Part shown: positions 1 through 64,000 of the stretch, piece after piece
Numbering within the stretch: the first letter of the stretch is position 1
How the letters are laid out: each line of letters starts with the position of its first letter
Assembly: GCF_000980875.1 (NCBI RefSeq)
Contig: NZ_LAYO01000109.1
Coordinates: forward strand, 62,001-126,000
Reading direction: 5' to 3'
DNA: 64,000 bases
Source: Leucobacter sp. Ag1
GTDB taxonomy: Bacteria > Actinomycetota > Actinomycetes > Actinomycetales > Microbacteriaceae
Translations under genes and position numbers: made by a program
Notes under the pieces: model-generated
What the model was told of the DNA's origin: nothing
Seen by the model: only the letters and a program-made list of their open reading frames with translations
The model's database searches: none

Positions 1-635
1 GTGAACTCGAAGGCGGCGGAGAGCGCCCCGCTGCGGTCCTCGAGGACTCCCTCTCGGGTCGAGTGGCTGACGATGTTCGCGACCTCCTCGAGCGTGAAGG
101 TGCTGTTGGACTCGTTCTTCGGCTCGACCTTGAAAAGGCGCAGCACCCCGTTCGCGGTCGCGTTCAAGCCGGCGATCACGAAGCGCAGGATCCGCGAGAT
201 CCAGACGAGCGGCGGCGCGAGCAGCAGCACGGCCTGGTCGGGCATCGAGAAGGCCGCGTTCTTCGGGATCATTTCGCCGAAGACGACGTGCAGGTAGGAC
301 ACCACGAGCAGGGTGATGACGAACGCCGCGACGGAGACGACCTCGGTCGAGAGGCCGGTCCAGCTCAGCGGCCCCGACAGCAGGTGGTGGATCGAGGGTT
401 CCGAGACGTTCAGGATCAGCAGCGAGCAGACGGTGATGCCGAGCTGGCTCGTCGCGAGCATCAGCGTGGCGTGCTCCATCGCGTAGAGCGCGGTCTTCGC
501 CCGCTTCGAGCCGGCCTCGGCCTTCGGTTCGATCTGCGATCGTCGGGCCGAGATGACCGCGAACTCCGCCGCGACGAAGAAGGCGTTGGCGATGAGCAGC
601 AGCACCAGCCAGAGGATTCCGAGCCAGTCGTTCAT
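1..635 (-). CDS. CNNM/HlyC-CorC family membrane protein (partial)
   Basis: This is a minus-strand gene whose 3' end lies outside the window, so only the first 211 or so residues are visible. The N-terminus is a DUF21/CNNM transmembrane domain with several hydrophobic helices, the phrase FFVAAEFA near residue 20 and VFGEMIPKN near residue 120. After it comes the acidic-to-CBS linker region (EEVANIVSHSTREGVLED). The family is linked to Mg2+/Co2+ handling and is often annotated as hemolysin. The start codon overlaps the stop codon of the upstream paralogue by four bases (ATGA), so the two genes are probably translationally coupled. The missing part should carry the CBS pair and the CorC/HlyC domain. 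Confidence 0.88.
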   Translation of the reverse strand, partial: MNDWLGILWLVLLLIANAFFVAAEFAVISARRSQIEPKAEAGSKRAKTALYAMEHATLMLATSQLGITVCSLLILNVSEPSIHHLLSGPLSWTGLSTEVVSVAAFVITLLVVSYLHVVFGEMIPKNAAFSMPDQAVLLLAPPLVWISRILRFVIAGLNATANGVLRLFKVEPKNESNSTFTLEEVANIVSHSTREGVLEDRSGALSAAFEF

Positions 636-1975
636 GCGCGGGCCTCCCCCTCGTCGGTCGCGGATCCGGTGTCGGTCACCGGCGCGGGCGCGAAGTACCG
701 CAGGCGCGCGATGCGACGCCCCTCCATGCGCTCCACCCGCAGGCGGCCGCCCTCGGGCAGCAGCACCTCGTCGCCGACCACGGGGATCCGCTCGAGCTGC
801 TGCAGCACGTAGCCGGCGACGGTGTCGTAGCTGTCGTGCTCGGGGATCTCGATCCCGGTGCGATCGCGGACCTCGTCCGGCCGCAGGTCGGCCGGGAAGG
901 TGAGCTCCGTCGCGGTACCGACCACGCCGGCCTGCGCTCGATCGTGCTCGTCGGCGACCTCGCCGACGAGCTCCTCCACCAGGTCCTCGAGGGTGACGAT
1001 GCCGGCGGTCCCGCCGTACTCGTCGACGACGAGGGCGAGCTGGTAGCCGGAACCGCGCAGTTCGCCGAGGAGCTGGTCGAGCCGCATGGTCTCGGGGACG
1101 CGCATGGCCTCCTCGGCCAGCGCCGCCGCTGGCACCTCGCCGCGCTTCTCGCGCGGCACCGAGACCGCCTGCTTGACGTGGACGACGCCGACGACGTCGT
1201 CGCGGTCGCCGTCGATCACGGGGAACCGGGAGAATCCGGTGCGGCCCGCGAGCTCGAGCACGGCCTGCGCCGGTTCGAGGCGCTGCACGCTCTCGACCTT
1301 GAGCCGCGGGGTCATCACATCGGCCGCGGTGAGCTCCGAGAAGCGCAGTGTGCGGTCGAGCAGCGTCGCGGTGTCGGCCTCGAGCAGGCCGGCGCTCGCC
1401 GAGTGGCGCACGAGCGAGGACAGCTCCTCGGCCGTGCGGGCGCCCGAGAGCTCCTCCTTCGGCTCGATCCCCATGGATCGCAGCACGCCGTTCGCGCTGC
1501 CGTTCAGCACGAGGACGGCGGGCTTGAACACCGCGGTGAACGCGGCCTGCATGGGGACGACGAAGCGCGCGGTACCCAGGGGCTTCGCCAGGGCGAAGTT
1601 CTTGGGCACGAGCTCGCCGACCACCATCGAGAAGAGCGTCGCGAGGGCGACCGCGAGCGGCGCGCTGATCGCGCGGCGCAGCGACTCGGGGACTCCGAGC
1701 GCGCCGATGGGTCCGTCGAGCCAGGCGCTGAGCACCGGCTCGAGCAGGAAGCCGGCGAGCAGCGTCGTGAGCGTGATGCCGAGCTGCGCGCTGGAGAGGT
1801 GCGTCGAGGTGTGCCGGAGGGCGTTGATCACCCGGTCGAGCCCGCGCTCGCCGGAGTCGCGGCGCCGCTCGAGTTCGTGGCGATCGAGCGCGACGAGCGA
1901 GAATTCGGCCGCGACGAACACGCCGGTTCCGAAGGTCAGCAGTATGCCGAGTGCAAAAGCGATGGCGTCGTTCAT
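632..1975 (-). CDS. CNNM/HlyC-CorC family membrane protein with CBS pair
   Basis: This 447-residue protein is complete. Residues 1-200 form the DUF21/CNNM membrane domain ([19 protein letters not shown] near the N-terminus, VVGELVPKN near 120). A CBS pair follows at about 215-335 ([10 protein letters not shown], then [25 protein letters not shown] split over the second CBS motif). A C-terminal CorC/HlyC domain runs from about 350 to 430. It is a probable inner-membrane Mg2+/divalent cation transporter or regulator. It heads a two-gene unit with the overlapping paralogue. A possible -10 (TAGGAT, 2069-2064) lies about 90 bases upstream. The tail ([15 protein letters not shown]) is acidic. Confidence 0.9.
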
Positions 1976-2164
1976 CGACGGCCTCGCACGGGGTTCCGCG
2001 CCTCAGCGCGGTTGGTACTCGGAGGGTCCGATTGAGAGTGGGCTGGGGCGTCCATTTGCGCTCATCCTAGCAGGGGGACCTTCTCGACCGACAGGTGTCC
2101 GGGATACCGGATGAACGCCTGTCCGCGCACCGCGGACGGATCCACGGCGCCCAGGGAATAGGCG

Positions 2165-2170
2165 TAGGGT
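2165..2170 (+). promoter_or_regulatory. candidate -10 hexamer for kgd
   Basis: TAGGGT fits the TANNNT -10 class seen throughout the window and would give a leader of about 70 bases before the kgd start. No convincing -35 was seen. Confidence 0.35.
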
Positions 2171-2249
2171 ATTCGGGTGAGCGCCCCCATCGATGCGAGG
2201 CGCTTGCGGGCCTTCCCGCGCGCGCTACAGAAAACGAGAGGAATTCGGT

Positions 2250-5200
2250 TTGGCTGAGCGGACTCCGGTTACCGAGAACGGTAACCCCGCAGGAGATTTC
2301 GGTGCGAACGCCTGGCTGGTCGAGGAGCTGTACAAGCAGTACAGCGCCGACCCCAACTCGGTGGACCGCTCCTGGTGGCCGATCCTCCAGCGCTTCGCCG
2401 CAGGAGACAGCGCTCCGGGAGCCGCCGCTCCCCCGCAGACCGCAGCCCCCGCCGCGCAGGCGGTGACGCCGCCCCCGGCTCCCGCAGCCGCGGCCGCGAG
2501 CCCCGCCGCCTCGACGGGCACCCAACCCGCGCGCACCACCAACGTCGCACCGCGCTCCGCCCCGATCCCGGCGGAGGCCCCCCGCACGACGCCCATCACG
2601 GGCGTGATCCCGGTCGACGAGGACGCCGTCACCCCGCTCCGCGGCATGGCGCGCACGCTGTCCAAGAACATGGACCAGAGCCTCACGATCCCGACCGCGA
2701 CGAGCGTGCGCACGATCCCGGCGAAGCTCCTCATCGACAACCGCATCGTGATCAACAACCACCTCCGCCGCAGCCGCGGCGGCAAGGTGTCGTTCACGCA
2801 CCTCATCGGCTGGGCGCTGATCCAGACCCTCAAGGACTTCCCCAGCCAGAACGTGGCCTACGCCGACGTCGACGGCAAGCCGTCCATCGTGGTGCCCGCG
2901 CACATCGGCCTCGGCATCGCGATCGACATCCCGAAGCCCGACGGCACCCGCTCGCTGCTCGTCCCCTCGATCAAGCGCGCCGAGACCCTCGACTTCAACG
3001 ACTACCTCGTCGCCTACGAGGACCTGGTGAAGCGCGCCCGCGACAACAAGCTCGGCGCCGCCGACTTCCAGGGCACCACGATCTCGCTGACCAACCCCGG
3101 CGGCATCGGCACCGTGCACTCGGTCCCCCGCCTCATGCAGGGCCAGGGCGCGATCATCGGTGCCGGCGCGCTCGAGTACCCGGCCGAGTTCCAGGGCGCC
3201 TCCGAAGAGGTGCTGACCCGTCTCGGCATCTCGAAGACCATCACCCTGACCAGCACCTACGACCACCGCGTCATCCAGGGCGCGGGATCGGGCCAGTTCC
3301 TCAAGATCGTGCACGAGCGCCTCACCGGCGGGCACGACTTCTACGAGGAGATCTTCGCCGCGCTCCGCATCCCCTACAAGCCGGTGCAGTGGGCCTCCGA
3401 CATCCACGTCGACATCTCGGGCGCCATCGACAAGTCCGCCCGCGTGCAGGAGCTCATCAACTCCTTCCGCGTGCGCGGCCACCTCATGGCCGACGTCGAT
3501 CCCCTCGAGTACGTGCAGCGCACGCACCCCGACCTCGAGATCGAGAACCACGGACTCACCTTCTGGGATCTCGACCGCGAGTTCGTCACCGGCGGCATCG
3601 GCGGCAAGCGCACCATGCTGCTCCGCGACATCCTCGGCGTGCTCCGCGACTCCTACTGCCGCAAGATCGGCATCGAGTACATGCACATCCAGGATCCCGA
3701 GCAGCGGCTCTGGATCCGGGGCAAGGTCGAGGTCCCCTACGAGAAGCCCAGCCACGACGAGCAGCTGCGCATCCTCGATAAGCTGAACGAGGCCGAGGCC
3801 TTCGAGACGTTCCTCCAGACCAAGTACGTCGGGCAGAAGCGGTTCAGCCTCGAGGGCGGCGAGTCCGTGATCCCGTTCCTCGACGCCATGCTCATCGACG
3901 CGGCCGAGGACGGCGTCGACAGCGTCGACATCGGCATGGCGCACCGCGGCCGCCTCAACGTGCTCTCCAACATCGCGGGCAAGACCTACGGTCAGATCTT
4001 CCGCGAGTTCGAGGGCGCGCAGATGCAGAAGGCCGGCTCGGGCGACGTGAAGTACCACCTCGGCACCTCCGGCGTCTTCACGGCACCGAACGGCACCCAG
4101 GTGCCGATCCACCTCGCCGCGAACCCCTCGCACCTCGAGACCGTCGACGGCGTGCTCGAGGGCATCGTCCGCGCCAAGCAGGATCTGAAGCCGATCGGCT
4201 CGTTCACCACGCTGCCGATCCTCATCCACGGCGACGCGGCGATGGCCGGACAGGGCGTCGTGTACGAGACCCTGCAGATGTCGCAGCTGCGCGGCTACCG
4301 CACGGGCGGCACGATCCACATCGTGATCAACAACCAGGTCGGCTTCACGACCCTCCCCCGCGACTCGCGCACCGGCATCTACTCGACCGACGTGGGCAAG
4401 ACGATCCAGGTGCCCATCTTCCACGTGAACGGCGACGACCCCGAGTCGGTCGTCCGCGTCGCGAAGCTCGCCTACGAGTTCCGTCAGCGGTTCCACATCG
4501 ACGTCATCATCGACCTCGTCTGCTACCGCCGCCGCGGGCACAACGAGGGCGACGACCCCTCGATGACCCAGCCGCTCATGACCGACCTCATCGAGGCGAA
4601 GCGCTCGACCCGTCGCCTGTACACCGGCGCGCTCGTCGGTCGCGGCGACATCACCGAGGAGGAGTACGAGAAGTCGAAGCTGGACTTCCAGGACCGCCTC
4701 GAGCGGGCGTTCATGGAGACGCACGCCGCACAGACCGGCTCGATCCCCGTGATCGACCAGAGCGGCGTCGGGACCCCGCCGAGCGCCGAGACCGCGACGA
4801 CCGCCGTCGAGACCGCGGTCAGCCGCGCCGTGGTCGAGCGCATCGGCGACGCACACGCGAACAAGCCCGAGGGCTTCACCGTGCACCAGAAGCTGCAGCA
4901 GCTCCTCAACAAGCGCGTGCAGATGAGCCGCGAGGGCGGCATCGACTGGGGCTTCGGCGAGCTGCTCGCACTCGGCTCCCTGCTGATGGAGGGCACCGCG
5001 GTGCGCTTCGCCGGCCAGGATGCCCGCCGCGGCACCTTCGCGCAGCGCCACGCCGTCTTCCACGACCGCGCGAACGGCCAGGAATGGCTCCCGCTGCTCA
5101 ACCTGTCGGAGGATCAGGCACGCTTCTGGATCTACGACTCGCTGCTCTCCGAGTACGCGGCGCTCGCCTACGAGTACGGCTACTCGCTGCAGCGCGAGGA

Positions 5201-5969
5201 CGCCCTCGTGCTGTGGGAGGCGCAGTTCGGCGACTTCGCGAACACCGCGCAGGCCGTGATCGACGAGTACATCGCGGCGGCCGAGCAGAAGTGGGGCCAG
5301 CGCTCCTCGGTGGTCATGCTCCTGCCGCACGGCTACGAGGGCCAGGGCCCCGACCACTCGTCGGCCCGCATCGAGCGCTACCTGCAGCTGTGCGCCGAGG
5401 ACAACATGACGGTCGCCCGTCCCTCGACGCCCGCGAACTACTTCCACCTGCTGCGCCGCCAGGCGTACGCGCGTCCTCGCAAGCCGCTCATCGTCTTCAC
5501 CCCGAAGTCGATGCTGCGCCTGCGCGGCGCGACCTCCAGCGTCGAGGAGTTCACGACCGGAGCGTTCCAGCCCGTCATCGACGATCCGAAGCTCGAGAGC
5601 AAGAGCCAGGTGCGCCGGGTGATCCTGGTCTCGGGCAAGACCTACTACGACCTGCGCGCGGCGCTCGACAAGAACCCCGATCCCCGCGTCGCCGTGGTGC
5701 GCATCGAGCAGTTCTACCCGATGCCGACCGCCGAGCTCACCTCGGTGCTCTCCGGGTACCCGGGCGCCGAGCTCGTGTGGGTGCAGGACGAGCCCGAGAA
5801 CCAGGGCGCGTGGCCGTTCATCTCGCTCGAGCTCGCGAAGAAGCTCGCGAACGACAAGATCCGCCTGGTCTCGCGCGCAGCCTCTGCGGCGCCGTCCACC
5901 GGTTCCGCCAAGGTGCACGCGGTCGAGCAGGAGTCGCTGATCAGCCGCGCGCTGACCTTCGACAGCTGA
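2250..5969 (+). CDS. kgd: multifunctional 2-oxoglutarate decarboxylase/dehydrogenase (E2-E1 fusion)
   Basis: This 1239-residue actinobacterial Kgd (SucA) acts in the TCA cycle. It combines an E2-type succinyltransferase domain with a thiamine-diphosphate E1 on one chain. Residues 1-45 hold the E1 N-terminal helix (WLVEELYKQYSADPNSVD). A Pro/Ala linker covers about 50-120. The E2-like acyltransferase domain runs from about 125 to 360 and contains TYDHRVIQGA near 337. The E1 part starts near 390, with GMAHRGRLNVL near 561 and the ThDP motif GDAAMAGQG near 660. I chose a TTG start at 2250, because AGAGG lies 9-13 bases upstream and the family sequence (AERTPVTE...) begins there. An in-frame ATG at 2193 has no ribosome site. 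The gene is monocistronic and ends at a strong hairpin. The alternative name is SucA; the assignment is secure. Confidence 0.96.
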   Translation: MAERTPVTENGNPAGDFGANAWLVEELYKQYSADPNSVDRSWWPILQRFAAGDSAPGAAAPPQTAAPAAQAVTPPPAPAAAAASPAASTGTQPARTTNVAPRSAPIPAEAPRTTPITGVIPVDEDAVTPLRGMARTLSKNMDQSLTIPTATSVRTIPAKLLIDNRIVINNHLRRSRGGKVSFTHLIGWALIQTLKDFPSQNVAYADVDGKPSIVVPAHIGLGIAIDIPKPDGTRSLLVPSIKRAETLDFNDYLVAYEDLVKRARDNKLGAADFQGTTISLTNPGGIGTVHSVPRLMQGQGAIIGAGALEYPAEFQGASEEVLTRLGISKTITLTSTYDHRVIQGAGSGQFLKIVHERLTGGHDFYEEIFAALRIPYKPVQWASDIHVDISGAIDKSARVQELINSFRVRGHLMADVDPLEYVQRTHPDLEIENHGLTFWDLDREFVTGGIGGKRTMLLRDILGVLRDSYCRKIGIEYMHIQDPEQRLWIRGKVEVPYEKPSHDEQLRILDKLNEAEAFETFLQTKYVGQKRFSLEGGESVIPFLDAMLIDAAEDGVDSVDIGMAHRGRLNVLSNIAGKTYGQIFREFEGAQMQKAGSGDVKYHLGTSGVFTAPNGTQVPIHLAANPSHLETVDGVLEGIVRAKQDLKPIGSFTTLPILIHGDAAMAGQGVVYETLQMSQLRGYRTGGTIHIVINNQVGFTTLPRDSRTGIYSTDVGKTIQVPIFHVNGDDPESVVRVAKLAYEFRQRFHIDVIIDLVCYRRRGHNEGDDPSMTQPLMTDLIEAKRSTRRLYTGALVGRGDITEEEYEKSKLDFQDRLERAFMETHAAQTGSIPVIDQSGVGTPPSAETATTAVETAVSRAVVERIGDAHANKPEGFTVHQKLQQLLNKRVQMSREGGIDWGFGELLALGSLLMEGTAVRFAGQDARRGTFAQRHAVFHDRANGQEWLPLLNLSEDQARFWIYDSLLSEYAALAYEYGYSLQREDALVLWEAQFGDFANTAQAVIDEYIAAAEQKWGQRSSVVMLLPHGYEGQGPDHSSARIERYLQLCAEDNMTVARPSTPANYFHLLRRQAYARPRKPLIVFTPKSMLRLRGATSSVEEFTTGAFQPVIDDPKLESKSQVRRVILVSGKTYYDLRAALDKNPDPRVAVVRIEQFYPMPTAELTSVLSGYPGAELVWVQDEPENQGAWPFISLELAKKLANDKIRLVSRAASAAPSTGSAKVHAVEQESLISRALTFDS

Positions 5970-5988
5970 TCCCCCGGTTCACCGCACC

Positions 5989-6020
5989 GTGAGGGCCCGC
6001 GCTTCGGCGCGGGCCCTCAC
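5989..6020 (+). terminator. intrinsic-type terminator after kgd
   Basis: A perfect 14-bp stem (5989-6002 with 6007-6020) closes on a TTCG tetraloop 19 bases after the kgd stop. There is no clear U-tract. Confidence 0.8.
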
Positions 6021-6055
6021 GCGTTTCGAGCGTTGCTCGTGTCGGCTCGATCCTC

Positions 6056-6093
6056 GAGGGCCGGGCCCGGTGCCGAGGGCCGGGCTCGGTGCC
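6056..6093. repeat. 19-base tandem duplication in CTCGAG-rich spacer
   Basis: Two adjacent 19-base copies (6056-6074 and 6075-6093) differ at one base, and a decayed third copy starts at 6094. The rest of 6021-6245 is GC-rich, repeats CCTCGAG-like words and carries no supported gene. Confidence 0.7.
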
Positions 6094-6245
6094 GAGGAAC
6101 GGGCGAACTCCTCAATCCGGTGCCGTTCCTCGAGAGCAGCACCGCTCCTCGAGGGAGGGACCGGTCCTCGATAGGGCACCCGGCCATCGGGAGCACGACC
6201 GGCTCCCGAGCCCCGGCAACTTTGCCTCGGCGCGCGTCCGGCGGT

Positions 6246-6452
6246 TCAGACCCCGGTACGCGGCCGGATCGCCAGCACGACCGCCGCTGCGGACGCCGGG
6301 ATCGCGACGAGGAACAGTCCGAGCGCGGGATCCGATGAGGTCGTCGATTCGGGGAGCAGCAGGCAGGCGCTCGCGGCGGCGAGCAGCGCGACCACGGTCG
6401 CGGGCAGGATCATCGGGTGACGACGGGAGAAGCGGCTGCGGTGCGGGGTCAC
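6246..6452 (-). CDS. small two-helix membrane protein, unknown function
   Basis: This is a hypothetical protein of 68 residues. A basic N-terminus (TPHRSRFSRRHP) precedes two hydrophobic segments at about 14-34 and 41-62, which suggests an N-in hairpin in the membrane. I prefer the GTG at 6452, because GGAGG lies five bases upstream. An ATG at 6512 would add 20 residues but has no ribosome site. It is separated from the FMN reductase gene by 170 bases on the same strand. No family was recognised. Confidence 0.5.
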   Translation of the reverse strand: MTPHRSRFSRRHPMILPATVVALLAAASACLLLPESTTSSDPALGLFLVAIPASAAAVVLAIRPRTGV

Positions 6453-6622
6453 GGTGGCCTCCGAGGCGCTGGATGCTGCGGGATGAACGCACTCAGTCTC
6501 GGCGATCCTCATCGCGCCCGCACCCGACGCGCGCGCGGGACCGCCAAGCTTCCGCTCGGCGATCCCGCTCGTTCACCGCGTCGTCACCCGCGCGTCACAG
6601 ACGCCCGACGGGACGCCTCAGG

Positions 6623-7507
6623 TCAGGAGTCCCCGACCTCGGTTCCCGCGAACTTCGACATCAGGTCGGCGAAGGCATCGTGCTCCTCGCGCTTGGCCTG
6701 GTCCTGGAGCGAACTGCGGCTGAAGTCCGCCGTCGTGGCGGCGATGGTCGGGGCACCGGCCGCCGCCGGGTCGTCGTCCATGCGCGCGGTCGAGTCGTCG
6801 CCCGGCGCGGAAGCCGCCGCCGACGCATCGGCACCGGCATCGGTCGTCTCGCCTCCCCCACGGACCGGAAGCGCGGAGAGCACGGCGTCGCCGCCCGAGG
6901 AGCGTGTGCCCCCGCCCGCCCAGAGGCGGTGCCGGATCGCGTCGACGAGTTCGCGAGCGACGCGCGCCGACCGCTCGTCGATCCCGTCGCTGCCCCGGGC
7001 CGATCCCCACTCCTCGGTGGCCGCGAAGATGCCGGTGGGCATGGGGATGGATCGCAGGTAGGCGAAGAGCGGCCGCATCGCGAACTCGATCACGAGCGAG
7101 TGCCGGGCGCTGCCGCCCGTCGCTCCCATCGCGACCGGGATCCCGCGCAGCTCCCCGGGTTCGACGAGGTCGAAGAAGGACTTGAAAAGCCCGGCGATGG
7201 AGGCGTTGAACACGGGCGAGACCGCGATGACGCCGTCGGCCGAGCGCACCGCGTCGAGCGCTGCGCGCAGCCGGGGTTCGGCGAATCCGGTGACGAGGTT
7301 GTGGGCGATCTCGACCGCGAGCTCGCGGAGCTCGACGACCTCGGTCTCGGCCACGATCCCGTGCGCCTCGAGCGAGCGCTGCGCGTGCGAGACGATCCGG
7401 TCGACGAGCAGACGGGAGCTGGACGGGCTGCCGAGCCCGCCCGAGACCGCGACCAGGCGGACCCGCTGCGGGGTCGCTGCCGGTGCGAGGTGCTGGGTGG
7501 CGTTCAC
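6623..7507 (-). CDS. NAD(P)H-dependent FMN reductase (CE1759-like)
   Basis: This 294-residue flavodoxin-like reductase has the N-terminal phosphate-binding strand-loop VAVSGGLGSPSSSR and the later motif SPVFNASIAGLFKSFFDL near 100-118. Family knowledge says it supplies reduced FMN to the luciferase-like monooxygenase of the same operon. Residues past about 185 form an unusual tail rich in Ala, Asp and Gly that ends in a predicted helix (LQDQAKREEHDAFADLMSKF). I chose the GTG at 7507, because GGAGAGAA lies just upstream and only 16 bases separate it from the marR stop. It is the last gene of the three-gene operon LLM-marR-reductase. Confidence 0.88.
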   Translation of the reverse strand: MNATQHLAPAATPQRVRLVAVSGGLGSPSSSRLLVDRIVSHAQRSLEAHGIVAETEVVELRELAVEIAHNLVTGFAEPRLRAALDAVRSADGVIAVSPVFNASIAGLFKSFFDLVEPGELRGIPVAMGATGGSARHSLVIEFAMRPLFAYLRSIPMPTGIFAATEEWGSARGSDGIDERSARVARELVDAIRHRLWAGGGTRSSGGDAVLSALPVRGGGETTDAGADASAAASAPGDDSTARMDDDPAAAGAPTIAATTADFSRSSLQDQAKREEHDAFADLMSKFAGTEVGDS

Positions 7508-7523
7508 GATGGTTCTCTCCGGT

Positions 7524-7967
7524 CTATTCTTCGGGTGCCACAAGGCGTTCGGTGAGGCCGCGCAGGGTCTCGATCTCGTCGGCCGTGAGTCGTTCGCGCA
7601 TCGCCGCGGCGACGTCGCGTGCGTGGCCTGCGCCGATGCGGCGCTGCAGTTCGAGTCCGGTGGCGGTCAGCGACAGGATGGTGCCGCGCCGGTCCTCGGG
7701 ATCGGGACGGCGCTCCACGAGCTCCTCCTTCACGAGCCGATCGATCAGCCGGCTCAGCGAGGGCTGCGAGATGAGCAGCAGCGAGGTGAGGTCGCACTGG
7801 CGCAGCCGCTCGGCGCCCGGCTTGCTCAGCTGGTAGAGCACGTCGTACTCCTGCATGGTGCGGCCGTGCCAGACGGGTGCCGCCGCGAACCGGCGCGCCA
7901 GGGTCGACTGGGCGACGAACAGCGCCTCCCAGGCGGCGACCGCCGCCCCGGAGCTCCCCGCCCTCAC
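7524..7967 (-). CDS. MarR family transcriptional regulator
   Basis: This 147-residue winged-helix repressor has its recognition region at LTSLLLISQPSLSRLIDRLVKEE split over helices 3-4, and the wing contains RRPDPEDRRGTILSLT. The GTG start at 7967 overlaps the monooxygenase stop by four bases (GTGA). The long open frame upstream is only the antisense-like alternative frame of the monooxygenase gene. Its position between the monooxygenase and the reductase suggests autoregulation of the operon, probably through the palindrome at 9169-9182. The ligand is unknown. Confidence 0.9.
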   Translation of the reverse strand: MRAGSSGAAVAAWEALFVAQSTLARRFAAAPVWHGRTMQEYDVLYQLSKPGAERLRQCDLTSLLLISQPSLSRLIDRLVKEELVERRPDPEDRRGTILSLTATGLELQRRIGAGHARDVAAAMRERLTADEIETLRGLTERLVAPEE

Positions 7968-9109
7968 CAGCGGTCCTCGTCGAGAGCGGGATCCACCGGA
8001 GCCTCGGCGGCCTGCGCCTCGGCCTCGGCCGTCGCCGCTCGCGCCGCCTCGAGCCGGGTGGCGTGCTTCGGGGTCTCGGGCACGTCGGCCGGACGGCCCT
8101 TGGCGAACTCCTCGCGGAGCACCGGCAGCACGAGCTCGCCGAACAGGTCGAGCTGTTCGAGGACCGTCTTGAGCGGCAGCCCGGCATGGTCGATGAGGAA
8201 GAGCTGGCGCTGGTAGTCCCCGGCCCACTCCCGGAACGAGAGCGTCCGGTCGATGACCTGCTGCGGGCTGCCGACGATGAGCGGCGTCTGATTCATGAAG
8301 TCCTCCATCGAGGGCCCGTGCCCGTAGACGGGGGCCTTGTCGAAGTAGGGACGGAACTCGTTCACCGCGTCCTGCGAGTTCTTCCGCATGAAGAACTGCC
8401 CGCCGAGTCCGACGATCGCCTGGTGCGCCTTGCCGTGCCCGTAGTGCTCGTAGCGCTCGCGGTAGATCGCGATGAGGCGCTGGTAGTGCTCCTTCGGCCA
8501 GAAGATGTTGTTCGCGAAGAACCCGTCGCCGTAGAACGCGGCCTGGTGCGCGATCTCGGGGCTGCGGATGGATCCGTGCCAGACGAACGGAGGCACGCCG
8601 TCGAGGGGGCGCGGCGTGGAGGTGAAGTCGCGCAGCGGGGTGCGGAACTGCCCCTCCCAGTCGACCACGTCCTCGGTCCAGAGGCGGCGCAGCAGCGCGT
8701 AGTTCTCGATCGCGAGGGGGATCCCGGTGCGGATATCCTTGCCGAACCAGGGGTACACCGGACCGGTGTTACCCCGGCCCATGACGAGGTCGACGCGGCC
8801 GTCTGCGAGGTGCTGCAGCGTGGCGTAGTCCTCGGCGATCTTGACGGGGTCGTTGGTGGTGATGAGCGTGGTCGCGGTCGAGAGCGTGATCCGCTCGGTC
8901 ACCGCGGCGATGTAGCCGAGCGTGGTGGTGGGCGACGAGGGGAAGAACGGAGGGTTGTGGTGCTCGCCGGTCGCGAACACGTCCATGCCGATCTCCTCGA
9001 CCTTCTTCGCAATCGCGACGTGCGCCTTGATCCGTTCGTGCTCGGTCGGCATGATGCCGGTGGTGGGATCGACGGTGAGGTCTCCGACGGAGAAGACTCC
9101 GAACTCCAT
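7964..9109 (-). CDS. luciferase-like FMN-dependent monooxygenase (CE1758-like)
   Basis: This 381-residue LLM-class flavin monooxygenase has a TIM-barrel core. It includes EHHNPPFFPSSP near residue 50, VMGRGNTGPVYPWFG near 115 and FVWHGSIRSPEIAHQAAFYGDG split around 175-195. The C-terminus is an Ala/Glu-rich helix. It needs reduced FMN, which the reductase two genes downstream can provide. The start at 9109 has AAGGAG eight bases upstream. An earlier ATG at 9193 lies inside the promoter and is rejected. It is the first gene of the operon. The substrate cannot be told from sequence; oxidation of an aldehyde or a small organic compound is typical. Confidence 0.9.
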   Translation of the reverse strand: MEFGVFSVGDLTVDPTTGIMPTEHERIKAHVAIAKKVEEIGMDVFATGEHHNPPFFPSSPTTTLGYIAAVTERITLSTATTLITTNDPVKIAEDYATLQHLADGRVDLVMGRGNTGPVYPWFGKDIRTGIPLAIENYALLRRLWTEDVVDWEGQFRTPLRDFTSTPRPLDGVPPFVWHGSIRSPEIAHQAAFYGDGFFANNIFWPKEHYQRLIAIYRERYEHYGHGKAHQAIVGLGGQFFMRKNSQDAVNEFRPYFDKAPVYGHGPSMEDFMNQTPLIVGSPQQVIDRTLSFREWAGDYQRQLFLIDHAGLPLKTVLEQLDLFGELVLPVLREEFAKGRPADVPETPKHATRLEAARAATAEAEAQAAEAPVDPALDEDRW

Positions 9110-9164
9110 GACGGGCTCCTTCAACTGCTCTCGCTCCGCGTTCTGCGGGGCCTGCGATACCCCA

Positions 9165-9193
9165 ACTATATTCACTTGAATACATTTTCGCAA
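9165..9193 (-). promoter_or_regulatory. promoter of the monooxygenase operon
   Basis: On the minus strand, TTGCGA (9193-9188) and TATAGT (9170-9165) are separated by exactly 17 bases. This is the most consensus-like sigma-70-type promoter in the window. It gives a leader of about 50 bases. Confidence 0.75.
9169..9182. promoter_or_regulatory. candidate MarR operator
   Basis: TATTCA-CT-TGAATA is a perfect 6+6 inverted repeat. It lies in the promoter spacer and touches the -10, where a bound repressor would block RNA polymerase. The operon's own MarR is the obvious candidate; that link is inference. Confidence 0.65.
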
Positions 9194-9290
9194 GGAGCGC
9201 GGCTGGGAGTCCGCTGCGCACGAACGCGGGCCGCACCGCAGGGTCTGCGGCAGAGGCGCGGCCGAGGATCACGAGCGCTCCGGTGACCCG

Positions 9291-9296
9291 TAGACT
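9291..9296 (+). promoter_or_regulatory. candidate -10 for agmatine deiminase
   Basis: TAGACT gives a predicted start about 33 bases before the aguA ATG, leaving room for its GAAGGA ribosome site. Confidence 0.45.
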
Positions 9297-9336
9297 GTTC
9301 CGACACACCACTGACACGATGAAGGACGAGGGTGCG

Positions 9337-10362
9337 ATGAGCGCTTGGCGCATGCCCATCGAGGGGCACGAGCAGGATCGACTCTGGCTGGCCTGGCCGA
9401 CGACCGGCTACACGCTGGGAGACACCGAGGCGGAGGCCGAGGAGGCCCGCACGACCTGGTCCGCCGTGGCGAACGCCGCGAGCGAGTTCCAGCCGGTGAC
9501 GGTCGTCGTGAACCCGGGCGACGAGGCCGTCGCCCGCCGCTACCTCTCGGGGCAGATCGAGCTGCTGACCGCGCCGCTCAATGACGCGTGGATGCGCGAC
9601 ATCGGCCCGAGCTTCGTGCTCGGCGAGAACGGCCGCCTCGGCGCCGTCAACTACGTCTTCAACGGCTGGGGCGGCCAGAGCTGGGCCCAGTGGGACAAGG
9701 ATCAGCACATCGGCCGCATCGTCGCCGAGGCCGCGGGCGCCGAGCTGATCGATTCCGAGATGACCAACGAGGGTGGCGGCATCCAGGTCGACGGCACCGG
9801 CCGCGTCGTGCTCACCGAGACCGTGCAGCTCGATCCGGGCCGCAACCCGGGCTGGAGCAAGGCGCAGGTCGAGGCCGAGCTGAACCGCACCATCGGCACC
9901 GAGAGCGCGCTGTGGCTCCCCCGCGGCCTGCACCGCGACCACGACACCTTCGGCACCCGCGGCCACTCCGACATCCTCGCGGTGTTCCCGAACCCCGAGG
10001 TGCTGCTCATGCACCGCCAGGACGCCGAGAGCCACCCCGACCACGTCATCGCGCGCGAGAACCGCGCCGTGGCCGAGCGCTGGAACACCGAGACCTCGGC
10101 CGGCCTCGAGATCCTCGACCTCCCCGCGCCCGAGGCGCTGCGCGACGAAGAGGGTTTCGTCGACTACAGCTACATCAACCACGTCGTGATCAACGGCGCC
10201 GTGCTGGCCTGCGCCTTCGCGGATCCGGCCGACGATCGCGCCCAGGGCATCCTGCGCGAGGCCTACCCGGGCCGCGAGATCATCGGGATCGACGCGCGCC
10301 CGCTGTTCGCGCGCGGCGGCGGCATCCACTGCATCACGCAGCAGCAGCCCAAGGTCGGCTGA
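9337..10362 (+). CDS. aguA: agmatine deiminase
   Basis: This 341-residue guanidino-modifying enzyme converts agmatine to N-carbamoylputrescine and ammonia. The visible family motifs are LAWPT near the N-terminus, WMRDIGPSF near 85, NEGGGIQVDG near 145, the HRDHDTFGTRGHSD stretch near 200-215, and the catalytic Cys332 in GGGIHCITQQQP at the C-terminus. I chose the ATG at 9337, because GAAGGACGAGG lies upstream and the family begins there. Two earlier in-frame starts are less likely. No N-carbamoylputrescine amidase lies next to it, so the pathway partner must be elsewhere. A strong hairpin follows. Confidence 0.93.
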   Translation: MSAWRMPIEGHEQDRLWLAWPTTGYTLGDTEAEAEEARTTWSAVANAASEFQPVTVVVNPGDEAVARRYLSGQIELLTAPLNDAWMRDIGPSFVLGENGRLGAVNYVFNGWGGQSWAQWDKDQHIGRIVAEAAGAELIDSEMTNEGGGIQVDGTGRVVLTETVQLDPGRNPGWSKAQVEAELNRTIGTESALWLPRGLHRDHDTFGTRGHSDILAVFPNPEVLLMHRQDAESHPDHVIARENRAVAERWNTETSAGLEILDLPAPEALRDEEGFVDYSYINHVVINGAVLACAFADPADDRAQGILREAYPGREIIGIDARPLFARGGGIHCITQQQPKVG

Positions 10363-10381
10363 GCCCGAACCTCCCGAAGCA

Positions 10382-10412
10382 CGGCCCCGGATCCCTCGCG
10401 GATCCGGGGCCG
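10382..10412 (+). terminator. terminator after agmatine deiminase
   Basis: A perfect 13-bp stem (10382-10394 with 10400-10412) with a five-base loop is followed by TTCTC. Confidence 0.75.
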
Positions 10413-10461
10413 TTCTCGTGCGCGCGGGCCTTCGTCCGCCGGCGATGTCGGTGGTGCGGGA

Positions 10462-10467
10462 TACCGT
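10462..10467 (+). promoter_or_regulatory. leaderless -10 for the DNA polymerase gene
   Basis: TACCGT is followed by seven bases and then the ATG at 10475, and no ribosome site is present. Confidence 0.55.
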
Positions 10468-10474
10468 TGTCGGC

Positions 10475-12238
10475 ATGCCCCCTCGAGAACCCCTGTCGAC
10501 GCCCCGCTGGTGCGTCGTCGGGCGATCGGCAGCCGCAGGCGGGTTCGCAGCGGTCGAGATCGACGATCAGGGTGCGCGTTCGCCCGAGATCCCGATTCCG
10601 GCGGACGGGCTCGCCGAGTTCGTGTCGGCCCGCGAGGCCGAGGCGCCGCGCAGGTGGGTGTGGGCCGACACCCCCGCGGTCTACCCGGGACTCCTCTCCG
10701 CCGGCGTCCGCGTCGAGCGATGCCACGATCTGCGGCTCTGCCACCAGATCCTGCGCAGCTCGGAGCTCGTGGGCGATCGCTCCGCGGTTCGCGCGGCGAC
10801 GCAGTGGGCGGTGCCCTCCGAGGCCGCCGAAGAACCGCGCGCACCCCTCGCACCCGCCCTGTTCGAGCTCGAGGCCGAGGCGAGGTCCGTGCGACGCCCG
10901 TCGGTCCCCGAATCCCTGCCGGAGGCGCTCGCCGAGTTCGACCGGCAGCGTGCCGCCATCGACTCCGCCGCCGAACCGAACCGCATCGCGCTGCTGCTCG
11001 CCGCGGAATCGGTCGGAGCGCTCATCGCGGTCGAGCTGACCTCGGCCGGGGTCCCCTGGGACGCCGAGGAGCACGACCGCATCCTGAGCGAGGCGCTCGG
11101 TCCCCGACCGGCACCCGGCGCGAAGCCGGCGGCGCTCCTCGCCGTCGGCGAAGAGGTCCGCGCCGCGCTCGGCGACCCCGCGGCGAGCCTCGACTCGCCG
11201 CCGAAGCTGCTGCGCGCCCTGCGCGCCGCGGGCGTCGAGGCGTCCTCGACGTCGCGCTGGGAGCTCGCCGAGCACGAGCACCCCGCGATCCCGCCGCTCC
11301 TGCACTACAAGAAGCTCGCGCGCCTGCTCTCGGCGAACGGCTGGAACTGGCTCGACGAGTGGGTGCGCGACGGCCGATACCGGCCGGTCTACGTGCCGGG
11401 CGGCGTGGTCACCGGGCGCTGGGCATCGAGCGGCGGGGGCGCCCTGCAGATCCCGCGCAGCCTGCGTCCGGCGCTGCGCGCCGACCCCGGCTGCCTGCTC
11501 GTCTCGGCCGACGTGTCGCAGCTCGAACCGCGCGTCCTCGCGGCGATGTCGGGCGACCGCGCCATGGCCGCCGCGGGTGCCGGACGCGACCTCTACGCGG
11601 GAATCGTCGAGAGCGGGGCCGTCGCCACCCGGCAGGACGCGAAGATCGCCGTGCTCGGTGCGATGTACGGCGGCACGAGCGGCGACAGCGGCCGTCTGGT
11701 CCCCCGGTTGCGCCGCGCGTTCCCCGCTGCGATGCGGCTGGTCGACGATGCGGCCGCGGTCGGCGAGCAGGGCGGCATCGTGACGACCTGGCTCGGACGC
11801 AGCTCCCCGCCGCCCGGCGAAGAGTGGCGGGGCGTGCAGGCCGCAGCGAGCCTGCCGGGAGCCGGACGCCGCGAGGAGGAGCACGCGCGCCGCATCGCCC
11901 GCGACTTCGGCAGGTTCACCCGCAACTTCGTCGTGCAGGGCACCGCCGCCGAGTGGGCGCTCGCCTGGATGGGCGAGCTGCGCCGGCGGCTCTTCGCGTT
12001 TGAGCCATCGCCCGGCGAGGCTCCTATGGCGGCGTCCGGCCCGGTGTTCTCGGCGCGCCCCCACCTCGCCTTCTTCCTGCACGACGAGGTGATCGTGCAC
12101 GCACCCCGAGCGCACGCCGAGGCGGTCGCGGGCGCGATCGAAGAATCCGCGCAGGCGGCCGGGCGGCTGCTCTTCGGGGACGCGCCCGTCGACTTCCGGC
12201 TCGACCTGCGCATCTCGGAGCGCGCGCTCAAGGACTGA
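10475..12238 (+). CDS. family A DNA polymerase, PolA-like short form
   Basis: This 587-residue relative of DNA polymerase I is often called bifunctional 3'-5' exonuclease/DNA polymerase in actinobacteria. The polymerase motifs are intact. Motif A is ADVSQLEPRVLA near 345, motif B is RQDAKIAVLGAMYGG near 386, and motif C is FFLHDEVIVHA near 536. The N-terminal 190 residues are diverged, and I cannot see a complete set of DEDD exonuclease acidic residues, so proofreading is doubtful. The 5' nuclease domain of true PolA is absent. I chose the ATG at 10475 because a TANNNT hexamer sits seven bases before it. An ATG at 10445 is an alternative. Confidence 0.85.
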   Translation: MPPREPLSTPRWCVVGRSAAAGGFAAVEIDDQGARSPEIPIPADGLAEFVSAREAEAPRRWVWADTPAVYPGLLSAGVRVERCHDLRLCHQILRSSELVGDRSAVRAATQWAVPSEAAEEPRAPLAPALFELEAEARSVRRPSVPESLPEALAEFDRQRAAIDSAAEPNRIALLLAAESVGALIAVELTSAGVPWDAEEHDRILSEALGPRPAPGAKPAALLAVGEEVRAALGDPAASLDSPPKLLRALRAAGVEASSTSRWELAEHEHPAIPPLLHYKKLARLLSANGWNWLDEWVRDGRYRPVYVPGGVVTGRWASSGGGALQIPRSLRPALRADPGCLLVSADVSQLEPRVLAAMSGDRAMAAAGAGRDLYAGIVESGAVATRQDAKIAVLGAMYGGTSGDSGRLVPRLRRAFPAAMRLVDDAAAVGEQGGIVTTWLGRSSPPPGEEWRGVQAAASLPGAGRREEEHARRIARDFGRFTRNFVVQGTAAEWALAWMGELRRRLFAFEPSPGEAPMAASGPVFSARPHLAFFLHDEVIVHAPRAHAEAVAGAIEESAQAAGRLLFGDAPVDFRLDLRISERALKD

Positions 12239-12240
12239 GC

Positions 12241-12270
12241 GCGGCGGCCCGGTTCGCACCGGACCGTCGC
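12241..12270. terminator. imperfect hairpin between convergent genes
   Basis: A 13-bp stem with two mismatches (12241-12253 with 12258-12270) lies right after the polymerase stop and could also serve the opposite gene. Confidence 0.5.
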
Positions 12271-12314
12271 GCCCCGCTTCTCACTCGCTCACGCGAGGTC
12301 GCCCTGCGGCAGGA

Positions 12315-14180
12315 TCACCCTTCCTCGTGATCCGCGCGGCGCCTGCGCACCGCGACCAGCCAGACGGCTCCGATCCCGACGACTCCGAGGCCCGTCGCGA
12401 CGACCGCAGCCCAGACCAGCCCGAACGGGGACTCCGCACCGGTCTCGGCGAGCGGCCGCTTCGCGCCCGCCTCGCCGGAGGCGCCTGCGGAACCCGCGCC
12501 GTCGGAGCCGGCACCGGCGCTGCCCGGGGTTCCCGTCGTCGGCTTCCCGGTCGGCGTCGGCTGCACCGTCGGTTTGGGGGTGACGGTGGGCTTCGGCGTG
12601 GGCTTCGGGTCCGGTTCCACGGGAGCCACGGTGTCGAGGCTCAGGATCCGTACCGCGGGATCCTCGCTGTCGCTGAAGATCGCGGGAGCGCCCACGGCGA
12701 AGGTGACCCGCTTCCCCGCGGGGTCGCCGGTGAGGTCCGCGAAGGCGCGGCCGAGTCGCTGCCCGGCGCGCTCGCCGGCGATGAGTTCGACTCCGGGAAC
12801 CGACGCCGACGCCAGCTCGGAGGTCTCGAGCACGCGGTTCGCGCCGGCCGCCTTGCCGGCCGCGAGGAAGCGGGAATCCACCGCCACCGCGTAGCCGGAC
12901 CCCTCGCGGGCGGGATCGGGCGATCCGTCCATTCCGCCGACGAGCAGCATCGACCAACCCTGCATCCGGACCGCGCCCACGCCGTGCCCGAAGTGGTCGC
13001 CGGACGCCATGCCGTTGATCCACCAGCCGCGCGCGCGGGGCGCCGCAGCCGTCGCCGCCGGAGCCGCGGCTGCCGCATCGTTCCGCGGAGCGGCCTCGCG
13101 AACGGCGGGTCCGTCGGTCGCGAGCGGGTCGGTTCGCACGTCGACGCCGTCGGGACCGCCGGTGATGACCACCGCGCTGCCCGGCTTCGGCTCATCCGAC
13201 TCGCCGCCGATGAGCAGGTCGTCGTACCCGTCTCCGTCGATATCGCCGAGCCCGACCGTCGCCGTTCCGAGCAGGTCGTAGCCGCGCGGCGGCCCGTCGA
13301 TCCGGAAGCCGGGGATCGGGTCCGCGCCCACTCGCACGTCGGCGCTCGAATCCGTGATCACCCAGACGGCTCCCGTCGCGAAGCGCTCCGCGCCGGGGGC
13401 CTTCCACGAGGAGGCGCCGACGGCGAGGTCCTCACGGCCGTCCCCGTTCATGTCGCCCGCTCGGCTCACCGAGACCAGGTCGATCCCCTTCCCCGAGATC
13501 CGGGGGCCCGGCGCATCCGCGAGACGCGACTGGGGCGGCAAGTGCTCGGCGTGCAGGATCGTGACGACACCGCTCGTGTCGGTGACCGCGACCTCGTCGC
13601 GGCCGTCCCCGTCGATGTCGCCGACACCGTTGCCGCGGGTGATCGATCCAAGCACGGTGCGGCCCCGGTCGCCGAGCGAATCGAGCCGGACCTCCGAGAA
13701 GTCGGGCGATCCGAAGACGATGAACACCCCGACCGCTTGCGCCACCACCGCGAGGTCGTCGATGCCGTCGCCGTTCACGTCGCCCGCGCAGCGCACGTCG
13801 ACACCGCCCATCATGTTGCGGGCCGTGTCGATGATCCGCACGGGGCGTTCGTCCTCGACGCGGGTCGTGCCGCCGGTCGCCTGTGCCCCGGCGTCGAGCA
13901 GTACGTAGGCACCCGTGGCGCCCGGACTCGTATCGAAGGTCGCGTAGGTGCCGACGGCGAGATCGGGCGCTCCGTCCCCGTTGACATCGCATCGCGCCTG
14001 CGACGCGGTCGAACCGAAGGCAGTGCCGGTGGGGCCCTGGACCGTGCGGTCGGCGGCGGGGGCGGCGGCGGCTGGGGTGGGCGTCGCGAGCAGCGCGACC
14101 CCGGGGATAGCCAGGGCGAGCGCGACGACGGCGCCGAGCGCCCTCCCGGCTCCGCGTCTCGACGGAGGAGTGATGGACAC
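12315..14180 (-). CDS. secreted FG-GAP repeat protein with sortase signal
   Basis: This is a 621-residue surface protein. A signal peptide covers about 1-42 (hydrophobic core ALGAVVALALAIPGVALLA, then TPAAAA). The body holds at least five FG-GAP/integrin-alpha calcium loops of the form DxNGDGxxDLAVG, as in DVNGDGAPDLAVG, DMNGDGREDLAVGA and DIDGDGYDDLLIGG. These predict a beta-propeller. A proline/threonine/lysine wall-spanning stretch follows near 525-560. The end is a sorting signal: LAETG, then a hydrophobic helix, then RRRR. It is therefore probably anchored to peptidoglycan. The GTG start at 14180 has AAAGGTG upstream. An iron box about 50 bases upstream suggests DtxR/IdeR control. The ligand is unknown. 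Confidence 0.85.
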   Translation of the reverse strand: MSITPPSRRGAGRALGAVVALALAIPGVALLATPTPAAAAPAADRTVQGPTGTAFGSTASQARCDVNGDGAPDLAVGTYATFDTSPGATGAYVLLDAGAQATGGTTRVEDERPVRIIDTARNMMGGVDVRCAGDVNGDGIDDLAVVAQAVGVFIVFGSPDFSEVRLDSLGDRGRTVLGSITRGNGVGDIDGDGRDEVAVTDTSGVVTILHAEHLPPQSRLADAPGPRISGKGIDLVSVSRAGDMNGDGREDLAVGASSWKAPGAERFATGAVWVITDSSADVRVGADPIPGFRIDGPPRGYDLLGTATVGLGDIDGDGYDDLLIGGESDEPKPGSAVVITGGPDGVDVRTDPLATDGPAVREAAPRNDAAAAAPAATAAAPRARGWWINGMASGDHFGHGVGAVRMQGWSMLLVGGMDGSPDPAREGSGYAVAVDSRFLAAGKAAGANRVLETSELASASVPGVELIAGERAGQRLGRAFADLTGDPAGKRVTFAVGAPAIFSDSEDPAVRILSLDTVAPVEPDPKPTPKPTVTPKPTVQPTPTGKPTTGTPGSAGAGSDGAGSAGASGEAGAKRPLAETGAESPFGLVWAAVVATGLGVVGIGAVWLVAVRRRRADHEEG

Positions 14181-14216
14181 AGTGCACCTTTCGAACGTGT
14201 GCGGCAGAAGCCAAAA

Positions 14217-14261
14217 GATCAGACGTTCATTAACTTAGCCTAACCTAAGTATCGTCTGATC
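14217..14261. repeat. 9-bp inverted repeat flanking the iron box
   Basis: GATCAGACG (14217-14225) and CGTCTGATC (14253-14261) are exact inverse copies with 27 bases between them, and the iron box sits inside. Confidence 0.7.
14230..14248. promoter_or_regulatory. DtxR/IdeR iron box
   Basis: The 19-base sequence matches the remembered consensus TTAGGTTAGCCTAACCTAA at 17 positions; only the fourth and fifth bases differ. It lies upstream of the FG-GAP gene on the minus strand. The divergent aldehyde dehydrogenase begins 270 bases away, so control of that gene is less likely. Confidence 0.8.
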
Positions 14262-14427
14262 ATACGAGCCGGGGGCCACTCCCACCCCCGCCGGGAGCCC
14301 TTCGCTTCGCCCACGATGCACATCCGCTCGAGGATGAGCAGGTCAGAACGGCCACCCTCCCATCCGGGTAAACCTGGAAGACTGGGCGGCGGGCGCGCCG
14401 AGTCGCGCACGCGCGAGGACTTCACAG

Positions 14428-14433
14428 TACAAT
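14428..14433 (+). promoter_or_regulatory. candidate -10 for the aldehyde dehydrogenase
   Basis: TACAAT fits the -10 class and lies about 90 bases before the start codon; the -35 is not clear. Confidence 0.35.
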
Positions 14434-14520
14434 TGCACATGCCACAGCACGGCCCGTGCTGCGCTCCGAACCCGCCCACCAGACGCCGCCGTCGATCAGA
14501 CCCCGTGGAGGAACCCAGCA

Positions 14521-16035
14521 ATGACCGAAACCCTCTCCCCCGAGCTCGAGGCAGTCGTCGCGCGCGCCGCGGCCGCTGCTCCCGCTTACGCCGCCGTCGC
14601 GCCCGAGGATCGCGCCCGCGCCATCGTCGCGGTCGCCGACGCGCTCGAGGCGAACAAGGCGGACCTGGTCGCGATCGCGATGCGCGAGACCGGCCTCACC
14701 GAGGCCCGCCTCAGCGGCGAGGTCACCCGCACCGCGGTCCAGCTGCGCCTCTTCGCCGACACGCTGGTGACCGGCGTCCACCTCGACGCCCGCATCGACG
14801 AGGCCGACGGCTCATTCGCCCTCGGCGTCCGCCCCGATGTGCGCCGTGTGCTCCGCCCCCTCGGCCCGATCATCAACTTCTCGGCCTCGAACTTCCCCTT
14901 CGCCTTCTCCGTCGCCGGCGGAGACTCTGCCGCGATCCTCGCGGCCGGCTGCCCGCTGATCGTGAAGGCGCACTCGGGTCACCCCGAGCTCTCCGACGCT
15001 ACCGCGGCCGTCGTCACGGCGGCGCTCGCCGGCGCCGGCATGCCCGATGGCACCTTCCAGCTCGTGCACGGCCGTGAAGCCGGCGTCGCGATCCTCAAGG
15101 ACCCCCGCGTCAAGGGCGGCGCGTTCACCGGCTCCATCGCCGTCGGCCGCCTGCTCGCCGACATCGCGGCCGCGCGCCCGGCACCCGTGCCCTTCTTCGG
15201 CGAGCTCGGCAGCGTCAACCCGGTGTTCGTCACCGAGGCGGCGATCGCCGAGCGCGGCGACGACATCGCGAGCGGCTTCGTCACGAGCGTCTCGGGATCC
15301 GCCGGGCAGCTCTGCACCAAGCCCGGCTTCGTCTTCGTCCCCTCCGTCGAGGCGCTCGAGGCGCCCATCGCGGCGGCGGCGCAGGGCATCCCCGAGCACC
15401 GCCTGCTCGACCCGCGCATCGCGAAGAGCTTCGCCGAGCGCCGCGACACGATCCTCGGCACCCCCGGCGTCCGTCCCGTCGTCGAGGGCGGCGTCCGCTT
15501 CGACGCGGACGGTCAGGGCTGGGCCACTCCGACCATCGTCGCCGTCTCGCTCGAGGACTTCCGCGCTGGGCACGAGCGCCTCGTCCACGAGGCCTTCGGG
15601 CCACTGTCGATCCTCGTCGAGGTCCCCGCGGGCACCGATCTCGCGGCGCTGCTGCCCGAGTTCTTCGAGGGCAACCTCACCGCGACCCTGCACCTGAGCG
15701 AGGCCGAGGGCGCGGGTTCCGCGAACGCCGAGGCGATCGCCGCGCTGGTCGAGGCGATGAGCCTGCAGGTGGGCCGCGTGCTCTTCAACGGCTGGTCGAC
15801 CGGCGTCGCCGTCACCCCGGCCATGCAGCACGGCGGCCCGTGGCCCGCCACCTCCAACGATTCGAGCACCTCGGTGGGCACGGCCGCGATCCAGCGCTTC
15901 GTACGCCCGGTCGCCTACCAGAACGTCACCCAGGCGTTCTTGCCCGCGGCGCTGCGCGACGACAACCCGCTCGGCGTGCCCCAGGCGCGCACCGGCGCGG
16001 GAGAATCCCAGGAGTGGGGCGCCCGCTGGCGCTGA
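14521..16035 (+). CDS. NAD(P)+ aldehyde dehydrogenase (2-oxoglutarate semialdehyde type)
   Basis: This 504-residue enzyme resembles the alpha-ketoglutarate semialdehyde (2,5-dioxovalerate) dehydrogenase branch. In that branch the usual GGKSP motif is replaced by FFGELGSVNPVFV. The catalytic base is probably Glu228 in that motif, and the nucleophile is Cys265 in GSAGQLCTKPG. The cofactor-site phrases are NFSASNFPFAFSVAGGD near 120 and FTGSIAVGRLLAD near 200. The ATG at 14521 follows GTGGAGG by nine bases. Its product could enter the TCA cycle through 2-oxoglutarate. No sugar-acid catabolic gene sits next to it, so the substrate is open. A 23-bp hairpin ends the unit. Confidence 0.87.
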   Translation: MTETLSPELEAVVARAAAAAPAYAAVAPEDRARAIVAVADALEANKADLVAIAMRETGLTEARLSGEVTRTAVQLRLFADTLVTGVHLDARIDEADGSFALGVRPDVRRVLRPLGPIINFSASNFPFAFSVAGGDSAAILAAGCPLIVKAHSGHPELSDATAAVVTAALAGAGMPDGTFQLVHGREAGVAILKDPRVKGGAFTGSIAVGRLLADIAAARPAPVPFFGELGSVNPVFVTEAAIAERGDDIASGFVTSVSGSAGQLCTKPGFVFVPSVEALEAPIAAAAQGIPEHRLLDPRIAKSFAERRDTILGTPGVRPVVEGGVRFDADGQGWATPTIVAVSLEDFRAGHERLVHEAFGPLSILVEVPAGTDLAALLPEFFEGNLTATLHLSEAEGAGSANAEAIAALVEAMSLQVGRVLFNGWSTGVAVTPAMQHGGPWPATSNDSSTSVGTAAIQRFVRPVAYQNVTQAFLPAALRDDNPLGVPQARTGAGESQEWGARWR

Positions 16036-16047
16036 TCCGCACCGGAA

Positions 16048-16095
16048 CAACGCGGAAGCCCCGCCGTCCCGAGGGACGGCGGGGCTTCCGCGTTG
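16048..16095. terminator. 23-bp bidirectional terminator
   Basis: A perfect 23-bp stem (16048-16070 with 16073-16095) lies between the convergent aldehyde dehydrogenase and the small membrane protein gene. Confidence 0.85.
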
Positions 16096-16110
16096 CCGGA
16101 GGGCTCGGGC

Positions 16111-16464
16111 TCAGTGCCAGAGCACCGCGAGTGCGACGTTCAGCGTCGCGAGGCCCGCGATCGCGCCGAGCACGCCGCCCGAGATCTTCTCCTTCTTGCG
16201 GTTCACGAGGATCAGCACGATGAGGCCGATCAGCACGATGAGCTTCACACCGATCTTCATGTTGTTCGGGTGGCCGCCGACGCCGTAGATGGTGCCGACG
16301 AGCGCCAGTCCCGTGACCAGCAGACCGAGCGAGCCGTGCAGCAGCCCGTTCGAGATCTTCGCGCGGCCCTCGCGCACCGCCGGCAGCTGGGCGAGCGCGC
16401 CGCCCATGACCACGCCGAAGCAGACGATGTGCAGCACCACGAGGATCGACTTGAGGATTTCCAT
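16111..16464 (-). CDS. four-helix integral membrane protein, unknown function
   Basis: This is a 117-residue protein with four hydrophobic segments, at about 4-24, 45-65, 72-88 and 96-116. A short basic loop (NRKKEK) precedes the last helix, and a conserved-looking first helix contains ILVVLHIVCFGVVMGGALAQ. No functional family was recognised; proteins like it occur in related actinobacteria as plain membrane proteins. I chose the ATG at 16464, because TACGAT lies six bases before it, which is the leaderless arrangement. An ATG at 16515 lies upstream of that promoter. It is on its own between a terminator and the ABC exporter genes. Confidence 0.7.
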   Translation of the reverse strand: MEILKSILVVLHIVCFGVVMGGALAQLPAVREGRAKISNGLLHGSLGLLVTGLALVGTIYGVGGHPNNMKIGVKLIVLIGLIVLILVNRKKEKISGGVLGAIAGLATLNVALAVLWH

Positions 16465-16470
16465 ACCCCC

Positions 16471-16476
16471 ATCGTA
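16471..16476 (-). promoter_or_regulatory. leaderless -10
   Basis: TACGAT, read on the minus strand, is six bases before the ATG at 16464. Confidence 0.6.
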
Positions 16477-16574
16477 TCCGGCGCTCCAGGCCAGCAGCAG
16501 CCTCGGCACGATCATCGTTCAGCCCCTTCCTCGATCACTCTGCTACTCGGTTCCCGACCCGAGGATCCGGCCGC

Positions 16575-17990
16575 TCAATCCACCGCGAGCGCGGCGACCG
16601 GCGAGACGCGGATCGCGCGGCGCGCGGGTGCGGCCGAGGCGATCATCGCGAGCACTGCGCCGAACACCGCGACCCCGGCGATCATGCCCCACGGGATCGA
16701 CGGCGGCATGAGCCCCGCCTGCTGCCCGAGCATGCTCTGCGCGGCGACCCAGCCGTAGAACGTGCCGAGCAGCAGCCCGAACACGAGCGCGGCGAAGGTC
16801 ATCTGCGCGCTCTCGGCGGTGATGGTGCTGCGCACCTGACGCCCGGTGAAGCCGAGCGCCCGCAGCAGGCCCAGCTCGCGGGTGCGCTGCAGCACGCTGA
16901 GCGAGAGGGTGTTCACCATGCCCACGGCCGCGATCACCGCGGAGAAGCCGACGAGACCGGTGAGGATCGCCATCGTGACGGCGAAGGTGCTCTCGAGCGC
17001 CTCCTTCATCGCGGGGTTGCCGTCGAACACCTGCATCGTCATCTGCTGGTACGTCTGCAGCGCGACCGCGAACATCGTGACGAGCGTCACGCCGATCACG
17101 AGCCCGATCGTCGCGCGGGCGCTCCGCTCGGGGAACCGCACCGCGTTCGCCGCGGCGAGCCGGCCGGTGACCCCGCGCCCGAGCAGCCGGCCCGAGAGAC
17201 GGAGCAGCGGCGGCATGATCCAGTGGGCGCCGATCGCGATGCCGGTGAAGGAGGCGAGCCCGCCGAAGAACGCGACGAGCAGCCCGAGCGGCGACACCAG
17301 GCCGACCAGCACGCCGAGCGCCAGCACGCCCGCGCCGAGCACGAGCAGGATCACCGAGAACACGGTGCGCCCGGTGCGGCGCTGGGCCGACTCGGGGTCG
17401 AGTTCGACCGACGCCCCGGTCGCCGCGATGGGCGACACCGCGCCCACGCGCCGCGAGCCCACCCAGGCCGACACCCAGGTGGTGAGCGCGACGACGGCGA
17501 CGCCGACGAGCGCGAGCGGATCGAACAGCGGGTAGTCGTGCCCGGCCGGCAGCCAGCCCTGCCCGGGAGCGACCGCGACGAAGACCGTGCAGAGCAGCCA
17601 GGAGGCCGCGAAACCGATGGCCGCGCCGATGAGGCCGACCATGAGCCCTTCGAACGCCACCCGGGAGCGCACGCGCCGCGAGCTCGCCCCGACGAGGCGC
17701 AGCAGCGCGATCGTGCGCGCCCGCCCGGCGATGATCGTGGAGAACGTGTTGGCGGTGACGATCGACCCGACGTAGAGCGCGATCAGGATGAACACGGTCG
17801 CGACGATGAAGAGCATCATCCGCATGGTGCCCGATTCCTCGACGAGGCGCGGGTCGATCGCCGCGGTCAGGATCCCGACCGTCTGGATCAGCGTCGCCGC
17901 GAACATGGCCGAGAGCGCCGCCACGACGACCGTGGCGCCGTGGTCGCGCGCCGACCCTCCGGCGGCAGCGCCGAAGCCGCGCCCGCTCAT
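16575..17990 (-). CDS. ABC transporter permease, FtsX/MacB type
   Basis: This 471-residue permease has about ten predicted transmembrane helices in two FtsX-like halves. The halves end in the typical phrases RTIALLRLVGASSRRVR near 95 and RTRELGLLRALGFTGRQVR near 370. The ATG at 17990 overlaps the ATPase stop by four bases. Such MacB/LolCDE-like pairs use mechanotransmission to export lipids, peptides or antibiotics or to drive envelope processes. The large extracytoplasmic domain of MacB is missing, so this is the compact actinobacterial form. The substrate cannot be assigned. Confidence 0.88.
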   Translation of the reverse strand: MSGRGFGAAAGGSARDHGATVVVAALSAMFAATLIQTVGILTAAIDPRLVEESGTMRMMLFIVATVFILIALYVGSIVTANTFSTIIAGRARTIALLRLVGASSRRVRSRVAFEGLMVGLIGAAIGFAASWLLCTVFVAVAPGQGWLPAGHDYPLFDPLALVGVAVVALTTWVSAWVGSRRVGAVSPIAATGASVELDPESAQRRTGRTVFSVILLVLGAGVLALGVLVGLVSPLGLLVAFFGGLASFTGIAIGAHWIMPPLLRLSGRLLGRGVTGRLAAANAVRFPERSARATIGLVIGVTLVTMFAVALQTYQQMTMQVFDGNPAMKEALESTFAVTMAILTGLVGFSAVIAAVGMVNTLSLSVLQRTRELGLLRALGFTGRQVRSTITAESAQMTFAALVFGLLLGTFYGWVAAQSMLGQQAGLMPPSIPWGMIAGVAVFGAVLAMIASAAPARRAIRVSPVAALAVD

Positions 17991-18760
17991 CGCGCCACCG
18001 CTTCCATGCCGAGCATCGTGCGCGAGATGTCCTCGGCGCTCATGGGGCCGCGGTCGTCGACGATGCGGCCGTCGGCGAGGAACAGGATCCGATCGGCGTG
18101 GCTCGCCGCGATCGGATCGTGCGTGACCATCGCGATGCTCTGACCCGAACGGTGCGCCGCGTCGCGCAGCAGCGCGAGCACCTCGCGGCTGGTGCGCGAG
18201 TCGAGCGCGCCGGTCGGCTCGTCGGCGAACAGCAGGTCGGGGCGGCGGGCCAGGGCGCGCGCGATCGCGACGCGCTGCTGCTGCCCGCCCGACAGCTGAT
18301 GCGGGCGGTGGGTGAGGCGCTCGCGCAGTCCGAGCGCGTCGACGATGCTGTCGATCCACTCGCGCTCCTCGCGCGTCGGCCGGCGGCCGTCGAGCTCGAA
18401 CGGGAGCGTGATGTTGTCCTGCGCGTCGAGCGTCGGCACCAGGTTGAACGCCTGGAACACGAAGCCGACCCGGCGGCGGCGCAGCACAGTGAGCTCGGCA
18501 TCGCGCATGCCGGTGATCTCCTGATCCCCGAGCCAGACGCGTCCGCCGCCGTCGGCGTCCGCGGTGTCGAGGCCGGCCATGACGTGCATGAGGGTGGACT
18601 TGCCCGAGCCCGACGGACCCATGATCGCGGTGAACTCACCGCGCCGGATCCCGATCGAGACGTCGTCGAGGGCGACCACGCGGTGCTCGCCCGAACCGTA
18701 GTGCTTGCTGAGGTGAGTGACGCGGGCGATGAGCCCGAGGTCGCTTGGCTGTGTCTCCAT
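17987..18760 (-). CDS. ABC transporter ATP-binding protein (MacB/LolD type)
   Basis: This 257-residue ATPase has Walker [10 protein letters not shown] near 50, the signature [14 protein letters not shown] near 155, Walker [13 protein letters not shown] near 175, and the switch His in MVTHD near 210. A Q-loop [10 protein letters not shown] is present. This set is typical of the MacB/LolD/SalX group. It pairs with the overlapping FtsX permease. The ATG at 18760 lies seven bases after a TACCGT hexamer, which suggests leaderless initiation. GAGGT directly before the ATG is too close to serve as a ribosome site. Confidence 0.92.
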
Positions 18761-18767
18761 ACCTCAG

Positions 18768-18773
18768 ACGGTA
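18768..18773 (-). promoter_or_regulatory. leaderless -10 for the ABC exporter
   Basis: TACCGT, read on the minus strand, ends seven bases before the ATG at 18760. Confidence 0.55.
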
Positions 18774-18854
18774 CGGATCGACGCGGGCGCTCCGCGTCGT
18801 CCCTGGGTGCCTCCCGGGTCAGCCGACGGTACCGTCGGCCGGCCCGGGAGATGG

Positions 18855-18904
18855 AACGCCCGAGGGGCGCCGGATCCGCTCGGATCCGGCGCCCCTCGGG
18901 CGTT
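18855..18904 (-). terminator. 24-bp terminator after purH
   Basis: A perfect 24-bp stem (18855-18878 with 18881-18904) closes on two unpaired bases 24 bases after the purH stop. Confidence 0.85.
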
Positions 18905-18928
18905 GCGCTTCGACTCTGCCGGTGCGGC

Positions 18929-20689
18929 TCAGTGGAAGAAGTGGCGCTCCCCGGTGAAGTACATGGTGATGCCTGCCGCCTTCGCGGCCTCGATCACCTC
19001 GGGATCGCGCACCGAGCCGCCCGGCTGCACGACGGCGCGCACGCCGGCGTCGAGCAGCACCTGCAGACCGTCGGCGAAGGGGAAGAACGCGTCGGACGCG
19101 GCGACCGAACCCGTGGCCCGCTCACCCGCACGCTCGACCGCGAGGCGGCACGAGTCCACCCGGTTGACCTGCCCCATGCCGACGCCGACCGAGGCGCCTC
19201 CCTGCGCGAGCAGGATCGCGTTCGACTTCACGGCGCGGCAGGCGCGCCAGGCGAACTCGAGCTCGGCGAGCGTCCCGGCGTCCGCCGGCTCGCCGGTGGC
19301 GAGCTCCCACTCGGAGGCCGGAGCGAAGGAACGGTCGGCGTCCTGCAGCAGGAAGCCGCCCGAGACCTGGCGCAGCTCGAGCGGGCTCGGCTCGAAGTCG
19401 CCGGGCAGCACGAGCAGACGCAGGTTCTTCTTCTGCGTGAGGATCGCGAGCGCCTCGGGATCGAAGCCGGGAGCGATGATCACCTCGGTGAAGATGCCCG
19501 AGACCGTCTCGGCCATGGCCTTCGTGACGGTGCGGTTCGCGGCGATCACGCCGCCGAACGCCGACACCGGGTCGCAGGCGTGCGCCAGTTCGTGGGCCGC
19601 CGCGATCTCGTCGGCCGCACCCTCGGGCGCCACCGCGATCCCGCACGGGTTCGCGTGCTTGATGATCGCGACCGCCGGACGGTCGTGGTCGTAGGCCGCG
19701 CGCAGGGCCGCGTCGGCGTCGACGTAGTTGTTGTACGACATCTCCTTGCCGTGCAGCTGGGTCGCCTGCGCGATCCCGGTGCCGCCCGGCTCGGTGAAGA
19801 GCGCCGCGCGCTGGTGGCTGTTCTCGCCGTAGCGCAGCACCGCGTCGCGCAGGCCACCGACCTCGAGGCCGACGGTCGTGCCGGTCGGGTCCTCGGGGTC
19901 GATCGCGAAGATCGCGTCGATCGAGCCCACGGTCCCGTCCTCGCCGTCGAAGTCCGCGTCGTCGTCCAGCAGCACCTCGGCACCCTGCTCCGCGCCGAAG
20001 TCGGCGTCGAAGTCCGCGTCGAACCCGGCCTCGTCGAGCGTCTCGCCCGTCCAGCCGACGAACTCCTGCTCGAGGAAGTAGGTCGCGACCGAGGCGTCGT
20101 ACGAAGCGGTGTGCGTGAACGCGTCGGCGGCGAGCGAGCGACGCAGGTCGAGGGTCGTACCGCCCGCCTGCACCGCCTCGATGACCTCGTCGTAGCGCTC
20201 GGGCGACACGACGATCGCCGCGTTGGCGTGGTTCTTCGCCGTTGCGCGCACCATCGCCGGGCCGCCGATGTCGACGTTCTCGATCACGTCGGCGACGGGC
20301 TTGCCCGCGGCCACCGTCTCCTCGAACGGGTAGAGGTTCACGACGACGAGCTCGAACGGTTCGATGCCGAGCTGCGCGAGCTGATCGCGGTGATCGGCGA
20401 GGCGGAGGTCGGCGAGCAGGCCGGCGTGCACCGAGGGGTGCAGCGTCTTGACGCGCCCGTCGAGCGCCTCGGCGAATCCGGTGACCTCGGCGACGTCGGT
20501 GACCGGGTGGCCCGCGTCGCGGATCGTCGACGCCGTGGAACCGGTCGACACGATCTCGACGCCCGCGGCGGCGAGCGCCCCGGCGAGTTCGAGCAGGCGG
20601 GACTTGTCGCTCACCGAGATGAGCGCCCGGCGCACCGGGATCAGATCGCGGTGCTCGTACAGGCTGGGGTCGTGGCTCTGGACTGCCAT
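18929..20689 (-). CDS. purH: bifunctional AICAR formyltransferase / IMP cyclohydrolase
   Basis: This 586-residue enzyme catalyses the last two steps of IMP synthesis. The N-terminal MGS-like cyclohydrolase domain starts with [17 protein letters not shown], followed by [13 protein letters not shown] and [16 protein letters not shown]. The formyltransferase domain holds [20 protein letters not shown] near 275, [11 protein letters not shown] near 345 and [10 protein letters not shown] near 530. Usual PurH length is about 520-530 residues. The excess is an acidic insertion at about 214-268 (runs such as [14 protein letters not shown] and [13 protein letters not shown]) just before the RYGENSH region. 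It lies 13 bases after purN and ends at a strong hairpin, so purN-purH is an operon. Confidence 0.97.
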
Positions 20690-20702
20690 CAGGTTCGGTC
20701 TC

Positions 20703-21311
20703 CTATTCGGCCGATTGGGGAAGGTTCAGGTCTCCGGTCGCGATGTCGCGCACGACATCGACGAGCAGGGGGCGCTCGAGCTGCTTGATCCGCTCGTGGA
20801 GCTCGTCCTCGGTCTCGCCGTCGCGCACGACGACGGAGCGCTGGCGCAGCACGGGACCGGTGTCGACGCCCTCGTCGATCACGTGCACGGTCACGCCCGT
20901 CTCTGCGGCGCCGGCGGCGAGCGCGTCGCGCACGGCGTGCGCTCCGGGGAAGTTCGGCAGCAGCGCGGGGTGGGTGTTGATGAGGGCGGGCGAAAAGAGG
21001 CGTACGAAGCCGGGCGGCAGGATCCGCATGAGCCCGGCGCTCACGACGAGGCTCGGTTCGGGGCCGGTGCCGACGCCGTGCTCCTGGATGGCTGCTGCGA
21101 GCAGCTGGCCCCATTCCTCGCGGGTGTCGGAGTCGGCGGGCCGCACGACGAAGGTCGGGATGCCCGCGGCTTCGGCGTGGGCGAGTCCGGGCGCCTCGGT
21201 GTCGGATCCCACGACCGCGATGCGGGCGGGGAAGCCGGGTTCGGAGGTCGCGTCGATCAGGGCCTTGAGGTTGCTGCCCCCACCGGAGATCAGCACCGCG
21301 ATGTTCAGCAC
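20703..21311 (-). CDS. purN: phosphoribosylglycinamide formyltransferase
   Basis: This 202-residue GAR transformylase transfers a formyl group from 10-formyl-THF in purine synthesis. Visible motifs are [14 protein letters not shown] at the N-terminus, [13 protein letters not shown] near 95, [21 protein letters not shown] near 112-132 (active-site Asn/His), and [12 protein letters not shown] near 145. The GTG at 21311 lies six bases after TAGACT, with no ribosome site, which points to leaderless initiation. It is followed closely by purH. Confidence 0.96.
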
Positions 21312-21317
21312 GCGGCA

Positions 21318-21323
21318 AGTCTA
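21318..21323 (-). promoter_or_regulatory. leaderless -10 for purNH
   Basis: TAGACT, read on the minus strand, is six bases before the GTG start of purN. Confidence 0.65.
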
Positions 21324-21415
21324 GCGGGGCCGCGGAGCATACGCTCTCGAAACAGTCGCTGCGGTCTCATTGGAGTGGGCGCCCCGCGCGTCCGCCCGAA
21401 GAAAGCAGGTTCCGC

Positions 21416-21856
21416 ATGTCCGCTCACGCCCCGACCGTCCGTTCCGAGTACGCTCCCCGCCCCGCAGCGGTCGTCTTCCTGCTGCTCGTCGTCGCCGGGA
21501 TCGGCGTCGTCACCCTCGGACCGCGCGGTCTCGTGCTGACGGCGCGCATCGAGGCGGTCGACGCGATCAATGCGGTGCTCGGTCGCTTCGACGCGTCGCT
21601 CACGACAATGCAGATCGAGGATCTCGCCAACATCGCGCTGTTCGTGCCGCTCGGCCTCGCGGTCGCCGCGGTGCTCCCCCGCCGTGCGTGGTGGTTCGCA
21701 CTGCCGATCTGCGTCGCGGCGACCGCGGCGATCGAGCTGAGCCAGACGGTGATCCCCGGTCGGGTCCCGGATCTGTCCGACGTCGTGCTCAACGCCGCCG
21801 GCGCCGCGATCGGTTGCGCGATCCTGGGGGTCTCGCGAGCGGCCCGGCGCAACTGA
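21416..21856 (+). CDS. VanZ family membrane protein
   Basis: This is a 146-residue protein with four predicted helices and VanZ-like signatures: DLANIALFVPLGLAVA near 74-90, IELSQTVIPGRVPDLSDVVLN split around 110-128, then a final helix. VanZ proteins give low-level teicoplanin resistance in one context, but most homologues have no known role. The ATG is preceded by AAGAAAGCAGG. The amino acid permease follows 84 bases downstream on the same strand with its own likely promoter. Confidence 0.8.
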   Translation: MSAHAPTVRSEYAPRPAAVVFLLLVVAGIGVVTLGPRGLVLTARIEAVDAINAVLGRFDASLTTMQIEDLANIALFVPLGLAVAAVLPRRAWWFALPICVAATAAIELSQTVIPGRVPDLSDVVLNAAGAAIGCAILGVSRAARRN

Positions 21857-21940
21857 TATCCCAATTTCGTTTCGCGCTGCCGCGCGGGTACCATGCCACA
21901 CGGCGAACCCGCCGCCGTCGAACCGAAAGAGGCATCACCC

Positions 21941-23437
21941 GTGCAGGAACCGGCTTCCGCTCCGTCCCCGTCGAACGGAGCCAAGCTCCGCCCGCGGCAC
22001 GTCACCATGATCACGCTCGGCGGCATCATCGGTGCGAGCCTCTTCGTCGGGTCCGGCAACATCATCCGCTCGGTGGGTCCGGCCGCGATCATCTCCTACC
22101 TCATCGGCGGCCTGCTCGTGTTCCTCGCGATGCGCATGCTCGGCGAGATGGCCGCGGCTCGGCCTGCGATCGGCTCGTTCATGGAGTACGCCCGCGTCGG
22201 GCTGGGCGACTGGGCCGCCTACCTCGTCGGCTGGCTCTACTGGTACTTCTGGGTCGGCGTGCTCGCCTACGAGGCGGTGCTCGGCGGCGAGACCCTGCAC
22301 TCCTGGTTCGCATTCCTGCCGGGCTGGGCGTGGTCGCTGATCCTGATCGCCGTGTTCATCGGCGCCAACCTGATCTCGGTGCGCACCTTCGGCGAGGTCG
22401 AGTTCTGGCTCGCCAGCATCAAGGTCATCGCGATCGTCGTGTTCCTCGGCGCGGGCCTGCTCTTCGCGCTCGGCCTGTGGCCGCAGTCGACCTTCTCCGT
22501 TCCGAACCTCTGGGAGCACGGCGGATTCGCCCCGAACGGCTTCGGCATCGCGTTCACGGGCGTCGCGCTCGTCATCTTCTCGTACTTCGGCACCGAGATC
22601 GCGGTGATGGCCGCGGCCGAGTCCGAGAACCCCGCGAAGGGCATCAAGCAGGCCACCAGCACCGTCATCTGGCGGATCCTGCTGTTCTTCGTCGGCGCCG
22701 TGCTCATCATCACGATGGTCGTGCCCTGGGACGAGCTGCCCGAGCCCGTGAACGTGGCGACCGCGCCCTTCACCTACGTGTTCTCGCTGCTCGGCGTCCC
22801 CGGCGCCGCCGCGATCATGCAGATCATCATCTTCACCGCCGTGATCTCGGTGCTCAACTCGGGCCTCTACTCGGCGTCGCGCATGTTCGCAGCCCTCGCC
22901 GAGCAGGGGTACGCCCCGCGCATCATGACACGTCGGACCCGCTCGGGCGTCCCCGCCTTCGCACTGTTCGCCTCCACCATCGGCGCGGTCGCTGCGACCA
23001 TCGTCAACTTCGCGGCGCCCGAGTCCGGCGTCTTCGACTTCATCATGAACTCGGCCGGTCTCGTCGCCCTCTTCGTCTACGTCTTCATCGCACTCACGCA
23101 GATGCGGATGCGGCAGAAGATGTCGGCCGAGGAGGTCGCCGGGCTGAAGCTGAGGATGTGGCTCCACCCGTGGCTCAACATCCTCCTCATCGCCGCGATC
23201 GCCGCGGTGCTCGTCGTGATGCTGAGCTCCGAGACCGGCCGCACGCAGGTGTGGACGAGTCTCATCGCGACCGGTGCGCTCGTCGCCTGCTGGCCCCTGG
23301 TACGCCGCTCGCTCGCGAAGCGCCGCGCTGCAGCTGCAGCTGCGGGCGCGGGCGCGGGCGCGGGCGTCGATCCCGCGGCCGAAGCCGAGCAGATCGCGGC
23401 CGACGAGGCCGCGGGCTCCGAGGCGCACGGGCACTGA
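21941..23437 (+). CDS. amino acid permease (APC superfamily)
   Basis: This 498-residue transporter has about 12 helices. It carries the APC substrate-binding helix GGIIGASLFVGSGNIIRSVGP in TM1, split over about 26-46, and the TM8-loop phrase SRMFAALAEQGYAPR near 330. It resembles the GABA/asparagine/aromatic amino acid permease branch (AAT family); the exact substrate is not readable. I chose the GTG at 21941, with AAAGAGG nine bases upstream. An ATG at 21893 overlaps the likely -10 (TACCAT, 21889-21894). The C-terminal tail has an Ala/Gly run encoded by short tandem repeats, then an acidic stretch. Confidence 0.88.
   Translation: MQEPASAPSPSNGAKLRPRHVTMITLGGIIGASLFVGSGNIIRSVGPAAIISYLIGGLLVFLAMRMLGEMAAARPAIGSFMEYARVGLGDWAAYLVGWLYWYFWVGVLAYEAVLGGETLHSWFAFLPGWAWSLILIAVFIGANLISVRTFGEVEFWLASIKVIAIVVFLGAGLLFALGLWPQSTFSVPNLWEHGGFAPNGFGIAFTGVALVIFSYFGTEIAVMAAAESENPAKGIKQATSTVIWRILLFFVGAVLIITMVVPWDELPEPVNVATAPFTYVFSLLGVPGAAAIMQIIIFTAVISVLNSGLYSASRMFAALAEQGYAPRIMTRRTRSGVPAFALFASTIGAVAATIVNFAAPESGVFDFIMNSAGLVALFVYVFIALTQMRMRQKMSAEEVAGLKLRMWLHPWLNILLIAAIAAVLVVMLSSETGRTQVWTSLIATGALVACWPLVRRSLAKRRAAAAAAGAGAGAGVDPAAEAEQIAADEAAGSEAHGH
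23325..23366. repeat. short tandem repeats in the permease tail
   Basis: GCTGCA and GGGCGC units repeat in tandem and encode an Ala run followed by Ala-Gly dipeptides, a likely length-variable site. Confidence 0.6.
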
Positions 23438-23974
23438 TGGGCAGGCGCGCCGTGACCATCGGCGACGGCACCTAGCTGCACCCGGTCGTGTGGTTGGCGA
23501 AACGCGACTGTTTAGGGCTGGTCTCCGCAAGCGGTGCGGGTGAGGCCACCCAGGCCACCACGTTCGTGGCGGTGATTCGTGCCCGTACCCCTTCCCCGTG
23601 CGGGAGCGCGAGCCTTCCTCCCCGATTGCGACGCATCGACCGATCCCAAATCATCCTTATCCCCTCGCGAAAAGGATGATTTGGGACCGGTCGATGCGCG
23701 TTCGAAGAGTCTCGGCTGCTGGGATCACCGTCCACAGCTGGCGTCGCCTGTCGAACTGCCTCGCAGGCAGGGGATAACCCGGGAATCAGCCTTCAGCTCC
23801 AGCAAACTGCTTCCATGACACCACGACGAATCCCACTTCCCGACAACCTTCTCTCGATCTGTCGGGCGCCAACGCCCCAACCAGGTACAGCGAGCGAACG
23901 CGTCGACGCGAGGAGGCCGCGCATGCTGGCACATCGATGAACGCCCGGCCCACCGAAGCGATCCACGCCCGAAG
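23438..23974. other. gene-poor gap between convergent genes
   Basis: This 537-base gap carries no open frame with recognisable features on either strand. Its base composition is less GC-rich than its surroundings in the central part. It contains the long hairpin at 23632-23698. No transposase fragment or clear target duplication was seen. Confidence 0.5.
23632..23698. repeat. 27-bp inverted repeat (hairpin)
   Basis: The arms 23632-23658 and 23672-23698 pair over 27 bases with one mismatch, which would be a G-U wobble in the minus-strand RNA. The loop is 13 bases. It could be a distant bidirectional terminator or a palindromic repeat element. Confidence 0.8.
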
Positions 23975-24616
23975 TCAGCCACCGTGCAGGATCTCGCGCG
24001 CGAGCGCGGTCGGATGCGTGCGGGCGGCGAGCGCATCCTCCTGACTCGCCCAGCGGTCCCAGTACGGTCGGAACGTCTCGCCGTCGCGCGCGAGCGCCCT
24101 GCGGCGGCGCTCATCCGCGGGCAGCTCGATCCAGACCGGCAGCACGGCACCGGCAGCGGCACGAGCACCGGCATCGACACCAGCACCGGCACCGGCACCC
24201 GAACCCGCCGCCCATGCCCGTGCGGCCGCCAGGTTCTCGGCGCTGAGCGCGCCGCAGCCCTCGATCACGAGCGGTCGTCCGCGCTCGATCCCGCACTCCT
24301 CGGCGAAGTCCCCGGCGATCCAGTCGTAGCGTCGGTAGCGTCCCGTGCGCAGCGCCGCGGGCACCGAGGCAGCTCCCGCCGCGAGCCCGTCCCAGCCGGG
24401 GTACAGGTCCTCGACCCGCAGCAGCTCGGCGGGGGCGCCGAGGGCGTCCCCGAGCAGCGGCACCAGTGCACCCGCGATCGTGGTCTTGCCGGATCCGGAA
24501 CGGCCGTCCACGAGCACCACGCGCGGAAGGCGTCCGCGCAGCAGGGCCGCCCGCGCCAGAAGGGCGCGCGCGGCCGTCTCCGCGCCGGAGTCCGGCCCGG
24601 TCGCAGGCCCGCTCAC
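23975..24616 (-). CDS. P-loop nucleoside/uridine kinase-like protein
   Basis: This 213-residue protein has Walker A GRSGSGKTT near 38-46, then EDLYPGWDGLA near 68 and IEGCGALS near 115, in the order seen in uridine kinase and related small-molecule kinases. The GTG start overlaps the ThiQ-like ATPase stop by four bases, so it is the last gene of the thiamine transport operon. A thiamine- or nucleoside-phosphorylating role would fit the context but is inference; it is not a canonical ThiN, ThiK or ThiD. The Ala/Gly run near 135-155 comes from a DNA hexamer repeat. Confidence 0.72.
   Translation of the reverse strand: MSGPATGPDSGAETAARALLARAALLRGRLPRVVLVDGRSGSGKTTIAGALVPLLGDALGAPAELLRVEDLYPGWDGLAAGAASVPAALRTGRYRRYDWIAGDFAEECGIERGRPLVIEGCGALSAENLAAARAWAAGSGAGAGAGVDAGARAAAGAVLPVWIELPADERRRRALARDGETFRPYWDRWASQEDALAARTHPTALAREILHGG
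24140..24201. repeat. degenerate GCACCG hexamer repeat
   Basis: About ten imperfect copies of a GCACCG-type unit lie inside the kinase gene and encode its Ala/Gly-rich insertion. Confidence 0.5.
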
Positions 24617-25323
24617 GCCGCGCTCCCCTCCGCGAGGACGCGGCCGTCGCGCATGCGGACGACACGGTCGGCGATCGCTTCGGCCTCCTCGGGGTCGTGG
24701 GTCACGAGGATCGCCGTGGTGCCTGTCTCGCGCAGCAGCCGTGCCAGATCATCAGCGAGACGCGTGCGCAGCTCGCGGTCGAGCGCCGAGAGGGGCTCGT
24801 CGAGCAGGAGGAGACGCGGTCGAGGTGCGAGGGAGCGCGCGAGCGCGATCCGCTGGCGCTCTCCTCCGGACAGCTCGGTCACGCGCCGCCCCTCGGTCCC
24901 CGGCAGGCCGACCAGCTCGAGCAGCTCGGCGACCCGCGCGGCGCGCTCGGGCTTGGGCATCCGCTGGGATTCCATCCCGTAGGCGACGTTCGCCCCGACG
25001 TTCCGGTGCCCGAACAGCTGTCCGTCCTGGAACATCAGCCCGAATCCGCGCCGGTGCGGTGCGACCCCGGCGAGGTCCTCGCCCGCCCACGCGATGCGCC
25101 CCCGGGCGAGCGGCTCGAGCCCCGCGATCGCCCGCAGCAGGGTCGACTTGCCGCAGCCGCTTGGCCCGAGGAGCGCGACGATCTCGCGCTCGTCGACGGC
25201 GATGCTCGCACCGTCGACCGCCGGCCGCGCGGACGCGTCGGTTCCCGGGTACCGCACCGTCGCGCGATCCACGGAGAGTCCGCGCGTTCCGATCACCCGA
25301 CCCGTCCCGTCCGCTTCCGCCAT
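24613..25323 (-). CDS. thiQ: thiamine ABC transporter ATP-binding protein
   Basis: This 236-residue ATPase has Walker A GPSGCGKST near 48, signature LSGGERQRIALARSL near 142, Walker B LLLLDEPLSALD near 163, and the switch His in VTHDPEEAEAIAD near 197. I chose the ATG at 25323, because AAGGAG lies six bases upstream. An ATG at 25350 would overlap the permease. The riboswitch at the head of the operon supports thiamine as substrate. The symbol follows that context. Confidence 0.85.
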   Translation of the reverse strand: MAEADGTGRVIGTRGLSVDRATVRYPGTDASARPAVDGASIAVDEREIVALLGPSGCGKSTLLRAIAGLEPLARGRIAWAGEDLAGVAPHRRGFGLMFQDGQLFGHRNVGANVAYGMESQRMPKPERAARVAELLELVGLPGTEGRRVTELSGGERQRIALARSLAPRPRLLLLDEPLSALDRELRTRLADDLARLLRETGTTAILVTHDPEEAEAIADRVVRMRDGRVLAEGSAA

Positions 25324-25343
25324 GCGCCGCTCCTTCGTCTCGG

Positions 25344-27056
25344 TCACCATTCTGCCGCCGCCTCTCCTCGCCAGCGCTCCGCCAGCAGCATGATCCCCGC
25401 CGTGATCGCGCCCAGCACGACCGCGCCCGCGAGCGCGGTGCCGTAGCTGTCGCTCCCCTGTCTCCCGATCAGCTGTGCGATCACGACGGGCAGGGTCTGC
25501 GTGTCGGGGCGCACCAGGAACGAGGTCGCGCCGAACTCGCCGAGCGAGGCCGCGAGAGCGAAGCCCGCCGCGAGCCCGGCCGATCGGCCGAGCAGCGGCA
25601 GGTCGATCGTGCCGAGCACCCGCAGCGGGCCCGCACCGAGCATGGCGGCGGCGTCCCGCTGCCGCGGGTCGATCCCGCGCAGCACGGGCAGCAGCGTGCG
25701 CACCACGATGGGCAGCGCGACGAGCGCCTGCGCGATGGGGATCAGCACGGTCGAGGTGCGCAGGTCGAGCCCGATCCCGAGCGGCCGGTTCATCGTCAGC
25801 AGCAGACCGAAGCCGAGCGTCACCGCGGAGACTCCGAGGGGCAGCATGATCGCTCCGTCGAACCACTCGATCCCCCGGGCGAGAACGCGGGATCTCGGGC
25901 GCCGCGAGGCCACGAGCGCGACCAATCCGCCGAGCAGCAGCGCGATCGTCGCGGCGAGCGCGGCGATGCCGAGGCTCGTCGCGAGCGCGTCGGCCACGGA
26001 TCCGTCGATCGGGGAATCCGCGGGCGGCACGAACAGGTTCGTGTAGTTCTGCAGGGTCCACTCGGCGGCACCGTCGGCGCCGGCGGTGCGGCCGCGCAGC
26101 GACCCGACGAGCAGCGCGATCATGGGCAGCAGGTGCAGCAGCAGCACGGTCGCCGCGAGCACCGCGATCACGGGTGCGTGGGCCCGGCGGATCCGCTCGG
26201 CGGTCGGCCGCAGCGAGACGGTCTGCTCGCGCCGACGGCGCAGCCGGGCCGAGACCACGAGCACGGCGGCGACCAGCGCGAACTGCAGCAGCGAGAGCAC
26301 GGCCGCCGAGCGCAGGTCGAGGAACTGCACGGTCAGCCGGTAGATCTCGGTCTCGACATTCGACAGGCTGCGACCGCCGAGGATCAGCACGATGCCGAAC
26401 GAGGTGGCGCAGAACAGGAACACGAGCGACGCCGCGGAGGCGAGCGCGGGCGCGATCTGCGGCAGCGTGACGGTCCACCAGACTCGGACTGGGCCGGCGC
26501 CGAGCATGCGCGCCGCCTGCTCGGGGCGCGGGTCCAGCTGCGACCAGAATCCGCCGACCGTGCGGGCGACGACCGTGACGTTGAAGAACGCCAGCGCGAG
26601 CACCACGACCAGCAGGGTGCGGTCGAGTCCGAGCGCGGCGAGCGGACCGCCCTCGCCGAACACCGACTCGAAGGCGACGCCCACCACGACCGTGGGCAGC
26701 ACGAACGGTACCGTCATGAGGCCCCGCAAGGCCGCGCGGCCGCGGAACCGGAGCCGGTAGAGCACGAACGCGGCGGGCACGCCGAGCACGAGCGACAGCA
26801 GCGTGCCCAGCGCGGCCTGGGCGAGGGTCTGCCCGACGACGCTCCAGGTGCGGGGCTCGCCGAGCACCGCGGGGATCCCGGACGCGTCGAAGCGTCCCTC
26901 GGTCGTGAAGCCCGTCGCGATGAGCGACACGACGGGCAGCAGGAAGAAGACGGCGAGGAACGCGAGCGGGATCGCGGCAGCGGCGGTCCACGCCGCGATC
27001 CCCCACGCGCGGCCGGTGCCGACCGCGCGTCCCGCTCGCCGGGTCGAGCGGCTCAC
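25344..27056 (-). CDS. thiP: thiamine ABC transporter permease (two fused permease domains)
   Basis: This 570-residue protein has two binding-protein-dependent permease halves, as in ThiP and FbpB. The first EAA-type loop is EQAARMLGAGPVRVWWTVTLPQ near 165-190 and the second is RQRDAAAMLGAGPLRVLGTIDLP near 470-490. About 12 helices are predicted. The GTG start at 27056 overlaps the thiB stop by four bases (GTGA). The open frame extends upstream antisense-like through thiB in another frame, and that part is rejected. Coupling within the operon and the TPP riboswitch point to thiamine or a thiamine precursor. Confidence 0.88.
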   Translation of the reverse strand: MSRSTRRAGRAVGTGRAWGIAAWTAAAAIPLAFLAVFFLLPVVSLIATGFTTEGRFDASGIPAVLGEPRTWSVVGQTLAQAALGTLLSLVLGVPAAFVLYRLRFRGRAALRGLMTVPFVLPTVVVGVAFESVFGEGGPLAALGLDRTLLVVVLALAFFNVTVVARTVGGFWSQLDPRPEQAARMLGAGPVRVWWTVTLPQIAPALASAASLVFLFCATSFGIVLILGGRSLSNVETEIYRLTVQFLDLRSAAVLSLLQFALVAAVLVVSARLRRRREQTVSLRPTAERIRRAHAPVIAVLAATVLLLHLLPMIALLVGSLRGRTAGADGAAEWTLQNYTNLFVPPADSPIDGSVADALATSLGIAALAATIALLLGGLVALVASRRPRSRVLARGIEWFDGAIMLPLGVSAVTLGFGLLLTMNRPLGIGLDLRTSTVLIPIAQALVALPIVVRTLLPVLRGIDPRQRDAAAMLGAGPLRVLGTIDLPLLGRSAGLAAGFALAASLGEFGATSFLVRPDTQTLPVVIAQLIGRQGSDSYGTALAGAVVLGAITAGIMLLAERWRGEAAAEW

Positions 27057-28111
27057 CAGCCGGTCGCCGTGCTCCACGTCTTCAGCCAGGACTCGCGCTT
27101 CGCCCCGATCTCGGCGGCGGGCAGGTCGTTCGGCTTCGCGGGCTTCGGCGCGAACTTCGTCCAGTCGGCGGGCACGTTCGCGCCGGCGTCGACGGGGAAC
27201 ATGTACATGGAATCCGCGATGGTGTCCTGGAACTCGCGCGAGACGAGGTAGTCGACGACCTTCTTCGCCCCCTCGGGGTTGGCGGCGCCCTTCAGCACGC
27301 CCGCGTACTCGACCTGGTTGGAGCAGGTGTCGAGCAGCGCGGCCGTGGTGGTCGCCGAGCCGTCCTTGGTGAGGGTCCAGGCGGGCGAGGTCGCGTACGA
27401 GACGACGATCGGCCGGGTGCCGGTGCCGCCGCCCTGGGTGAACTGGCCGTTGTACGCCTCGGTCCAGCCTTGCTCGACGCGGGTGCCGTTCTTCGCGACC
27501 CGCTTCCAGTAGTCGGCGAAGCCGTTCTCGCCGAACTTCGCGACGGTGCCGACGAGGAACGAACCGCCGGTCGACGAGGCGGTGGGGTCGAGCACGACGG
27601 CCAGATCCTTGTACTTCGCGTCGGTGAGCGCATCGTAGCCCGTGGGGGCCGCGATACCGTGCTTCGCGAACCAGCCCGTGTCGATGTTCAGGCAGGTGGC
27701 GCCGTAGTCGACGGCGGTCAGCGATCCGCGGTCGTCGGCCGCGAGCTGCTTCGCGCCCTCGGGCAGGCCCTTGGGCGTATACGCCTCCGTGATCCCGCCG
27801 TCGATGAGCCGGGACGCGAAGATCTGGTCGACGCCGAAGAACGCGTCGGCGATCGGCGCGCCCTTGGTGAGCACGAGCTTGTTGGTGAGCTCGCCGCCGT
27901 CGCCGGCCGAGACGACCTTCACCTTCAGGCCGGTCGCCTTGCTCGCGGCCTTCGCGAACTCCTTGTTCGGGAACGAGCTGTGCACGACGAGCGTGACCTC
28001 GCCCGAGGCGGCCTTCTCGCCGGAGCCGCCGGACGCGGCGCACCCGGCCGCGGTGAGGGCGAGCGCTCCGGTGAGAGCGAGCACGGCGAATGTACGGGCA
28101 TGCGAACGCAT
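27053..28111 (-). CDS. thiB: thiamine ABC transporter substrate-binding lipoprotein
   Basis: This 352-residue protein has a lipoprotein signal (hydrophobic core then LTAAGCAAS, lipidated Cys about residue 24). The mature part is a class II periplasmic-type fold of the ThiB/iron-binding-protein family. Typical phrases are VTLVVHSSFPNKEFAKA, DAFFGVDQIFASRL and DYGATCLNIDTGWF. A TPP riboswitch lies directly upstream, and its 3' side contains the ribosome site, so expression should fall when thiamine diphosphate is abundant. It is the first gene of thiB-thiP-thiQ-kinase. Confidence 0.9.
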   Translation of the reverse strand: MRSHARTFAVLALTGALALTAAGCAASGGSGEKAASGEVTLVVHSSFPNKEFAKAASKATGLKVKVVSAGDGGELTNKLVLTKGAPIADAFFGVDQIFASRLIDGGITEAYTPKGLPEGAKQLAADDRGSLTAVDYGATCLNIDTGWFAKHGIAAPTGYDALTDAKYKDLAVVLDPTASSTGGSFLVGTVAKFGENGFADYWKRVAKNGTRVEQGWTEAYNGQFTQGGGTGTRPIVVSYATSPAWTLTKDGSATTTAALLDTCSNQVEYAGVLKGAANPEGAKKVVDYLVSREFQDTIADSMYMFPVDAGANVPADWTKFAPKPAKPNDLPAAEIGAKRESWLKTWSTATGW

Positions 28112-28116
28112 AGGGT

Positions 28117-28204
28117 TCCTTCCTCCGCTGGTATGACCCAGATCAGGTTGACGGTCGGAGCTCGCGTGCTCCCTCTCAGCCCCTCGCGCAGGGACTCCCG
28201 TGGA
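28117..28204 (-). ncRNA. TPP riboswitch (THI element)
   Basis: On the minus strand this leader contains the invariant TPP-aptamer blocks: GGGGCTGAGAGGGAG, then CAACCTGATCTGGGT, CATACCAGCG and GAGGAAGG. The last block overlaps the thiB ribosome site, so control is probably translational. It starts about seven bases after a TAGGCT -10. Confidence 0.95.
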
Positions 28205-28212
28205 TTCGATTC

Positions 28213-28218
28213 AGCCTA
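28213..28218 (-). promoter_or_regulatory. -10 for the thiamine operon
   Basis: TAGGCT on the minus strand predicts a transcript start near 28206, just at the riboswitch 5' end. Confidence 0.6.
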
Positions 28219-28250
28219 GCGCACTCCGCATCCCCGACTCTCCCGACGGG

Positions 28251-28256
28251 TAGGCT
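28251..28256 (+). promoter_or_regulatory. leaderless -10 for the LuxR-type regulator
   Basis: TAGGCT is six bases before the ATG at 28263. It diverges from the thiamine-operon -10 only 33 bases away. Confidence 0.65.
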
Positions 28257-28262
28257 GACCGC

Positions 28263-29099
28263 ATGACGGACCACGGCGCGGTGCCCGCATCGGCCACTCG
28301 GGCGATGCTCCTCGAGCACGCGCAGACGGTCGAGGAGCAGGCGGCGCAGCACGCCGTGACGCTGGAGTCCCTGCTCGCGGTCCTGCGCTCCTCGCGCCTC
28401 GACGACCGGGCGGCACGCGCGACGGCGGTCGACCTCGCGGTCGAGGCGCTGATCGGGCTCCGCTCCGGCGTCGACGAGCAGCAGGCGGGCCTGCTCGAGC
28501 CCGTGACCGCCGCGTTCACCCGCCTGCGCGAGGATCTCCGCCCGCTCGTCCGCTTCGGCGATCTCGAGATGCAGTTCGTGGATCCCCCGCGCTCCGGACG
28601 CGCGCTCCCCGGTGAGGTCGCGCACACGGCCCGCTCGATCGTCCGGATCGCCGTGCTCGCGCTGATCGACACGGGCGATGCGCGGCGCGTGCGGATCCAG
28701 TGGGACTGCGACGGCCTCCACCTGCTCATGAGCATCCGCGACGACGGCCGGGGCGATCTCACGGCGAACCACGACGCCCTCCGGCCCATCGTCGAGCGCG
28801 TGATCGCGCTCGACGGCGCGCTCGACGTCGACTCCACCTCCGGCTGGGGCTCCACCCTCGGGATCCGGATCCCGCTCGATCCGCCCGCGCCGCGGGATTC
28901 CCCCTCGGGGACCGCCGATCTGACGGCCCGTGAGCGCGAGGTGCTGGGGTTCGTCGCTGCGGGGCAGCGCAACAAGGCCATCGCGGAGGCCTTGGGGATC
29001 AGCCCCAACACGGTCAAGTACCACGTGTCGAAGCTCCTGCAGAAGACCGGATCGACCTCGCGCGCCGAGCTCGTCGCGATCGGTGTCGCGTCGCTCTGA
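28263..29099 (+). CDS. histidine-kinase-type ATPase fused to LuxR DNA-binding domain
   Basis: This 278-residue regulator has an unusual layout. Residues 1-110 are helical and look like a dimerisation segment without an obvious phosphoacceptor His. Residues about 115-205 resemble an HATPase_c fold, with a G1-like IRDDGRGDL near 160 and a G2-like DSTSGWGSTLGIRIPL near 195; the N-box is weak. Residues 215-278 are a LuxR/GerE helix-turn-helix (LTAREREVLGFVAAGQRNKAIAEALG, split by helix, then SPNTVKYHVSKLLQKTG). It may couple nucleotide binding directly to DNA binding. It lies upstream of the formaldehyde dehydrogenase on the same strand and may control it; that is inference. Confidence 0.75.
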   Translation: MTDHGAVPASATRAMLLEHAQTVEEQAAQHAVTLESLLAVLRSSRLDDRAARATAVDLAVEALIGLRSGVDEQQAGLLEPVTAAFTRLREDLRPLVRFGDLEMQFVDPPRSGRALPGEVAHTARSIVRIAVLALIDTGDARRVRIQWDCDGLHLLMSIRDDGRGDLTANHDALRPIVERVIALDGALDVDSTSGWGSTLGIRIPLDPPAPRDSPSGTADLTAREREVLGFVAAGQRNKAIAEALGISPNTVKYHVSKLLQKTGSTSRAELVAIGVASL

Positions 29100-29216
29100 C
29101 CGAAGCACCTCCCCAAACGGGTGGTCCGGCCCAGCCCTCGGGACGGTTGAGCGCAGCCCGGTGCGGGGAGAGGCTCGGGGTGGCGGGAGCCGCCGAAATC
29201 TGCAGAGAGGACGAAG

Positions 29217-30434
29217 ATGTCTGGAAACCGAGCAGTCGCGTATCAGGGGCCCGGTGTCGTCGAAGTGGTCGACACCCCCTATCCCGAGTTCGAGCTCAAG
29301 GACGGGCCGGGCGTCAACCCGGCGAACGTCGGACGCAAGGTGCCCCACGGGGCGATCCTGCGGACCGTCAGCACCAACATCTGCGGCTCGGACCAGCACA
29401 TGGTCCGCGGCCGCACCACCGCGCCGGAGGGCCTGGTCCTCGGCCACGAGATCACGGGCGAGGTCGTCGAGGTCGGCCCCGACGTCGAGTTCATCAAGGT
29501 CGGCGACATCGTCTCCGTCCCCTTCAACATCGCCTGCGGGCGCTGTCGGAACTGCAAGGAGGGGAAGACCGGGATCTGCCTCAACGTCAACCCGGACCGT
29601 CCGGGCAGCGCCTACGGCTACGTCGACATGGGCGGCTGGGTGGGCGGCCAGGCCGAGTTCGTGCTCGTCCCCTACGCGGACTGGAACCTGCTCAAGTTCC
29701 CCGACCGCGATCAGGCGCTCGAGAAGATCCTCGATCTCACGATGCTCTCCGACATCTTCCCGACCGGTTTCCACGGCGCCTACACGGCGGGGGTCCGGCC
29801 CGGGTCGACCGTCTACATCGCCGGTGCGGGCCCGGTCGGGATCGCGGCGGCGGTCGGTGCGCAGCTGCTCGGTGCGGCCTGCGTGATCGTCGGCGATCTC
29901 AACGAGGAGCGGCTCGCGCAGGCGCGATCCTTCGGCTGCGAGACGGTCGACGTCTCGAAGGGCGATCCGCGCGATCAGATCGAGCAGATCCTCGGGGTGC
30001 CCGAGGTGGAGTGCGGCGTCGACGCCGTCGGTTTCGAGGCGCGCGGGCACGGGGCCGGTTCGGCGACCGAGGCCCCGGCGACGGTGCTGAACTCGCTCAT
30101 GGATCTCACCGAGGCCGGCGGCGGGCTCGGGATCCCCGGCCTCTACGTGACCGGTGATCCGGGCGGCGTCGACGAGGCGGCGAAGGTCGGCTCGCTGTCG
30201 CTCCGGCTCGGACTCGGCTGGGCGAAGTCGCTGTCGTTCACCACGGGCCAGTGCCCGGTGATGCGCTACAACCGGCAGCTCATGCAGGCGATCCTGCACG
30301 ACAAGGTGCAGATCGCGAAGGCGGTGAACGCGACCCCGATCTCGCTGGAGGACGCACCCCGCGGCTACGCGGAGTTCGATCAGGGCGCGGCGCGCAAGTA
30401 CGTGCTGAACCCGAACGGCTACATCAAGGCCTGA
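29217..30434 (+). CDS. fdhA: zinc-dependent formaldehyde dehydrogenase, glutathione-independent
   Basis: This 405-residue medium-chain dehydrogenase is of the FdhA (Pseudomonas-type) family, which oxidises formaldehyde with NAD+ without added thiol. Catalytic zinc ligands are visible in NICGSDQHM near 46 and LGHEITGEV near 68. The structural zinc Cys cluster is CGRCRNCKEGKTGIC near 97-111. The NAD fold is GAGPVGIAAAVGAQLLGA near 180-197. The insertion typical of FdhA (GYGYVDMGGWVGGQAEFVLVP, split) is present. The ATG follows AGAGAGGACG. It forms a candidate unit with the regulator upstream, though the 117-base gap could hold its own promoter. A hairpin follows. Confidence 0.93.
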   Translation: MSGNRAVAYQGPGVVEVVDTPYPEFELKDGPGVNPANVGRKVPHGAILRTVSTNICGSDQHMVRGRTTAPEGLVLGHEITGEVVEVGPDVEFIKVGDIVSVPFNIACGRCRNCKEGKTGICLNVNPDRPGSAYGYVDMGGWVGGQAEFVLVPYADWNLLKFPDRDQALEKILDLTMLSDIFPTGFHGAYTAGVRPGSTVYIAGAGPVGIAAAVGAQLLGAACVIVGDLNEERLAQARSFGCETVDVSKGDPRDQIEQILGVPEVECGVDAVGFEARGHGAGSATEAPATVLNSLMDLTEAGGGLGIPGLYVTGDPGGVDEAAKVGSLSLRLGLGWAKSLSFTTGQCPVMRYNRQLMQAILHDKVQIAKAVNATPISLEDAPRGYAEFDQGAARKYVLNPNGYIKA

Positions 30435-30449
30435 CCGCGGAGCGGAGCC

Positions 30450-30482
30450 GGTGGGCCCGGGCGGGGAGCGCCCGGGCCCACC
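30450..30482. terminator. bidirectional terminator
   Basis: A 14-bp perfect stem (30450-30463 with 30469-30482) lies between the convergent fdhA and MetE-like genes. Confidence 0.8.
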
Positions 30483-30486
30483 CGGT

Positions 30487-31551
30487 TCACCAGGCCGCGG
30501 CGACCGCCCGGTGGGTCTCGAACAGCGGCACCGCGGTGCCCTCGGGGGCCCGCCCGAAACCGCACTCGGTGGCGACGCCGAACGGGCGCACGACGTGCTG
30601 CTGCGCAGCGGCGATCCGGCGCGCAGCGCCCTCGGTGCCGTCCTCCCGGTGCACGAGGCCCAGGTAGAGCTCCGTGTGCTCGGGAAGCGCCAGCTCGGCG
30701 AGCGCGGCGAAGTACTCGGCGTCGTCCCGCTCGATCGGCACAGGCAGGTGCAGCCAGGTCAGGGGGCGCGCGGCGGCGCCCACGAGCAGGTTCGCGAACC
30801 GGACCAGGTTCGCGCTGTCCGAGGGCTCGACGAAGTGCTTCTCGGCGACGTCGCCGTAGCAGAGGTGCACGCCGACCTCGACGTCCGCGGGCACGCGGTC
30901 GATCTGGCGCGCCAGGCGCTCGCTCGTGCCCGCCCAGGCGTCGTCGAACCATCCGTAGCGCTTGCCGCCGCGCTCCGCGTAGGCGGCCGACTCGATGATG
31001 GCGAACTCGAGCGCGGCGTCCCACTGGATCGCGAGCCGGTCGTGCGGGATCGCGTCGAGGATCCGCTGAAGCTCGGCCGCGAGCGCCGCTTCGTAGACCG
31101 GCTCGAACTCGGCCCGATCCGCCTCGGCGACGAAGCTGCCGACGACGCCGAGCGGGCTGGGCAGGGAGACTTGGAACCGGGTGCCGGCCGGGATCGTGCC
31201 CTCGCGCTGCAGCCGGTCGAAGACGGTCCACGATTCGAGCGCGGCGTCCGCGTACCCGAGCGGTGGCAGCGCGATGTCGGCCGCGCGCACGCCCTCCGCG
31301 AGCGCGACCGGCCGCAAGTCGAGCATGCGGAGCGGGATCGGGGTGTCGCCGACCCGCACGATGCCCGGAGCCTGCGCGATGCGGTCGGGCTGGAACGCGA
31401 TCCAGTGGAACCGTTCCCCCACTTCGCCGTCGGGGATCCGCTTCAGGTGGGAGCCGAGGTGCTCGGCGGCGACGCGCATGGTCGACTCCGCGTCGTCGAA
31501 GTTGATGCTTCCCACCAGGTGGGCGCCCTGGACCGTGCCGGGCTGGCTCAT
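30487..31551 (-). CDS. MetE/UROD-like single-domain protein
   Basis: This 354-residue protein resembles the C-terminal catalytic barrel of cobalamin-independent methionine synthase, at about half the length of MetE. The probable zinc ligands are kept: HLCYG near 225 (His and Cys), an acidic residue in PIERDDAEYF near 265, and the final Cys in ATECGFGR near 333. The N-terminal phrase is GSINFDDAESTMRVAAEHLG. Stand-alone relatives act on varied methyl or thiol substrates and most are uncharacterised, so no reaction is assigned. It lies 72 bases upstream of the DUF6350 stop on the same strand; no clear promoter was seen. Confidence 0.72.
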   Translation of the reverse strand: MSQPGTVQGAHLVGSINFDDAESTMRVAAEHLGSHLKRIPDGEVGERFHWIAFQPDRIAQAPGIVRVGDTPIPLRMLDLRPVALAEGVRAADIALPPLGYADAALESWTVFDRLQREGTIPAGTRFQVSLPSPLGVVGSFVAEADRAEFEPVYEAALAAELQRILDAIPHDRLAIQWDAALEFAIIESAAYAERGGKRYGWFDDAWAGTSERLARQIDRVPADVEVGVHLCYGDVAEKHFVEPSDSANLVRFANLLVGAAARPLTWLHLPVPIERDDAEYFAALAELALPEHTELYLGLVHREDGTEGAARRIAAAQQHVVRPFGVATECGFGRAPEGTAVPLFETHRAVAAAW

Positions 31552-31623
31552 GGATTCACTCCCGCTCGCTGTGCTCGGCGTCGCGTGGCGCGCCGGATCG
31601 CGCGAGGATTCCGCGCGTCGGCC

Positions 31624-33555
31624 CTACCGTACTCCGTCGCCGTCACCGCCGTGCGGCGATGCGTCATCGTCCTCAACACTGTCGCGACGCAGCCGGGAAC
31701 GGAGCCCCTTCGGCAGCTGGAACGGTGCGCGCGGCCCCTTCTCGGGTCCGAGCTCGATCGCGTCCGGGACGGATCCACCCTCGGGCGATTTCGCGTCCCA
31801 GGAGAAGGCGCGCAGCAGCGGATCGACGTGCTCGTCCTCGGCGCGCTCCTCCGCGAGGTCGGCCGGCTCCGGGGCGTCGTCCGCCTCGGGCTGATCCTGC
31901 GCGGCGGCGACGACCTCGTCCGAGATCTCGACGGTCGCCTGATCCGCGGCGCCGGAGCCGACGGGCACGGCTTCCTCCGCAGGATCCGGGTCGGCGCCCG
32001 TCTCCGCGTCCGTCGCGAGGAGATCCTGCGGCTCGATGGATCCGTCGGGGCCGAGCGGATCGAGCGGCGCGGTCTCCTGCTCTTCGAGCGTCCCGGCGGC
32101 GATCGCGGCTTCGCTCGCGGCGAGCTCGTGCGCGTCGATCTCGGGCAGCGGCAGATCGAGGGGCCCTGTGGCATCCGCACCGGTCGTCCTCGGTCGGGTG
32201 GTGTCCGCCGGCGTCGGATCCGATGCTCCCGCGCCTTCGGCCGTGCCGTCGGCGACGGCCCCGGCGCGCGCGGAGCGCCCGGGGATCGGCAGCGCCGAGA
32301 GGTCGGGCACCCGCAGCTCGCCGACCGCCCGCACCAGCACCTCTCGACGGCCGATCAGCACGCCGAGCAGCAGGCCGATACCGAGTTCGAGCGCGGCGAA
32401 TCCACCGGCCGCCCACGCGTCGGGGCCGGTGACCGAGAGACGGTCTGGCCCCACCGCGCCCGAGGCGAGGACCGAGAGCAGCGCGATGACGCCCCCGGCG
32501 AGGATCCCGCCGAGCACCGGCACCGCGACCGTCGCCGCGAGCCCGCGGGCGCGACCGGCGAGACGCGGGGCCGCGAGCAGTCCGATCACCAGGCCGAGCA
32601 CGAGCACCACGGCGGGGGCCGCGGCGCCGATGGCGGCCCACTCCGGCGGAAGCGCGCCGAGCAGCGGGAGCTGCGGCAGCGGGCCGAGGTAGGTGCCGAA
32701 CGGGGAGACCGAGCTCCCCTGGCCGATCGCGAAGCCGGTCCCGGTCCACCAGGTCGCGCCCCAGATCACGGCGACGGGCAGGAGCGCCAGCTGGAGCACG
32801 AAGAGCAGGATCGCGCCGAGCGGATCCAGCTGCAACTGCTGGCTCAGTGAGATGCTGTCGACGTAGCCGGCGATGAGCCCGACGGCCACACCGAACGCGC
32901 CCAGCCCGAGCAGCGCGACGGTCGACGCGGTAGCGATCCGGATCGCCGCACCGATGGCCCAGCCGAACGAGGGCAGGCTGCGGACGCCGAGGTACTCGCG
33001 GACCCTGCCGAGGCCCCGGGCCGCGGCGAGCCACCAGTCGTGCGGCTCGGTCGCCGCCCGCACCAGGAACGGGACACCGCTCGAGATCGCGTAGACGGTC
33101 GTGGGCAGCGCGATCGCGATCCAGCGCGGCGCGTCGAGCACGGGTCCCGCGAACGCCGCCGCGACCGCGGCGACGGCGCCGAATCCGATGCTGCCGCCCA
33201 GCACCGCCGCGACCCCGACACCGCCACGGGCCGAGAACCGCCAGCCCGAGCGCGCGGCCAGCACGGCGGTCAGCGCGGTCAGTCCGAGCGGCGCCAGCGA
33301 GAACGGGATCTGGAGCGCCTGCGCCGGGAGGCCCAGTCCGAGCGCGGCCTGGGCGCTCACTGAAAAGTGCAGCGGCACGAAGTGCGCGAGCAGCCAGCCG
33401 CCGGCCACCGCCCCGCCGACGTCGCCCGGGTCGGCCGCGAAGCCGAAGCCCGCGCCCCAGAGGAGCATGGCGAATGCCGCGACCAGGAGGCCGCCCGCGA
33501 GCGCGACGGCGACTGATTCGATGGCTGCGATGATCGCCGTCAGAATTGATCTCAT
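31624..33555 (-). CDS. DUF6350 (PerM-like) integral membrane protein
   Basis: This 643-residue protein has about ten hydrophobic segments in residues 1-410. A long Asp/Glu/Pro/Ala-rich cytoplasmic tail follows from about 425. Gene order matters here: in many actinobacteria a DUF6350/PerM gene sits between sucCD and purNH, and here it lies between them in the same orientation, though accessory genes separate all three. Mycobacterial PerM is linked to cell division and persistence; carry-over of that role is inference. The ATG at 33555 comes nine bases after a TAGACT hexamer. Confidence 0.82.
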   Translation of the reverse strand: MRSILTAIIAAIESVAVALAGGLLVAAFAMLLWGAGFGFAADPGDVGGAVAGGWLLAHFVPLHFSVSAQAALGLGLPAQALQIPFSLAPLGLTALTAVLAARSGWRFSARGGVGVAAVLGGSIGFGAVAAVAAAFAGPVLDAPRWIAIALPTTVYAISSGVPFLVRAATEPHDWWLAAARGLGRVREYLGVRSLPSFGWAIGAAIRIATASTVALLGLGAFGVAVGLIAGYVDSISLSQQLQLDPLGAILLFVLQLALLPVAVIWGATWWTGTGFAIGQGSSVSPFGTYLGPLPQLPLLGALPPEWAAIGAAAPAVVLVLGLVIGLLAAPRLAGRARGLAATVAVPVLGGILAGGVIALLSVLASGAVGPDRLSVTGPDAWAAGGFAALELGIGLLLGVLIGRREVLVRAVGELRVPDLSALPIPGRSARAGAVADGTAEGAGASDPTPADTTRPRTTGADATGPLDLPLPEIDAHELAASEAAIAAGTLEEQETAPLDPLGPDGSIEPQDLLATDAETGADPDPAEEAVPVGSGAADQATVEISDEVVAAAQDQPEADDAPEPADLAEERAEDEHVDPLLRAFSWDAKSPEGGSVPDAIELGPEKGPRAPFQLPKGLRSRLRRDSVEDDDASPHGGDGDGVR

Positions 33556-33564
33556 GCTGGGTGC

Positions 33565-33570
33565 AGTCTA
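33565..33570 (-). promoter_or_regulatory. -10 for the DUF6350 gene
   Basis: TAGACT on the minus strand lies nine bases before the ATG, so the leader is at most a few bases. Confidence 0.5.
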
Positions 33571-33627
33571 ACGAGCGCGGCCCGCGCGCCCCCTGAGGGC
33601 GCGCGGGCCGCGTGCACCGGCCGGGCC

Positions 33628-35913
33628 TCAGCCCTGCGGCGCGTTCGCGAGCGCGATCAGCTGGGCGACCTGCTCGCGGTCGATCCCCATGCCGGGGAAC
33701 CCGGCGATCCTTCCGATCGGGAAGGACTCCATCATCTTGTCGATCGCTTCGTCTCCCATGACCCCGGCGTCCATCGCCTCGTCCATCTGCCCGCGGGTTC
33801 CGGCGAGCCGGGCCTGGACGATGGGGCCGGCGACCGGGTGGGCGAGCACCTCGGCGATGGAGGAGTCCTCGCTGAGCGGGAGCAGGATCGGCTCCCCCGC
33901 GAGCTCGATCGCCGCGCTGCTGCGGATATCCCGACTCGATGCCCCGACCTCGAACCGGTAGATCCCCGGTTCGACGACGAAGCGATCGACCCGAGTGTCC
34001 CAGTACGCGAGGTCCTCGGAGCGCACCACGAGCTCGACCTCGCGGGTCTCGCCCGCCACGATCTCGACGGAGGCGAACGCCTTGAGCTCGCGCGGGGCGC
34101 GCACCACGGCCGACTCGTCGATCGACGCGTAGACCTGCACGACCTCGCGACCGTCGCGCGCTCCCGTGTTCGTGACGGGAACGACCACCCGCAGGTTCCC
34201 GTCGCCGAGCTCGGCGACGCGCGCGCTCCCGTACTCGAAGCTCGTGTACGAGAGCCCGTGGCCGAACGGGAAGGCCACGTCCATGCGTCGGGCGTCGTAC
34301 CAGCGGTAGCCGACGAGGATCCCCTCGCCGTACTGGACCCGCCCGAAGGAGCCCGGGAAGTTGCCGAACGCCGGGGTGTCCTCGATCCGGTGCGGCACGG
34401 TCTCGGCGAGGCGGGCCGAAGGGTTCACCGTACCGAGCAGCACGTCGACCGTCGCGGATCCCCCGGCCTGACCGAGCAGCCAGGCCTCGAGGATCGCGGG
34501 CACCCGGTCGGCGAACGGGAGCGCCACGACCGAGCCGTTGGAGAGCACCACGACCGTGCGAGGATTCGCTGCGAGCACAGCGTCGAGCAGCGCGAGCTGC
34601 ACCGGCGAGAGGTCGATGTGCTCCCGGTCGAATCCTTCGGACTCCTCGGGGTCGGTCAGACCGAGGAACACCACGGCGATGTCGCGACCGGCGGCGAGCG
34701 CGGCGGCCTCGTCGCGCAGCCGCGCCTGTTCCTCGACGGGGGTCCGCGGGTCGAAGGCGAAGCCCGCCGCGAAGGCTGCGCGGTCGCCCGCCTCCGCCGA
34801 GAGCGCGTCCCACGCGGTGTCGACGCGGGTCGGGTTGATGTGCGAGGATCCGCCGCCCTGGAAGCGCGGGGTGCGCGCGAACTCGCCGATCACGGCGATG
34901 CTGGCATCGGGAGCGAGCGGCAGCAGCGGCTCCGCGCCGTCCACCGGGTCGTTCTTGTGCAGCACGATGGAGCGGCCGGCCGCCTCGCGCGCGAGTGCGT
35001 GGTGGGCGTCGACGTCGAGCGGGCCCGCGACCGACGGGCGCTGCTGCGCCCGACCGACGAGGTCGAGCATGCGTCCCGCAGCCGTGTCGAGCGCCTCGAT
35101 CGGGAGGGCGCCGCTCTCGACCGCCGTGACGACCTGCCGATCGGTGTGCCCGCCGCTCGACGGCATCTCGAGGTCGAGGCCGGCGGCGACGCCGGCGACC
35201 CGGTTCTGCACCGCTCCCCAGTCGGAGACGACGAGTCCGTCGAAACCCCACTCGTCGCGGAGCACGTCGGTCAGCAGCCAGCGGTGCTCGGAGGCGTAGA
35301 CGCCGTTCAGGCGGTTGTACGAGCACATCACGGTCCACGGCTGCGCGTCGGTGACGACCCGCTGGAACCCGCGCAGGTAGATCTCGCGCAGCGTGCGCGC
35401 GTCGATCTCGGCGGAGACGCGCATGCGGTCATCCTCCTGGTTGTTCGCCGCGAAGTGCTTGAGCGAGGCGCCGACGCCCCGGGACTGGATTCCGCGGACG
35501 AGTCCGGCACCGATCTCGCCCGAGAGGATCGGGTCCTCCGAGACGTACTCGAAGTTGCGTCCGCACAGCGGCGAGCGCTTGATGTTGATGCCGGGGCCGA
35601 GGATCACCGCGACGTCCTCGATGGCGGACTCGACGCCGAGTGCGACGCCGACGCGTTCGGCGAGCTCGGGGTCGAAGCTCGCGCCGAGGCCCGAGGCCGG
35701 CGGGAAGCACGTGGCTGGCACGCTGCCGTTCAACCCGAGGTGGTCGCTCGCCTCCGCCTGCTTGCGCAGTCCGTGCGGTCCGTCGGTCAGCATGATCGAG
35801 GGCAGTCCGATCCGCTCGATCGGCTTCGTGGTCCAGAAGTCGGCGCCGCTCAGCAGCGACGCCTTCTCCTCCGTGCTGAGTTCGGGGAGTCGGTCGCGCG
35901 GTGATTCGGTCAT
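33628..35913 (-). CDS. GH3 family beta-glucosidase
   Basis: This 761-residue glycoside hydrolase family 3 enzyme has no signal peptide, so it is likely cytoplasmic. The (alpha/beta)8 domain holds LTDGPHGLRKQ near 43, FPPASGLGASFDPELAE near 70, KHFAANNQEDDRM near 160 and the nucleophile Asp, about residue 231, in VVSDWGAVQ. The second domain (VVLSNGSVVALPF near 460) and a fibronectin-III-like C-terminal domain (ELKAFASVEI near 615) complete the usual three-part layout. It is the last gene of the MFS-esterase-PAP2-glucosidase unit, 42 bases after the PAP2 start. Action on glycosides imported by the MFS protein is the simplest reading. Confidence 0.92.
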   Translation of the reverse strand: MTESPRDRLPELSTEEKASLLSGADFWTTKPIERIGLPSIMLTDGPHGLRKQAEASDHLGLNGSVPATCFPPASGLGASFDPELAERVGVALGVESAIEDVAVILGPGINIKRSPLCGRNFEYVSEDPILSGEIGAGLVRGIQSRGVGASLKHFAANNQEDDRMRVSAEIDARTLREIYLRGFQRVVTDAQPWTVMCSYNRLNGVYASEHRWLLTDVLRDEWGFDGLVVSDWGAVQNRVAGVAAGLDLEMPSSGGHTDRQVVTAVESGALPIEALDTAAGRMLDLVGRAQQRPSVAGPLDVDAHHALAREAAGRSIVLHKNDPVDGAEPLLPLAPDASIAVIGEFARTPRFQGGGSSHINPTRVDTAWDALSAEAGDRAAFAAGFAFDPRTPVEEQARLRDEAAALAAGRDIAVVFLGLTDPEESEGFDREHIDLSPVQLALLDAVLAANPRTVVVLSNGSVVALPFADRVPAILEAWLLGQAGGSATVDVLLGTVNPSARLAETVPHRIEDTPAFGNFPGSFGRVQYGEGILVGYRWYDARRMDVAFPFGHGLSYTSFEYGSARVAELGDGNLRVVVPVTNTGARDGREVVQVYASIDESAVVRAPRELKAFASVEIVAGETREVELVVRSEDLAYWDTRVDRFVVEPGIYRFEVGASSRDIRSSAAIELAGEPILLPLSEDSSIAEVLAHPVAGPIVQARLAGTRGQMDEAMDAGVMGDEAIDKMMESFPIGRIAGFPGMGIDREQVAQLIALANAPQG

Positions 35914-35955
35914 GTCGTGTCCTTTGCGAGTCGGGGTGGATCGAGGAGGGGTGGG

Positions 35956-36705
35956 TCAGGTCGCCGGGTGCTCGGCCCGGGCCCGGCCGCGGGCGAAACC
36001 GGGCCTGCGCGCGAAGTCGCGCTGCAGGCCGGGCCAGAAGGCCCACTGCAGCAGCAGGCCGACGCCGAGTCCGGCGAGGATTCCGGCGATGGTGTCGCTG
36101 AACCAGTGCGCGTTGATCAGCGTGCGCTGCCAGACGATCCCGATCAGCAGGATCGCGGCGACGACGAAGCCGACCGCGCGCAGCCCGCGCCTGGCCGGCG
36201 GAATCAGCGCGAGGATCGTGACCGCGGCGACGGCGGCGCTCACCGCGTGCCCGGAGGGGAAGGACCCGTGGTCGACGGTGAACAGCGGCCCGAAGAGCCC
36301 GGCGGCCTCGTCCGCGGCGGGTCGGGGCCGGTTCACGAGGTTCTTGGCGAGCTGCGAGACGAGGCCCGGCCCCGCGAGCTGCAGCAGGAACACGAAGATC
36401 GCCGAGCGCCAGCGGCCCAGCGCGACGAGCACGATGGGGAGCACGAGCGCGAACACGATCATGCCCGGCAGCTGACCGAGCTGCTGGAAGAACATCGCGA
36501 CCGGGGAACCCGGAAGCGGTGAGTCGGGGCCGACGCCCACCGCCGAGCGCCAGGCGTCGTCGATGCCCTGGCTCCACGGTTTCGCGGGGTCGGCGAGCAC
36601 CGCCGCTCCCATGCCGACGAAGACGACCAGGAAGGCGATCCCCGCGATCAGCAGCGCCCGGGGCCGCGCGGTCGACGCGGGCCGCACGGCCGACGCGCCC
36701 CTCAC
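35956..36705 (-). CDS. PAP2 family phosphatase, membrane-bound
   Basis: This 249-residue protein has about six helices and the three PAP2 phosphatase motifs. These are KNLVNRPRP near 130, PSGHA near 158 and a variant third motif RTLINAHWFSD near 208, with the Arg, His and Asp kept. It probably hydrolyses a lipid phosphate or diphosphate at the membrane. The GTG start at 36705 overlaps the esterase stop by four bases (GTGA), so it belongs to the same operon. Its role next to a glycosidase and an esterase is unclear. Confidence 0.85.
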   Translation of the reverse strand: MRGASAVRPASTARPRALLIAGIAFLVVFVGMGAAVLADPAKPWSQGIDDAWRSAVGVGPDSPLPGSPVAMFFQQLGQLPGMIVFALVLPIVLVALGRWRSAIFVFLLQLAGPGLVSQLAKNLVNRPRPAADEAAGLFGPLFTVDHGSFPSGHAVSAAVAAVTILALIPPARRGLRAVGFVVAAILLIGIVWQRTLINAHWFSDTIAGILAGLGVGLLLQWAFWPGLQRDFARRPGFARGRARAEHPAT

Positions 36706-38216
36706 AGCAGCGGCCTGACGGAGGCGTACGCGTCTCGTGCGTCCCGACTGGGGACGTCGAAGACGCGCGCGATGCAGTCGGCCCCGCCGTGCGCCGGCCA
36801 GCCGGGATCCCCGTTCGCGATGAACGCGACCGCCGCCGCGTGCACCTCGTCGGCGAGCGCCTGCGGCGGGTTCGGCCCGGCCAGCGGCTCGATGGCCGGC
36901 CCGTCGAGGCAGTCGAAGAAGAACGGCACGTCCAGGCAGTGCTCGGCGAATCCGAAGGCGCCGGACGGCCACGAGAAGCGGTACACCCAGGTGGGGGCGG
37001 TTCCCCGGTCCTCGGCGATGCGCAGGATCGCGGTGCGGAACATCCGGTCGGTGAGCACCCGGCCGGCGAGCCGCGCCTTGCCCGCGGCGACGACATCGGC
37101 GTTCGCCGCGAGATAGGCTCCCCGCGCCGACTTCGGCACGCCGAGTTTGCCGAGCAGGATCCCCTTCGGCACCCAGCGCAGGGCCTTCGCCGCGTCCGTC
37201 ATGGCCATGCTGAACTCGTCATCGGTCGCGCCGAGGACGAGCGGCTTGTCGGATCCGACGCCGAGCCGGAACGACTCGGGCGTGGGGCGCAGCAGCAGCT
37301 CGCCGTCGACCGCCGGACCGAGCGGGAGCCCCTCGTCGATGATCTCGCTCATCGAGTCCGACGTCATGGCGGTCGCGGCCTTCTGCAGTTCGAGGACCTG
37401 ATCCTCGGGGATCGCGGACCAGCCGGCCCGGGTGGGTGCCGCGCCCGCGGACTCCGCGAGCTTCCGACCGAACGCCTCGGACCGCTCGGCCGACACGTCG
37501 GCGAGCGCCCCCGAGATCGCGTACACGCCGTGGAACAGGTGCTGCGCGCGCTCCATGCCGAGCAGCGTCATCACGGCTCCGCCGCCGGCCGACTGCCCGG
37601 CGATCGTGACCCGCGCGGGGTCTCCCCCGAACGCCGCGATGTTGCGCTGCACCCACTCGAGCGCCAGCAGCCAGTCGCGCACGCCGCGGTTCGAGGGCGC
37701 GTCCTCGATCCAGCCGAAGCCGTCGAAGCCCAGGCGGTACGAGATGGTGACGGTCACGACGCCGTCTCGGGTGAAGTTGCGGCCGTCGTACCAGACGCTC
37801 GCCGGAGACCCGGCGAAGTATCCGCCTCCGTGGATCCAGACGAGCACGGGCAGACCGGTTCCCGGATCCGCCGCGACGGGCTCGGGCGTGAACACGTTGA
37901 CGTTGAGCGTCGAGTCGCCCGGAATGCTCGGCTCGGGGATCAGCGTCACCCCGGGATCGCCGCGCTGCGCCGTCGCGCCGAACTCGGCGGCGTCGAGCAC
38001 GTCGCCCCAGGGCGCCTTCGGCTGCGGCGCCGCGAAGCGCAGCTCGCCGACCGGCGCCTCGGCGAACGGGATCCCGAGGAACGCCGCCGAGCGCGCGTTG
38101 CCCCGCCCGCCCGTGGTCGGACGCCAGCGGCCGCGGACGAGGCCCTCGGCGATGCGCACCTCGGGATGCTCCGTTCCGAGCAGCGCACCGTTCGATGCCG
38201 GGTGTTCCAGGGTCAT
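36702..38216 (-). CDS. carboxylesterase, type B family
   Basis: This 504-residue alpha/beta hydrolase is of the carboxylesterase/cholinesterase type. It has VWIHGGGYFAGSP (oxyanion hole) near 125, EWVQRNIAAFGGDPARVTIAGQSAGG split near 188-213 with the nucleophile Ser at about 210, and a catalytic Glu candidate in LGATDDEFS near 325. It lacks a signal peptide. It lies 58 bases downstream of the MFS gene and overlaps the PAP2 start, so it is co-transcribed. De-acylation of an imported glycoside ester would fit. Confidence 0.88.
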   Translation of the reverse strand: MTLEHPASNGALLGTEHPEVRIAEGLVRGRWRPTTGGRGNARSAAFLGIPFAEAPVGELRFAAPQPKAPWGDVLDAAEFGATAQRGDPGVTLIPEPSIPGDSTLNVNVFTPEPVAADPGTGLPVLVWIHGGGYFAGSPASVWYDGRNFTRDGVVTVTISYRLGFDGFGWIEDAPSNRGVRDWLLALEWVQRNIAAFGGDPARVTIAGQSAGGGAVMTLLGMERAQHLFHGVYAISGALADVSAERSEAFGRKLAESAGAAPTRAGWSAIPEDQVLELQKAATAMTSDSMSEIIDEGLPLGPAVDGELLLRPTPESFRLGVGSDKPLVLGATDDEFSMAMTDAAKALRWVPKGILLGKLGVPKSARGAYLAANADVVAAGKARLAGRVLTDRMFRTAILRIAEDRGTAPTWVYRFSWPSGAFGFAEHCLDVPFFFDCLDGPAIEPLAGPNPPQALADEVHAAAVAFIANGDPGWPAHGGADCIARVFDVPSRDARDAYASVRPLL

Positions 38217-38274
38217 GGGGTCTCCGTTCCTTCGAGGACGTTCGCGAATCGACGGTCGGGCCGGTACCGCGCGA

Positions 38275-39582
38275 TCATCGGGCGCTCCGGATCGGGATGA
38301 TCGCGAGGGCGGCGATGACGACGAACACGATCCCGAATACGAACAGCATGGCGTATCCGCCGAAGAGCGTGATGATGAGCAGGGCGACGCTCGAGCTGAG
38401 CGCCTGCGGGATGTTGGTCGCGACGTTGAGGATCCCGAGGTCCTTGCCCGCCGCGGTGCCCTCGTTCGGCAGCACCTCGGTCATGAGCGCCGCGTCCACC
38501 GACATGTAGAGGCCGAAGCCGACGCCGTTGACGATGTTCATCAGGATCATCCCTGTCATATCGGGCATGACGAGGGGGAAGACGAATCCCACGACCATGA
38601 CCGCGGACGCCGCGTAGATGAACACCTTGCGCTTGCCGATCCGGTCGCTCCACCAGCCCGAGAGCACGATCGCGATGAGAGTGGGGAGGAACGAGACGAG
38701 CGTCAGCATCACGGTGGCGTTCGTCGCGTCCTCGAGCGACATCCCGATGTAGTCGGTGAGCATGTACATCGAGTAGGCGGCCACCACGAAGTATCCGAGC
38801 ATCAGCAGGAAGCGGGCGGCGAAAGCCCAACCGAAGTCGGGGTACTTCCTCGGGTCGATCCAGAATCCGACGAAGAAGCGTCGCCAGCTGAACAGTTCGA
38901 CGGCGGCGTCCTTCGACGACCAGTCGGTGTTGAACACCACGAAGAGCACGGTGATCACGAGGACGGCAGCCCCGAACACCGAGTAGCCGAGGCCGAGTCG
39001 TGCACCGAGCTCCCCGGCGAGCATGACGCCGAGCAGGCCGCCCAGCTGCATGCCGACGCCCATCATCGCGCTCGCTCCGCCGCGCTTCGCACGCGGGAAG
39101 CGATCCGCGGTGATCGTGGTCAACGGCGCCTGGAGGAAGTTCAGCGCGACCTGGATCACGGTCCAGAACACCGTGATCCACAGGATGTCCGTGAGCGAGC
39201 CGATCCCGAACAGGAACACGGCTCCGACGACCGCGCCCATGAGCATCCACGGTGCGCGTCGGCCGAACCTCGACCGGGTCCGGTCGCTCAGGGCACCGGC
39301 GAGCGGCTGCGCGAAGAGCGTGAACACGAAGGAGACCGTCGTGACGATCGCGAGATTCGCCTCCTTGCGGGACTCGTCGAGCAGCGCCACCTGGATCGGG
39401 AGCAGGATCGCGATGAGCCCCGCGTAGGTGCCGTAGAGGGTGAGCGAGCCGAAGAGCAGGCTCGGCAGCAGCCTCCGGTTCGCGGGTGGGCTGGCGGCGG
39501 GTTCGCCGGCGCCGGGAGGCGCGGTCGTGATGGTTCCGGTCGGCGCGAGGCCTGCGGCCGGGTCCGTGGGCGGCATGGTCAT
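38275..39582 (-). CDS. MFS transporter, sugar:cation symporter-like
   Basis: This 435-residue transporter has 12 predicted helices. The loop after TM2 reads PLAGALSDRTRSRFGRRAPWMLMG, split over about 90-113, and is the hallmark of the GPH/SLC45-like sugar:cation symporter branch. The second-half counterpart is GWWSDRIGKRKVFIYA near 315. I chose the ATG at 39582, with GAGGAG five bases upstream. An ATG at 39624 is less likely. It is the first gene of a four-gene operon and faces a divergent TetR gene across 175 bases, which suggests that TetR controls it. The substrate is probably a glycoside. Confidence 0.87.
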   Translation of the reverse strand: MTMPPTDPAAGLAPTGTITTAPPGAGEPAASPPANRRLLPSLLFGSLTLYGTYAGLIAILLPIQVALLDESRKEANLAIVTTVSFVFTLFAQPLAGALSDRTRSRFGRRAPWMLMGAVVGAVFLFGIGSLTDILWITVFWTVIQVALNFLQAPLTTITADRFPRAKRGGASAMMGVGMQLGGLLGVMLAGELGARLGLGYSVFGAAVLVITVLFVVFNTDWSSKDAAVELFSWRRFFVGFWIDPRKYPDFGWAFAARFLLMLGYFVVAAYSMYMLTDYIGMSLEDATNATVMLTLVSFLPTLIAIVLSGWWSDRIGKRKVFIYAASAVMVVGFVFPLVMPDMTGMILMNIVNGVGFGLYMSVDAALMTEVLPNEGTAAGKDLGILNVATNIPQALSSSVALLIITLFGGYAMLFVFGIVFVVIAALAIIPIRSAR

Positions 39583-39745
39583 GATGCTCCTCGTTGAGCG
39601 GGTCGAAGGGGAATCCAAAACCAAACATCGTTCGCATTTGAGGATTCGGCGACCACTTTGTCACCTTCGCGTCGGCCGCGCAAGAGCACAGCGCACAATT
39701 TCCGAACAATGATCGGCTTTCGTGATCCGATGCCCGCGAGTCCGC

Positions 39746-39751
39746 TAGCCT
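39746..39751 (+). promoter_or_regulatory. leaderless -10 for tetR
   Basis: TAGCCT lies six bases before the ATG at 39758. Confidence 0.65.
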
Positions 39752-39757
39752 GAACCC

Positions 39758-40348
39758 ATGGCTCGGCGAGGTGCGTACGCGAAGGGCCTCGCGAAGCGCG
39801 AGGAGATCCTTGAGGCCGCCCTCCGCGTCGTCGCCGAGCACGGCTACCGCAAGGCGTCCGTCCGCGAGATCGCCGATGCGGTCGAGCTGAGCCCCGCCGG
39901 TCTGCTGCACTACTTCGGAAGCAAGGAGGAGCTCTTCGTCGCGATCCTCGCCGCCCGCGACGCCCGCGACGAAGACCGCGTCGTCAGCGAGGACATCGTC
40001 GAAGGCCTGCTCGAGATCGTCGGCCGCAACACCGCGGTACCCGGGCTCGTGCAGCTCTACGCCCAGCTCGCGGCCGAAGCCGCGGATCCCGAGCACCCGG
40101 CGCGCGCATTCTTCGCGCACCGCACCGCCCGGCTCGAGGGATATGCGATCGCTGAGCTCGAAGCCGCTCAGCGCGCCGGACGGATCCGCAGCGACCTCGA
40201 CCCGGCATGGATCATCCGTTCGGTGCACGCCATGGCCGACGGCCTGCAGACCGCTTGGCTGATCGACCGCGAGATCGACATGGCCGCCGATCTCCGTCGG
40301 TTCATCTCGCTGCTCGCACCGAGTCCCGCGCCGAACCACGCGACCTGA
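39758..40348 (+). CDS. TetR family transcriptional regulator
   Basis: This 196-residue regulator has an N-terminal TetR helix-turn-helix (KREEILEAALRVVAEHGYRKASVREIADAV, split by helix, then GLLHYFGSKEELF at 49-61). The C-terminal ligand domain resembles the TetR_C group with a WIIRSVHAMADGLQTAWL helix. It is divergent from the MFS-esterase-PAP2-glucosidase operon and is the likely repressor of that operon. The intergenic region 39583-39757 is AT-rich for this genome and should hold the operator. Confidence 0.9.
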   Translation: MARRGAYAKGLAKREEILEAALRVVAEHGYRKASVREIADAVELSPAGLLHYFGSKEELFVAILAARDARDEDRVVSEDIVEGLLEIVGRNTAVPGLVQLYAQLAAEAADPEHPARAFFAHRTARLEGYAIAELEAAQRAGRIRSDLDPAWIIRSVHAMADGLQTAWLIDREIDMAADLRRFISLLAPSPAPNHAT

Positions 40349-40357
40349 GTCGCAGAA

Positions 40358-40401
40358 ACGCAGAGGGGGTGGGTGCCGATCGGCACCCACCCCCTCTGCG
40401 T
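40358..40401. terminator. 21-bp bidirectional terminator
   Basis: A perfect 21-bp stem (40358-40378 with 40381-40401) separates the convergent tetR and sucD genes. Confidence 0.88.
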
Positions 40402-40415
40402 GAGGATCGCTCGGA

Positions 40416-41318
40416 TCAGAGCGCGTTGTATGCAGCGCGCAGCAGCTCGGCCGCCTCGGTCGGCGTCTTGCCGACCTTGACGCCCGCGGCCTCGAGGGCC
40501 TCCTTCTTGGCCTGCGCAGTACCCGCCGAGCCCGACACGATGGCGCCGGCGTGGCCCATGGTCTTGCCCTCGGGCGCGGTGAAGCCCGCGACGTAGCCGA
40601 CGACCGGCTTCGTCACGTTCGCCTTGATGTACTCCGCCGCGCGCTCCTCGGCGTCGCCGCCGATCTCGCCGATCATGACGATCGCCTTCGTCTCGGGATC
40701 GGCCTCGAACGCGGCGAGCGCGTCGATGTGGGTGGTGCCGATGATCGGGTCGCCGCCGATGCCGATGGCGGTCGAGAAGCCGAGATCGCGCAGCTCGTAC
40801 ATCATCTGGTAGGTCAGGGTGCCCGACTTCGAGACGAGACCGATCGGGCCCTTGCCCGTGATCGTCGCGGGAGTGATGCCCGCGAGCGCCTCGCCCGGGG
40901 TGATGATGCCGGGGCAGTTCGGCCCGATGATGCGGGTCTTGTTTCCGGTGGCCTTGGCGTGCGCCCAGAGCTCCGCGGAGTCCTTGACCGGAACGCCCTC
41001 GGTGATGATCACGAGCAGGCCGATGCCCGCGTCGATGGCCTCGACGGCCGCGTCCTTGGTGAAGGCCGGGGGCACGAAGGCGACCGAGACGTCGGCGCCG
41101 GTCGCGGCCATCGCCTCGGCGACCGACGCGAACACGGGGAGCTCGACGGCGTTGCCGGTGGCGTCGGTGTGCGACACGGTGGTGCCGGCCTTGCGGGCAT
41201 TCACGCCGCCCACGATCTGGGTGCCCGCGGCGAGCATGCGCGCGGTGTGCTTGGTGCCCTCGCCGCCGGTGATGCCCTGGACGATGACCTTGGAATCCTT
41301 GTTCAGGAAGATCGACAT
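40416..41318 (-). CDS. sucD: succinate-CoA ligase (ADP/GDP-forming) alpha subunit
   Basis: This 300-residue subunit binds CoA and carries the phosphohistidine. The N-terminal CoA fold has [28 protein letters not shown] lies near 125, and the active-site His is in [17 protein letters not shown] near 245. It follows sucC by 33 bases on the minus strand and ends at a strong hairpin. Together they make succinate and a nucleoside triphosphate from succinyl-CoA in the TCA cycle. Confidence 0.97.
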
Positions 41319-41351
41319 TCTGTTGCTTCTTTCGTCAGTCTCGTCGTCGGA

Positions 41352-42518
41352 TCAGCGGGCGTTGGCCAGCTCGGCGGCCTTGTCGGCGCCCTCGTCCATG
41401 GTGGCGGCCTGGGTCACGAGCGGGTGCGCGGCCTCGTTCAGGATCGCGCGGCCCTCTTCGACGTTGTTGCCGTCGAGGCGCACGACGAGCGGCTTGTTCG
41501 CAGCGTCGCCGAGCTTTGCGAGCGCGCCGACGATGCCGTTGGCGACGGCGTCGCAGGCGGTGATGCCGCCGAACACGTTGACGAACACCGACTTGACCTG
41601 CGGATCGCCGAGGATCACGTCGAGGCCGGCGGCCATGACCTCGGCCGAGGCGCCGCCGCCGATGTCGAGGAAGTTGGCGGGCTTCACGTCGCCGTGCTTC
41701 TCGCCCGCGTAGGCGACGACGTCGAGCGTCGACATGACGAGGCCCGCGCCGTTGCCGATCACGCCGACCTCGCCGTCGAGCTTCACGTAGTTGAGGTCCT
41801 GCGCCTTGGCCTTCGCCTCCAGCGGATCCTCGGCGGCCTTGTCCTCGAGCTCGGCGTGGCCGGGCTGGCGGAAGTCGGCGTTGGCGTCGAGCGACACCTT
41901 GCCGTCGAGCGCGACGATGTCGCCGGCGCCGGTGAGCACGAGCGGGTTCACCTCGACCAGGGTCGCGTCCTCGCCCGCGTAGACCTCGTAGAGCTTCTGG
42001 AACACGGGGACGACCTTGCCCACGAGCTCCTCGGGGAACTTCGCGGCGCGCGCGATCTCCTCGGCCTTGGCCGCGTCGATACCCGCGATCGGGTCGACCT
42101 CGATGCGCGCGAGCGCCTCGGGCTTCTCGACGGCGAGCACCTCGATCTCCATGCCGCCCTCGACGGAGCACAGCGAGAGGTAGGAGCGGTTGGCGCGGTC
42201 GAGCAGCACGGAGAAGTAGAACTCCTGCTTGATGTCGGCGCCCGCGGCGACCATGACCCGGTTGACCGTGTGGCCCTTGATGTCGAGGCCGAGGATCGCC
42301 TGCGCGGCCTCGAACGCCTCGTCGGGGGTCTTCGCGACCTTGACGCCGCCGGCCTTGCCGCGCCCGCCGACCTTCACCTGGGCCTTGACGACCACCACGC
42401 CGCCGATCTTCTCGGCTGCCGCGCGCACTTCCTCGGGAGTATCCGCGACGATCCCGGGGAGCACCGGCACCCCGTATCGTTCGAAGAGATCTCGTGCCTG
42501 GTACTCGTACAGATCCAC
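41352..42518 (-). CDS. sucC: succinate-CoA ligase beta subunit
   Basis: This 388-residue subunit has an ATP-grasp domain ([19 protein letters not shown] at the start, [17 protein letters not shown] near 47) and the C-terminal CoA-ligase domain ([18 protein letters not shown] near 310). The GTG at 42518 is preceded by TAAGGA, seven bases away. A perfect palindrome at 42568-42581 lies near its promoter. Nucleotide preference (ADP or GDP) cannot be settled by eye. Confidence 0.97.
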
Positions 42519-42567
42519 GTACTGTCCTTACATGCTAGGAGTATTGGGGGTCCGAGGCAGAAAAATG

Positions 42568-42581
42568 TCTCGATGTCGAGA
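42568..42581. promoter_or_regulatory. palindrome upstream of sucCD
   Basis: TCTCGA-TG-TCGAGA is a perfect 6+6 inverted repeat about 50 bases before the sucC start, just upstream of a possible promoter (AATACT near 42540-42545). It is a candidate binding site for a TCA-cycle regulator; no regulator is named. Confidence 0.6.
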
Positions 42582-42688
42582 TAAGTCGACCAGTGCCCGA
42601 GTCTACCATCGCAGCCTGTCCGTCCCGCGACCGCGCCACCCCGCCAGGGCTTCCGATTCCCTCGGTCCGCGCCCCGGCCGCACGCGCC

Positions 42689-44263
42689 TCAGCGTTCGGC
42701 GATCCGGCCCAGATCCAGCCCGGAGGACGCGGCCTGGGCCGCGTCCAGCTGCGCCACGTACTCGTTCTTCAGCTTCTTGCCGTCCCCCGCGAACGGTCCG
42801 GTGCGGAAGCCGTAGAAGGCGAGCGTCGGCAGCATCGCGTCGGCCGAGGTGAGGATCGCGTTGTGGAAGTCGCCGTTGCCGCGCCGCAGTTCGGCGAAGA
42901 TCCCGGCGGCGAGCGCATCCTCGTCGAGCGCGTCCCGATCCGCGTCGGCGGTGAGCTGCAGGGCGAGGTGCAGCTGCCGATCGCCGTTCGCGTCCTCGAA
43001 CGAGATGAGCCGGTGGTTCTCGATCGCGTGCAGCAGCACCGGATCGGCGTTGATCACGTCGCGCAGCGAGTCCGGCCCGATCACCGCGCCGTTGAAGTCG
43101 ACCGAGAGGTCGCTGCGCCCGTAGTGGAACAGCAGGGGCAGGTCGAGCATCTGCCGCTGCTTCAGGTGCTGCAGTCCGAGCTCCTCGAGGACCGGTTCCA
43201 GCTCGCGCAGCCGCAGCACGTGCCCGCGGTCGTGAATGTTGTAGCGGATCCGGGGGTTCAGGTTCTCGGCACGCGCGATCGTGACGAGCAGTTCGCCCGC
43301 CGCGTTGGTCTCGATCTGGTAGTTGAAGGGATTGAACTGGAAGATCATCGGCAGCACCCCGTACTCGTGGCGCTTGCTGATGCGGTGAGCCAGTTCGGGG
43401 TGCTCGACGAGCGCGCGGCGCAGATCGACGGTGAGGTCGGTCTCGATCGCCAGGTTGATCTCGAGATCGCTCGCCCCGTAGCTGCCGTACGCGGCGTGCG
43501 CCGTGCGCAGGATGTGGTCGCGCATGCTCTCGCTGATGCCCTCGCCACCGAACGCCGCGACGATGTCGTACTGCGACCAGTCGAGGCGGTCGTCGTCGAA
43601 CAGCGCTTTGAGGAACGGCGGGTAGCTGAGGATCACGTAGGTGAAGCCGGTGCCGAACTCGCGCATCGTGGCGATGATCTTCGTCGCGTCCGGCCCGATC
43701 GACTTGATCATGGTGACGTCGGTGAGCGACGTGGTCACGTTCATGCCGGTCGCCCACGCGCCGAGCGAGAACGCGTTGAGCACGAACGGGGGTTTCGTCA
43801 TGCTGCTCTCGGTGTTCGAGAAACCGAGCTGCAGCAGCTGCCGCGTCGCGATCCGCTCGCGCGGCCCGCGCACCCAGCTCGTCGGCGTGCCCGAGCTGCC
43901 GCTCGACTCGTCGACCACCACGCCGCGGCGCGGGATCCGGCCGTCGACGCAGCGCTCGGGGATCGACCACCGCTTGATGTAGCTGTCCTTGTCCATCTCG
44001 GGGATCGTCCGCAGCGCGGCCGCGATCCCACCGCGGGTGCGCAGCCGCGTCGGGAACCCCCGTTCGCCGAGGAACGCCCGGTAGGCGGGCACCCGCTTCG
44101 CCGTGCGTTCGAAGGTGCGCCAGGCCCGCCAGCGCCCCAGGGTCCAGCGCAGCGGCTCGATCCCGGGTGCGAGCAGGATCTTGTGGGTGTTCACGCGCGG
44201 CATGAACAGGCGGACCAGGTGGTCCTGGATCCAGACGAAGGTGAAGACGGCGGCGCGTTTCAT
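42689..44263 (-). CDS. PaaK/CapK-like adenylate-forming enzyme
   Basis: This 524-residue member of the phenylacetate-CoA ligase-like branch of ANL enzymes has the nucleotide loop DESSGSSGTPTSW near 120, AAFGGEGIS near 240 and YGSYGASDLE near 262. An A8-like RSDLSVDFNGAVIGPDSL lies near 380, and basic GDGKKLKNEY near 500 could supply the late Lys. It should activate a carboxylate as an acyl-adenylate, with or without CoA. The first 60 residues are basic and amphipathic rather than a signal peptide. The start overlaps the nitroreductase stop by four bases (ATGA), so the two are coupled. No thiolation domain or synthase is nearby. The substrate is unknown. Confidence 0.8.
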   Translation of the reverse strand: MKRAAVFTFVWIQDHLVRLFMPRVNTHKILLAPGIEPLRWTLGRWRAWRTFERTAKRVPAYRAFLGERGFPTRLRTRGGIAAALRTIPEMDKDSYIKRWSIPERCVDGRIPRRGVVVDESSGSSGTPTSWVRGPRERIATRQLLQLGFSNTESSMTKPPFVLNAFSLGAWATGMNVTTSLTDVTMIKSIGPDATKIIATMREFGTGFTYVILSYPPFLKALFDDDRLDWSQYDIVAAFGGEGISESMRDHILRTAHAAYGSYGASDLEINLAIETDLTVDLRRALVEHPELAHRISKRHEYGVLPMIFQFNPFNYQIETNAAGELLVTIARAENLNPRIRYNIHDRGHVLRLRELEPVLEELGLQHLKQRQMLDLPLLFHYGRSDLSVDFNGAVIGPDSLRDVINADPVLLHAIENHRLISFEDANGDRQLHLALQLTADADRDALDEDALAAGIFAELRRGNGDFHNAILTSADAMLPTLAFYGFRTGPFAGDGKKLKNEYVAQLDAAQAASSGLDLGRIAER

Positions 44264-45345
44264 GCGGGTGCCCCTTCCAGGGTCATGGCGGCGGCCGGCC
44301 TGCGGTGCGCGAGCGGCGGGGTCTCGCTGTAGCCGAAGCGGAACAGCATCCAGGCCAGTCGCTCCCCCGCTTCGTCCGCTTGGACCGCCTCGGCGAACAG
44401 GGCGTGCGAGCGCGGGTTCGTGATGACGGTGCCGAAGGGGTGCAGCACGACGCCGTGGCGGTGCAGCTCGAGCCAGATCCGCATGAACGTGCGCCCGGCC
44501 TCGATGTAGTCGGCGGGGCCGCCGAAGGGCCCCTCGATCCAGCCGAGCTGGTGCACGCCGCGCATGGTGCGCAGGTACACGCTGCGGATCAGCGCGCCGA
44601 TGACCGGTGCGCGCCAGAGCCCGCGGTGCGCCATCGCGTAACGCAGGATCGGGCCGGGCATGAGCATCGCCTCGGCCGAGAGCCCGTCGGCCTTCGCGGC
44701 GGCTTCGCCCTTCGAGAAGCGGAGCCAGTGCATGATCTCGCCGTAGACGGCATCGTTCTCGAGGTCGTCGAAGAGGGTCGCCTGGTTGACGTGCACGATC
44801 CGGCGCACGAGCGCGGCGTCATCGGTCGAGCGGAACTCGTAGCCGGCGTCGGTGCAGATGCGTGCAGCCTCGGCGCGGACCTCGGCCGGCACCGCCCGGC
44901 GGTCGTAGGGTCGGCGCGAGGTGCGGCGGGTACGGAACCGGTCGAGGGCGGCGCGGGCCTCGGCGTCGCGCTCCGTCTCGCCCGGGTCGTCGGGATCGCG
45001 GGGCACCAGTTCGACCTCGGCGATGCGGTGCTGCCGGTCCGGGCTGTCGAAGTCCATCTCGGTGTGGTCGAGCGTCTCGCGCACGTCGTAGCCGTGGGCC
45101 GCGGCGACCACGGCGAGCGATTCGAGGAAGACGCCGGCGCAGACGTGCCCGAACGGGATCCCGAACGATTCGGCGGGGAGCCCGAGGTCGAGGTCGTAGC
45201 TGACCGTGGCACGGAGCACCGCGCCGGATCCGCCGTCGACCGCGGCGTGCGGCCGCACCTTGATGGGCTGGGAGTTGTGCGGGCTCGGGTAGTTGCGGGC
45301 GTCCTCCAGGATCGCCGGCCACGGATTCAGCGTCGAATCGCTCAT
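44260..45345 (-). CDS. nitroreductase family FMN-binding protein (Acg-like)
   Basis: This 361-residue protein has the early FMN-binding phrase YPSPHNSQPIKVRPH near 18-33 and RRTSRRPYDRRAVPAEV near 135, which are marks of the larger nitroreductase group that includes Acg. The C-terminal half is helical (RTFMRIWLELHRHGVVLHPFG near 288-308). It probably binds FMN as a dimer and does reductive or dehydrogenating chemistry, or stores flavin. TAGACT lies seven bases before the ATG at 45345, so translation is likely leaderless. It heads the two-gene unit with the adenylate-forming enzyme. Confidence 0.8.
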   Translation of the reverse strand: MSDSTLNPWPAILEDARNYPSPHNSQPIKVRPHAAVDGGSGAVLRATVSYDLDLGLPAESFGIPFGHVCAGVFLESLAVVAAAHGYDVRETLDHTEMDFDSPDRQHRIAEVELVPRDPDDPGETERDAEARAALDRFRTRRTSRRPYDRRAVPAEVRAEAARICTDAGYEFRSTDDAALVRRIVHVNQATLFDDLENDAVYGEIMHWLRFSKGEAAAKADGLSAEAMLMPGPILRYAMAHRGLWRAPVIGALIRSVYLRTMRGVHQLGWIEGPFGGPADYIEAGRTFMRIWLELHRHGVVLHPFGTVITNPRSHALFAEAVQADEAGERLAWMLFRFGYSETPPLAHRRPAAAMTLEGAPA

Positions 45346-45352
45346 GCGGCCG

Positions 45353-45358
45353 AGTCTA
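45353..45358 (-). promoter_or_regulatory. leaderless -10 for the nitroreductase pair
   Basis: TAGACT on the minus strand lies seven bases before the ATG at 45345. Confidence 0.65.
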
Positions 45359-45500
45359 GGTGCGGCTCATGCGGGGTGCGACATATGGGCGGTCCGAACG
45401 CTCGGCCGGATAGGAACCGTCGGCCGGATCCCCGCGCCGGATTCGTCCGACTGGGGCTGGATACCCGGTTGAGCGCACACGCCCCTCGACGGCGCCCGCG

Positions 45501-48113
<2,613 letters not shown>

Positions 48114-48122
48114 CGTGGTTCC

Positions 48123-48128
48123 AGTCTA
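48123..48128 (-). promoter_or_regulatory. -10 for pcrA
   Basis: TAGACT on the minus strand lies nine bases before the ATG at 48113. Confidence 0.5.
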
Positions 48129-48165
48129 GGAGCGACCACCGACATACTCCCCCGGGGAGCCGGGC

Positions 48166-48171
48166 TAGCAT
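48166..48171 (+). promoter_or_regulatory. candidate -10 for asparaginase
   Basis: TAGCAT predicts a leader of about 33 bases that contains the GGAGA ribosome site. Confidence 0.45.
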
Positions 48172-48210
48172 GGCTGGGGTCCGACCCGAGGCCCCGATGA
48201 ACGGAGACCG

Positions 48211-49224
48211 ATGCCCACCGATCCGAGGCTCCTCGTGCTCGCCACCGGCGGCACGATCGGCATGCGCGAGACGCCGGCGGGCATCGCCCCCGACCCGGAC
48301 TTCCCCGAGATCCTCGAGGACATGCTCGCCGAGATCTGCGAACCCCTCGGGATCGAGTGGCGGGTCAATCACCTCCAGCCCCCGATCGACAGCGCGAACG
48401 CCGATGCCGACACCGCACCGCGCATCGCGCGCACGCTGAGCGCCCGGGTGCGCACGCAGCAGCCGCGCGGCGTGGTCGTGCTGCACGGCACCGACACCCT
48501 CGCCTACACCGGCGCGCGCCTCGCATTCGAGCTCTCGGGCCTCGGCTCGCCGGTCGTGCTCACCGGCAGCCAGCTCCCCCACGGCGCCGAAGGATCCGAC
48601 GCCCGCGACAACCTGAGCCTCGCGGTCCGCGCCGCGATGCGCGCGTCGCGCACGGCCCCGGTCTCCATCGCCTTCGGCGGGGCGATCGTGCCCGCGGTGC
48701 GCGCGACCAAGCACCACAGCTCCGCGCTGGAGGCGTTCCGCGCCGAGCTCCCCCTGGGCGCGAGGCCCGCGGGGATCCCGAAGCTCGACGACGGCTCCCG
48801 CGGAGCCGCTTCGGCCCGCGTGATCTCGTTCCGTTTCGTCCCCGGCGTCACCGCCGACGACCTGCGCGGCGCCGTCGCGGGCGCCCCCGACGGCCTCGTG
48901 CTCGAGTGCTACGGCAGCGGCAACGGCCCCATGGACCGCCCCGGCATGCGCGACGCGCTCCGCGAGATCAGCTCGCGGATCCCCGTCGTCGCGATCACCC
49001 AGTGCACGGCCGGCGGCGGGGTCGACCTCGCACGGTACGCGGTCGGGCGCGAACTGGCGCGCACGGGCGTGATCACCGGATCCGACCTCACGCTGGAGGC
49101 CGCGATCGCGAAGCTCGGCTGGCTCGTCGACCGCGGCGCGGTCGGCAACATCCTGCGGGATCTCGTCCCCATCAACCTCATCGGCGAGTGCGCACCGCCG
49201 GCCGCCGAGGACCCGATCAGCTGA
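48211..49224 (+). CDS. L-asparaginase, type I-like
   Basis: This 337-residue enzyme has both catalytic threonine motifs, LATGGTIGMRE at the N-terminus and VVLHGTDTLAYTG near 90. It lacks a signal peptide, so it is probably the cytoplasmic form that hydrolyses asparagine to aspartate and ammonia. The second domain contains QCTAGGGVDLARYAVG near 265. The ATG follows GGAGACC. Its stop overlaps the end of the convergent glycerophosphodiesterase gene by eight bases. Confidence 0.92.
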   Translation: MPTDPRLLVLATGGTIGMRETPAGIAPDPDFPEILEDMLAEICEPLGIEWRVNHLQPPIDSANADADTAPRIARTLSARVRTQQPRGVVVLHGTDTLAYTGARLAFELSGLGSPVVLTGSQLPHGAEGSDARDNLSLAVRAAMRASRTAPVSIAFGGAIVPAVRATKHHSSALEAFRAELPLGARPAGIPKLDDGSRGAASARVISFRFVPGVTADDLRGAVAGAPDGLVLECYGSGNGPMDRPGMRDALREISSRIPVVAITQCTAGGGVDLARYAVGRELARTGVITGSDLTLEAAIAKLGWLVDRGAVGNILRDLVPINLIGECAPPAAEDPIS

Positions 49225-50269
49225 GGCGCGCCGCCGCGGCCCCGAGCTCGGGGTGGTCGACGAAGATCCCGTCGACACCGGTTCCCACGATCGCGCCGAA
49301 CGCGGCGCGCCAGTCGCCCCACGCGCTCGCGGTCGCGGGATCCTGCGGATCGCCGATGCGGAACGGCGCCGCGAGGAACCGGTTCTCGGGACGCAGCGTC
49401 CACGTGAACACCGCGAGCCCGCGGGCGTGGGCGCGCTCGACCAGATCGGAGGCCACCGCGGCGCCGTCGGATCCGACGCCCACCAGGTCGCAGGTGTCGA
49501 CGCTGATCCCCTCGACCCGGCCGGCCAGCGCGTCGAGCCCCGCGTCGCTGCGGTACCAGGCGTAGCTCGCGGCGGCGGATCCGCCGGCCGCCTCGCGCGC
49601 CACCTCGTCGGCGCCCGATCCGTCATGCTCCAGCAGGAATACGAAGTCCGCGGCCAGGCCGTCGGCGCGCAGCCGGTCCAGGATCCCCAGCTCGAAGCAC
49701 TCGATCACGAGCCGCTCCCGGCGGTCCGCCCAGCCGGCCTCCGCCAGCACCGGCGGCAGCAGCTGCTCGAAACAGTGCCCCAGCTCCGAGAAGTACTGCG
49801 CGTGCTTCACCTCGAGCACGACACCGATCCCGCGGTCGCTCGCCGCGCTCTCCTCGTCGATGATCGCGAGCACGTCCGACAGCCGGAGGATCGGCTCCCG
49901 TCCGTCGAACTCCCGGTTGTCGGGGCGCACCTCGGGCAGGCGCTCCCGGCTGCGAAGGATCGCGAGCTCGGCCCAGTCGAAGTCCTCGGTGAACCAGCCG
50001 GTCAGCTCGACGCCGTCGACGGTCTTCGTCGTGCGCCGCTCGGCGAACTCCGGGTGATCCGCGACGTCCGTGGTGCCCGAGATCTCGTTCTCGTGCCGTA
50101 CCACCAGCACGCCGTCGCGGGTGACGACCACGTCCGGCTCGACCGCGTCGACGCCCTGCCTGCAGGCGAGCCGGTATGCCGATTCGGTGTGCTCGGGGCG
50201 GACGCCGGAGGCTCCGCGATGGCCGATGACCAGGGGACGGGATCGGCCGGCGCCGGAGGTGTCGAGCAT
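49217..50269 (-). CDS. glycerophosphodiester phosphodiesterase
   Basis: This 350-residue GDPD-domain protein has VIGHRGASGVRPEHTESAY near 13-32 (metal and catalytic His). VEPDVVVTRDGVLVVRHE lies near 41-58, and GVVLEVKHAQYF lies near 150. A C-terminal VFTWTLRPENRF and GIFVDHPELG complete the TIM barrel. No signal peptide is present, so it is probably intracellular and frees glycerol 3-phosphate from lipid head groups. I prefer the ATG at 50269, because TAGCAT lies seven bases before it. An ATG at 50278 overlaps that hexamer. GlpD lies about 6 kb away and could use the product. Confidence 0.9.
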   Translation of the reverse strand: MLDTSGAGRSRPLVIGHRGASGVRPEHTESAYRLACRQGVDAVEPDVVVTRDGVLVVRHENEISGTTDVADHPEFAERRTTKTVDGVELTGWFTEDFDWAELAILRSRERLPEVRPDNREFDGREPILRLSDVLAIIDEESAASDRGIGVVLEVKHAQYFSELGHCFEQLLPPVLAEAGWADRRERLVIECFELGILDRLRADGLAADFVFLLEHDGSGADEVAREAAGGSAAASYAWYRSDAGLDALAGRVEGISVDTCDLVGVGSDGAAVASDLVERAHARGLAVFTWTLRPENRFLAAPFRIGDPQDPATASAWGDWRAAFGAIVGTGVDGIFVDHPELGAAAARLS

Positions 50270-50276
50270 GCCGACC

Positions 50277-50282
50277 ATGCTA
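50277..50282 (-). promoter_or_regulatory. leaderless -10 for the GDPD gene
   Basis: TAGCAT on the minus strand lies seven bases before the ATG at 50269 and decides that start. Confidence 0.6.
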
Positions 50283-50348
50283 GGTCCGCCGGGTGAACGA
50301 TCGGGGTGACGGACCGGGTGAGCTGCGGGCGAACACCCAGTGGATTCC

Positions 50349-50354
50349 TATACT
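50349..50354 (+). promoter_or_regulatory. candidate -10 for the Bax1-like gene
   Basis: TATACT is close to consensus and gives a leader of about 55 bases; a second hexamer, TAGGCT at 50373-50378, is also possible. Confidence 0.5.
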
Positions 50355-50414
50355 GGCGTGGGAATCCGCCGATAGGCTGGTGTGAAATCCCGTCGAGAAA
50401 GGATCCCGACGCAC

Positions 50415-51278
50415 ATGAGCAATCCCGCGCTCTCCAACAACCCGGCGCTCAACGGCAAGACGCTGACCGCCGAGGAACTGCACCGCATCTACGATCAGCC
50501 GGCGGCGCAGCCCCAGCGCCCGGGCATCGACGTGCCCGCCGGTCAGCCCGCGCAGCAGGGCTTCGGCGCGCAGCCGGGCGCCCAGCAGCCGCCCGTCATC
50601 ACCCCGTCCGACAAGCCGATGACCTACGAGAACACCATCTCGAAGACGGTCATGCTGTTCCTCATCGTGCTCGCCTTCGGCGCCGTGGGCTGGTTCGTGC
50701 CGGTCCTCATGCTCCCGGGCGCGATCGCCGGTCTCGTGCTGGGCCTCGTGAACGCCTTCAAGAAGGAGCCGAGCGTTCCGCTGATCATCGCCTACGCCGC
50801 CGCGCAGGGCCTGTTCCTCGGCGGCATCTCGGGCACCTTCGAGGCGATGTTCAACGGCATCGTCGCCCAGGCCATCATCGGCACGCTCGCCGTGTTCGCC
50901 ATCACGCTGCTGCTGTTCCGCAGCGGCAAGGTGCGCACCAGCCCCCGTGCGACCAAGATCTTCATGGTCGCGATCATCGGCTACGCCGCGTTCTCGCTGG
51001 TCAACGTCGTACTCATGCTCACCGGTGTCAACTCCGATCCTTGGGGCATGTACGGCACGAAGCTGTTCGGCTGGCTGCCGCTCGGCCTGGTCATCGGCGC
51101 TCTCGCGGTACTCCTCGCCGCGTACTCGCTCGTCATGGACTTCGAGCTGATCCAGAACGGCGTGCGCAACCGCGTCCCCGAGAAGTGGGCCTGGTCGGCC
51201 GCGTTCGGCCTCATGGTCACGCTGATCTGGCTGTACGTCGAGATCCTCCGCATCATCGCGATCTTCCGCAGCAATTAG
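50415..51278 (+). CDS. Bax inhibitor-1/YccA family membrane protein
   Basis: This 287-residue protein has a soluble N-terminal part of about 75 residues rich in Pro, Gln and Ala (QPAAQPQRPGIDVP, then AQQGFGAQPGAQQPP). Seven predicted helices follow. They include the family phrase AYAAAQGLFLGGISGTFEA near 135 and the C-terminal DFELIQNGVRNRVPEKWAW near 245-263. This matches the actinobacterial YccA-like Bax1 group (DUF4870-free form). Homologues act as calcium leak channels or FtsH modulators; the role here is unknown. I chose the ATG at 50415, with GAAAGGAT upstream. Confidence 0.9.
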   Translation: MSNPALSNNPALNGKTLTAEELHRIYDQPAAQPQRPGIDVPAGQPAQQGFGAQPGAQQPPVITPSDKPMTYENTISKTVMLFLIVLAFGAVGWFVPVLMLPGAIAGLVLGLVNAFKKEPSVPLIIAYAAAQGLFLGGISGTFEAMFNGIVAQAIIGTLAVFAITLLLFRSGKVRTSPRATKIFMVAIIGYAAFSLVNVVLMLTGVNSDPWGMYGTKLFGWLPLGLVIGALAVLLAAYSLVMDFELIQNGVRNRVPEKWAWSAAFGLMVTLIWLYVEILRIIAIFRSN

Positions 51279-51294
51279 CGGCTGACGCGACACC

Positions 51295-51340
51295 GACGCC
51301 GAAGGGCGGGGAACCGAACGGTTCCCCGCCCTTCGGCGTC
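51295..51340. terminator. 21-bp bidirectional terminator
   Basis: A perfect 21-bp stem (51295-51315 with 51320-51340) closes on GAAC between convergent genes. Confidence 0.87.
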
Positions 51341-51364
51341 TCTGGTGCGTTCGAGTTCCCCGGG

Positions 51365-52093
51365 TCAGGCGGAGATCGAGCGAGGCGGCTCCGGCGATTC
51401 GATCGGCGGCACGGGCACCACCGTCACCGGACTCGTCGGCAGGCCGCCGTGCAGCGCGCGGTGCAGCCGCTCCATGCGCGCGTCGAGCTCGGCCGCGGTG
51501 TCGGCGGCGTCCTTGAGGCTCGCCAGCAGGCCCTCGGGCACCTGGCGCTCGTACTTGTAGTGGATCTTGTGCTCGAGGCTCGCCCAGAAGTCCATCGCGA
51601 TGGTGCGGAACTGGATCTCGACGGGCACGCGCACCGCACCCGTCGAGAGGAACACGGGCACCTCGACGATCGCGTGCAGGCTCTGGTAGCCGTTCGGCTT
51701 CGGCTGCGCGATGTAATCCTTCACGAGCAGCAGCGTCACGTCGTCCTGCTGCGTGAGCAGTTCGAACAGCCGGTAGACGTCGGCGGTGAAGCTGCAGGTG
51801 ATGCGCACGCCCGCGATGTCGGTGATGTGCTGGCGCACGACGTCGAGGCCCGGCGGCAGACCGCGCCTGCGCACCTTGTCGAGCAGGCTGTCCGTCGACT
51901 TCACCCGGCTCGACACGTGCTCGATCGGGTTGTAGTCGTGCATGTAGAGGAACTCGTCGCGCAGGATCTCGATCTTGGTCTCGATCTCCTTCAGCCCGAA
52001 CTCGTACTCGAGCAGGAACCGCTGGAACTCGTCGCGGACCGCCCGGGCCTCGGCCGCGGACATCGAGATGCGTTCGTCATCGGCACTGTCCAT
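51365..52093 (-). CDS. small alarmone synthetase (RelA/SpoT synthetase domain)
   Basis: This 242-residue GTP pyrophosphokinase has the synthetase domain only, with no HD hydrolase, ACT or TGS domain. Visible motifs are HVSSRVKSTDSLLDKVRRRG near 58-77, DIAGVRITC near 90, PKPNGYQSLHAIVEVP near 129-144 and VEIQFRTIAMDFWASLEHKIHYK near 155-177. It should make (p)ppGpp from GTP/GDP and ATP under stress. The ATG at 52093 lies seven bases after TAGGGT, so it is probably leaderless. The long upstream open frame is a shadow of the acyltransferase region. Confidence 0.92.
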   Translation of the reverse strand: MDSADDERISMSAAEARAVRDEFQRFLLEYEFGLKEIETKIEILRDEFLYMHDYNPIEHVSSRVKSTDSLLDKVRRRGLPPGLDVVRQHITDIAGVRITCSFTADVYRLFELLTQQDDVTLLLVKDYIAQPKPNGYQSLHAIVEVPVFLSTGAVRVPVEIQFRTIAMDFWASLEHKIHYKYERQVPEGLLASLKDAADTAAELDARMERLHRALHGGLPTSPVTVVPVPPIESPEPPRSISA

Positions 52094-52100
52094 GTGCTCG

Positions 52101-52106
52101 ACCCTA
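52101..52106 (-). promoter_or_regulatory. leaderless -10 for the alarmone synthetase
   Basis: TAGGGT on the minus strand lies seven bases before the ATG at 52093. Confidence 0.6.
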
Positions 52107-52240
52107 GCCGCGCAGTCTCGGCGCGGGCTGCGAGTCCCCTGCGCCGCTCCCCCGTCGGCACGGCCACCGCGCCGGCCGCCGCGCCGGTCCTCGCCGCGAC
52201 TCGAACCGCAGCCCGAACCGGGGAGGCATGCGCCCCCGGC

Positions 52241-52246
52241 TAGTCT
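52241..52246 (+). promoter_or_regulatory. leaderless -10 for the acyltransferase
   Basis: TAGTCT lies six bases before the ATG at 52253. Confidence 0.65.
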
Positions 52247-52252
52247 TGACGG

Positions 52253-52879
52253 ATGATCCTCGAGTCGATTCGCGCCGGGCTCGCCAGAGCCTTCTGGTGG
52301 CTGTCCCCGTGGCGACTCGTCCCCGAGAGCGATCCGCCCGCCGGGCCGCGCCTGCTGATCGGCGCACCGCACACCTCGAACGTCGACTTCGTGCTGATGC
52401 TCGGCATCGCCTGGAGCGCGCGCATGCGGATCCACTGGCTCGGCAAGCGCGAGCTCTTCCGCGGCATCGCCGGTCCGATCATGCGCGGACTCGGCGGGAT
52501 CCCCGTCGACCGCGCGAACGCATCGGGCGTCGTCGACGCCGTGGTCGCGCGCGCCCGCGCGACCGACCGCTTCCTCCTGGTGGTCACCCCCGAGGGAACC
52601 CGCTCGGGCAGCGGCTGGCGCAGCGGCTTCTATCGGATCGCCCGCGCCGCCGGGCTGCCCGTCACGCTCGGCTTCGTCGACCGCACCACCCGCACCACGG
52701 GCCTCGGGCCGACGCTCGCGCTCACCGGCGACGTGGTCGCCGACATGGACGTGATCCGCGCGTTCTACGCGGACAAGGCCGGAGTGCGTCCCGAGCGACG
52801 CACCGAACCCCGTCTGCAGGACGAGGCGGGGCTCACCGCACTGCTGGCGGGCGACTCCGCGGAGCCCGGCACCGTCTGA
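52253..52879 (+). CDS. PlsC-like 1-acylglycerol-3-phosphate acyltransferase
   Basis: This 208-residue acyltransferase belongs to the lysophospholipid acyltransferase fold. The HX4-5D catalytic motif appears as PHTSNVDFVLM near 39. GKRELFRGIAGPIMRGLGGIPVDR lies near 64-87 (split between substrate motifs), and the TPEGTRS motif is near 118. It probably acts at the membrane in phospholipid synthesis, although this short form also occurs in enzymes of other acyl transfers. Translation is likely leaderless. A 20-bp hairpin follows. Confidence 0.88.
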   Translation: MILESIRAGLARAFWWLSPWRLVPESDPPAGPRLLIGAPHTSNVDFVLMLGIAWSARMRIHWLGKRELFRGIAGPIMRGLGGIPVDRANASGVVDAVVARARATDRFLLVVTPEGTRSGSGWRSGFYRIARAAGLPVTLGFVDRTTRTTGLGPTLALTGDVVADMDVIRAFYADKAGVRPERRTEPRLQDEAGLTALLAGDSAEPGTV

Positions 52880-52927
52880 GCGCGCCGTCGCCGAACGCAG
52901 CGCGACGCAGGGGGCGTGCCGCCGCAC

Positions 52928-52970
52928 AGCGGAACGGGCCGGGGAGCTTCGCTCCCCGGCCCGTTCCGCT
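52928..52970. terminator. 20-bp bidirectional terminator
   Basis: A perfect 20-bp stem (52928-52947 with 52951-52970) lies between the convergent acyltransferase and guaA genes. Confidence 0.87.
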
Positions 52971-52997
52971 TCCGTCAGCGCCGAGACGCCGGACGGA

Positions 52998-54581
52998 TCA
53001 CTCCCACTCGATGGTCCCCGGCGGCTTCGACGTCACGTCGAGCACCACTCGGTTGACCTCGGGCACCTGGTTGGTGATGCGGTTGGAGATCTTGGCGAGC
53101 ACCTCGTAGGGCACGCGGGTCCAGTCGGCCGTCATGGCGTCCTCGGACGAGACGGGGCGCAGCACGATCGGGTGGCCGTAGGTGCGGCCGTCGCCCTGCA
53201 CGCCCACCGAGCGCACGTCGGCGAGCAGCACGACCGGGCACTGCCAGATCGTCTGGTCGAGGCCGGCGGCGGTGAGCTCCTCGCGGGCGATCGCGTCGGC
53301 CTCGCGCAGCACGTCGAGGCGCTCGCGGGTGACCTCGCCGACGATGCGGATGCCGAGACCGGGGCCGGGGAACGGCTGGCGGCCGACGATCGCCTCTGGG
53401 ATCCCGAGCTCGCGGCCGATCGCGCGGACCTCGTCCTTGAACAGGGCGCGCAGCGGCTCGATCAGCTCGAAGTCGAGGTCCTCGGGGAGGCCGCCGACGT
53501 TGTGGTGCGACTTGATGTTCGCGGTGCCCGCGCCGCCGCCCGACTCGACGACGTCGGGGTACAGGGTGCCCTGCACGAGGAACTTGACCTTCTCGCCCGA
53601 GGCCTTGGCCTCGGCGACGAGGTCGAGCTGCACTTGCTCGAACGCGCGGATGAATTCGCGGCCGATGATCTTGCGCTTCTCTTCGGGATCGGTGACCCCG
53701 GCGAGGTGACCGAGGAAGATGTCGGCCGCGTCGACGGTGATGAGCTTGACGCCGGTCGAGGCGACGTAGTCGCGCTCCACCTGCTCGCGCTCGCCCTTGC
53801 GCAGCAGACCGTGGTCGACGAACACCGCGGTGAGCTGGTCGCCGATGGCCTCGTGCACGAGCGCGGTCGAGACGGCCGAGTCGACGCCGCCCGACAGCGC
53901 GGAGATGACGCGCGCGTCGCCGACCTGCTCGCGGATCCGTTCGATCTGCTCGGCGATCACGTTGCCGGCGGTCCAGTCCGCGGGGATTCCGGCGACATGG
54001 TGCAGGAAGTTCTCGAGCACCCGCTGGCCGTGATCGGAGTGCTTCACCTCGGGGTGCCACTGCACGCCGTAGAGCTTCTTCTCGGCGGAGCCGAACGCCG
54101 CGACCGGGGTCACCGCGGTGCGGGCGTAGACCTCGAAGCCCTCGGGCGCCTGCTGCACGGCGTCGCCGTGGCTCATCCAGACGTTCTGGGCCTCGGGCTG
54201 GCCGCCGAGGATCGCCCCGCCGCCGCCCACGAGGGTCGCGTCGGTCGCGCCGTACTCACGGTCGCCGGTGTTGCCGACGGTGCCGCCGAGCGCGCGCGCC
54301 ATGACCTGGAACCCGTAGCAGATGCCGAGCACGGGGATCCCGAGGTCGAACACGCTGTCGTCGAAGGCGGGAGCGCCCTCCTCGTAGACGGACGAGGGTC
54401 CGCCCGAGAGCACGATGCCGAGCGGGCGCTTCGCCTCGACCTCGGCCGCGGTGATGGTGTGCGGCACGAGTTCGGAGTAGACGCCCGCTTCGCGCACGCG
54501 GCGCGCGATGAGCTGGGCGTACTGCGCTCCGAAGTCGACGACGAGGACCGGGCGGTGCTCGGTCGAGGTCTGATCGGTCAT
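52998..54581 (-). CDS. guaA: GMP synthase (glutamine-hydrolysing)
   Basis: This 527-residue enzyme aminates XMP to GMP. The class I glutamine amidotransferase domain starts with [20 protein letters not shown] and holds the nucleophile Cys near 88 in GICYGFQ, with the His/Glu pair in WHPEVKHS near 185. The PP-loop ATP pyrophosphatase is [11 protein letters not shown] near 235, and the C-terminal dimer domain ends [11 protein letters not shown]. The ATG at 54581 overlaps the DUF3817 stop by four bases (ATGA). Together with guaB and guaB3 nearby this completes IMP to GMP. Confidence 0.97.
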
Positions 54582-55069
54582 GAACGGCCTTCCGGGATCG
54601 GTGCGGCCGAGGCCGCGTTGGGAGTGGGAGTCTGGGCGGCCTCGAGGTGCTCGAGGGTCTGCGTGACCTCTCGTGCGGTGCGTCCCTCGAGGAAGAAGGA
54701 CATGAACGGGATCACGCCGCCGAGGGCGAGCAGCAGGAAACGTCCGAAGTTCCAGCGCATCGGGCTCCACAGCATGAAGTTCGAGATCAGGTAGACCACG
54801 TAGAACCAGCCGTGCGCGATGAGGATCGCCTTGAACAGGTCGAAGCCCTGCACCGCGAAGTCGCGCTCCATACCGCCGGGCATGACGGGCTCGAAGTGGG
54901 CGAAGCCGTTCGGGGTGAAGAGGAACAGCTCGACCCGGAACACGTACTTCATGACCATGACGGCGCAGAGCAGCAGCAGCATGGTGCCGGTGATCACCGA
55001 GGTGACCTTGTAGAAGCTCAGCGACTTGCGGATGCGCGGGAAGTCGGCGGGCTTGGGCTGCAGAACCAT
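54578..55069 (-). CDS. DUF3817 membrane protein
   Basis: This 163-residue protein has three to four helices and the DUF3817 signature [21 protein letters not shown] near 83-103, then [24 protein letters not shown] split near 108-131. The function is unknown, but the gene often sits next to guaA in actinobacteria. I prefer the ATG at 55069, because TAGGAT lies seven bases before it. The ATG at 55078 lies inside that hexamer. It is translationally coupled to guaA. Confidence 0.85.
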
Positions 55070-55076
55070 GGATTCC

Positions 55077-55082
55077 ATCCTA
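55077..55082 (-). promoter_or_regulatory. leaderless -10 for DUF3817-guaA
   Basis: TAGGAT on the minus strand lies seven bases before the ATG at 55069 and decides that start. Confidence 0.6.
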
Positions 55083-55120
55083 TCGCGGTGTGACGTTTCG
55101 TCCTGCCCGGAGGAAGGACC

Positions 55121-55186
55121 TCATCCTGCGCGAGGAACGAGTCGCAGGATCTCGGGATTCTGCGACTCGTCCCTCGCGCAGAATGA
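55121..55186. repeat. 30-bp imperfect palindrome
   Basis: The arms 55121-55150 and 55157-55186 match over 30 bases with three mismatches and a six-base loop. It lies between the SURF1 stop and the DUF3817 promoter, so it may end SURF1 transcription. Its form also resembles a REP-like dispersed palindrome. Confidence 0.7.
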
Positions 55187-55197
55187 CGGGGTGAGGA

Positions 55198-56025
55198 TCA
55201 GGGGCCGGCCGCGCCGCCGCCCTCCGCCTCGAGCGCCTTGAGCTCGTGCTCCTTCTCCCAGGCGTCGCGCGCCAGGCGGTACCAGAAGAAGATCGCGAAG
55301 CCCGCGAATACGACCCACTCGATCGCGTAGAAGACGTTGAGCCAGTTCACCGTCTCGGCCGGCAACGGCGGGACGGACTCGATGCGGTCGAGCCCGTACT
55401 TCGACAGCGGCTCACCCTGCAGCAATTCTGCCGACTGCTTCGGGTGCAGCACCAGGTAACCGCCGTAGCTGGGCTCGTCGCCCGCGCCCCAGCGGTTCAC
55501 GAGCTGCGCAGGCGCCATCGAGAGGATGGTCTGCGGGTCGCGGTCGGCCGTCGGGATCAGCGGCGCATCCGGCGGCATGTACCTGCCCTCGAACGGGACC
55601 GGCTGGAACACCTGGACGACCGGCTGCTCGGCGATGCGCTTCGCGGCCGCCTCGGCCTTCGCCGCGGACGGCGCCCAGCCGAGCGCGACCGCGAGCCGTG
55701 CGGAGGACCCGTCGCCCTGCTCGACCTGTACCTCGCCGACCACCCACGCGCCCTGCGCGCCGAAGTTGGTGCGGTTCTCGACCACCAGGGTCGAGGTACG
55801 GGTCAGCACACCGGCGCCCGTGGCGACCATGCCGCCCGCGTGATCGCTGACCGCGATCCCCGGTTCGGTCAGCTCGTTCAGCGGGCGCGGCTGCTCGGAG
55901 GACGAGGTCGAGTCCTTCGCGCTGTTCTGCACGGCGACCCCGAGCTGCCACTGGCCCAGCCAGGCGAAACCGGCCGCGACCGCGAGCGCCGCGATGAGCG
56001 CCAGGATCCACTGCGGGCGCACCAT
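55198..56025 (-). CDS. SURF1-like cytochrome oxidase assembly protein
   Basis: This is a SURF1 family protein with two transmembrane helices. The first is at about 6-25 (LALIAALAVAAGFAWLGQWQL) and the second is near 235-255 (FYAIEWVVFAGFAIFFWYRL). An extracytoplasmic domain with FQPVPFEGRYMPPDAPLIP lies between them. It helps insert haem a into cytochrome oxidase subunit I. The ATG at 56025 is the first standard start, but it has no ribosome site. Reading on upstream in frame gives 19 more plausible residues (including RPEYLGDPTLARV) back to an ATC at 56082 that has AGGAG nine bases before it, so a rare ATC start is possible. Confidence 0.82.
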   Translation of the reverse strand: MVRPQWILALIAALAVAAGFAWLGQWQLGVAVQNSAKDSTSSSEQPRPLNELTEPGIAVSDHAGGMVATGAGVLTRTSTLVVENRTNFGAQGAWVVGEVQVEQGDGSSARLAVALGWAPSAAKAEAAAKRIAEQPVVQVFQPVPFEGRYMPPDAPLIPTADRDPQTILSMAPAQLVNRWGAGDEPSYGGYLVLHPKQSAELLQGEPLSKYGLDRIESVPPLPAETVNWLNVFYAIEWVVFAGFAIFFWYRLARDAWEKEHELKALEAEGGGAAGP

Positions 56026-56160
56026 GACCCGTGCGAGGGTCGGGTCGCCGAGGTATTCGGGGCGTTTCGCGGACGTGCTGATGGTTCGGCGCTCCTGCCA
56101 GAGGGATCAGGGCCGGAGAACCCACGGCCCACGGTCGGAGGACGACCGGACGAACCGATT

Positions 56161-57954
56161 CTATCGGGCCTCGCCGGGTCCGTCCTGAGCGTCCGGATCG
56201 TCGGCGCTGCCCGTGAAATCGGGGGCTTCGAGCCGCACCCGGTCCGCCGCTTCGTCGGTCAGCTCCTGCTGGCTCGCCCGCTCCGCGGCGACGCGTTCGA
56301 GGTAGCGTTCGACCTCGCGTCCGATGCGCGCCGCGTCCCAGCCGAGCACTCCGGCCATGAGCTCGGCCGCGACCGGCGCGGCGGAGACGCCGCGATCCCA
56401 CGCCTCGATCGAGATCCGCGTGCGCCGTGCGAGCACGTCGTCGAGGTGCAACGCGCCCTCGTGGCTCGCCGCGTAGACGATCTCGGCGCCGATCACGTCG
56501 TCGGCACCGGGCAGCGACTCGCCGAGCTCGGGACGCTCGGCGACGAGCGCGAGCAGGTCGTCGGTGCGCGACCCGTAGCGCTGCAGCAGGTGCTCCACCC
56601 GGTCGACGTGCACCCCCGCGGCCTTCGCCGAGCGCGCGCGCCGGTTCCAGGCCGCGCGGTACCCCTCGGCGCCCACGAGGGGGACGTCGTCGGTGATCGA
56701 GGACGGGATCCGCCCCTCCATCGCGGCGACCGCCTCGTCGACCGCGTCCTTCGCCATGACCCGGTAGGTAGTGAGCTTGCCGCCGGCGACCATCACGAGG
56801 CCGGGCACGGCGTGCACCACGAGGTGCTCGCGCGAGAGCTTCGAGGTCTCGTCGCTCTCCCCCGCGAGCAGCGGCCGGAGGCCCGCGTAGACGCCCTCGA
56901 CGTCGTCACGGGTGAGCGGGGTCTGCAGCACCGTGTTCACGTGCTCCAGCAGATAGTCGATGTCGGCCGCGGTCGCCGCCGGATGCGCCTTGTCGAGCTC
57001 CCAGTCGGTGTCGGTCGTGCCGATGAGCCAGTGCCGCCCCCAGGGGATCACGAAGAGCACGCTCTTCTCGGTGCGCAGCAGCAGACCGTACTTCGAGCGG
57101 AAGCGGTCCCGCGGGACCACGAGGTGGATCCCCTTCGATGCGCGCACCCGGAAGGTGCTTCGCTCCCCCACGAGCGCCTGCGTGTCGTCGGTCCAGACGC
57201 CGGTCGCGTTGATGACCTGCTTCGCGCGGACCTCGAAGCGCTCGCCGGTCTCGAGGTCGTGCGCCTGGACGCCGACCACCCGCTCGCCGACGCGGAGGAA
57301 CCCCTCGACGCGCACCCGGTTCGCGGCGAGCGCGCCGTAGGCGGCCGCGGTGCGCACGACCGTCGACACGAGTCGCGCGTCGTCCACCTGCGCGTCGGAG
57401 TAGCTGAGACCGCCCCGGAACGCGTCGCGGCGGAGGCCCGGCGCCTCGCGGCCCAGCCGCCGGCGGGTCACGTGCGCGTGCCACGGCACCCCGGGCGGAC
57501 GCCCGCCGGTCCGCGCGAACAGATCGTAGAGCAGCATGCCGGCGCCCACGTAGCAGCGCTCGATCACGGGGACCGTGACGGGGTAGAGGAAGCGGACCGG
57601 ACGCACGAGGTGCGGTGCCAGGCGTTGCAGCAGCAGCCCGCGCTCGACGAGCGCTTCGCGCACGAGCGAGAAGTTCATCTGCTCGAGGTAGCGGATCCCG
57701 CCGTGCACGAGCTTCGAGGATCGGCTCGACGTGCCCGAGGCCCAGTCCCGGGCCTCCAGGATTCCGGTGGAGAGGCCGCGAGTCGCCGCGTCGAGCGCGA
57801 CGCCCGTACCGGTGATCCCGCCGCCGATCACCAGCACGTCGAGTTCGGCACCGGGCTCGCGCATCGCGGCGATCGCCGCGGCGCGCTCATCGGGTCCGAG
57901 CCTGCCGCGGGTGTCCCCCGCCGCAGGCGGTTGCGAGTTCTTCCGTACGCTCAT
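56161..57954 (-). CDS. glpD: glycerol-3-phosphate dehydrogenase (FAD)
   Basis: This 597-residue flavoprotein oxidises glycerol 3-phosphate to dihydroxyacetone phosphate and passes electrons to quinone. The FAD fold is LDVLVIGGGITGTGVALDAATRG near 38-60, split, followed by RSSKLVHGGIRYLEQMNF near 78. INATGVWTD lies near 240, VFVIPWG-type LFVIPWGRHWLIGTTDTDWE near 298-318, and AGGKLTTYRVMA near 395. The C-terminal DAO_C domain and an acidic tail complete it. The ATG at 57954 has GGAGGAGCGC just upstream. It follows guaB3 by 29 bases, so the two are co-transcribed; the pairing looks positional rather than metabolic. Confidence 0.94.
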   Translation of the reverse strand: MSVRKNSQPPAAGDTRGRLGPDERAAAIAAMREPGAELDVLVIGGGITGTGVALDAATRGLSTGILEARDWASGTSSRSSKLVHGGIRYLEQMNFSLVREALVERGLLLQRLAPHLVRPVRFLYPVTVPVIERCYVGAGMLLYDLFARTGGRPPGVPWHAHVTRRRLGREAPGLRRDAFRGGLSYSDAQVDDARLVSTVVRTAAAYGALAANRVRVEGFLRVGERVVGVQAHDLETGERFEVRAKQVINATGVWTDDTQALVGERSTFRVRASKGIHLVVPRDRFRSKYGLLLRTEKSVLFVIPWGRHWLIGTTDTDWELDKAHPAATAADIDYLLEHVNTVLQTPLTRDDVEGVYAGLRPLLAGESDETSKLSREHLVVHAVPGLVMVAGGKLTTYRVMAKDAVDEAVAAMEGRIPSSITDDVPLVGAEGYRAAWNRRARSAKAAGVHVDRVEHLLQRYGSRTDDLLALVAERPELGESLPGADDVIGAEIVYAASHEGALHLDDVLARRTRISIEAWDRGVSAAPVAAELMAGVLGWDAARIGREVERYLERVAAERASQQELTDEAADRVRLEAPDFTGSADDPDAQDGPGEAR

Positions 57955-57983
57955 GCGCTCCTCCTTCCGAACCCGCGAAGCGC

Positions 57984-59105
57984 TCAGCGCTCTGCGTGCA
58001 CGATCCCGACGCGCTGGAACTCCTTGACCTCGGAGTATCCGGCTGTGGCCATGGCCCGGCGCAGCGCGCCGATGAGATTCGCGGTGCCGTCGGCCACGTG
58101 GGCCGGCCCGCCGATGATCTGCTCGAGCGGGGCGACACCGCCGACCTGCACCCGCGCGCCGCGCGGCAGATCGTCGTGGTGCGCCTCCTGGCCCCAGTGC
58201 CAGCCGCCGCCCGGGGCGTCGGTGGCGCGTGCGAGTGCTGCACCGAGCATGACCGCGTCCGCGCCGCAGGCGATCGCCTTGATCAGATCGCCCGAGGTGC
58301 CGAGCCCGCCGTCGGCGATCACGTGCACGTAGCGGCCGCCCGACTCGTCGAGGTAGTCGGTGCGGGCCCCGGCGACGTCGGCGATCGCGGTCGCCATGGG
58401 TGCGCGGATGCCCAGCGTGGCACGGGTGGTCGACGAGGCGCCCCCGCCGAAGCCGACGAGCACGCCGGCCGCGCCCGTGCGCATGAGGTGCAGGGCCGAC
58501 TGGTAGGTCGCAGCGCCGCCGACGATCACCGGCACGTCGAGCTCGTAGATGAACTGCTTGAGGTTGAGCGGCTCGCGGCCCGGCACCGAGACGTGCTCGG
58601 CCGAGACGGTGTTGCCGCGGATCACGAAGAGGTCGACGCCCGCACCGATGACGGTCTCGGAGAACTCGGCGGTGCGGTGCGGCGACAGCGCGCCGGCCAC
58701 CGTCACCCCGGCCTCGCGGATCTCGCCCAGGCGGGCCGTGATCAGCTCGGGGCGGATCGGGGCCGCGTACAGCTCCCGCATGCGGGCGAGCGCGGCCACC
58801 GGGTCGGAGATGGTCGCCAGATCGGCGAGCAGCGGCTCCGGGTTCTCGTGGCGGGTCCAGAGGCCCTCGAGGTTCAGCACGCCGAGGCCGCCGAGGCGGC
58901 CGAGCGCGATCGCCGTCGCGGGCGACATGACCGAGTCCATGGGGGCGCCCAGCACCGGGATCTCGAACTGGAACGCGTCGATGGTCCAGCTCGTCGAGAC
59001 GAGCTCGGGGTCGCGGGTGCGCCGCGTCGGCACGATGCCGATCTCGTCGAAGGTGTACACGCGACGTGCGCGCTTGCCGCGGCCGATCTCGATCTCGTTG
59101 CTCAC
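57984..59105 (-). CDS. guaB3: GuaB3 family IMP dehydrogenase-related protein
   Basis: This 373-residue protein belongs to the IMPDH/GMP reductase barrel family but lacks the CBS pair of GuaB. It has FEIPVLGAPMDSVMSPATAIALGRLGGLGVL (split near 48-78) and VIADGGLGTSGDLIKAIACGADAVMLG near 268-294. The loop that in GuaB reads GSICTTR is here GASSTTR (bases about 58430-58445), so the catalytic Cys is replaced by Ser. Function as a standard IMPDH is therefore doubtful. The GTG at 59105 is six bases after TAGGCT, so it is leaderless. It heads guaB3-glpD. Confidence 0.93.
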   Translation of the reverse strand: MSNEIEIGRGKRARRVYTFDEIGIVPTRRTRDPELVSTSWTIDAFQFEIPVLGAPMDSVMSPATAIALGRLGGLGVLNLEGLWTRHENPEPLLADLATISDPVAALARMRELYAAPIRPELITARLGEIREAGVTVAGALSPHRTAEFSETVIGAGVDLFVIRGNTVSAEHVSVPGREPLNLKQFIYELDVPVIVGGAATYQSALHLMRTGAAGVLVGFGGGASSTTRATLGIRAPMATAIADVAGARTDYLDESGGRYVHVIADGGLGTSGDLIKAIACGADAVMLGAALARATDAPGGGWHWGQEAHHDDLPRGARVQVGGVAPLEQIIGGPAHVADGTANLIGALRRAMATAGYSEVKEFQRVGIVHAER

Positions 59106-59111
59106 GAAACC

Positions 59112-59117
59112 AGCCTA
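59112..59117 (-). promoter_or_regulatory. leaderless -10 for guaB3
   Basis: TAGGCT on the minus strand lies six bases before the GTG at 59105. Confidence 0.65.
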
Positions 59118-59134
59118 CCGGCCGCACGCCGATA

Positions 59135-59177
59135 CGGCGAAGCCCCCGATCGCACGGGGGCGTCGGGGGCTTCGCCG
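59135..59177 (-). terminator. terminator after guaB
   Basis: A perfect 15-bp stem (59135-59149 with 59163-59177) with a 13-base loop starts 10 bases after the guaB stop. Confidence 0.75.
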
Positions 59178-59186
59178 GAGAGCGGA

Positions 59187-63025
<3,839 letters not shown>

Positions 63026-63045
63026 GCACCCGCTCGCGCGCTCGA

Positions 63046-63087
63046 CCGAGAGGAGGCCCCGGACCAACGTCCGGGGCCTCCTCTCGG
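63046..63087 (+). terminator. terminator after the first DUF4190 gene
   Basis: A perfect 18-bp stem (63046-63063 with 63070-63087) is followed by TTT. Confidence 0.85.
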
Positions 63088-63180
63088 TTTCGCAGACTCC
63101 TGATGACACGGGAAAACCGCCATGTCGTATGGTGGAAGCGCAGCAGGTATCGGCTGCACGAACGAGATCCGGAGCTCAGC

Positions 63181-63642
63181 ATGTCGAACGCCACCCCGCA
63201 GGAGCCGCAGAACACCGGCGCGCAGCCCACTGTTCCGCAGCCCACCGCACCGCAGCAGCAGTTCACCGTTCCGCAGCCGACCGCGGCGCAGCCCTATGCC
63301 GCGACGCAGCAGTACCCCGCGGTCCCGCCGCAGCCGGCCCCGGCCTACAGCGCCGCCCCGCGCAAGCCCGAGGCCACCACCATGGGCCTCACCAACACCT
63401 ACGCGGTCCTGGCCATCATCTTCGCGTTCATCGCGCCGCTCGCGGGCATCATCTTCGGGCACCTCTCGCTCGGCCAGATCAAGCGCACGGGCGATGCCGG
63501 CCGCGGCATCGCGCTCACCGGCCTCATCGTCAGCTACGCGTACTTCGTGGCGATCGCGCTCTTCTTCATCTTCTACATCGGCTTCATCTTCGTGATGATC
63601 GGCACGGCCGGCGCCGCCCTCTCGCAGACCGGCACCTACTGA
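63181..63642 (+). CDS. DUF4190 membrane protein
   Basis: This 153-residue protein is a paralogue of the preceding gene. Its N-terminal 60 residues are rich in Pro, Gln, Thr and Ala but lack the regular PYGAPQ unit. The two-helix DUF4190 domain has GIIFGHLSLGQIKRTGDAGRGIALTG, almost the same linker as the first copy. The ATG at 63181 follows GGAG, eight bases away. Tandem duplication followed by divergence of the tail is the likely history. The function is unknown. Confidence 0.83.
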   Translation: MSNATPQEPQNTGAQPTVPQPTAPQQQFTVPQPTAAQPYAATQQYPAVPPQPAPAYSAAPRKPEATTMGLTNTYAVLAIIFAFIAPLAGIIFGHLSLGQIKRTGDAGRGIALTGLIVSYAYFVAIALFFIFYIGFIFVMIGTAGAALSQTGTY

Positions 63643-63645
63643 TCC

Positions 63646-64000
63646 ATGGCGAAACCGCGCAGACGACCCCGGGGCGACGCCCCGGGGTCGTCCGTTTCAC
63701 GCCCCGCCGACTCCCGCGCGTCGACGCCCCGTCCCTCCGCTGCTCCGGGCGGACGGGTCGCGGCGGCCGGCTCCGTGCTGCCCGGCTGGGATGAGCTCGC
63801 GACGCCCGCCGGCCTCGAGCTGCTCGACCGCATCGACGCGTCCACCGTGTCCGGGCTCGACGCCACCGCGATCGGACGCGGGCTGCGCGCCGAGGGGACC
63901 GATCCCGGACTGATCGCGGCGGCGCTGACCCAGCACGGCCTCCGTGTCCGCGCCGCGGCCAAGTTCGGATCGCGCCGCGCCGCACGCATGCTCTTCACCC
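63646..64000 (+). CDS. probable THUMP-like/SAM-dependent methyltransferase (partial)
   Basis: The frame is open from the ATG at 63646 to the window end, so the gene is cut. Residues 47-118 (WDELATPAGLELLDRIDAS, then LRAEGTDPGLIAAALTQHGLRVRAAAKFG) resemble the start of actinobacterial class I methyltransferases with a THUMP-like domain; that match is from memory. The first 43 residues are low in complexity, and the DNA beneath them forms a terminator-like hairpin (63662-63692). The true start may therefore be the GTG at 63775. Confidence 0.6.
   Translation, partial: MAKPRRRPRGDAPGSSVSRPADSRASTPRPSAAPGGRVAAAGSVLPGWDELATPAGLELLDRIDASTVSGLDATAIGRGLRAEGTDPGLIAAALTQHGLRVRAAAKFGSRRAARMLFT
63662..63692 (+). 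terminator. probable terminator after the second DUF4190 gene
   Basis: A perfect 14-bp GC-rich stem (63662-63675 with 63679-63692) with a three-base loop starts 20 bases after the stop and is followed by CGTTT. It overlaps the longest version of the next open frame. Confidence 0.7.

Follow-up and report, generated by a model that had tools for sequence, protein, structure and literature searches.

The window considered here, a stretch of 64,000 nucleotides from Leucobacter sp. Ag1, contains a pair of genes on the minus strand that lie between pcrA and sucC and overlap by four bases (Table 1). The first of the pair encodes an Acg-like FMN oxidoreductase of the kind known as flavin-dependent oxidases (FDOs) and the second a PaaK-like, putatively adenylate-forming ligase. 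This layout had been described in an initial annotation of the DNA and both reading frames were confirmed.

Table 1. Features of the gene pair and its surroundings (positions counted from the first base of the window).
Feature	Position	Strand	Basis or remark
pcrA	45501-48113	-	upstream of pair; name by eye
TAGACT, -10-like hexamer ending 7 nt before FDO ATG (leaderless arrangement)	45353..45358	-	
Acg-like FMN oxidoreductase, FDO kind (361 aa)	44260..45345	-	NF047509, 105.5 bits; structure match to 2YMV
FDO motif PSPHNSQP, residues 20-27	45265..45288	-	
FDO motif R-x-T-x-R, residues 140-144	44914..44928	-	
GGAAGGGG, Shine-Dalgarno-like, 7 nt before ligase ATG, inside FDO gene	44271..44278	-	read from sequence
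Stop/start overlap ATGA, 4 bases	44260..44263	-	read from sequence
PaaK-like adenylate-forming ligase (524 aa)	42689..44263	-	fold match to PaaK1 2Y27
Ligase phosphate-binding loop ESSGSSGTPTSW, residues 119-130	43874..43909	-	
Ligase K499, candidate catalytic lysine, C-terminal domain	42767..42769	-	invariant
Weak terminator-like stem 3' of ligase	42568..42581	-	1 found against a mean of 1.0 in shuffles, non-significant
sucC	41352-42518	-	downstream of pair; name by eye
sucD	40416-41318	-	downstream of pair; name by eye

Twenty genomes of the genus, among them G030, which also carries the pair, were used to compare the site. The matches to pcrA and sucC lie 125-142 bp apart in four of these genomes, which indicates that an empty site exists, and 1,238 bp apart in one, while in the other 15 pcrA falls beyond the 1.5-kb flank. 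The interval seems to be a slot of variable content, and the earlier description of an otherwise conserved backbone holds only in part.

A collection of one genome per species yielded 352 stretches that encode a relative of the ligase, and the best 80 of these were kept as named loci. Among these best 80 of 352 an FDO gene lies directly upstream of the ligase on the same strand in 79, and the four-base overlap of stop and start is present in 60; in the sole exception (L122) the match covers only residues 81-524 of the ligase. The initial annotation had staked its proposal on the two families co-occurring in other genomes with the same overlap, and this proved to be the case. The nearest named relatives of the pair, within the same best 80, belong to Leucobacter, and the carriers are found in Actinomycetota, Alphaproteobacteria and Bacteroidota, so the pair travels together in at least three phyla.

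A ligase match below E 1e-60 was found in 17 whole genomes (eight from 100 relatives and nine further from 396 genomes of the phylum, some of them overlapping the named loci), and in 16 of them the stretch read includes an FDO gene, which was not found in that of G481. Both proteins were searched for in the 100 relatives, with an FDO found in eight and a ligase in eight. The two genes adjoin in six (G000, G020, G030, G036, G050 and G094) and lie within a longer operon in G060; in G066 the ligase is present with the FDO too far off for that search, and G075 has a weak FDO match only. Of the 396 genomes of the phylum, 37 have a ligase match, ten of them (the genome studied here included) below E 1e-60; three of the 27 genomes with weaker matches were looked at (G169, G318 and G175, loci L062, L063 and L064) and contain no FDO in the stretch. 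Nor was an FDO present in the stretch read for the ligases of G481 (L061), G620 (L188) and G882 (L189). The last two came from samples of other phyla, in which four of 299 genomes matched at 1e-20 for the phylum of L127 (Sphingomonas) and two of 247 for that of L133 (a Cytophagales MAG), each count including the query genome; the cassette is therefore rare and patchy in both.

A leaderless promoter had been proposed upstream of the FDO gene, and the TAGACT hexamer is in agreement with this. Across the 62 high-GC loci a TANNNT hexamer stands 5-8 nt before the candidate FDO start in 25, against 0-4 at nine of ten shifted control positions and 14 at the tenth, which lies 20 nt further up and perhaps represents a leadered form; the 16 low-GC loci (six, against 2-10 at shifted positions) are uninformative. 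None of the 25 starts with a hexamer has a Shine-Dalgarno match, unlike the Curtobacterium loci, which have GAGG. A sigma-70 scan found no two-hexamer promoter. Regulators, said in the initial annotation to be lacking, are indeed missing beside the window pair; elsewhere putative two-component genes, a histidine kinase and a NarL-type regulator named by eye, lie beside the cassette in L050, L053 and L054 and beside the FDO-less ligase of L061. GGDEF genes 3' of the pair occur in L047 and L048 only.

The two proteins also diverge together. Their pairwise distances correlate with r = 0.961 over 70 of the 80 loci, a value reached in none of 1000 permutations, and with 0.67 within the middle range of distances. 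When 1,123 neighbouring proteins from 91 loci were clustered, the pair formed one cluster present in all 91. The second in size occurs in 14 loci, all of Curtobacterium, and any cluster shared between genera represents a broad family, for instance the ABC ATPases (10 loci) or the response regulators (6). A joint function is hard to avoid when two genes are paired almost without exception and diverge together across phyla, and this makes it very improbable that the operon merely co-expresses two separate activities, an acid-salvage CoA-ligase and an Acg-like protein that sequesters FMN, even if a storage role for Acg has been put forward (PMC11841060).

Other candidate explanations were rejected. 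An apparent natural gene fusion in L116 (one frame of 883 residues) proved to be a frameshift, the FDO homology changing frame within it. A defence system was dismissed, PADLOC giving 0 families for both proteins, as was a phage-borne origin, the ligase matching no phage record. Two plasmid records match the ligase, both at less than 60% identity.

The models of Pfam and NCBIfam capture very little of the ligase family. The 524-residue window protein has no match of its own in either. Among 39 family members a single Pfam family, AMP-binding_C_2, has a match in two, and no NCBIfam model has one in more than 13, these being weak matches to PaaK-like or other acyl-CoA ligases. The phenylacetate-CoA ligase model TIGR02155 (cut-off 646.3 bits) is matched by six of the 39, with a best E of 6e-9, and not by the window ligase. 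A profile of 16 ligase sequences does find PaaK in the PDB (2Y4O, E 2.9e-16). The predicted model (mean pLDDT 84.5, phosphate-loop residues 122-125 below 50) best matches PaaK1 (2Y27, Z 28.5, 405 residues aligned, 3.4 A), followed by HCL and BT_0428 and, lower down, a PaaK-family AMP ligase (6SIX, Z 26.1), AjiA1 (25.6), ClxA (25.4) and NatL2 (6TM4, 25.3). Judged from this model the ligase is of PaaK-type fold, in agreement with its first assignment as a PaaK/CapK-like acyl-adenylating enzyme. Alignment with PaaK places the Ser/Gly-rich phosphate loop, RY-x3-D and GRxD of that family in the ligase, and in the 39 sequences the motifs ESSG, RYN-x-HD and GRxD are invariant, as are E119, S120, S121, G122, G125, T128 and W130 of the loop. 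Absence of the catalytic lysine, with loss of FMN contacts in the partner, had been named in the initial annotation as evidence against its proposal; the candidate lysine, K499, is invariant in both the 16-sequence and the 39-sequence alignments and would be the equivalent of PaaK Lys422. A hydrophobic stretch at the N-terminus is present in 36 of the 54 ligases scored, with the window ligase, at 1.12, below the threshold of 1.6.

The predicted model of the flavoprotein (pLDDT 91.4) aligns with MsAcg (2YMV) over its whole length (Z 31.3, 300 residues aligned, 3.0 A; the next match has Z 16.5) and displays the single-chain pseudo-dimer fold of Acg, so that the identification as an Acg-like nitroreductase is borne out at the level of predicted structure. 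MsAcg is named in PMC12856293 as the nearest solved FDO to TrzS, and by its modelled fold the window protein sits with the Acg/TyzC-type FDOs. In 36 sequences P20, H23, N24, Q26 and P27 of the first motif and R140, T142 and R144 of the second are invariant. An alignment of 58 rows (29 from two-gene loci, five from ligase-first loci, 20 Acg and four of 12 TrzS-type) has R140 in all 58 and T142 and R144 in nearly all, and P20, N24, Q26 and P27 recur in 20 of 20 Acg rows and in the four aligned TrzS rows; these shared residues presumably bind FMN. In a tree built with Acg-type and TrzS-type sequences and with TyzC left out, one branch (100/99) divides the 34 ligase-linked FDOs, without exception, from the 20 Acg-type and 12 TrzS-type sequences. 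The FDOs of ligase-first loci have long branches of unsure order. No confident counterpart of TrzS R540 or Q651 could be placed in the window FDO. By the R/Q/D spacing of TrzS, R540 would fall on D194 or A177, neither an arginine, and of 12 loci only L155 has this spacing, there at two arginines; counting from the likely starts leads to R209, an arginine in 32 of 34.

The role of most Acg-type flavoproteins is described as an open question (PMC10404671, PMC11841060). TyzC desaturates N-acyl-tyrosine with O2, TyzB, a ThiF protein, cyclises N-acyl-tyrosine with ATP, and TyzA makes the N-acyl amino acid (PMC10404671). TyzC and TrzS are both O2-dependent desaturases of N-acyl amino acids that work with an ATP-dependent ThiF adenylating cyclase and an N-acyltransferase (PMC10404671, PMC12856293); in TrzS cyclisation comes first and desaturation second, while the order in Tyz is not fixed (PMC12856293). 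Clusters for N-acyl dehydrotyrosines in other phyla contain the same ThiF and nitroreductase genes (PMC12479983).

We propose, with a probability of about one half, that the pair is a self-contained module for activation of an acid and O2-dependent desaturation. The ligase would activate a carboxylic acid, probably lipid-like, as the acyl-adenylate. It would then hand on the acyl group, with no carrier protein in between, to a nucleophilic nitrogen or oxygen, which could belong to an amine or to the activated molecule itself; in the latter case a ring would close, as it does under ThiF in acyl-oxazolone synthesis. Before or after this step the FMN flavoprotein would form, with O2, a C=C bond beside the activated carbon. 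The product, probably a small oxidised molecule, would be expected to belong to the dehydro-amides or oxazolone-type compounds. The proposal draws on the 79 of 80 pairing (best 80 of 352) and the co-divergence at r 0.961, on the match to MsAcg with motif residues common to Acg and TrzS rows, and on the desaturation that TyzC and TrzS carry out beside an adenylating cyclase in the sources cited above. The PaaK-type ligase NatL2, which links acids through ester bonds in the synthesis of a benzoxazole and needs no CoA to do so (PMC7204872), provides a precedent for CoA-free heterocycle formation. The separate clade of ligase-linked FDOs and the hydrophobic N-terminus of many of the ligases also point in this direction, as does the distant ligase of L189, which adjoins an exosortase-associated acyltransferase (TIGR03694, E 1.1e-62).

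Two phenazine biosynthesis proteins with a link to carboxylate reduction, 3L2K and 3HGV, which we take to be EhpF, are neighbours of the ligase fold (Z 19.6 and 19.4). They lend something to the reading given in the initial annotation, in which the flavoprotein reduces the acyl-adenylate to an aldehyde or a modified amide. Reduction is, however, probably the wrong direction for this flavoprotein, since the characterised FDOs, TyzC and TrzS among them, are oxidases (PMC10404671, PMC12856293), and the closest solved relative, Acg, accepts neither NADH nor NADPH according to a review (PMC11841060). Oxidative desaturation is favoured by this kinship and by CoA-free ligation of the NatL2 type, and we consider the reductive route improbable.

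As a special case of activation and desaturation, the ligase might be an amide synthase that joins an acid to an amine or an amino acid and so replaces the acyltransferase, the FDO then desaturating the amide. Plant GH3 enzymes catalyse couplings of this sort, two genes would suffice, and GH3 amido synthetases are structural neighbours of the ligase with Z 14.4-15.9; PaaK scores much higher in that comparison (Z 28.5), and we think this version unlikely.

A second special case, which we rate as somewhat unlikely, is an acyl-oxazolone pathway in which the ligase cyclises the adenylate of an N-acyl amino acid and the FDO desaturates it to a yellow azlactone lipid. The set of activities would be similar to those of Tyz, Oxz and Trz, and a second gene architecture bears on this. 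FDO precedes ligase in most loci, and a more distant set is ligase-first. In L051, L052 and L058 the order is ligase, small protein, GNAT-like protein, FDO; L060 has the same order as L051, its small gene being uncalled and leaving a gap of 491 bases, and L059 has ligase and FDO without the GNAT-like gene, so that four of five ligase-first operons possess it. This four-gene form is rarer than the two-gene cassette and, by analogy, is similar to Tyz, its ligase standing where Tyz has ThiF, which is counted in favour of activation and desaturation generally. The two-gene cassette itself has no acyltransferase, and no N-acyltransferase was found among the genes adjoining the window pair. A search of 20 genomes recovered the GNAT in its four known carriers and not in 14 of 15 two-gene carriers or in G188; the fifteenth, G609, has a homologue on another contig (110.6 bits, E 7e-32). 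TIGR03694 scores above its cut-off in one of 21 genomes, G882, and no source of N-acyl amino acids is therefore visible in most carriers. A relationship of the GNAT to known N-acyl amino acid synthases found no support in a PDB profile search, in which its matches were weak and mostly to ordinary GNATs. A ThiF-type cyclase was matched by three of 1235 predicted proteins (from the 80 named loci, 20 further loci and the whole window; L060 and L063 have no called genes), all in Promicromonospora and about 3.5 kb before the ligase.

Against the proposal of activation and desaturation we count the GNAT and TIGR03694 not being found in most of the genomes searched, the ligases without an FDO, and a feature of the Bacteroidota-type loci. 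In 13 of 14 of these that were read (L133-L144 and L190; not L145) the FDO has RRxF[IL]K and a hydrophobic stretch at its beginning, a Tat-like N-terminus, so that the membrane could lie between the two steps. It is conceivable, and we offer this tentatively, that the cassette is a widespread one in which a new family of PaaK-fold ligases replaces ThiF as the ATP-using partner of the FDO, giving acyl-oxazolones or dehydro-amides in many lineages, with the oxidation occurring outside the cytoplasm in Bacteroidota.

A search of the open-access literature found no paper on this gene pair, in agreement with the suggestion that it had not been described. The pair is a real and conserved two-gene system, its pairing seen in 79 of the best 80 of 352 loci and its chemistry inferred. 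The association of a ligase family almost always with one Acg-type clade provides a handle on what that clade oxidises. Should the product be an oxazolone or a dehydro-amide, many more bacteria would join the producers of a rare lipid class, and two enzymes would suffice to reconstitute its synthesis in vitro.

In comparison with known systems, the ligase is like PaaK, NatL2, AjiA1 and ClxA in predicted fold and adenylation motifs and differs from the PaaK-type structures in sequence (13-20% identity over the structure), in length (524 residues against 436-443 for PaaK chains) and in having no match to the curated PaaK models. The FDO shares with the Acg/Rv3131 family (NF047509) its predicted whole-length fold and the PSxHNxQP motif, but scores 105.5 bits against a cut-off of 199 and stands on a separate branch of the tree. 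In both this pair and TyzABC (Rv2336, Rv2338c and Rv2337c; PMC10404671) an FDO, by description of the Acg/TyzC kind, is accompanied by an enzyme for ATP-dependent activation of a carboxylate; the Tyz activator is ThiF and not of PaaK fold, and Tyz has a dedicated N-acyltransferase. TrzAS and OxzAB likewise tie adenylation to desaturation, and the FDO motif residues are common to the TrzS-type rows, whereas theirs is a single ThiF-FDO fusion protein and the TrzS-type FDO domains lie on a separate branch.

The interval between pcrA and sucC, which in the window (42519-45500) holds the gene pair for the Acg-like flavin-dependent oxidase (FDO) and the PaaK-like ligase, varies in length among genomes of the genus (compared with loci L191-L210). 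The interval therefore seems to be a slot with variable content.

The N-termini of the FDOs were also compared. A twin-arginine-like RRxF[IL]K motif with a hydrophobic stretch opens the protein in 13 of the 14 Bacteroidota-type loci read (in L133-L144 and L190, but not in L145) and was seen in none of the actinobacterial N-termini compared. The FDO of L144, a contig labelled Polynucleobacter, starts identically to that of L141 (Flavobacteriales), and on the strength of this match the L144 contig may be misbinned.

The four-gene form encodes a small protein between the ligase and a GNAT-like protein. The small protein of L052 scored 20.5 bits against Monooxy_af470-like (PF13826), under the cut-off of 25, and that of L051 gave no match to this family.

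Features of the loci with ligase relatives
Locus	Feature	Position
L051	RTTDFS/RTRDFS-start small protein	8893-9891
L052	RTTDFS/RTRDFS-start small protein	7568-8047
L058	RTTDFS/RTRDFS-start small protein	7163-7609
L053	membrane acyltransferase (PF01757)	5056-6360
L189	exosortase-associated acyltransferase (TIGR03694), then ligase	6359-8631
L047	two GGDEF genes	9713-11694
L048	two genes similar to those of L047	3232-5303

In one genome (L053) the acyltransferase gene and the FDO gene have 4 bases in common. The ligase that directly follows the acyltransferase in L189 is a distant PaaK-like protein, near which no FDO was found. A putative histidine kinase and a putative NarL-type response regulator adjoin the cassette in L050, L053, L054 and L061, and no FDO was found in the last of these. 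The GGDEF (diguanylate cyclase) genes of L047 and the two similar genes of L048 follow the pair; the oxazolone pathway genes trzAS of Mtb are likewise reported to adjoin c-di-GMP genes (PMC12856293).
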